A stretch of 25,636 nucleotides of DNA from a virus. The translations under genes were made by a program, and so were the position numbers. Under the pieces are notes generated by a model. The model did not search any database. It saw only the letters and a list, made by a program, of their open reading frames with translations, and had not been told where the DNA came from. Of this stretch, positions 1 to 25,636 are shown piece after piece. Each line of letters begins with the position of its first letter. Within the stretch, counting starts at the first letter, position 1. Where the stretch lies: positions 1 to 25,636 of the IMG/VR virus record IMGVR_UViG_3300032245_000151. One strand, 5' to 3'.

Positions 1-633
1 CGTATGGGTGAACTATATGCTGCATACCTACACCCACGTCAGTCAGCCGATCTTCGTGCTGAAACTGGTACAGGTGGATTCCAGGAACTAACAAAGTACG
101 TAGAACGTACACCGTTCGTTGCTGGTGCAGTAGGCGTTATCGAAGGCGCTTTCATCGTTGAGACACCACGTGTTCTAAACGGTCTAAAGTTGGCTACAGG
201 TATCACACCTACAGTGTCAATCACTAACAGTGCTTTGACATCAAACGTTGCAACAATTACAACAGCAGTTGCTCACGGTCTTGGCGTAGGTCAGGTCGTA
301 ACAGTTGCTTGCGTAACTGCAACAACACTTAACGGTACATTTACAATCGCATCTGTACCATCAACAACAACATTTACCTATGCACTGACAGCAACTAACG
401 TTACTTCAGCAGCAGACACAGGTACTGTTACATTCACCAACAACTACCGTGCGATCATCGCAGGTCGTGAAGCATTGGCAGAAGCGCAAGCCGCAGATAT
501 CTCAACCGTTATCGGTCCAGAGATTGACGCGCTACGTCGCTTCCGCACAATCGGTTGGTACTACTTCGGTGGCTTTGCACGCCTTCGTGAAGCAGCGCTC
601 TATCGCATTGAGTCAGCCGCAACAAACGGATAA
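1..633 (+). CDS. Major capsid protein, C-terminal part (5' truncated by window)
   Basis: The frame is open at the left edge, so only the C-terminal part (about 210 residues) is visible; the ATG at base 4 is internal. The last 45 residues (IGPEIDALRRFRTIGWYYFG followed by a REAALYRIESA ending) match the end of the N4-gp56-like/HK97-fold capsid proteins that I recall from actinophages. Residues 69-145 form a Thr/Val-rich beta-sandwich with an AHGLGVGQVVTV motif, an Ig-like module common in phage structural proteins and here apparently inserted in the capsid protein. A stem-loop follows the stop, then small structural genes. It could instead be a capsid-associated decoration protein, but the C-terminal segment favours capsid. 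Confidence 0.72.
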   Translation, partial: RMGELYAAYLHPRQSADLRAETGTGGFQELTKYVERTPFVAGAVGVIEGAFIVETPRVLNGLKLATGITPTVSITNSALTSNVATITTAVAHGLGVGQVVTVACVTATTLNGTFTIASVPSTTTFTYALTATNVTSAADTGTVTFTNNYRAIIAGREALAEAQAADISTVIGPEIDALRRFRTIGWYYFGGFARLREAALYRIESAATNG

Positions 634-650
634 TTCCGCTAGTGCAACGG

Positions 651-676
651 CAGGGGGAGGGGAAACTCTCCCTCTG
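651..676 (+). other. Stem-loop between capsid gene and next gene
   Basis: An 11-bp arm CAGGGGGAGGG can pair (two G-U pairs in RNA) with CTCTCCCTCTG across a short AAA-containing loop. There is no T-tract after it, so it is not a classical intrinsic terminator. Its position just after a capsid gene suggests partial attenuation or protection of the capsid mRNA 3' end; this is inference. Confidence 0.5.
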
Positions 677-696
677 TCACTTATGAAAGGTTGGAT

Positions 697-1020
697 ATGG
701 CATATACATTGATGACTCCGTACCAGTGGCAAACCTGGGGCGCAGGTGGTAGTGAGTTCACTCCATACTCACGCCTTGCTGGTCGCCGCTTTAATGGTGG
801 AACCATTGATGGGCCTATTCCAATTAGTCTTACTGATGTAGCACGTGGTCAAACATTGATTGTTAATGGAACTCAAGTAACTATTACTTTGACTCCAAGT
901 CAAGACGATTTAGCAGCAGCAAGTTACTATTTCCTTGGTGGTCACGAATATACTATTAGTGATTACCAGGCACAAGTTCTTATTGATGCAGGATACGGCG
1001 ATTGGGTTACTCCAGTATGA
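697..1020 (+). CDS. Small virion-associated protein of unknown function
   Basis: A 107-residue protein, MAYTLMTPYQWQTWG..., ending AGYGDWVTPV. The ATG at 697 is chosen over an in-frame TTG six bases upstream because GAAAGG ends six bases before it. Composition is beta-rich (LIVNGTQVTITLTPS) with no transmembrane segment. The stop overlaps the next start (ATGA). Its place directly after the major capsid gene suggests a head decoration, head-completion or capsid-linked role, but I do not recognise the family. Confidence 0.7.
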   Translation: MAYTLMTPYQWQTWGAGGSEFTPYSRLAGRRFNGGTIDGPIPISLTDVARGQTLIVNGTQVTITLTPSQDDLAAASYYFLGGHEYTISDYQAQVLIDAGYGDWVTPV

Positions 1021-1289
1021 GTTTACATAGACGCACAACGCACCTTGAGTATGTAGAAGGTTGCTTTGGTTGCAAAGTAGGAGAACTAGAGTTGAGTGTA
1101 GGTATGGCAAATCATAGAGAATTGCCTACTGCTAAACAGCACGATAAGGAATTACAATCCTATTTCGATGCTACAAGGCAGGGAATAGAACCGCGTTCAA
1201 CAAAAAGTGTAGACATAGATGCAGCAGTTAAACTTTCCAACGAGGCTGGTAAAGCGTTCGATGGAATCTCAATGACATTCAAGGAGTAA
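1017..1289 (+). CDS. Small CxxC-containing structural-region protein
   Basis: A 90-residue protein beginning MSLHRRTTHLEYVEGCFGCK with a single CxxC pair at residues 16 and 19, close to a His-rich N-terminus. The motif HxEYVEGCFGCK recurs in my memory in actinophage genomes among head genes, without assigned function. The rest is charged and probably helical. The start overlaps the previous stop by four bases (ATGA), which indicates translational coupling. A lone CxxC with nearby His could bind zinc alone or across a dimer; this is inference. Confidence 0.75.
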   Translation: MSLHRRTTHLEYVEGCFGCKVGELELSVGMANHRELPTAKQHDKELQSYFDATRQGIEPRSTKSVDIDAAVKLSNEAGKAFDGISMTFKE

Positions 1290-1291
1290 TA

Positions 1292-1414
1292 ATGGAAAAC
1301 TACGAAGAAGATATTATGAAGTACCCAACACCTGATAAGCAATACGAAGGTGCTATGAAGTTTCAATCTTATGAGTCAGTCCAAACAGGCGCAATGGGAA
1401 AGGCAGCAAAATGA
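1292..1414 (+). CDS. 40-aa hypothetical protein
   Basis: ATG lies two bases after the previous TAA, with AAGGAG ending six bases before it, a good ribosome site. The product MENYEEDIMKYPTPDKQYEG... is 40 residues, acidic at the N-terminus and Lys-rich at the end (MGKAAK). The stop overlaps the following ATG as ATGA. No family recognised. It is supported by the ribosome site and gapless tiling with the next genes rather than by homology. Confidence 0.6.
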   Translation: MENYEEDIMKYPTPDKQYEGAMKFQSYESVQTGAMGKAAK

Positions 1415-1479
1415 AAAAGAAGCCAATGGCAGGTATGTGCAAGAAGTGCGGTAAGTCAAAGAAAGCGTGTAAGTGCTAA
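1411..1479 (+). CDS. 22-aa Lys/Cys-rich microprotein
   Basis: The sequence MKKKPMAGMCKKCGKSKKAC ends with KC: four cysteines arranged CxxC...CxC in a strongly basic chain. It starts within the previous stop (ATGA) and its TAA is directly followed by the next ATG. The arrangement could bind zinc and nucleic acid, or scaffold DNA in the capsid. Such tiny CKKCGK peptides recur next to Lys-rich mini-genes in phage head modules as I recall. Too short for homology; supported by tiling and composition. Confidence 0.5.
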   Translation: MKKKPMAGMCKKCGKSKKACKC

Positions 1480-1653
1480 ATGAAGAAGGCAGCACAAAAG
1501 GCTAAAGTCGCCAAGGTAATGAAAGAGTTTAAGGCTGGGACTTTGAACTCAGGATCTAGTAAAGGTCCAATCGTTAAGGGCAAGAAACAAGCAATTGCTA
1601 TTGCGCTATCTCAAGCAAAGATGTCTAACAAGAAGATGGGCAAGAAGAAGTAA
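1480..1653 (+). CDS. DUF6496-like basic small protein
   Basis: A 57-residue, very basic protein. The core VMKEFKAGTLNSGSS... followed by KGKKQAIAIALSQA matches what I know as the DUF6496 family of small phage and bacterial proteins of unknown function. It ends MSNKKMGKKK. The ATG abuts the previous stop and its own stop abuts the next ATG. High positive charge and its location in the head region suggest DNA binding or an internal virion component; function is not established for the family. The DUF number is from memory. Confidence 0.7.
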   Translation: MKKAAQKAKVAKVMKEFKAGTLNSGSSKGPIVKGKKQAIAIALSQAKMSNKKMGKKK

Positions 1654-1932
1654 ATGGCAAAGACTCCAGCGTGGCAGAGAGCAGAAGGTAAGAACCCAAA
1701 GGGTGGCCTGAATGCAAAAGGTCGTGCCTCTGCCAAGGCTGCGGGTATGAACCTAAAGCCTCCAGTTAAAAAGGCTGAGGCTGCTAAGTCTCCTAAAGCC
1801 GCAGGACGACGTAAGTCTTTCTGTGGTCGTATGTGTGGAGCAAAGGCTAAATTAACTTCTGCTAAGACCGCTAAAGATCCGAACTCAAGAATCAACAAGT
1901 CACTTCGTGCTTGGGATTGTAGTTGTAAATGA
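1654..1932 (+). CDS. DUF6321-like Lys/Cys-containing small protein
   Basis: A 92-residue basic protein. Features in order: WQRAEGKNPKGGLNAKGRAS, a NLKPPVK segment, RRKSFCGRMCG with paired cysteines, KLTSAKTAKDPNSRINKSLR, and a C-terminal WDCSCK. This order matches a small family I recall as DUF6321, found in phages and environmental contigs and without known function. Start follows the previous TAA directly; the stop overlaps the next ATG (ATGA). Its charge and its basic neighbours suggest a role with packaged DNA; this is inference. Confidence 0.7.
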   Translation: MAKTPAWQRAEGKNPKGGLNAKGRASAKAAGMNLKPPVKKAEAAKSPKAAGRRKSFCGRMCGAKAKLTSAKTAKDPNSRINKSLRAWDCSCK

Positions 1933-2093
1933 AAAAGAAAACAGCATTCTGGGATAAACCAAATCCTAATAAAACATCAAAAGCATTAACGCCAGCACAA
2001 AAGACTGCGGCGAAGGCACGGGCTAAGGCAGCAGGACGACCTTATCCAAACTTAGTAGACAACGCAGCAGCGAAACGAACCAAGAAGAAGTAA
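1929..2093 (+). CDS. 54-aa basic phage protein
   Basis: The protein contains KALTPAQKTAAKARAKAAGR followed by PYPNLVDNAAA and a KRTKKK tail. The motif LTPAQKxxAKxRAKAAGRPYPNLVDN is familiar from many phage head-region mini-genes, function unknown. An Ala/Lys-rich helix dominates, resembling histone-tail or DNA-condensing composition. Starts within the previous stop (ATGA). Final member of the run of basic mini-genes; ten bases then separate it from the next GTG. Confidence 0.65.
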   Translation: MKKKTAFWDKPNPNKTSKALTPAQKTAAKARAKAAGRPYPNLVDNAAAKRTKKK

Positions 2094-2103
2094 GGAGATA
2101 TAG

Positions 2104-2384
2104 GTGGCACTAGGACAATACGGCACAACGTTATCAGATGAACTTAATCGTTTGGCTAATGGTGGCACCTATAGAGCACCAGGCGAGATGGTTGACCAAG
2201 CACTTGCTGCAAAGCAATGGGCAGTAGCACGTTCAGTAACAACAAACTTAACAGATACAGTAGGAGTATTAAATGCGATTGCGGGTACGACTACTAGTAA
2301 TCGTCTTGATTACAACGGCGTATGTAACCTCATCGCTGGTACTTTTCAACTACCTGCAGCGCAGGCTCTCAGAGCGGTCTCATC

Positions 2385-2388
<4 letters not shown>
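2104..2388 (+). CDS. Hypothetical structural-region protein
   Basis: A 94-residue protein starting at GTG, with AAGGAG ending six bases before it. It begins MALGQYGTTLSDELNRLANG and has a mainly helical, Ala-rich body (ALAAKQWAVARSV). No cysteines, no membrane span. The stop overlaps the following TTG start. Its place between the basic mini-genes and a beta-rich baseplate-like protein suggests a minor virion component; I do not recognise the family. Confidence 0.7.
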
Positions 2389-3606
<1,218 letters not shown>

Positions 3607-3607
<1 letters not shown>

Positions 3608-3912
3608 TGCCAAATACATCAAAGGTACTCTTTCGAGGTGCAGCAACAACATCTACTGGCACTACGCTCTACACAGTTCCAGCATCAACAACGACAGTCG
3701 TTACCTCAATTATTGTCACCAACACTTCGGCTTCTGCTGGTACTTATACATTTGCTTTAGGTGGCATTAACCTCGCAACTACAGTTGCTGTTGGTGGCAA
3801 TGACTCAACTGTAATTGATATGAAACAGACACTGGTCGCTACTAATACAATTACTGGTGGTGCTTCCGCCACCTCAATTAACTTTCATATCTCAGGAGTT
3901 GAAATAGTCTAA
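3607..3912 (+). CDS. Small beta-rich tail-associated protein
   Basis: A 101-residue Thr/Ala/Ser-rich all-beta protein: VLFRGAATTSTGTTLYTVPA, then VTSIIVTNTSASAGTYTFAL, ending in INFHISGVEIV. The TLYTVPAxTTTVVTSIxVTNT pattern is typical of small phage proteins adjacent to tail fibres in cyanophage-like genomes. It sits between the collagen-like fibre and three paralogous adhesin genes, with TAATG overlaps on both sides. It may be a fibre cap or decoration protein; function not established. Confidence 0.7.
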
Positions 3913-4499
3913 TGGGAGTTTATGAACTATCAGGTGCGGGTACCTTAAAGAACGGGCGCACCCTTTATACCAGTATGAACGCTGGTAACCAGTATGGCGC
4001 TATGGTGCCTATTGCTAGCACATCTGGCGGTTCAGCAAACTTTGCTAACATCCCGCAGACCTATCAAGATTTGTATGCGGTAAGCACTCTTCGCGGAATC
4101 AATGCCAACACAGTCGAATACTTTTTTAGTACCTTAAATTCACTTACAAGCGCTATTTATTCGTATACCTCACTTCAAGGAGATGGCGCTAGCGCTTCTT
4201 CTTCAAGAACAAATCTAGGGAACACACAATTTTTTCTAGGAACTGGCCCAGGGGCTAACTCAACGGCCAACGTTTTTGGTTCTTTTGAGATGTGGGTTCT
4301 TAATTACGCAAATACCTCAACTTTCAAAACAGTTTTGTTTCGATTTTCCGCAGATCAAAACGGTTCAGGTGAAAGTCGAATAGGTGTTGGTTTATTCTCA
4401 TCCACTGCTGCTATCAATGCGCTTAATGTCTTTGGCGGTAATGGAACATCATCTTCAGCCACTCATAACTTATACGGAATTAGGGCGGTGTCATCGTGA
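3912..4499 (+). CDS. Putative receptor-binding protein, tandem paralogue 1
   Basis: A 195-residue, beta-rich, Ser/Thr/Asn-rich protein. Shared landmarks with the next two genes are FANIPQTYQDL near residue 45, a SYTSLQGDGASASSSR segment, a TSTFKTVLFRFSADQNGSG strand pair and a C-terminal NLYGIR. This is the most diverged copy, with a longer N-terminus (GTLKNGRTLYTSMNAGN). The IP..(F/Y)..L opening and LYGI ending resemble jelly-roll modules found in phage fibre tips. Start overlaps the previous stop (TAATG); the stop overlaps the next GTG. Confidence 0.7.
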   Translation: MGVYELSGAGTLKNGRTLYTSMNAGNQYGAMVPIASTSGGSANFANIPQTYQDLYAVSTLRGINANTVEYFFSTLNSLTSAIYSYTSLQGDGASASSSRTNLGNTQFFLGTGPGANSTANVFGSFEMWVLNYANTSTFKTVLFRFSADQNGSGESRIGVGLFSSTAAINALNVFGGNGTSSSATHNLYGIRAVSS

Positions 4500-5026
4500 G
4501 TATGGTTTGGATTGCGGGAGAAACTGTTGGTGCTGGTGGTTCATCCACAATTAGTTTTACATCTATCCCCTCAACATTTACACATTTACAAGTTCGTGTT
4601 TTTGCTAGAGATACACAAGTAAGTGGAGCGCACTCTTTGCGTTTACAGTTTAATAGTGATACAGGTTCAAATTATACTTATCACGCAATAACTGGAGATG
4701 GAGCCTCTGCAAGTTCTGGAGCATTGACTGCCCAATCCACGCAGTACCCTGGTTATCTTATGGGTACTTCAGGAACAACTGGTGTTTTTGCTGCAACTAT
4801 TATTGACATTTTAGATTACACAAACACCAATAAAAATAAAATTACACGTACAATATCAGGAGTAGATAACAACGGTTCAGGTAATATCGGTTTAATGTCT
4901 GGAATGTGGATTAACACAACGTCAATTACTAGAATTGATTTACTTCCTGCTGCTTCAACAAATTTTATTCAAAACTCCCGCTTTGATCTTTACGGCATTA
5001 CTTCTAGCCAAGCAACGGGGGCATAA
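4496..5026 (+). CDS. Putative receptor-binding protein, tandem paralogue 2
   Basis: A 176-residue protein starting at GTG within the previous stop. Landmarks: WIAGETVGAGGSSTISFTSI, PSTFTHLQVRVFARD, a LRLQFNSDTGSNYTYHAITG strand set, GDGASASSG, NKITRTISGVDNNGSGNIG, MWINTTSITRIDLLPA and FDLYGI. The same order occurs in the genes on each side, so this is the middle of a tandem duplication. Probably a trimeric adhesin or lectin-like fibre tip domain; sugar binding is inference. Confidence 0.72.
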   Translation: MSMVWIAGETVGAGGSSTISFTSIPSTFTHLQVRVFARDTQVSGAHSLRLQFNSDTGSNYTYHAITGDGASASSGALTAQSTQYPGYLMGTSGTTGVFAATIIDILDYTNTNKNKITRTISGVDNNGSGNIGLMSGMWINTTSITRIDLLPAASTNFIQNSRFDLYGITSSQATGA

Positions 5027-5550
5027 TGACAATTGCTATGCAACCAATTTACACTCAGACTGTTGGGGCAGGTGGCGCAGCAAGCGTTACCTTCAATAAC
5101 ATACCTCAAGATTTCACTGATTTACAATTGATTACAAGTTCAAGAATGGGAAGCGCAAGCGGCAACTATGGTGTGCGTTTTAATGCCGATTCTACAAACT
5201 CTTATTCCTGGACATATGTTACAGGTAACGGCTCAGGCGCTTCATCAGGTCGGCTAGGGTCAGCATCTTTAACTGAGTTAGTTGTTGGTCAGATAAACGG
5301 AACTGATACTACTGCTAATACATTTGCCTCTAGCGATATTTATATTCCTAATTACAGGGTTGCTAGTTTCAAACAAGTTATTTCTAACGCAGTTCGTGAG
5401 AACAACGGAACTACTGGTATCTTAATTATGGACGCAAGTATGTGGTTAAAGACTGATTCCATTACTTCACTAACAATTCGTCCTTATGCTGGCAATGGTA
5501 GTTTTGTACAATACTCAACATTCACACTCTACGGAATCACGAAAGGCTAG
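5026..5550 (+). CDS. Putative receptor-binding protein, tandem paralogue 3
   Basis: A 174-residue protein with the same plan as the two genes before it: QTVGAGGAASVTFNNIPQDF, TDLQLITSSR, VRFNADSTNSYSWTYVTGNG, GSGASSGR, FKQVISNAVRENNGTTGI, MWLKTDSITSLTIRP and a C-terminal FTLYGI. It is closest to paralogue 2. Start overlaps the previous stop (TAATG). The ladder of paralogues suggests either several adhesins displayed together or a cassette for host-range variation; this is inference. Confidence 0.72.
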   Translation: MTIAMQPIYTQTVGAGGAASVTFNNIPQDFTDLQLITSSRMGSASGNYGVRFNADSTNSYSWTYVTGNGSGASSGRLGSASLTELVVGQINGTDTTANTFASSDIYIPNYRVASFKQVISNAVRENNGTTGILIMDASMWLKTDSITSLTIRPYAGNGSFVQYSTFTLYGITKG

Positions 5551-5553
5551 ACA

Positions 5554-5778
5554 ATGAGCAAAGTAATCGAAGTTGATTGTTCAACTGGTATCTCAACTGA
5601 ACGCGATATGACAGCGGCTGAACTAGAAGCGCAATCTGAAATGATGGCACAGGTTGAAGCAGACCGCCTAGTAACTGAAGCGGCAGAGCAAGCAACAGCA
5701 GATGCCAAGGCATCAGCACAGGCTAAGTTGGCAGCCCTTGGCTTGACAGCCGAGGAAATCGCAGCATTATCAAAGTAA
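5554..5778 (+). CDS. Small acidic coiled-coil tail-associated protein
   Basis: A 74-residue protein. It begins MSKVIEVDCSTGISTERDMT, then a long acidic Ala/Glu helix and a C-terminal KLAALGLTAEEIAALSK. This layout (short beta hairpin with VDCxTGxxxERDMT, then a helix ending LAALGLTxEEIAAL) is familiar from small proteins beside tail fibre genes in many phages; proposed roles include fibre attachment or chaperoning. GAAAGG ahead of the ATG gives a ribosome site. No enzymatic motif. Confidence 0.72.
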   Translation: MSKVIEVDCSTGISTERDMTAAELEAQSEMMAQVEADRLVTEAAEQATADAKASAQAKLAALGLTAEEIAALSK

Positions 5779-5791
5779 GTCTGGAGCCTAA

Positions 5792-6802
5792 ATGACAAGA
5801 GCAAGAGATGTTGCTGACACACAAGAGAACAACGGCGGCGGCGTAGCGCCATTTGTTGCGGGCAAAAACAAAATCATCAATGGTGATTTTGGTGTCTGGC
5901 AACGAGGCACTTCTTTTAGTAATCCAACAACTGAGGCATACACCGCAGATCGTTGGCAACTGCAGCACGACGGCAGTGGGGCAACTCGGACAATTAGTCA
6001 ACAGACATTTACGCCAGGTACTGCACCAGTAGCAGGCTACGAAGGCCAGTATTTCTACCGTTATGCAGTAAGCGCTGCTGGCACTAGCAATACATTTCAA
6101 CAATTCTTACAGAAAGTAGAAGATGTAAGAACCTTTGCTGGTCAAACAGTAACGCTTTCTTTCTGGGCAAAAGCAGATGCAAGTAGAGTTTTAACTTTGC
6201 TTTACAGAACAGATTACGGAACTGGCGGTTCAAGCGCTAATCAATTTAGCGTCGGAAGCGTAACGCTTACTACATCTTGGACTCGGTACACCGTGACTTA
6301 TGCGGTTCCTTCAGTATCAGGTTTAACAATTGGTACAAGTTCTTATGGTCAATGGAACTTCAGACCACCAGCAGCAACAGTACAAACCATTGACCTTTGG
6401 GGCGTGCAACTCGAAGCAGGCAACGTAGCCACCCCATTCACAACTGCCACTGGCACTATTCAGGGTGAACTTGCGGCTTGTCAGCGGTATTACTACCGCT
6501 CAACTGCTGGAAGTGCTTATGCAAATTTTGGTACTGGCAACGCAAACAGCACAACCAATGCAATTATTACCGTTCCCCTTGTGGTTTCAATGCGAACATC
6601 TCCTAGTTCAGTTGATTTTTCAACTTTAATTCTTGGAGATGGCACTGGCTTAAATGCTATTTCTGCCCTTGTGATGACGCAAACAACGCCGCAAATGGTG
6701 CAGGTTGAAGCAACCTCAACATTGCTAACTTTGCGTAATTTTTACAGGTTAATTTCAAATAACTCAACATCAGGTTTTCTAGGCTTTAGCGCGGAGTTGT
6801 AA
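5792..6802 (+). CDS. Tail fibre protein with carbohydrate-binding-like domain
   Basis: A 336-residue protein. The N-terminus MTRARDVADTQ is a widespread phage fibre opening. Residues about 25-215 (KIINGDFGVWQRGTSF, TADRWQLQ, VTLSFWAKADASR, TIDLWGVQLEAG) match the jelly-roll, CBM-like domain seen in many fibre proteins. The rest (RYYYRSTAGSAYANF onward) is a second beta domain that probably forms the tip. GGAG lies upstream of the ATG. Sugar binding at the cell surface is inferred from the fold family. Confidence 0.82.
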   Translation: MTRARDVADTQENNGGGVAPFVAGKNKIINGDFGVWQRGTSFSNPTTEAYTADRWQLQHDGSGATRTISQQTFTPGTAPVAGYEGQYFYRYAVSAAGTSNTFQQFLQKVEDVRTFAGQTVTLSFWAKADASRVLTLLYRTDYGTGGSSANQFSVGSVTLTTSWTRYTVTYAVPSVSGLTIGTSSYGQWNFRPPAATVQTIDLWGVQLEAGNVATPFTTATGTIQGELAACQRYYYRSTAGSAYANFGTGNANSTTNAIITVPLVVSMRTSPSSVDFSTLILGDGTGLNAISALVMTQTTPQMVQVEATSTLLTLRNFYRLISNNSTSGFLGFSAEL

Positions 6803-6804
6803 AA

Positions 6805-6954
6805 ATGGACAATGTAACTTTTATTGAAGTTGAATCAATTGGCATCACACAAACCCACGCCATTATTGACCACGGCAACGGAGAATTTACCTCAATGCTT
6901 AAATCAACCTATGACGAAATGATTGCAACACAGGGGCAAACTGCTACAATCTAG
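6805..6954 (+). CDS. 49-aa protein following tail fibre gene
   Basis: The product MDNVTFIEVESIGITQTHAI... contains IIDHGNGEFTSMLKSTYDEM, a motif recalled from small phage proteins that accompany fibre genes (DHGNGEFTSM...YDE). It lies two bases after the fibre stop and ends just ahead of the glycosyltransferase start. The promoter proposed for the glycosyltransferase lies inside its 3' end. No function known. Confidence 0.6.
   Translation: MDNVTFIEVESIGITQTHAIIDHGNGEFTSMLKSTYDEMIATQGQTATI
6923..6950 (+). promoter_or_regulatory. Internal promoter for glycosyltransferase gene (leaderless)
   Basis: TTGCAA (-35, 4 of 6 consensus) is separated by 16 bases from TACAAT (-10, 5 of 6). Seven bases after the -10 comes the ATG of the next gene, which has no ribosome-binding sequence. 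A start site at or next to the A of ATG would give a leaderless mRNA, which is common in Actinobacteria. Predicted from sequence only. Confidence 0.6.
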
Positions 6955-6957
6955 CCT

Positions 6958-8019
6958 ATGAGATTCCACGTTATCAGCCTACCACATACGCAAACAACTA
7001 AAGAATACGTTATCTGTGCCTTTACTGAAAAGGTACGACGTTTCTGTATTATGATGAAAGACCTTGGGCATACAGTTTATCTTTATGCCAGCGAAGAAAA
7101 CGAAGCACCTTGTGATGAGTTAATTACTTGTATCACTAAGGAACAACAAGCAGAAGCGCTTGGTGGTAAGCACTTTGTCGAAGCAGAATTTAATAATGAA
7201 CTGCCTCACTGGAAGATCTTTAATGGCAATGTCATAACAGAACTTGGCAAGCGTATAGAAGAAAAAGATTTTATCTGTGTTATCGGTGGAGCATCACATA
7301 AGCCTATTGCTGATGCTTTCCCAGATCATATAACTGTTGAGTTTGGTATTGGCTATGGTGGAACCTTTGCCAAGTACAGGGTCTTTGAATCATATGCTTG
7401 GATGCACTCGATCTATGCTGCGTTTAATAATCCTACAATGGTTAACGGCAACTTCTATGATGCAGTAATACCAGGATACATAGAACCAGAGATGTTTCCG
7501 CTGCAAGAAAAGAAAGAAGACTATTACCTATACGTAGGACGTATGATAGATAGAAAAGGTATCTCTATTGTTCAGCACGTCTGCAAAGAGATGGGTGTAA
7601 AACTTATTCTTGCAGGTCCTGGTAATGATCCCAAGATTGAATACGGCGAATGGGTAGGACCAGTAGGTCCTGAAGAACGAGCAAAGTTAATGGGTGGTGC
7701 TATTGCCCTATTTGCTCCAACGCTTTACATAGAACCTTTTGGCAACATAGTTCCTGAAGCGCAGATGTGTGGTACTCCAACGATTACCACAGACTGGGGC
7801 GCTTTTACAGAGACTAATCCTAATGGTGTTACTGGTTACCGTTGTAGAAATGCAATGGAGTTTGCAGCAGCAACAGAGTGGGTTAAAGATTTAGACCCAG
7901 TAGCAATACACAAGCGAGCAGTATCTATGTATTCCTTAGATGCTATCGCACCACAATACGAACAATACTTCGCACGACTTCTCACACTATGGGGAGACGG
8001 CTGGTATGAAAGGAAATAA
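6958..8019 (+). CDS. Glycosyltransferase, family 4-like (GT-B fold)
   Basis: A 353-residue protein, normal length for GT4 enzymes. The C-terminal Rossmann domain shows YVGRMIDRKG (about 192-201), ILAGPG (217-222) and the EX7E motif EPFGNIVPE (E259 and E267) followed by CGTPTITTDWGAFTE, the nucleotide-sugar site. The N-terminal domain starts MRFHVISLPHTQ. It probably transfers a sugar to phage virion proteins, host wall polymers or DNA; donor and acceptor are unknown. It sits inside the tail module with its own promoter-like sequence and no ribosome site, like a moron gene expressed apart from its neighbours. Start overlap with the next gene is TAATG. Confidence 0.88.
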   Translation: MRFHVISLPHTQTTKEYVICAFTEKVRRFCIMMKDLGHTVYLYASEENEAPCDELITCITKEQQAEALGGKHFVEAEFNNELPHWKIFNGNVITELGKRIEEKDFICVIGGASHKPIADAFPDHITVEFGIGYGGTFAKYRVFESYAWMHSIYAAFNNPTMVNGNFYDAVIPGYIEPEMFPLQEKKEDYYLYVGRMIDRKGISIVQHVCKEMGVKLILAGPGNDPKIEYGEWVGPVGPEERAKLMGGAIALFAPTLYIEPFGNIVPEAQMCGTPTITTDWGAFTETNPNGVTGYRCRNAMEFAAATEWVKDLDPVAIHKRAVSMYSLDAIAPQYEQYFARLLTLWGDGWYERK

Positions 8020-8921
8020 TGCCAACACTCGACGAACTGGTAGACGAGGTAAAGGCTAACCTACAAGGTTATGCACTTCGCCAAGACCGTATTACTTACG
8101 TTGCTAACCCTGCTGGTTTAACTACCACTAGCACTTCAATTACCGTTGGCTCTTCTTCTAACCTAGCCAAAGGTATTATTGAAATTGATGATGAACTAAT
8201 CTGGATTGATTCATTTGACAAAGCCAATAACGTACTCAATGTTATCCCAGGCTTTGGTCGTGGATACCAAGGAACTACCGCTTCTCCTCACTCGCAGTAT
8301 GCCCCAGTAACTTTATCTCCAACCTTCCCACGTAACTCTATTAAGAAGGCTATCAACGATACGATAAATAGTTTCTATCCTAAGTTGTGGATTGCTTCTT
8401 CATATACATTTACTTTTAACGCATCTCAGACTACATACCCACTACCTGATGATTGCGAAGATGTCTTGTTTATCTCTTGGCAAACAACTGGTTCTAGCCA
8501 AGAATGGTTACCAGTTAATCGCTGGCGCTTAGACGGTATGGCAAATGCTGCCACCTTTAATACACAGAATACTATTAATATCTATGAGAACGTACAACCT
8601 GGTCGTACAATTCAGGTTTGGTATACAGCAACGCCAAATACTCTTGACGCAAACACAGATGATTTTGCTGACGTTACTGGCCTACCAGATTCTTGTAAGG
8701 ATGTTGTCGTCCTCGGCGCATCATACAAACTACTGTCTTATCTTGACGCTGGACGAATCAATCTTTCTAGCGCTGAAGCCGATCTAAACGATAGCAAGTT
8801 GCCATCATCTGCAGGCGCTGCAGCATCTCGTTACATCTTTGCCCTCTATCAACAACGACTACAAGAAGAAGCGTTGAAGTTGGCAGACAAGTATCCAATC
8901 CGTATTCACTACACCCGATAG
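8019..8921 (+). CDS. Putative head-to-tail adaptor / connector protein
   Basis: A 300-residue protein. The helical N-terminus (MPTLDELVDEVKANLQGY) is interrupted at about residues 28-100 by a beta module (ITVGSSSNLAKGIIEIDDEL, then PGFGRGYQGTTASPHS). Helices resume (NSIKKAINDTINSFYPKLW), then a beta domain (YPLPDDCEDVLFISW) and a C-terminal helical pair (SRYIFALYQQRLQEEALKLA). The split helical bundle, with a final YQQRxxEEALKLAD helix, resembles adaptor (gp11/SU10-like) proteins joining portal to short tails. It starts on the glycosyltransferase stop. It could instead be another tail structural protein; moderately sure. Confidence 0.6.
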   Translation: MPTLDELVDEVKANLQGYALRQDRITYVANPAGLTTTSTSITVGSSSNLAKGIIEIDDELIWIDSFDKANNVLNVIPGFGRGYQGTTASPHSQYAPVTLSPTFPRNSIKKAINDTINSFYPKLWIASSYTFTFNASQTTYPLPDDCEDVLFISWQTTGSSQEWLPVNRWRLDGMANAATFNTQNTINIYENVQPGRTIQVWYTATPNTLDANTDDFADVTGLPDSCKDVVVLGASYKLLSYLDAGRINLSSAEADLNDSKLPSSAGAAASRYIFALYQQRLQEEALKLADKYPIRIHYTR

Positions 8922-8934
8922 GTAAGGAAAGCCA

Positions 8935-9738
8935 ATGACTCGTAAGTATTCGTCCATCAGCGTTGAAACTACGCTGGCTTCAGGAATCTCTAATAGCGCA
9001 ACTACTATGACAGTTGCATCTGGTACAGGTTCTGCCCTAATGGGAGGTGTCACTCTTGCTGCTGGAAACGTAGATATCTTTACAGTAGCCCTAGATGTAG
9101 ATACACAAAACGAAGAAGTTGTTTATATTACTGCAGTATCTAGCGATACATTCACTATTGTTCGTGGTCGTGCTGGGACATCTGCTATCTCACATACTGG
9201 CGGCGCTACAGTCAAGCACGTATTAACTTCTGATGACCTTAACTTCTACACAACAGGTGTGGCTACAGCAGATGCTGCTATTCCAAATGCAATCGTAACT
9301 GCTAAGGGTGACATCATTGCAGCAAGCGCTAGTGCTACTCCAGATAACCTAGCCGTTGGAACTAACGGACAGGTGCTTACAGCAGATTCCACCGCAACAC
9401 TGGGAGTCAAGTGGGCAACACCAACAACCACAGATTTAACAATTCTTGCAAAGACTGCCAACTACACTTTAATAGCAAGTGATGTTAACGACTTAATTAC
9501 TATGAGCAGTGCTTCAACAACAACACTGACAGTTCCTAATGGTGTCTTTACCGCAGGCCAACAAATTAACGTTCAGCGCCTTGGCGCTGGAGCAGTCCAG
9601 ATTAGAAGTGATGGAACTACTGTTCTAACATCTACTGGTGCTACATCTACAGCCCCAAATCTACGCGCTCAGTACAGCGCAGCAACAATTATTTGTACAT
9701 CAAGCAATAACTTTACGGTAATCGGAGATGTTTCTTAA
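8935..9738 (+). CDS. Tail fibre protein
   Basis: A 267-residue protein. Residues about 10-105 are a beta module with EEVVYITAVSSDTFTIVRGR and GTSAISHTGGATVKHVLTSD. The linker NAIVTAKGDIIAASAS then GTNGQVLTADST is one of the commonest repeats in phage fibres. The C-terminal domain (YTLIASDVNDLITMSSAS, TLTVPNGVFTAGQQINVQRL) is a typical fibre tip sandwich. GGTAAGGAAA before the ATG supplies a ribosome site. The N-terminal module also occurs in the preceding adaptor-like protein, suggesting domain shuffling. Likely a receptor-binding or distal fibre subunit. Confidence 0.82.
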   Translation: MTRKYSSISVETTLASGISNSATTMTVASGTGSALMGGVTLAAGNVDIFTVALDVDTQNEEVVYITAVSSDTFTIVRGRAGTSAISHTGGATVKHVLTSDDLNFYTTGVATADAAIPNAIVTAKGDIIAASASATPDNLAVGTNGQVLTADSTATLGVKWATPTTTDLTILAKTANYTLIASDVNDLITMSSASTTTLTVPNGVFTAGQQINVQRLGAGAVQIRSDGTTVLTSTGATSTAPNLRAQYSAATIICTSSNNFTVIGDVS

Positions 9739-10832
9739 TGCCGATACTAGGGATCCTTGCTTCTTCCAAGTCAGGTAACTTGGTTCCTAGCGCCCCAACT
9801 ATTGGAACAGTTACAGTTACTAATTCGACAACTGTTTCAATTCCTTTTACAGCGGGTTCTAGTCCTACGCCTATTACTTCTTATGTGGCTACATCTTCGC
9901 CTTCAATTGCTTTAACTGTTTCTGGAACAACATCTCCATTAACTGTAACTGGCGCATTTGCTTCTAATACTGCCTACACATTCCAGATCGCAGCAGTTAA
10001 CGCGACTGGAACAGGCGCTTATTCATCTGCTTCTAACTCAATTACTCCTGCTCCTTTAGTGGCACCATCAACTGTCCAATACCTTGTTGTCGGCGGCGGT
10101 GGTGGCAGTAGTGGTGGATTTGGTGGTGGTGCTGGTGGTGGTGGATATAGAACAGGATCGCTAGGCGTTAGTGCGGGTGTTGGATACACCGTTACTGTTG
10201 GTGCTGGCGGTACAGGGCCAGGAGTTACTTTGGCTACAGGTTCAGTTTTCTCAAGCATCACTTCACTTCCTGGCGAGTTCGGCAATACCTCTGGCAACGG
10301 TAATCAAACTTCTGGCGTTTATGGTTCGGGTGCGGGTTGCGCTCCTGGTAACTGGACTGGAGGAGTTGGAACTTCGGGACAGGGAAATCTTGGTGGCAAT
10401 TCTGACGGCGCTAATGGATCAGGTGCTGGTGGCGCTGGCGCTGCTGGTCAAAGCGCTGCTGCTGGTGGCGCTGGTGGTAACGGATCTACATTCTCTATAA
10501 ACGGTGGCACTTACGCAGGTGGTGGTGGTGGTGCGGCTACTGATAGTCGTACTACTAATAATGGTGGTTCGGGTGGTGGTGGAAACGGTGGAAGTTTTGC
10601 AGTAGGCAGAGCCGCAGGAACTAACGGCTCTGTAAACACAGGCGGTGGCGCAGGTGGTGGAACACAGGGTAACCAAACTATCTACTATACAAGCGGCGGT
10701 TCAGGTATCGTCATTGTTGCTTATTCCTCTTCGTTTACTGATGCTGTTTCAACTACGGGTTCTCCTTCGTATGTAAATAATGGGACTAATAAAATTTATA
10801 CATTTACAGGAAGCGGGAGTATCACTTTCTAA
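9738..10832 (+). CDS. Fibronectin III plus glycine-rich adhesin
   Basis: A 364-residue protein. Residues about 15-105 form an FnIII-like domain (VPSAPTIGTVTVTNST, AYTFQIAAVNATGTGAYSSA). Then TVQYLVVGGGGGSSGGF opens a glycine-rich region of about 200 residues, with many GGGG and GAGGAG runs and the closing strand SGIVIVAYSS. This VEYLVVAGGGGGG...GSGIVIxxY layout is widespread in phage adhesins; T-even-like gp38 adhesins use comparable Gly-rich loops in a polyglycine-II sandwich to set host range. The product probably contacts the receptor. Start overlaps the previous stop (TAATG). GGTGGTGGT repeats make copy-number change easy. Confidence 0.82.
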   Translation: MPILGILASSKSGNLVPSAPTIGTVTVTNSTTVSIPFTAGSSPTPITSYVATSSPSIALTVSGTTSPLTVTGAFASNTAYTFQIAAVNATGTGAYSSASNSITPAPLVAPSTVQYLVVGGGGGSSGGFGGGAGGGGYRTGSLGVSAGVGYTVTVGAGGTGPGVTLATGSVFSSITSLPGEFGNTSGNGNQTSGVYGSGAGCAPGNWTGGVGTSGQGNLGGNSDGANGSGAGGAGAAGQSAAAGGAGGNGSTFSINGGTYAGGGGGAATDSRTTNNGGSGGGGNGGSFAVGRAAGTNGSVNTGGGAGGGTQGNQTIYYTSGGSGIVIVAYSSSFTDAVSTTGSPSYVNNGTNKIYTFTGSGSITF

Positions 10833-11080
10833 TGGCACACTTTGCAAAACTAGATGAAACTAATACTGTAACTCAAGTAATTGTTGTTCATAACAACGAG
10901 TTACTTGATGAAAATAACAACGAGTCTGAGCAAAAAGGTATTGACTTCTGTGTCAACTTACTAGGTGGTACTTGGATTCAAACAAGTTACAACGCAAATT
11001 TTAGAGGCAATTTTGCTGGTATTGGCAGTTTTTATGATCCAGTTAATGATGTATTTGTAACACCTGAACCCAAGGAGTAG
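10832..11080 (+). CDS. Conserved small fibre-associated protein
   Basis: An 82-residue protein beginning MAHFAKLDETNTVTQVIVVH, with LLGGTWIQTSYNANFRGNFA, then GIGSFYDPVNDVF. This is a very recognisable small protein from cyanophages and other marine and freshwater phages (MAHFAKLDxxNxVxxVxVV, GIDFxxxLxGGxWIQTSYN, AGIGxxYD), usually next to fibre genes, function unknown. It overlaps the adhesin stop by one base. Its presence fits an aquatic phage pool; that point is inference. Confidence 0.78.
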   Translation: MAHFAKLDETNTVTQVIVVHNNELLDENNNESEQKGIDFCVNLLGGTWIQTSYNANFRGNFAGIGSFYDPVNDVFVTPEPKE

Positions 11081-11083
11081 ACA

Positions 11084-13039
11084 ATGGCTTATGGCGATGA
11101 CATTACCGAAGGACTGGTCTATACCCTTTCCAACCCATCAGGATCTACCAACTATTCATCAACAGGTGAAGCCTACGATGTAGCAATCGCTGGCTTGCCG
11201 TTCTTTTTGTTGAACTCTGATGACTCACCATATCGTCGCGTAACAGCGCAGTATCGTAAGCAACAGATTGACCAGAGCCGTGAGCCAGGTGAGCAGACGC
11301 TGACTGGTTGGTGGCTACGTAGCCAGTCCTCATTCCACTATGGACAAGGCATCAAGTTCTTTGAGCCTATTCAGGATGAGTCGCTTCGCTTCCAGTACAC
11401 AGAGTCTAAAGGTGTGAACGTATGGACTAAGGGACAAGCAACACTTCTTAAAAAAGTTAATAATTATTCAGCGATTACCAATGGATTGCAAACAAATAAA
11501 CGTCCATACCAGTCTGCCAGATCTATCCGTTACAGCACTAAAGATGCTGTGCTTATCTGGGATGGATATAAAATAAATAAAGTTGAGGCAGATGGAACTG
11601 TAGTTTCATTTGTTAACTACACACCAGGTACTGACTACCCAATCTACTCTGTCTGTGATGATGGAACCTATGCTTATTGGGTAACCAACAAAGTTGGTAC
11701 CAACAGACTTCAGGTTAACAAACGTCCTTTGGATTCTAGCGCTGCAGCAAGTGAGATGTTTACTAGCGCAACTATAACAGTAACTAACGCAGTCATTGAA
11801 TACACCAAGGAACGTCTTGTTATGTGTGTAAATGACAAGGTGTATGAATTTTCAAGCAGTGCAGCAGTCCTCCCATCCCCTGTCTATACTCACAGCGACG
11901 ATGACCACGTATTTACTAGCATCACATCTAGTGGTGCTGCTATCTATATTTCAGGCTACAGTGGCATTCAATCTAATATCTATAAGTTTACCTTGTCTAC
12001 TGCAGGTGCTATGCCAACGCTAACCAGTGCAATCACAGCAGCAGAACTGCCAGCAGGTGAGATTGTATTTAAGATTGCTTACTACCTTGGCAATATGGCT
12101 ATTGGTACTAACCAAGGTATGCGTATGGCAGATGTTAATTCACTTGATGGTTCTATTACCTACGGTGCTTTAATCTTTGAATCAACACAACCAGTCTATG
12201 ACTTTGGTTTCCGTGATAGATACATCTGGGCTGCATCCAGTGTTGAAGGCCAAGTAGGTGTGACTCGTGTAGATATGGGTCAACCATTAGGTAACCTTTT
12301 GTTCCCTTACGCCTGGGATTTATATGATCCAGCAGATGTATTAGGAAACCCAACAACAGCGTGTGCTTTTATTGGCGACACTGATCGTCTGGCTTTCTGT
12401 AACTCTGGTGGCGCAGTAAACGGAAAGGTTTACATTGAGGCAACTACAGAGTTAATAGCACAAGGAACTATCCGTACAGGATACGTCCGATATAACACAC
12501 TAGAACTAAAGATCTTTAAGTTAATGCAGGCCCGTGTTGATACCACTAACGGTGGTCTTTATATTGACTCCATTGATTATGCCGATAACTTCTATCGCAT
12601 TGGAACTTTCGCACAAGAGACAGAAGTTCCAGAAGTTAATATCAACTATCCTCAAGCATCACAAGAATACCTTGGCTTCCAGTTTACCCTGGTTCGCTCA
12701 TCTAGTGATGTTACTAAGGGACCACTGTTCACTGGCTATCAGATCAAAGCGTTGCCTGCTATCCCACGTCAACGATTGATCCAGTATCCACTATCTTGCT
12801 TTGACCACGAGTCAGATCACTTCGGCGTTGAGGTTGGTTATGAAGGTTCTGCCTATGCTCGTATGATTCAACTTGAATCTATTGAAAACGTAGGTGACAC
12901 CATCAGAGTCGAAGACTTTAGAACTGGTGAATCTTACATTGGATTGATTGAAGAGTTGGATTTTAGGAATGCAACCCCATCAGATAAGCGTTTTTCTGGC
13001 TACGGCGGAACGCTACTAGTAACCATCAGGACGGTCTAA
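11084..13039 (+). CDS. Large tail protein (beta-propeller-like, tail hub / minor tail)
   Basis: A 651-residue protein, the longest in the window. The N-terminal 100 residues (PYRRVTAQYRKQQIDQSREP, then GWWLRSQSSFHYG) precede about 350 residues of repeating beta blades (VLIWDGYKINKVEADGTVV, YWVTNKVGTNRLQVNKRP, IYISGYSGIQSNIYKF), suggesting a beta-propeller. The C-terminal 100 residues (IQYPLSCFDHESDHFG, RVEDFRTGESYIGLIEELDF) resemble actinophage minor tail proteins as I recall them. No coiled-coil or hydrophobic tape-measure character. AAGGAG precedes the ATG; last gene before lysis. Likely part of the tail tip or nozzle. Confidence 0.7.
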   Translation: MAYGDDITEGLVYTLSNPSGSTNYSSTGEAYDVAIAGLPFFLLNSDDSPYRRVTAQYRKQQIDQSREPGEQTLTGWWLRSQSSFHYGQGIKFFEPIQDESLRFQYTESKGVNVWTKGQATLLKKVNNYSAITNGLQTNKRPYQSARSIRYSTKDAVLIWDGYKINKVEADGTVVSFVNYTPGTDYPIYSVCDDGTYAYWVTNKVGTNRLQVNKRPLDSSAAASEMFTSATITVTNAVIEYTKERLVMCVNDKVYEFSSSAAVLPSPVYTHSDDDHVFTSITSSGAAIYISGYSGIQSNIYKFTLSTAGAMPTLTSAITAAELPAGEIVFKIAYYLGNMAIGTNQGMRMADVNSLDGSITYGALIFESTQPVYDFGFRDRYIWAASSVEGQVGVTRVDMGQPLGNLLFPYAWDLYDPADVLGNPTTACAFIGDTDRLAFCNSGGAVNGKVYIEATTELIAQGTIRTGYVRYNTLELKIFKLMQARVDTTNGGLYIDSIDYADNFYRIGTFAQETEVPEVNINYPQASQEYLGFQFTLVRSSSDVTKGPLFTGYQIKALPAIPRQRLIQYPLSCFDHESDHFGVEVGYEGSAYARMIQLESIENVGDTIRVEDFRTGESYIGLIEELDFRNATPSDKRFSGYGGTLLVTIRTV

Positions 13040-13236
13040 TGCAGACACAAGATTACGCAACAGTTGCTGTTGCAGTATGTACAATTATTGGTGGCTTCAT
13101 TGGCGCTGTTAAATGGTTAGTCAAGCATTATCTCAACGAACTCAAACCCAATAGTGGGTCAAGCCTAAAAGATTCCGTCATTCGACTGGAAGAAAAAGTA
13201 GAAATTCTCTATCAGATTATGATACAAAAGAAATGA
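13039..13236 (+). CDS. Small membrane protein of lysis cassette (holin-like, coiled coil)
   Basis: A 65-residue protein with one transmembrane helix at residues about 7-27 (TVAVAVCTIIGGFIGAVKWL), a basic stretch, then SSLKDSVIRLEEKVEILYQI as a short coiled coil. This N-terminal membrane span followed by a cytoplasmic coiled coil is familiar next to actinophage endolysin genes and resembles XhlA-type or holin-partner proteins. It overlaps the tail-protein stop by one base and lies seven bases before the endolysin gene. It may assist or tune lysis timing; the exact role is unproven. Confidence 0.68.
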   Translation: MQTQDYATVAVAVCTIIGGFIGAVKWLVKHYLNELKPNSGSSLKDSVIRLEEKVEILYQIMIQKK

Positions 13237-13242
13237 GTAAAG

Positions 13243-13725
13243 ATGTCTGCGATGATTGCCAAACGAGCCACACCTGCCGCTATTGCTGTCCTGCGACAAG
13301 CGACAGCACTTCGTCCGAAGCGTAAGAAAGCCTCTGATGGATTACTACCATCAGCAGCACACATATCTGCCAGTCCTAACAGCGATCACAATACTGGATA
13401 CGCAGTAGATCTAACCCACGATAAGTTGGCTGGCATTGATTGCTCTAATATATTTGAAGAACTCAAGGCAGACAAGCGTGTTAAGTATCTTATCTTCCAG
13501 GGCAAGATCTGGTCAGCAGATCGTGCCAAAGAAGGGGACCGTGAATACACAGGGTCCAATAAGCACAACAAGCATCTTCACATCTCAATTAAAGAAGGAT
13601 GTGGAGATGACACTTCCCCTTGGTTCCCTTGGTTGGGTAAACCAAAGGTTGTCAATAAAGTAAAGGCTAATTTACCTAAGCCTTTACCTAAGAAGAAAGA
13701 ACCAACAAGTCCAAAGGAGAACTAA
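13243..13725 (+). CDS. Endolysin, M15-family peptidase-like
   Basis: A 160-residue protein carrying the zinc-peptidase signature SDHNTGYAVD (residues 47-56, H49 and D56 as ligands) and a later HLH (H111, H113), the layout of M15 (VanY/D-Ala-D-Ala or L-Ala-D-Glu) peptidases that cut peptidoglycan cross-links. The N-terminal 30 residues are basic and could be a short wall-binding element. The last 30 residues are a Lys/Pro-rich tail (LPKPLPKKKEP) with no recognised binding domain. The ATG lacks a good ribosome site and may depend on coupling to the upstream gene. A membrane protein on each side marks a lysis cassette. Confidence 0.85.
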   Translation: MSAMIAKRATPAAIAVLRQATALRPKRKKASDGLLPSAAHISASPNSDHNTGYAVDLTHDKLAGIDCSNIFEELKADKRVKYLIFQGKIWSADRAKEGDREYTGSNKHNKHLHISIKEGCGDDTSPWFPWLGKPKVVNKVKANLPKPLPKKKEPTSPKEN

Positions 13726-13916
13726 TGGATAAGAACAAGTTAAAAGCAATGGCAGCAACTTATTTACGCGCTGGAATTGCTTCAGTAATTGCCCTATACC
13801 TTGCGGGTGTGACAGATCCAAAGGCTTTAGCATCAGCAGCACTTGCTGCGGTTGCAGGTCCACTGCTTAAGGCACTGGATCCAAAGGCTACAGATTTTGG
13901 ACGTGGGTCTAAGTAA
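13725..13916 (+). CDS. Putative holin
   Basis: A 63-residue protein with two short hydrophobic segments (RAGIASVIALYLAGVT at about 16-31 and ALASAALAAVAGPLLKAL at about 34-51) separated by a DPKA turn, and a charged C-terminus. The LRAGIASVIA...GVTDPKALASAALAAVAGPLLKAL pattern matches small actinophage holins. It starts on the endolysin stop (TAATGG) and is the last gene before a strong terminator. It would form membrane lesions that release or activate the endolysin. Confidence 0.78.
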   Translation: MDKNKLKAMAATYLRAGIASVIALYLAGVTDPKALASAALAAVAGPLLKALDPKATDFGRGSK

Positions 13917-13934
13917 CCCACCAACGCGAGGCAG

Positions 13935-13976
13935 AAAGAGGCCCTCATTCCTTCGGGGATGGGGGCCTCTTTTTTT
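13935..13976 (+). terminator. Intrinsic terminator ending late operon (probably bidirectional)
   Basis: AAAGAGGCCC pairs with GGGCCTCTTT, with further pairing toward a CTTCGGGG tetraloop-type apex, and is followed by a run of seven T on the + strand. On the - strand the same hairpin is followed by CTCTTTC, so it may also stop the leftward HNH transcript that converges on it. Confidence 0.92.
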
Positions 13977-13987
13977 ATGCCACAAAA

Positions 13988-14338
13988 CTAATTGATACCT
14001 GAGTTGCTATCCCCTGATAGATGGGTCTTGAGCCTGTGGCAGTTGGCACAGAGGGTTCTCAGGTTTGCTGGGTCATTGTTAAAGCGGTCACCGTCTACGT
14101 GGTCTACATCTAATTGACTGATGTGTACTGGCTTAAATCCACAGTCCTCGCAGTAGTCCTTACGGTATGCGTGGTAAGGAGAACGAATCTTCATCTGGTT
14201 AATCTTGTATATGGTATTGCATCTGTATCTACCTGTTACTGGCTTTGATTTATCCCGCGTCTTTAACTTAGTGGGGCCACAAACAGTGCACATTCCTGTG
14301 CGTTCTTCTTCGTTGATCTCAGAGAGTCTGTGTTTCAT
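13988..14338 (-). CDS. HNH endonuclease
   Basis: A 116-residue protein. The HNH core reads DYCEDCGF (C63, C66), QLDVDHVDGDRFNNDP (catalytic H80, N88) and LRTLCANCHRLKTH (C97, C100, H101): the beta-beta-alpha metal fold with a structural zinc. An extra CTVCG near residue 17-20 and an RC at 40 may form a second zinc site. It is transcribed leftward against the flanking modules and overlaps the upstream zinc-ribbon gene by 20 bases. It may be a free-standing homing nuclease or a packaging-associated HNH; lacking a terminase neighbour here, the homing type seems more likely. Confidence 0.88.
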   Translation of the reverse strand: MKHRLSEINEEERTGMCTVCGPTKLKTRDKSKPVTGRYRCNTIYKINQMKIRSPYHAYRKDYCEDCGFKPVHISQLDVDHVDGDRFNNDPANLRTLCANCHRLKTHLSGDSNSGIN

Positions 14339-14573
14339 CTTTATCTACTGGACAAGGGACAGTTACGATGTTGCCACAGTTGACACAGGTACCATCAAGA
14401 AAGTACCAGACCAGTTCGTGGTCTTCAAATGATGCCATTATAGAAAAGACTTGTGAGCCACAAGGACAGACGTGTACTGGACCCAAACCTCTTAAATCTG
14501 TACCAAATTTCTCTGGTAGTTTAGACTTAAATTTTGGCAGCCTTGGTAGACGGAACCGCACAGTCAGTACCAT
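14319..14573 (-). CDS. Zinc-ribbon protein
   Basis: An 84-residue protein with two cysteine pairs: VHVCPCGS (C36, C38) and GTCVNCGN (C63, C66). Between them lies SFEDHELVWYFLD, as in actinophage proteins of the type DLRGLGPVHxCxCGxxxFxxxxSFDDxEIxxYxLDxxCxxCG. The N-terminus is basic and Pro/Lys-rich (RFRLPRLPKFKSKLPEKF). The start chosen (MVLTVRF) has AAGGGGG nine bases upstream; an earlier in-frame ATG 42 bases upstream lacks one. Nucleic-acid binding is plausible. First gene of the leftward pair with HNH. Confidence 0.72.
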   Translation of the reverse strand: MVLTVRFRLPRLPKFKSKLPEKFGTDLRGLGPVHVCPCGSQVFSIMASFEDHELVWYFLDGTCVNCGNIVTVPCPVDKDETQTL

Positions 14574-14622
14574 ACCATCGTGCCCCCTTGGGGCACCCTG
14601 TTTTATTCGCCTCACGGCTCAT

Positions 14623-14628
14623 ATTGTA
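14623..14628 (-). promoter_or_regulatory. Candidate -10 box for zinc-ribbon/HNH pair
   Basis: On the - strand TACAAT (5 of 6 to consensus) stands about 50 bases ahead of the zinc-ribbon start, in the divergent intergenic region. No good -35 hexamer is seen at 16-18 bases, so this is tentative. Confidence 0.35.
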
Positions 14629-14672
14629 GTAACCAGTAGGTGTTGCTAACGCAACGACACGCCGATCTCTAG

Positions 14673-14678
14673 TATGAT
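14673..14678 (+). promoter_or_regulatory. Candidate -10 box of early operon (leaderless start)
   Basis: TATGAT (5 of 6) lies six bases before the ATG of the Ntn hydrolase gene, which has no ribosome-binding sequence. Transcription starting at the ATG would give a leaderless mRNA. The -35 region is weak: a TTGCTA is present but about 24 bases upstream, too far for a standard spacer. Confidence 0.45.
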
Positions 14679-14684
14679 TCCAGT

Positions 14685-15242
14685 ATGACAACCATCGCAG
14701 CGATAGAAGGAATTGACTACGCAGTTCTAGTAGCAGATTCTCAGATCACAGAAGATAATCTCGTGACGTTAGCAACTAGTACACCTAAGATCGTTGAGGT
14801 TGGCAAGTTTCTATTAGGTATTTCGGGCGATACACGACCAGGAGATATACTTGCGTACAACTGGAAGCCACCGCTTTATCGCGGTGAGGATCCAGTACAA
14901 TTTATGGGCAAGAAAGTTATACCCAGTATCAACCAAGCATTTACCGATAACAACTACGACTACAACAAGGTGGACAAAGATGGTGGCTTCGATTATCTCA
15001 TTGCTTTTAACAGTAATATCTTTCGTATTGCTTGTGATCTCTCTTTTTTCCAAGCAAATCACGGAACGTACGGCATTGGTAGTGGGGGGCAGTTTGCTCT
15101 TGGCTACCTGTCTTCAATTGTCAAACCTGATATGGACGTAGAGTACGCAAAGCGACACGCCCGTAAAGCCGTAGAGATTGCGTCGGTCCTTGACGCTAAC
15201 ACTGGTAAGCCCATACAGTTAGTAGTCCAGGAAAGGGTATAG
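14685..15242 (+). CDS. HslV/proteasome-beta-like Ntn hydrolase
   Basis: A 185-residue protein, close to HslV in length. It begins MTTIAAIEG. Removing Met would expose Thr1, as in HslV (TTIVSV). VLVADSQIT places Asp at mature position 17, and TPKIVEV places Lys at mature position 34, corresponding to the HslV T1/D17/K33 catalytic set; GIGSGGQFALGYL matches the HslV/proteasome GSGG turn. The predicted activity is threonine peptidase, presumably as a ring. No HslU, Mpa/ARC or other AAA partner is in the window, so it may use a host unfoldase or act alone. It heads the early operon, behind a leaderless-type promoter. A non-peptidase Ntn hydrolase is possible. Confidence 0.8.
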   Translation: MTTIAAIEGIDYAVLVADSQITEDNLVTLATSTPKIVEVGKFLLGISGDTRPGDILAYNWKPPLYRGEDPVQFMGKKVIPSINQAFTDNNYDYNKVDKDGGFDYLIAFNSNIFRIACDLSFFQANHGTYGIGSGGQFALGYLSSIVKPDMDVEYAKRHARKAVEIASVLDANTGKPIQLVVQERV

Positions 15243-15244
15243 GA

Positions 15245-15382
15245 ATGTACAAAGAAAAAAGGGTAGGAAAGATGTGGCTGTCTTATGGCTGCAACTTCAA
15301 GCAAATAAGTGTTGGGCTTTTTATTGACAAGTACCGCATCAGCATTGACTTAGTATTCTTTTTTGTAGTACTGGAGTTCTGA
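15245..15382 (+). CDS. 45-aa hypothetical protein
   Basis: The product MYKEKRVGKMWLSYGCNFKQ continues ISVGLFIDKYRISIDLVFFF and ends VVLEF. The FxQISVGLxIDxYRIxIDLxFxxVxLEF pattern of alternating hydrophobic residues is a small all-beta phage protein type I recall in actinophages; it is not a transmembrane helix although it is hydrophobic. It starts two bases after the protease gene stop, and its stop overlaps the next ATG (TGATG). Function unknown. Confidence 0.6.
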   Translation: MYKEKRVGKMWLSYGCNFKQISVGLFIDKYRISIDLVFFFVVLEF

Positions 15383-15534
15383 TGGAGTTCAATACATACG
15401 ATTATGTAAAGCCAGAGTTCAAGGAGATTATAGCAACAGGTGAATATGCTGCTCACTACTGGTTTGAGCAGGGTTGGAAAGCCTGTAGACTTGCTTTCTT
15501 ATTACACGATCAAGCAGGGAAGGAAGCGGTATGA
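15382..15534 (+). CDS. 50-aa hypothetical protein
   Basis: The product MEFNTYDYVKPEFKEIIATG... continues EYAAHYWFEQGWKACRLAFL and ends LLHDQAGKEAV. It is a compact helical protein with one cysteine and no recognised motif. Both ends overlap neighbours by one or four bases (TGATG upstream, ATGA downstream), which supports it as a real coupled gene between the 45-residue protein and the Cas4-like nuclease. Confidence 0.6.
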   Translation: MEFNTYDYVKPEFKEIIATGEYAAHYWFEQGWKACRLAFLLHDQAGKEAV

Positions 15535-16475
15535 GCACTGATCCAAAGGAACTATTACTTACTGCGCTACGTGCGGGAGATGCGAAACGTTCACGATCTA
15601 CACAGGTACAGATTGGTCCATCAGAATTAGGTGGCTGTCGTCGTAAGGTCTGGTACAGACTTAACGATCAACCTGAAACTAATGAGAACGAGATGAAGTT
15701 AGCAGCCATTATGGGTACTGCTATCCACGCAGAAATTGAACGATCATTAGCAGATAACCCCGATGTAATGATTGAGACATCTGTTGAGTACAACGGTATG
15801 AAGGCACACATTGACTGCTATGTACCAGGTACTGGCGATGTCATTGACTGGAAGACAAGCAAGGTCAAGAACCTTTCATACTTCCCATCAACACAACAGC
15901 GTTGGCAAGTACAGACTTACGGTTACCTGTTAGCAAAGAACGGTCACGATGTAAAGCGTGTATCTCTAGTTGCTATAGCACGTGATGGTGATGAACGTGA
16001 TATTAAAGTACATACAGAAGATTACGATGAGAGCATTGCGTTACAAGCATTGAACTGGTTAGCATCAATCAAGACCGCGACAGAGGCACCAGATCCAGAA
16101 CGTGATGCTAGTTACTGTAAGTTCTATTGTAAGTTCTACGACGCATCAGGTGAGATGGGATGCGTTGGTATAAAAAAAGAACATACGGCAGTCAGTGATG
16201 TACTCATTGATGATGCTGATATTGACAGAAACGCACTGCTGTATCTACAGTTAGCAGCGCAGATAAAAGAGTTAGAAAAGCACCAAGATTCATTGAAGGC
16301 TTCTTTCGAGGGACTACTAGGTACAACACCTAGCGGGATAGAAGTCAGTTGGACAACTGTCAAGGGTCGTGAAAGTATTGACAGTGAAGAGGTAGAGAAA
16401 CTGCTTGGGTTTGTACCTAAGAAGTTTGGTAATGAATCACAGCGGTTACAAATCAAACAAACTGGAGGAAAGTAA
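15531..16475 (+). CDS. Cas4/RecB-like PD-(D/E)XK exonuclease
   Basis: A 314-residue protein with the RecB-family nuclease motifs: IGPSELGGCRRKVWY (C36), MGTAIHAEIE (H66), HIDCYV (D95), DVIDWKTSK (D106, K108) and the helix QVQTYGYLLA (Q127, Y130). C36 with C196, C200 and C211 (CKFYCKFY...MGC) forms a Cas4/AddB-like four-cysteine set likely to hold a 4Fe-4S cluster. It likely degrades or processes DNA ends in recombination-dependent replication. The CKFY unit is duplicated in tandem. The C-terminal 80 residues include a coiled-coil segment (QLAAQIKELEKHQDSLKAS). It overlaps the previous gene by four bases. Confidence 0.85.
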   Translation: MSTDPKELLLTALRAGDAKRSRSTQVQIGPSELGGCRRKVWYRLNDQPETNENEMKLAAIMGTAIHAEIERSLADNPDVMIETSVEYNGMKAHIDCYVPGTGDVIDWKTSKVKNLSYFPSTQQRWQVQTYGYLLAKNGHDVKRVSLVAIARDGDERDIKVHTEDYDESIALQALNWLASIKTATEAPDPERDASYCKFYCKFYDASGEMGCVGIKKEHTAVSDVLIDDADIDRNALLYLQLAAQIKELEKHQDSLKASFEGLLGTTPSGIEVSWTTVKGRESIDSEEVEKLLGFVPKKFGNESQRLQIKQTGGK

Positions 16476-16871
16476 ATGGCTACAGAAGGAACAAAGTTCC
16501 AAGTCAACTACAAGTTGAACGATGGAACACTTATCAATCTTTACGCAGCAAATGTTAAGGAATTAGAGACAGGTCTAACAGATCTTTCAATGGTGGCAAC
16601 ACTTATCCGCGCAACAGGTAATGACTTACAAGGTGGAACATCAGCACCAGTACAAGCACCAGCACTAACAGTTGCATCAGTTGCGGAATCTTTTAACGCA
16701 ACACCAGTAGCAGCACCTGCGCCAGTAGTAACAGAAGGACAGGCACCAACCTGTAAGCACGGCAATATGGCATTCCGAAATGGAGTATCAGCACGTGGAC
16801 CTTGGAAAGCGTGGATGTGTGCTTCACCAAAGGGTACTGTAGATAAGTGCGACCCTATCTTCCTACGATAA
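16476..16871 (+). CDS. Early protein with C-terminal zinc-binding motif
   Basis: A 131-residue protein in three parts: a beta/alpha N-terminus (KFQVNYKLNDGTLINLYAAN), a flexible Ala/Pro/Val linker at about 55-90, and a C-terminal CKHGNMAFRNGVSARGPWKA then WMCASPKGTVDKCDPIF (C93, H95, plus two later Cys). The C-terminal part matches a recurring actinophage segment (CxHGxMxxRxGxxxKGPWKAxMCxxPKGxxDxCxP). GGAGGAAAG precedes the ATG, which directly follows the nuclease stop. Domain-linker-domain architecture next to a Cas4-like nuclease suggests a recombination mediator or single-strand-binding partner; this is inference. Confidence 0.68.
   Translation: MATEGTKFQVNYKLNDGTLINLYAANVKELETGLTDLSMVATLIRATGNDLQGGTSAPVQAPALTVASVAESFNATPVAAPAPVVTEGQAPTCKHGNMAFRNGVSARGPWKAWMCASPKGTVDKCDPIFLR
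16864..16869 (+). promoter_or_regulatory. Weak candidate -10 box for whiB-like gene
   Basis: TACGAT lies six bases before the ATG of the WhiB gene, the same geometry as at the Ntn hydrolase and glycosyltransferase genes. No clear -35 is present and the box lies in the end of the upstream coding region, so this is tentative. Confidence 0.25.
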
Positions 16872-16875
16872 TAGG

Positions 16876-17145
16876 ATGCGGGAACCTCGTGAGTACGAGA
16901 ACCCGTTATGTGCACAGGTAGGTGGAGACTTCTGGTTCCCTGAAAAAGAAAAGGGATTAGTAAGTCCAGCAGATGTTCAATTTGCGAAGTCAATTTGTAA
17001 GTCTTGTATTCATAGAACTGAATGCGCTGAGTGGGGAATCCGCAAAGAGCAGCACGGTATATGGGGTGGGCTTGCACCACGTGAACGTCGCGTGATGAGA
17101 AGGCATCGCAAGATAAATCTTGGAGGGGATGAGGAAGTTGCTTAA
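16876..17145 (+). CDS. WhiB-family (Wbl) iron-sulfur transcription regulator
   Basis: An 89-residue protein with the full Wbl signature: LCAQVGGDFWFPEK (C12), the CxxCxxxxxC cluster in SICKSCIHRTEC (C41, C44, C50), the GIWGG turn (61-65) and a basic C-terminal LAPRERRVMRRHRK for DNA contact. The four cysteines hold a 4Fe-4S cluster; Wbl proteins bind the host principal sigma factor region 4 and redirect transcription. Phage Wbls can block host WhiB function, as known for mycobacteriophage WhiBTM4. It overlaps the helicase gene. This gene is the strongest evidence for an actinobacterial host. Confidence 0.93.
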   Translation: MREPREYENPLCAQVGGDFWFPEKEKGLVSPADVQFAKSICKSCIHRTECAEWGIRKEQHGIWGGLAPRERRVMRRHRKINLGGDEEVA

Positions 17146-17959
17146 TCTAAAGAGGGCATTGGGCACCAGCACTATTAAGGCTGTGCCGTTGCCTGATGTA
17201 TGGACTGGCTTGGCTAGTGAGTCCATCAAGTTTAGACGAGGGCAAGTATGTATGGTTGCTGCAGCCCCTAATGCTGGTAAGAGTATGTTCTCTCTTGTCT
17301 ATGCGATCAAGGCAAAGGTACCAACACTTTTCTTTTCCGCAGATACTGATACTGCTACGGTGTTAATGCGATCTGCTGCGCAGATCTCAGGGCACACACA
17401 GTTAACAGTTGAATCCAATATGGATTACAAACCTGACTACTACGCTGAACATCTTAACAAGATGTCGCACATACAATGGGTCTTTGATTCAAGTCCATCA
17501 TTAGATGACATTGAATTAGAAATTAAAGCCTACGTTGAACTGTATGGAATAGCACCTGAGTTAATTATCATTGATAACTTAATGAATGTTGCAGCCGAGA
17601 CAGACAATGAATGGGCTGGGCTACGTGCAATTATGATGGAGTTGCACGATATGGCACGCAAGACAGAGGCTTGTGTCTTAGTACTTCATCACGTATCAGA
17701 ACAGAGTGAGTACGGTTCACCAATGATGCCACCACCACGTCGTGCTATACACGGCAAGGTCAGTCAGTTACCAGCGTTGATCTTAACGCTTGGTTATGAG
17801 CCAGGCCAAGGTGGAGGAATGTTGCGTGTGGCTGCGGTGAAGAATCGCTTCGGTCCACACACAGCAGATGCCTCGAAATGGGCTACACTATTTGTTAACT
17901 TCGCGTCGTGTCAGATAGGAGATCAAGATGCACAAGGCAGAGCATACTTGCGAGTCTGA
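17129..17959 (+). CDS. RecA/DnaB-fold replicative helicase-like ATPase
   Basis: Residues counted from this ATG: Walker A AAPNAGKS (45-52), FFSADTD strand, Walker B LIIIDNLMN (about 145-153), a sensor strand VLVLHHVSEQ (about 183-192) and AVKNRFG near the C-terminus: the RecA core of DnaB/RepA-type helicases without the N-terminal DnaB domain. It probably unwinds the phage replication fork with the primase genes downstream. Start is uncertain: GGAGGGG is too close to this ATG but nine bases from an in-frame TTG at 17138. It overlaps whiB and ends TGATG into the resolvase gene. Confidence 0.85.
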   Translation: MRKLLNLKRALGTSTIKAVPLPDVWTGLASESIKFRRGQVCMVAAAPNAGKSMFSLVYAIKAKVPTLFFSADTDTATVLMRSAAQISGHTQLTVESNMDYKPDYYAEHLNKMSHIQWVFDSSPSLDDIELEIKAYVELYGIAPELIIIDNLMNVAAETDNEWAGLRAIMMELHDMARKTEACVLVLHHVSEQSEYGSPMMPPPRRAIHGKVSQLPALILTLGYEPGQGGGMLRVAAVKNRFGPHTADASKWATLFVNFASCQIGDQDAQGRAYLRV

Positions 17960-18312
17960 TGGCTAATAAGAATGGAAGAAAAGGTTCTCAGTTTGAGACA
18001 GATGTAATGAAATGGTTACGTAGTAAAAGCGTAATAGCAGAACGTCTGACTAAGGCTGGGGCAAAGGATGAGGGAGATATGGTTGTTATCATATCTGGAG
18101 AAACCTACATCCTTGAACTCAAGAACAGGCAGACCCTTTCCCTGCCTGAGTTCTGGAGAGAAGCGCAAGTTGAGGCGCTTAACTATGCCAAGGCAAGAGG
18201 TATCGGGGAAGTACCTATGTCTTACGTTGTAGTTAAGCGTCGCAACGCTTCAATAGATCAGGCTTGGGTTATACAAGATTTGAAACAATGGATTAAGGAG
18301 AAGGGAGAATAG
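17959..18312 (+). CDS. Resolvase-like PD-(D/E)XK nuclease
   Basis: A 117-residue protein: KGSQFETDVMKWLRSK (E13), AGAKDEGDMVVI (D40), TYILELKNRQT (E53, K55), then a helix with EFWREAQVEALNYA. This is the E...D...ExK order of small VRR-NUC/Holliday-junction-resolvase folds used in actinophage replication modules. The ATG overlapping the helicase stop (TGATG) was preferred over an upstream in-frame GTG, because the ExxxD motif then sits at its usual distance from the N-terminus. Substrate may be branched DNA; other PD-(D/E)XK roles are possible. Confidence 0.78.
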   Translation: MANKNGRKGSQFETDVMKWLRSKSVIAERLTKAGAKDEGDMVVIISGETYILELKNRQTLSLPEFWREAQVEALNYAKARGIGEVPMSYVVVKRRNASIDQAWVIQDLKQWIKEKGE

Positions 18313-18313
18313 A

Positions 18314-18712
18314 GTGAAAGAAGAAGACATTGAGCAATGGAAGTTAAATGAGTTTGGTCAAGTAGTTACTTATGTAAGTAAACAACTCAGCGAAGAAAAT
18401 ATAGAAGATGCTAAGTTTATTGTAAAACAAAAAATGGATGACTATACAAATGCTTTAATGTATATTAAAGACTTCAAATGGGAAAAGGAACCAAGCGTAG
18501 AACTCGGACCTATTGTTGATATATTGCAACGTTTTAGGCCGATTGGTTGGCACGGCTACGGTGGTTCCAAAGGGTATGATGTCTTATCTAAACTATTTGA
18601 AGAGCAGTATAAATGCCACAAAGAACACACGCCAGAAGAACACACGCCAGAAGAAATTACATTTAAATATATTTTAAAATTACTGAAGCAATGGCTTAAG
18701 GAGAAACAATGA
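18314..18712 (+). CDS. Hypothetical helical protein
   Basis: A 132-residue charged protein starting at GTG with GGGAGA upstream. It is mostly helical (DIEQWKLNEFGQVVTYVSKQ), has a central RFRPIGWHGYGGSKG loop, and contains a tandem pentapeptide EHTPEEHTPEE near residue 110, encoded by a direct repeat of ACACGCCAGAAGA. The end LLKQWLKEKQ resembles the end of the preceding protein (DLKQWIKEKGE), perhaps by chance. No family recognised. Codon use looks more A/T-rich than in its neighbours. The stop overlaps the next ATG (ATGA). Confidence 0.65.
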   Translation: MKEEDIEQWKLNEFGQVVTYVSKQLSEENIEDAKFIVKQKMDDYTNALMYIKDFKWEKEPSVELGPIVDILQRFRPIGWHGYGGSKGYDVLSKLFEEQYKCHKEHTPEEHTPEEITFKYILKLLKQWLKEKQ

Positions 18713-18840
18713 CACCAGTACCAGAAGGAAGCATAACAACTACAGAGATCCTAGTACCAGAAGTTGTACAAGTAGAAGAAGTGGTTGAAGATTCAACTAC
18801 TTTAGAAGAGGCAGATGATAGTACACCTGACCAAGGATGA
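18709..18840 (+). CDS. 43-aa acidic peptide
   Basis: The product MTPVPEGSITTTEILVPEVV... continues QVEEVVEDSTTLEEADDSTP. It has about 12 acidic residues and no basic ones, so the peptide is strongly negative and probably disordered. Starts within the previous stop after GGAGAAAC, and its end overlaps the next gene by 26 bases in another frame. It might be a DNA mimic or protein-binding peptide, but nothing beyond charge supports that. Confidence 0.5.
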   Translation: MTPVPEGSITTTEILVPEVVQVEEVVEDSTTLEEADDSTPDQG

Positions 18841-19300
18841 AGTAAGAGTTTGTACAATGCTCGCCACAGAGCGTTGGCTTGCTAAGTATGGTTCTGTAGA
18901 CAGACCAAACTATGCAGATGGTAAGAAGAACGGCTACCTAGAGCACGAACTTCTTGCCAATGTCCGAGCCAACGTCTCTGAGTGGGCAGTCGCATCTCTT
19001 ACCGATTCATCTTGGAATGTACCTTGGTATCCCAATGAACTACATCCTCGTCGGGCTAAGTTGCCTGATGTGGGTGTGAACTTTGAGGTACGCACAGTGC
19101 GCACACGTGATTCAATTCCATTCTGGAGTAAAGATAACGGCAAGATACTAGTAGGCACAAAGATTATTGATGAAGATTACTACTCGCAGGTTGAGGTGTA
19201 TGGTTGGTCTAACCCTGAAGAGTATGCAACAGCACAATACAGAGATGAGACCATCGGTGGATGGCGTGTACCAGTTACTGAACTGAAGGAGTTCAAATGA
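18815..19300 (+). CDS. Conserved actinophage protein, possible PD-(D/E)XK nuclease
   Basis: A 161-residue protein. Conserved-looking segments: YLEHELLANVRANVSEWAVA, WNVPWYPNELHPRRAKLPDV, GVNFEVRTVRTR, IPFWSKDNGKILVGTKIIDE and YSQVEVYGW. I recall this family from many phages (LEHELxGxxGExAxA, then PDVGxxEVRTxxxR); its E...D...EVR spacing hints at a degenerate nuclease fold with Arg replacing the motif Lys. GAAGAGG precedes the ATG. Sits between resolvase and primase genes, consistent with DNA metabolism. Activity is not established. Confidence 0.7.
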   Translation: MIVHLTKDEVRVCTMLATERWLAKYGSVDRPNYADGKKNGYLEHELLANVRANVSEWAVASLTDSSWNVPWYPNELHPRRAKLPDVGVNFEVRTVRTRDSIPFWSKDNGKILVGTKIIDEDYYSQVEVYGWSNPEEYATAQYRDETIGGWRVPVTELKEFK

Positions 19301-19476
19301 TTTGTAGTAAATGTATTAACGCAGGTGTGGAAAATGCATCAGGACATTACAAACGTGCGGCTAAGTATCACGATAATTGCAATGACAAGGGGTGTGTATG
19401 TCAGCACAGGACTGGTCCAGGGTACGTAAAGCGGGAAAATTCAAAGGTCCCGTTGATGCAAACACAATCCCCATAG
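19297..19476 (+). CDS. 59-aa zinc-binding-like protein overlapping primase start
   Basis: The product MICSKCINAGVENASGHYKR has CxxC at residues 3 and 6; it continues AAKYHDNCNDKGCVCQHRTG with more Cys/His, then PGYVKREN. The CxxC...Y..A...H..C.....CxCQHxTGPG arrangement is familiar in small actinophage proteins. Its last 79 bases overlap the primase zinc-finger gene in another frame, so the final 20 residues are constrained by both. Start overlaps the previous stop (ATGA). Nucleic-acid or protein contact via zinc is likely but untested. Confidence 0.65.
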   Translation: MICSKCINAGVENASGHYKRAAKYHDNCNDKGCVCQHRTGPGYVKRENSKVPLMQTQSP

Positions 19477-19775
19477 GAGCAATCGTTCTCCATTATGGAG
19501 GAGAAGTAAGAGAAGGTAGAAGCGCATCTGTTAGGTGCTGCATCCACCCAGATAAAAGGCGTAGTGCTGTCATCAATACTCACGACAACCTGTTCTTTTG
19601 TCACACCTGCGGTAAGGGTGGCAACGCAGTAAATGTTGTCAGTATCATAGAGAACTTGGAGTTTAAGGATGCACTCAAACGAGCAATCGAAATCGTTGCT
19701 GGAAGCGGTCACACACTACAGCAAAAGCCTGGACGAAAAGGCTCTGGAATATCTCGAAGGACGTGGGATATCTGA
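19398..19775 (+). CDS. DNA primase, CHC2 zinc-finger domain subunit
   Basis: A 125-residue protein holding the DnaG-type CHC2 finger: VRCCIHPDKRRSAVIN (C48, H50) and LFFCHTCGKGGNAVN (C68, C71), followed by the helix FKDALKRAIEIV typical of the finger's C-terminal side. In DnaG this domain recognises the initiation trinucleotide. Here it is a separate gene; the Toprim part is in the next frame with a 107-base overlap. The ATG chosen has AAGGGG about six bases upstream; an in-frame GTG six bases earlier is less well placed. The tail KPGRKGSGISRRTWDI looks like a natural terminus. Confidence 0.82.
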   Translation: MSAQDWSRVRKAGKFKGPVDANTIPIGAIVLHYGGEVREGRSASVRCCIHPDKRRSAVINTHDNLFFCHTCGKGGNAVNVVSIIENLEFKDALKRAIEIVAGSGHTLQQKPGRKGSGISRRTWDI

Positions 19776-20310
19776 GGAGATCGCACTACAGTATTCATTA
19801 GGTCTAGTCACTGACCCTATCAATGGGCACGAGAATCACATTGGTTGGCTATCTATCCCATACCTGACTGCACTTGGTATGTGTGTTGGTGTTAAGTTTC
19901 GTAGGCTAGATGATGGAAAGCCTAAGTACGGCGCACCCACAGGACAGAAGGGTCACCTGTTTAATGTTGCTGATGTAACTATTGATTCACATAGGATTGT
20001 TGTATGTGAAGGTGAGTTAGACGCAGTAGTTGTATCAGGTTTGATTGGGATACCTGCTGTTGGTGTGCCAGGAGTACAGGCTTGGAAGCCGCACTTTGTT
20101 AAGTTGTTTACTGGTTACGACACAGTTTATATTGTAGGTGATAACGACATCAAGGATGATGGCACCAACCCAGGAGCAGAGTTCTCTCGTCGTGTGTCAC
20201 AAGAGGTAATGAACTCACGTATAGTATCGTTGCCTCCATCAATGGACATTAATGACTTCTACCTTACACACGGTAAGGATGAGGCGTTGAAATTATTTGG
20301 AGGCGTGTGA
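19669..20310 (+). CDS. DNA primase, Toprim domain subunit
   Basis: A 213-residue protein with the DnaG-like order: ALEYLEGRGISEEIALQYSL (primase core helices), GWLSIPYLTALG, KYGAPTGQKGHLFN, then Toprim motifs VVCEGELDAV (E114, D118) and YIVGDNDIK (D158, D160), and a final IVSLPPSMDINDFYL. The catalytic acidic residues are present, so it should be an active RNA-primer polymerase centre. It begins inside the CHC2 gene, one frame over, with GGAG seven bases ahead of the ATG. Separate genes with coupled translation, or a frameshift fusion, are both possible. Confidence 0.85.
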   Translation: MHSNEQSKSLLEAVTHYSKSLDEKALEYLEGRGISEEIALQYSLGLVTDPINGHENHIGWLSIPYLTALGMCVGVKFRRLDDGKPKYGAPTGQKGHLFNVADVTIDSHRIVVCEGELDAVVVSGLIGIPAVGVPGVQAWKPHFVKLFTGYDTVYIVGDNDIKDDGTNPGAEFSRRVSQEVMNSRIVSLPPSMDINDFYLTHGKDEALKLFGGV

Positions 20311-20615
20311 TGGATGAAGATGTAGACCTCAAGCACGTAAAGTTTGTTGCTGATATGTGGGAAGTATTAGATGGGGCAGGCAACTTGTTGCTCCAAAAGC
20401 ACAAGGACTACGGCCCAAAGAATATCGCTGGTGCACCAGGTGGGCCACTCAACGGCTTGCGTGTACGTATGTGGGATAAGACAGCACGCATCAATCACTT
20501 GATTGACACTGGCGCTACACCTGAGAATGAATCGTTGCGTGATTCTTTTATTGATCTACTTAACTACAGTGCTATCGCACTGATGGTACTGGATGGTAAC
20601 TGGCCTCGTGACTGA
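20310..20615 (+). CDS. DUF1599-like (nucleotide modification associated domain 1) protein
   Basis: A 101-residue helical protein: NLLLQKHKDYGPKNIAGAPG, PLNGLRVRMWDKTARINHLI, TPENESLRDSFIDLLNYSAI, ALMVLDGNWP. This matches the DUF1599/Nmad1 family (KxxDYGxxN...GLxxRxxDKxxRLxNL...ESxxDTLxDxxxYAxxAL), whose E/D-rich helices resemble MazG-like phosphohydrolases and which co-occur with DNA base-modification genes. GGAGG sits six bases before this ATG, which is favoured over an overlapping GTG three bases earlier. No modification enzyme is visible in the window. Confidence 0.83.
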   Translation: MDEDVDLKHVKFVADMWEVLDGAGNLLLQKHKDYGPKNIAGAPGGPLNGLRVRMWDKTARINHLIDTGATPENESLRDSFIDLLNYSAIALMVLDGNWPRD

Positions 20616-21240
20616 ACCACATCCAATACTTAACGACATCGTGCCTAGTGTGGTGAGTCTTGTTCACCGTCGCTATCGTAATTACGTAGATCGTTCTGAC
20701 CTAACGCAAGAATCATATGCTTGGTTGATGACACGTGTCTCCTACTTCAATGAGTTACTAGAAGAAGAGAACGAAGGCATTCGTCTTGCTAATCAAAGGC
20801 GTATAGGTTGGCAGATGAAACGTGCTATCGAACGCTATGCTCGCAAGGAGAAGGCTAGTAAGTCTGGATACCAGACCAATGATGAGTCTTTCTATGATGC
20901 TACTACCATTGCGCAGTTGTTACCATACGTTATCGCAAGCGTAGTCAATGATACTGCTATCGAACAAGCACAGAGTCTAGTCAATGATGGCACACCGCGT
21001 AAGCCTGCAGCCCCTGCTGAAGGTGGCAACCTATTAGCCACACTTCTTGACATTAAGAAGTCTTACAAACTGCTAGATGAGGATGAGCAGAACATCTTGC
21101 GCCTTAGATACCACAAGAACTATACGTTGCAACAGTTAAGCGAGGCGCTAGAGTGTGCTATCTCTACTGCTGATCGCAGATGTTCCAATGCGTTACGTAA
21201 GATGCTTAACTTTATGGGAGGGGAGTCACCGTACCAATGA
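20593..21240 (+). CDS. Sigma-70-like RNA polymerase sigma factor
   Basis: A 215-residue protein. The N-terminal part carries a region-2-like stretch (LVHRRYRNYVDRSDLTQESY, then WQMKRAIERYARKEKASKS). The C-terminal part is a clear region-4 helix-turn-helix: LDEDEQNILRLRYHKNYTLQ followed by QLSEALECAISTADRRCSNA. Between them is a variable linker with KPAAPAEGGNL. Regions 1 and 3 are absent, as in group IV/phage factors. It probably directs host RNA polymerase to phage promoters. The start overlaps the previous gene by 23 bases and has no strong ribosome site, so a nearby GTG is an alternative. Confidence 0.83.
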   Translation: MVTGLVTEPHPILNDIVPSVVSLVHRRYRNYVDRSDLTQESYAWLMTRVSYFNELLEEENEGIRLANQRRIGWQMKRAIERYARKEKASKSGYQTNDESFYDATTIAQLLPYVIASVVNDTAIEQAQSLVNDGTPRKPAAPAEGGNLLATLLDIKKSYKLLDEDEQNILRLRYHKNYTLQQLSEALECAISTADRRCSNALRKMLNFMGGESPYQ

Positions 21241-21476
21241 CACACGAGGAACTGTTGGCAAAGATAAGTCTTGGAGAAAAATTTGAAGGTACTACCTGGA
21301 CAATTGATATTGATTTAATTGTTAAGCAGTTGAAAGCCCTTCGTGAAGTAGTTAAGTCACATAAGCCAGTGGCTTGTTTTTTATTAGATGGATCACAGGG
21401 AACGATGTGTATTGATTGTCGTGACGGGTTTTACCCGTGCCTAACTATTCAAGTGATTGAGAATCAACTAGAGTGA
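21237..21476 (+). CDS. Small protein with C-terminal Cys motif
   Basis: A 79-residue protein. N-terminal helix (THEELLAKISLGEKFEG), a middle helix LIVKQLKALREVVKSHKP, then CFLLDGSQGTMCIDCRDGFY and PCLTIQVIENQLE. The end matches the actinophage pattern HKPxxCxxC...CxxCxxxYPCPTIxAIE, here with four cysteines (C47, C58, C61, C68). Start is inside the sigma factor stop (ATGA). Probably zinc binding; partner unknown. Confidence 0.68.
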   Translation: MTHEELLAKISLGEKFEGTTWTIDIDLIVKQLKALREVVKSHKPVACFLLDGSQGTMCIDCRDGFYPCLTIQVIENQLE

Positions 21477-21646
21477 ATTACGATTACAAGTGCGACAAGT
21501 GTAATAGCCAACTAACTATTGAGCGTTCTATTCACGCTGAGGTTAGTGATCCTATGTGCTTTGATTGCCACACAACTATGAGTCGTGTGTGGTCTTCTCC
21601 TTCTGTTACCTTTAAGGGCAAAGGCTTCTATTCCACAGGTGGATAG
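21473..21646 (+). CDS. FmdB-like zinc ribbon protein
   Basis: A 57-residue protein starting at GTG on the previous stop (GTGA). Pattern: NYDYKCDKCNSQLTIERSIH, DPMCFDCHTTMSRVWSSPSV, TFKGKGFYSTGG. This is the FmdB/CxxC_CxxC_SSSS zinc ribbon (YxYxCxxCGxxFExxxxxxxxxxxxCPxCG...RxxSxPxxxFKGxGFYxTD), widespread in bacteria and in actinophages as a short stand-alone gene. Zinc is held by C7, C10, C29, C32. Role in phage unknown; nucleic-acid or transcription-complex binding is likely. Last gene of the early operon. Confidence 0.85.
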   Translation: MNYDYKCDKCNSQLTIERSIHAEVSDPMCFDCHTTMSRVWSSPSVTFKGKGFYSTGG

Positions 21647-21688
21647 CAAAGAACCCCACCGCAGGAAGGGTAGCGGTGAGGCTCTTTG
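21647..21688. terminator. Large hairpin between converging operons
   Basis: CAAAGAACCCCACCGC pairs with GCGGTGAGGCTCTTTG over 16 positions with two mismatches, around a 10-base loop. It follows the last early + gene directly and faces the end of the - operon, so it probably acts on transcripts from both sides. There is no strong T-tract, so efficiency is uncertain. Confidence 0.68.
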
Positions 21689-21720
21689 TCGCCCGAAAGG
21701 AGGATGCGAGTCAAAGTGTA

Positions 21721-22146
21721 TCAGTACCATCCTCTTCTGTCACTATGTTTGAGAGCACGACACGCAGATTTTCCATAGCGGTATTCAAGGTATCGTAAGC
21801 CACGAAGGATTTGTAATTCAGGCTCTCGACTGCGCTCTCCAAGGAGTTGAGCAATTCCGTAAGCCGTGCTTCTGGGGTTATCTGAGAGGTGGTCAAGCCT
21901 GCTCTCACGGGTCCATAAGGCAACAAGGCATTTGACTTCTCGACTAGGGTATCCGAGTGCTGTTGCGTAACTAATGACAAGTGCTTTGTTCTCACGCTTC
22001 TCCTCCATTGTTGCTTTCGTTTGTGTCTCTATTACTATTTCCTTTGGTGGCAGGGGCACCTCTTCCTTCTGCTGTTTGGATACGAACACCAACAACAGGA
22101 ACAGTATTACCGCTAAGGTCAAGCCACGTTTTGCCTTCTTGTTCAT
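21721..22146 (-). CDS. Membrane-anchored lytic transglycosylase-like protein
   Basis: A 141-residue protein. Residues 8-24 are a membrane anchor or signal (LTLAVILFLLLVFVSKQ) after a KKAKR positive N-terminus. A Pro/Glu-rich spacer follows. The SLT-like domain is VKCLVALWTRESRLDHLSDN (catalytic Glu 81), PRSTAYGIAQLLG, LRGLRYLEYRYGKSACRALK, HSDRRGWY. It would cleave peptidoglycan glycan strands. This start has GGAGAAG seven bases upstream but lies 155 bases inside the upstream gene. An internal ATG at 22008 would drop the anchor and leave a 17-base overlap. It may aid entry, lysis or secretion; it is far from the main lysis cassette. Confidence 0.8.
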   Translation of the reverse strand: MNKKAKRGLTLAVILFLLLVFVSKQQKEEVPLPPKEIVIETQTKATMEEKRENKALVISYATALGYPSREVKCLVALWTRESRLDHLSDNPRSTAYGIAQLLGERSREPELQILRGLRYLEYRYGKSACRALKHSDRRGWY

Positions 22147-22300
22147 CTGTCTTCTTCTCCATTTCGAGCAACTGCTTATAGGTATCAGGGTAAAGATGAG
22201 CAAGACGCACTAGCGCACGATCTCTTGCCCTTCTGTAGTTGCGTTGGCGCACTGCTTGATTAGCAGCACCAACCAATCTTTTATTGCTTGCCTCCATCAT
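21992..22300 (-). CDS. Conserved basic actinophage early protein
   Basis: A 102-residue protein: NQAVRQRNYRRARDRALVRL, AHLYPDTYKQLLEMEKKTDE, QEGKTWLDLSGNT and a low-complexity tail ending TNESNNGGEA. The RNYRRxRDRALxRLAxxYPDxYxxLLExEKxxDExxGKxW core is recognisable from many actinophages, function unknown. The basic N-terminal helix suggests nucleic-acid binding. GGGAGG precedes the ATG pair. The second half is overlapped out of frame by the transglycosylase gene, so its tail is doubly constrained. Confidence 0.75.
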   Translation of the reverse strand: MMEASNKRLVGAANQAVRQRNYRRARDRALVRLAHLYPDTYKQLLEMEKKTDEQEGKTWLDLSGNTVPVVGVRIQTAEGRGAPATKGNSNRDTNESNNGGEA

Positions 22301-22373
22301 TTGCCTTGTCCTCCCATACGATTAGAACATAGGCTATCAACATCACAATAACTATTCCAATTAGTAGGCTCAT
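22281..22373 (-). CDS. 30-aa single-span membrane peptide
   Basis: The product MSLLIGIVIVMLIAYVLIVW ends with EDKANDGGKQ: one transmembrane helix followed by a short polar tail. The ATG overlaps the stop of the gene before it (ATGA) and its end overlaps the start of the next by 20 bases. The position just ahead of the transglycosylase genes suggests a membrane accessory, for example to lysis or exclusion; this is inference. Confidence 0.6.
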   Translation of the reverse strand: MSLLIGIVIVMLIAYVLIVWEDKANDGGKQ

Positions 22374-22627
22374 TGTGTACCTGCCATTACCGCAAAGACA
22401 ATCTTTGTGATGTCAATGGGTTCAATTATCAATCGCGCATCCTCTTCCCCTGCTTCCCAACAAGATACTAATAGACGTGAGTTCAAGGGTGATCGTTTAA
22501 GCCACTCGACTGCGCTATGCGGATCTTCCCCGCCCCATACTGCGTTGCCGTCTTCTCCTGCTATCTCATAAAAGTTTACCAATTTATTCTTTGGGTGAAA
22601 TGCCACCAAGTTATCCTCAGTTGTCAT
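22370..22627 (-). CDS. Conserved actinophage early protein
   Basis: An 85-residue protein: MTTEDNLVAFHPKNKLVNFY, EIAGEDGNAVWGGEDPHSAV, EWLKRSPLNSRLLVSCWEAG, IIEPIDITKIVFAVMAGTQ. The NLLAFHPKNxLVxxYExAGEDGxxVWGGExPxxAVEW pattern is familiar from actinophages, function unknown. AAGGA lies eight bases ahead of this ATG; a GTG three bases earlier is an alternative. Its start overlaps the upstream gene's end. Acidic with a mixed alpha/beta pattern; no enzyme motif seen. Confidence 0.73.
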   Translation of the reverse strand: MTTEDNLVAFHPKNKLVNFYEIAGEDGNAVWGGEDPHSAVEWLKRSPLNSRLLVSCWEAGEEDARLIIEPIDITKIVFAVMAGTQ

Positions 22628-22796
22628 CACTCTCTTCCTTTCTCTCGATTAATATTTCGACTTCACCTAACGCCTTAACCATACGCATTAGATTCTTTGC
22701 TGCCTTCTCGCCCTCTCCCGCGTCTATTTGGGTGAGTGCTAGGTTACGGCACATATTTGCTTTAGTTAATAGGTAATCTACCGTAGGCTCAGACAT
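22617..22796 (-). CDS. 59-aa helical protein
   Basis: The product MSEPTVDYLLTKANMCRNLA continues LTQIDAGEGEKAAKNLMRMV and ends KALGEVEILIERKEESDDN. It looks like a helical hairpin of TPR-like length. An ideal ribosome site, AGGAGG, lies six bases before the ATG, the best in the leftward operon. Its end overlaps the next gene by about ten bases. Family not recognised. Confidence 0.65.
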   Translation of the reverse strand: MSEPTVDYLLTKANMCRNLALTQIDAGEGEKAAKNLMRMVKALGEVEILIERKEESDDN

Positions 22797-22823
22797 TAGA
22801 GTCCTCCTGTTTTAATTGTTTAC

Positions 22824-22967
22824 TCATCCGTATATCCATTCCCAACCTTTAATTAGTTTGTCATCTTCTTCAAGACGGCAAAGAATTTCTGCGTTGATAT
22901 TTGTAGCAAGGTCTTCACATAGAACACCTTCTGCTAATTCTAGAATTAAAACCATTTTATTAGACAT
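22824..22967 (-). CDS. 47-aa hypothetical protein
   Basis: The product MSNKMVLILELAEGVLCEDL continues ATNINAEILCRLEEDDKLIK and ends GWEWIYG. Two ATGs occur in tandem; the second is used here because AGAGG is six bases ahead of it. The start overlaps the previous gene's end. Ends with an aromatic WEWIYG motif and has two cysteines. Not recognised; the overlap and ribosome site support it. Confidence 0.58.
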   Translation of the reverse strand: MSNKMVLILELAEGVLCEDLATNINAEILCRLEEDDKLIKGWEWIYG

Positions 22968-23169
22968 CATTTGCCTCTTGCTTATTTGTTGGTAGTTCGA
23001 TCTTAGATAGTGCCTGCCCTAACGCTGTGCGCCAGTTGCTGCCTCCACCTGTGGCAAGTTGCTTTGGCTCTGTGCCAGCAAAATCCCATAGTTCTATTTC
23101 ATACTGCTTGTTTGCTGGTGCTATCACTACAGTAAATACAAACTGCGCCATCTTATCCTGCTCGCTCAT
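22960..23169 (-). CDS. 69-aa conserved-looking early protein
   Basis: The product is MSEQDKMAQFVFTVVIAPAN, KQYEIELWDFAGTEPKQLAT, GGGSNWRTALGQALSKIELP and a polar end. Beta strands, then a helix with NWRTALGQAL. The ATG was chosen because AAAGGGGG lies six bases before it; the open frame extends 81 bases further upstream but that part is a shadow of the previous gene. Small strand-strand-helix layout suggests a compact inhibitor or binding fold; function unknown. Confidence 0.65.
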   Translation of the reverse strand: MSEQDKMAQFVFTVVIAPANKQYEIELWDFAGTEPKQLATGGGSNWRTALGQALSKIELPTNKQEANDV

Positions 23170-23170
23170 C

Positions 23171-23314
23171 TTATGCCCCCTTTGGACAGTCATCGTATGG
23201 ATTCTCATTACCTTCATTGTCTTCACACATACAGAAGTTAAACCTTTCAACCTGTGTAACGTGTGTTAGTTGCGCCAACTCTGCCCAACTAATAGAGTCT
23301 TGGTCAGTTGTCAT
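23171..23314 (-). CDS. 47-aa acidic protein with Cys motif
   Basis: The product MTTDQDSISWAELAQLTHVT continues QVERFNFCMCEDNEGNENPY and ends DDCPKGA. It has a CxC pair at 28 and 30 and a third Cys near the end, in an acidic chain. AGGAGGAGGGGAAG upstream of the ATG is a very strong ribosome site. The next gene starts one base after its stop. Possibly metal binding; family not recognised. Confidence 0.6.
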   Translation of the reverse strand: MTTDQDSISWAELAQLTHVTQVERFNFCMCEDNEGNENPYDDCPKGA

Positions 23315-23426
23315 CTTCCCCTCCTCCTGTGTCTTGTAACTTCTTCTCTAACCAATAGGCAAGGATACCTACTGGGATCGCATATACTAGCAGCCAACCT
23401 ACTAGGACTATTGCTTCATCTAACAT
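23304..23426 (-). CDS. 40-aa single-span membrane peptide
   Basis: The product MLDEAIVLVGWLLVYAIPVG continues ILAYWLEKKLQDTGGGEDDN. A transmembrane helix at about 4-26 is followed by a charged tail. AAAGGAG precedes the ATG and the start overlaps the previous stop (TAATG). This is the second very short membrane peptide of the leftward operon. Role unknown; membrane effects on lysis or exclusion are possible. Confidence 0.62.
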   Translation of the reverse strand: MLDEAIVLVGWLLVYAIPVGILAYWLEKKLQDTGGGEDDN

Positions 23427-23692
23427 TACTCTCTCCTTTGTGATAGTTGATAGCCTTCGTTTTCTACTTCGTACTCTTCGCATTCATCACAAGCGCAACG
23501 AATTACTACCCAATCGCCACCGTCATAGTCTTCACCGATAGCGGTTGCCTCTTCTGGTGTTAGCCAAAAGAACACGCTGTCATCTTCGTCTTCTAATTGC
23601 TGTGCGTTAGGTTCAATTTGATCCTCATTAAGCACACCAAAGCGGTGAACTTCTTCCTCTTTGCTATCTTTCCATTGAATTAATAACCTCAT
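23426..23692 (-). CDS. Acidic early protein with CxCxxC
   Basis: An 88-residue protein: MRLLIQWKDSKEEEVHRFGV, IEPNAQQLEDEDDSVFFWLT, PEEATAIGEDYDGGDWVVIR, CACDECEEYEVENEGY. Strongly acidic overall. The cysteine trio CACDEC lies late in the chain. GGAGG lies eight bases ahead of the ATG; the start overlaps the previous stop (ATGA). Acidic beta protein with a Cys cluster, of unknown family; a DNA-mimic role could be imagined but is not supported beyond charge. Confidence 0.66.
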   Translation of the reverse strand: MRLLIQWKDSKEEEVHRFGVLNEDQIEPNAQQLEDEDDSVFFWLTPEEATAIGEDYDGGDWVVIRCACDECEEYEVENEGYQLSQRRE

Positions 23693-23823
23693 TTGTTTTC
23701 CTCCTCACATAGAGCGACTTCTTCACAGTTCCCACAGTTGGGGCATTTAGATTTCTCACAGGTTTCGCAACGCTCAGGCTCTGTCCATACGTCGCACAGT
23801 CCACAGAAATAAAAGTCAGGCAT
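23689..23823 (-). CDS. 44-aa zinc-finger-like protein
   Basis: The product MPDFYFCGLCDVWTEPERCE continues TCEKSKCPNCGNCEEVALCE and ends EENK. It has nine cysteines in 44 residues, arranged CxxC...CxxC...CxxCxxC...C, so two zinc sites are likely. The ATG at this position overlaps the previous stop (TAATG) and was chosen over a longer frame whose extra N-terminus is a shadow of the upstream gene. The fold would be held mainly by metal. Partner unknown. Confidence 0.65.
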   Translation of the reverse strand: MPDFYFCGLCDVWTEPERCETCEKSKCPNCGNCEEVALCEEENK

Positions 23824-24137
23824 TAGTCGCCTGCCTTGAATAGTTCGGATTTCTTGCCATAGATTGCTGCCTTGTATAGATCTATCTTCATTTCGTCGCG
23901 AATCTCCCACGTATTAGGGGCGTTTTCGGTAGTGAAATAACCGCGGGCGTGCAGTTCGGCTATTGCAGCGTGTAGATATGCCTCTTCATAACCGTAACTT
24001 AAGCCCATAGTAAAGGCGATCTTGCCGTCTACCCAAACACGATTGGAAAAGTAGGTGTTGCCGTTTACCTTGTCAAACCATAGACGCCCCTCTACAAATA
24101 GAGATTTCTCGATCTTCGTTGCTGTTGCTGTTGTCAT
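23823..24137 (-). CDS. Conserved actinophage early protein
   Basis: A 104-residue protein: TKIEKSLFVEGRLWFDKVNG, NTYFSNRVWVDGKIAFTMGL, SYGYEEAYLHAAIAELHARG, then a polar alpha/beta end. The VNGNTYFSNRVWVDGKxxxxMxxxYGYExxYxxxAxxxLxxRGY core is one I recall from many actinophage early regions, without function. GGAAGGG precedes the ATG, and the structured GC-rich element lies directly upstream in its 5' leader. Confidence 0.75.
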   Translation of the reverse strand: MTTATATKIEKSLFVEGRLWFDKVNGNTYFSNRVWVDGKIAFTMGLSYGYEEAYLHAAIAELHARGYFTTENAPNTWEIRDEMKIDLYKAAIYGKKSELFKAGD

Positions 24138-24157
24138 CTTCTGCCCTTCCTAGGCAT

Positions 24158-24229
24158 AAGGCGGGGCGGTGTTGCCCCTTACCTTGTGCCCCCGTCGGAT
24201 TATGAATCCGTAGCCTGTAGCGCGGGGGC
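24158..24229 (-). other. GC-rich structured RNA element (5' leader)
   Basis: Two hairpin units lie in the 99-base gap between leftward genes. The first is a 7-bp stem GCCCCCG/CGGGGGC enclosing a smaller CGGAT-TCATA-ATCCG hairpin, which, read as a 7-base loop TTCATAA on a 4-bp stem, looks like a CAT-anticodon arm. The second is GGGGC/GCCCC with a 6-base loop, extendable through TAAGG/CCTTA. Acceptor-like pairing is present but no T-arm or CCA, so it is not a normal tRNA. Much more GC-rich than its surroundings. It could be a translation regulator, RNA processing site or degenerate tRNA; unresolved. Confidence 0.5.
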
Positions 24230-24236
24230 GGTAGTG

Positions 24237-24458
24237 CTAAATTCCTACTACTATCTTCTTCTTGTAATCCTCAAGGCGTATTTTAAGAATCGCCATAGCC
24301 TTCTCCTTCCCTGTTCCTTTCGTTTCTAAGTAAATTCGACGTGTGCCCCATAATTGAAAGGGATACCACGCCCCGCGGTCTATCTTCTCAATACCAAAAG
24401 GATATCCTTCCACTAGATGAGTTTCCCATACGCTTGCGGTGTCCTTGATGAGTTTCAT
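24237..24458 (-). CDS. 73-aa hypothetical early protein
   Basis: The product is MKLIKDTASVWETHLVEGYP, FGIEKIDRGAWYPFQLWGTR, RIYLETKGTGKEKAMAILKI, RLEDYKKKIVVGI. Beta strands with several tryptophans, then a basic helix. AAGGGGGG lies six bases ahead of the ATG, and the start overlaps the previous stop (TAATG). The layout resembles small strand-strand-helix early proteins near it. Not recognised. Confidence 0.65.
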   Translation of the reverse strand: MKLIKDTASVWETHLVEGYPFGIEKIDRGAWYPFQLWGTRRIYLETKGTGKEKAMAILKIRLEDYKKKIVVGI

Positions 24459-24694
24459 TAATTGCCCCCCTTTTGCGCCTTGATGATATTCTCCCGCGCC
24501 TCGTCAATAGTCTCCGCATATCCGAAGAAATCTCCCGCCTCTACCTTGTATTGGTAGCGATATGACATCCACCCGTCTAAGCCTGTAGGCTCGATCTCAT
24601 AGTCTCCTGTAATTTTAGGGGCGGGTGCCTTGCGCCCCGCCTCCCTATCCATAGCCCTAAAAGCCTGCTCTACGTTGAAAGTGTTCGCGCTCAT
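24458..24694 (-). CDS. 78-aa hypothetical early protein
   Basis: The product starts MSANTFNVEQAFRAMDREAG, then DYEIEPTGLDGWMSYRYQYK, VEAGDFFGYAETIDEARENI, IKAQKGGN. A beta-sheet plus final helix with AETIDEARENIIKA, a pattern like the C-terminus of the neighbouring 73-residue protein, so the two may be distant paralogues. GGGGTG lies about six bases ahead of the ATG chosen; an in-frame ATG 15 bases upstream is less likely because this start overlaps the previous stop exactly (TAATG). Confidence 0.65.
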   Translation of the reverse strand: MSANTFNVEQAFRAMDREAGRKAPAPKITGDYEIEPTGLDGWMSYRYQYKVEAGDFFGYAETIDEARENIIKAQKGGN

Positions 24695-24876
24695 TAATTC
24701 ACCCCGCAAGCAATTAGAAAGCGAACGCGCTCAAAGCGGGGATTATCTATCTCTAATTCTGTTGCAAGGGTATTTGCTAGGTGTGCCACCGATACGAGAA
24801 TGGCTCCTGCATCGCCCTCCACTTTACGGGCGGTTTTAATTGTATCGGCTATCATTACGTAATCCTTGCGTGTCAT
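24694..24876 (-). CDS. First gene of leftward early operon, conserved small protein
   Basis: A 60-residue protein: MTRKDYVMIADTIKTARKVE, then LVSVAHLANTLATELEIDNP, RFERVRFLIACGVN. The MTRKDYxxIAxxIxxA...LAxxLAxDNPRFxRxRFLxACGV pattern is a very recurrent actinophage early gene, function unknown. AAAGGAG lies eight bases ahead of the ATG. It is the promoter-proximal gene behind the consensus promoter, so probably among the first proteins made. Confidence 0.78.
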   Translation of the reverse strand: MTRKDYVMIADTIKTARKVEGDAGAILVSVAHLANTLATELEIDNPRFERVRFLIACGVN

Positions 24877-24900
24877 TCTGTATTCTCCTTTTAGGTTAAT

Positions 24901-24913
24901 CCAAACCGTTTGG
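24901..24913. promoter_or_regulatory. Palindromic operator candidate
   Basis: CCAAAC-C-GTTTGG is a perfect 6-bp inverted repeat around one base. It lies a few bases downstream of the predicted start site of the leftward promoter, where a bound repressor would block transcription. The repressor is not identified in the window. Confidence 0.5.
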
Positions 24914-24925
24914 CTTGATGAGATA

Positions 24926-24954
24926 AATATATGCGGTTGTCTACCCTATGTCAA
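24926..24954 (-). promoter_or_regulatory. Strong sigma-70-type promoter of leftward operon
   Basis: On the - strand TTGACA (6 of 6) is followed by 17 bases and TATATT (5 of 6). Transcription would start near 24919 and read the first early gene after a leader of about 43 bases containing an AAAGGAG ribosome site. This is the best promoter match in the window. Confidence 0.85.
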
Positions 24955-25636
24955 GCCCAAACAAGGGTTTTTTGGTAACAGTTTGATAACGATTGGTAGG
25001 GGATTGCCTGAGTGAATCCTGAGAATATAACGGGTTAAATGGTTGAAAGTTCAACTACTTTTGCTACTGGTCGGTAACTTATCGGGTCACCTTGTTACTG
25101 GTTGGTAACTTAGTGGGTGGACATATTGGCTTTAGATGTCTAAGGGTTAAGTAAAGGTTTATTATTGGACAGATTATAGATTATTGTAAAGGGTGCCGAG
25201 AGGGGAGCCATCCCGTTTTGCTGTAATAATAATCAAGCACAGCAAACTCACAGGAAAGACAGGGGGGCGGGGGTCATCCATAGGCGCAGGAAAACGGACG
25301 CGGGGGTGTTAAACCTGACGGCGTATACATACATACTCCCCAACAAAAAATATACGCTAAAGTGAGACCCCGTGAATGTCCTAGTTTGTACACATATTAA
25401 AGTGACGTTAGTCACAAATAGAAAATAAAATCTACCGTAGACGGGAAATGGGCTATTTTTTCTGCCTTATATATAGTAGGGAGTAAAACGAACCGCTACT
25501 AGTTTTACGACCCAACCTCGCTGCGTTGGCACTACGCGAGTCCCCCTAGGACGAGCACCAACTTACCCCTCGCTGCGCTGTGGCTTGCTCGGGCGTTAAG
25601 CCCGAACGGTGACTGCATTTAGTGGGGATAGGTCTA
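24955..25636. other. Gene-poor region rich in inverted repeats
   Basis: No open frame with a ribosome site is seen in about 680 bases. Inverted repeats: GTTGAA-AG-TTCAAC at 25042, GCGTATA/TATACGC at 25321 and 25351, GTGAC-GTTA-GTCAC at 25402, CTAC-C-GTAG at 25432, GTAAAAC/GTTTTAC at 25483 and 25502, TCGGGC-GTTAA-GCCCGA near 25589. CCTCGCTGCG occurs twice (25516, 25568). An A/T tract with TTATATATAG is at 25468. It may hold a replication origin, promoters for genes beyond the window, or a genome end. Confidence 0.5.
25061..25118. repeat. Tandem imperfect 27-bp direct repeats
   Basis: Two copies start at 25061 and 25092, 31 bases apart, and agree at about 23 of 27 positions (core TTGYTACTGGTYGGTAACTTA). 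A GGTAAC motif recurs a third time near 24975. Spacing of about three helical turns suggests binding of one protein on one DNA face, as in iterons or operators. Confidence 0.6.

Follow-up and report, generated by a model that had tools for sequence, protein, structure and literature searches.

The window, i.e. the whole 25,636-nucleotide stretch analysed here, appears from its sequence to derive from a freshwater virus of actinobacteria that carries its own single-subunit proteasome-like enzyme with intact active-site residues. The gene is the open reading frame at 14685-15242 on the plus strand, which encodes a proteasome-family protein of 185 aa (the peptidase). The initial annotation had proposed a gene here, and both profile matches and purifying selection indicate that it is real. 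The protein matched PHROG 1040 'peptidase HslV family' (E 1.7e-27) over residues 1-183, i.e. most of its length, and scored 48.1 bits against the Pfam Proteasome profile PF00227, above the curated cut-off of 22.4 for the superfamily. Comparison of the gene with 80 close relatives from viral contigs gave a median nucleotide identity of 87%, a median dN of 0.049 and a median dS of 0.55 (dN/dS about 0.09); the low dN relative to dS points to strong purifying selection on the frame. The records examined held one copy of the gene per genome. We favour, at somewhat better than even probability, the reading that the phage encodes a proteasome-family peptidase with a single subunit type, belonging to the compact group that resembles HslV and the betaproteobacterial proteasome homologue BPH, and that it works with no dedicated phage unfoldase during infection.

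An AlphaFold2 model of the peptidase built from a diverse 64-row alignment was confident (pLDDT 91.8, pTM 0.87) and had the strand and helix order of the proteasome fold; a narrow alignment (A4) had given a poor model (pLDDT 54), a problem that the more diverse alignment solved. Superposition with VIA-align on yeast beta5 gave a Z of 20.2 and paired chain residues 1-183 of beta5 with residues 2-185 of the model, which places Thr2 of the model (Thr1 after removal of the Met) at the catalytic Thr1. The two structural checks that accompanied the initial annotation therefore came out in its favour, with an Ntn alpha-beta-beta-alpha fold predicted and Thr1 aligned with the active site. Counting the Met, the residues that fit the active site are Asp18, Lys35, Gly45/48, Ser133, Asp170 and Thr173, with Thr1 standing immediately after Met1. 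All of the features first noticed in the protein, i.e. Thr1, Asp17, a Lys near 34 and the GSGG turn, were present, the lysine being Lys34 once Met1 is removed and the equivalent of Lys33. A Foldseek search of the PDB returned BPH as the top match (TM 0.77, 22-23% identity), followed by HslV and 20S subunits, and the helices at residues 50-58 and 70-88 are both present in the model.

The active site is also conserved across the family. An MTT start was found in 248 of the 251 located copies, the other three being distant homologues from one Pseudoalteromonas phage and two plasmids, and no propeptide separates the Thr from the Met in the located copies. In the 248-row alignment Thr1 was invariant, and the equivalents of Asp17 and Lys33 showed zero substitutions in the phage rows, apart from a small number of gaps. 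Ser and Thr both occur at the Ser129 and Ser169 positions. Copies from the window's lineage have Asp at the Asp166 position, where 59/81 copies of its sister lineage have Asn. Arg51 and Pro62-Pro63 were nearly invariant in the same alignment, and E. coli HslV has no counterpart of them. The loop after helix 2, on the pore side, has 13 residues in the window's peptidase compared with five in E. coli HslV; most copies from the other clades have 10-19 residues here, mostly acidic, whereas the loop of the window's lineage is only mildly acidic. Sequence and model together show an Ntn fold with an N-terminal Thr, no propeptide and a retained Thr1/Asp17/Lys33 set.

The protein had been described as an HslV-like threonine hydrolase. 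The fold and the catalytic residues bear this out, and the name HslV is too specific, because the scores against HslV profiles were far below their cut-offs (23.0 bits against 157.75 for TIGR03692, and 23.8 against 137 for NF003964, which argues against an HslV orthologue) and the best PDB match in Foldseek was BPH. Neither is the peptidase a 20S beta orthologue, as it scored 33.4 bits against the archaeal beta profile TIGR03634 (cut-off 224) and lacks a propeptide. With HslV (ClpQ) of the HslVU system it shares the fold, the N-terminal Thr, the GSGG turn and a single subunit type, but its phage relatives have no HslU and its loop after helix 2 is longer; with 20S beta subunits it shares the fold (Z about 20) and the catalytic residues, but it lacks the propeptide and an alpha subunit. 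The likeness to BPH (PDB 5ovs, 5ovt and 5ovu) extends to Thr1/Asp17/Lys, a pore loop longer than that of HslV, though only mildly acidic in the window's lineage, and the absence of a propeptide, the start Met of BPH being removed; BPH differs in being bacterial and in having a solved ring structure, whereas a ring of the phage protein is predicted by analogy. The PPH and AAH proteins, group I proteasome homologues with no assigned function and no AAA+ partners (Fuchs et al. 2021, PMC8665760), are likewise carried by phages. Membership of the PPH type was rejected, as these proteins have about 140 residues and lack helix 2 (PMC8665760), whereas the 185 aa peptidase has this helix. The nearest named counterparts are the PHROG 1040 copies of phage DSL-LC01, Planktophila phages E7 and F5 and Arthrobacter phage Hum25, which share the family, the MTT start and the catalytic residues; those outside the window's own lineage are only 26-34% identical to the peptidase and have another gene neighbourhood, and the leaderless promoter predicted here is a further difference.

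The relatives, at least 553 to 578 of which were confirmed per scan, were sampled from three viral clades. In the window's clade, whose 83 rows include a few distant homologues, the gene stands behind the lysis genes and a pair of leftward ORFs, and ahead of a Cas4-like exonuclease gene in 79/83 loci. In the window the leftward ORFs, next to the promoter, encode an HNH endonuclease (13988-14338, minus strand) and a conserved 98-aa protein (14319-14615, minus strand) that occupies position -1 in 67/83 loci. The first large gene after the peptidase encodes a Cas4/RecB-like (PD-(D/E)XK) exonuclease (15531-16475, plus strand), and is followed by genes for a gp49-like protein, WhiB, a DnaB-like helicase, a RusA-like resolvase, a primase and sigma-like proteins. 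The WhiB-type regulator (16876-17145, plus strand; 51.5 bits against PF02467) is an actinophage marker. Between the peptidase and exonuclease genes lie two small ORFs (45 and 50 aa; 15245-15534) with Shine-Dalgarno-like starts, and the small genes of the relatives differ here. The primase is seemingly encoded by a pair of overlapping ORFs at 19392-20310, one for an N-terminal part of the zinc-binding type and the other for a Toprim part. A lysis-type protein encoded at 13243-13725 matches VanY weakly. Two phage lineages share it at 80-86% identity, compared with only about 25-52% for their other proteins, which suggests either recent exchange or unusual constraint. The major capsid protein of a related locus (L170:5891-7069, minus strand) carries an Ig-like or Thr-rich domain inserted in its C-terminal half, and the fragment at 4-633 of the window matches virion-structural and tail-fibre PHROGs at this inserted domain.

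The gene has a different position in the other two clades. In the sister clade (81 loci) it lies directly after the portal gene in 79/81 loci, behind terL. This clade includes Planktophila phages E7 and F5, which were the first phages of Ca. Nanopelagicales to be cultured (PMC10202952). The peptidase gene therefore does not lie among early genes in every lineage. What follows the portal in the window's lineage is the gene for a 74-aa protein with no family matches (71/80 loci, L264-L343). In the third clade, which consists of larger phages such as DSL-LC01, the gene often lies between a metallophosphoesterase gene and portal or scaffold-like genes, or beside WhiB. A metallophosphoesterase gene was in the neighbourhood of the peptidase in 45/87 larger-phage loci, and directly before it in about half of this clade (L222:2838-4001 and like loci); a functional link between the two is possible. 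The window's and sister clades share a collinear genome plan, with identities of 44-47% for terL, 50-52% for the portal, 45-49% for DnaB and 31-36% for the peptidase. Both lie on long branches of the peptidase tree, which did not settle whether the gene was relocated or acquired twice. The peptidase looks near-universal in the window's lineage, because it was present in 7/10 contigs picked by their portal alone, including all six of at least 28 kb. The profile scan of bacterial genome contigs found one locus only (L169:6001-6627), on a Gammaproteobacteria MAG contig. Its product is 45% identical to the DSL-LC01 copy, and the contig may be misbinned phage DNA.

The region upstream of the gene suggests how it might be expressed. 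A terminator-like hairpin (GTGCCCC...GGGGCAC) with a T-rich tail at 14580-14606 on the plus strand lies between the late lysis genes and a new transcription unit. It is followed on the same strand by an inverted repeat (GTTGC-TAAC-GCAAC) and then a conserved CGACACGCCG, together at 14642-14664, and by a -10-like TANNNT box (TATGAT, 14673-14678) six bases before the ATG, with no Shine-Dalgarno sequence. Each of the 53 distinct upstream sequences from the window's lineage carries a TANNNT box at a distance of 6-7 bases from the ATG, compared with 10.5% of shuffles, although these sequences are related and the shuffles thus overstate their independence. A Shine-Dalgarno-like motif was found in only one of the 53, whereas such motifs precede most other genes of the window. 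A scan for consensus sigma-70 sites found none at the peptidase promoter, the TANNNT box having no standard -35 element. The inverted repeat was kept in 53/53 sequences, in each case with a conserved ACACGCCG or ACACACCG, while its arms differ (GTGTCG/CGACAC, CGTTGC/GCAACG and GTGTCGC/GCGACAC), and the element at 14642-14664 is probably an operator or part of the promoter. RNAalifold found no covarying helix in the upstream region, and it missed the inverted repeat because MAFFT misaligned the arms; inverted repeats were therefore counted directly. The sister clade differs, in that one of four tested Shine-Dalgarno motifs was present in 29/49 distinct upstream sequences (many with AGGGG) and the TANNNT box at the same spacing in only 2/49.

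The simplest reading of these sequences is that the peptidase gene, which is the first of a transcription unit in the window's lineage, has a dedicated promoter and a leaderless mRNA there. The gene had been placed at the head of the early operon. The hairpin, the promoter-like box and the replication genes downstream agree with a position at the head of an operon, while early expression is a suggestion from gene order, i.e. from the replication genes that follow.

In the reading that we favour, removal of the start Met would expose Thr1, and the subunits would assemble, by analogy with BPH or HslV, into a self-compartmentalising double ring in which Thr1 would hydrolyse peptide bonds. The peptidase would be made together with the replication genes from the leaderless promoter. 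It would attack unstructured or partly unfolded proteins of the host or phage by itself, or else work with a housekeeping unfoldase of the host. The roles suggested in the initial annotation, i.e. destruction of host defence proteins, tuning of protein turnover or mimicry of host subunits, are speculative. The initial annotation had seen no partner ATPase near the gene, which we confirmed at the locus; the window being a 25.6-kb fragment, the search was extended to 12 near-complete relatives (38-42 kb). No HslU- or Mpa-type ATPase turned up in these genomes, which gave no match to AAA_2 and only weak matches to AAA, those checked lying inside the DnaB-like ORF. BPH also has no known unfoldase, and it was inert on standard peptides and casein even though its Thr1 reacts with epoxomicin (PMC5777263). 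Peptidase activity is therefore not to be assumed for the phage protein, which may depend on a particular substrate or on an activator. We found no biochemical data in the literature on any phage member of the family, and the openly searchable literature on the function of phage HslV gave annotation only. The Asn at the Asp166 position in most sister copies and the existence of non-proteolytic relatives such as connectase were both counted against the favoured reading.

The peptidase could instead hijack or compete with host proteolysis, by docking on Mpa/ARC, ClpX or ClpC or by mixing with host proteasome subunits, and so redirect degradation. Many Actinobacteria have Mpa and the 20S proteasome, no unfoldase was found in the 12 near-complete phage relatives, and the phage WhiB and sigma genes show that other functions are directed at the host. 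Against this, Fuchs et al. saw no AAA+ partner that co-occurs with such phage homologues (PMC8665760), and our literature search found no paper on a Nanopelagicales proteasome. We consider this unlikely, while giving it more weight than any other alternative.

A lower probability attaches to a non-proteolytic Ntn hydrolase, the substrate of which would be a small molecule or one particular protein tag and the activity that of an amidase, acylase or ligase. Ntn enzymes catalyse varied reactions. Connectase is a proteasome homologue that acts as a ligase (PMC8665760), and the inertness of BPH on protease substrates (PMC5777263) and the nearly invariant Arg51 and Pro62-Pro63 are in keeping with such a role. 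The overall shape and the proteasome-type active site, including the Ser129 and Ser169 equivalents, nevertheless fit peptidases.

It is slightly less probable again that the enzyme is a prohead or scaffold protease, removing the scaffold or trimming head proteins during capsid assembly. In nearly all loci of the sister lineage, including cultured phage F5 (PMC10202952), the gene follows immediately on the portal, a usual slot for a prohead protease. In many larger phages the gene lies one to three genes before the portal and a scaffold-like gene, and the 12 near-complete relatives yielded neither an S78 nor a ClpP-type protease. The portal of the head module, however, matches the T7-like family phrog_104, and a small scaffold-like protein is encoded separately. 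The module has no recognised protease families and no obvious major-capsid prodomain, and T7-type heads are not known to need a protease. In the window's lineage, moreover, the gene lies outside the head module and before the replication genes. DSL-LC01 carries the peptidase gene as well as a portal-fused head maturation protease (S78-like at 19.9 bits, slightly short of the cut-off of 21 in Pfam, with a strong PHROG match). This second protease and the T7-like head module weaken the prohead-protease reading, and we do not favour it, although it is conceivable for the portal-adjacent copies. Least probable of all is a role as the capsid-assembly protease of an abundant family of freshwater actinophages, clearing scaffold in or around the prohead, a role that we know only for serine-type proteases.

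Phage proteasome homologues are already known and have been catalogued (Fuchs et al. 2021, PMC8665760), none that we found having a known function. As far as we could find in a mostly non-subscription literature, neither the occurrence of the family across freshwater actinophages nor its two genomic positions nor the putative leaderless promoter had been described. The results place a large, well-conserved group of these proteins in phages of abundant freshwater actinobacteria. Proteasome homologues, whether of the AAH or another type, are thus common in actinophages, whereas Fuchs et al. reported no Actinobacteria-specific phage with an AAH (PMC8665760). With two cultured phages (E7 and F5) and a cultured host, the activity of the enzyme, the timing of its expression, its presence in the virion and the need for the gene can be tested, and the role of the gene may be approached through the natural contrast between a lineage that has it at the head of an operon and a sister lineage that has it next to the portal.
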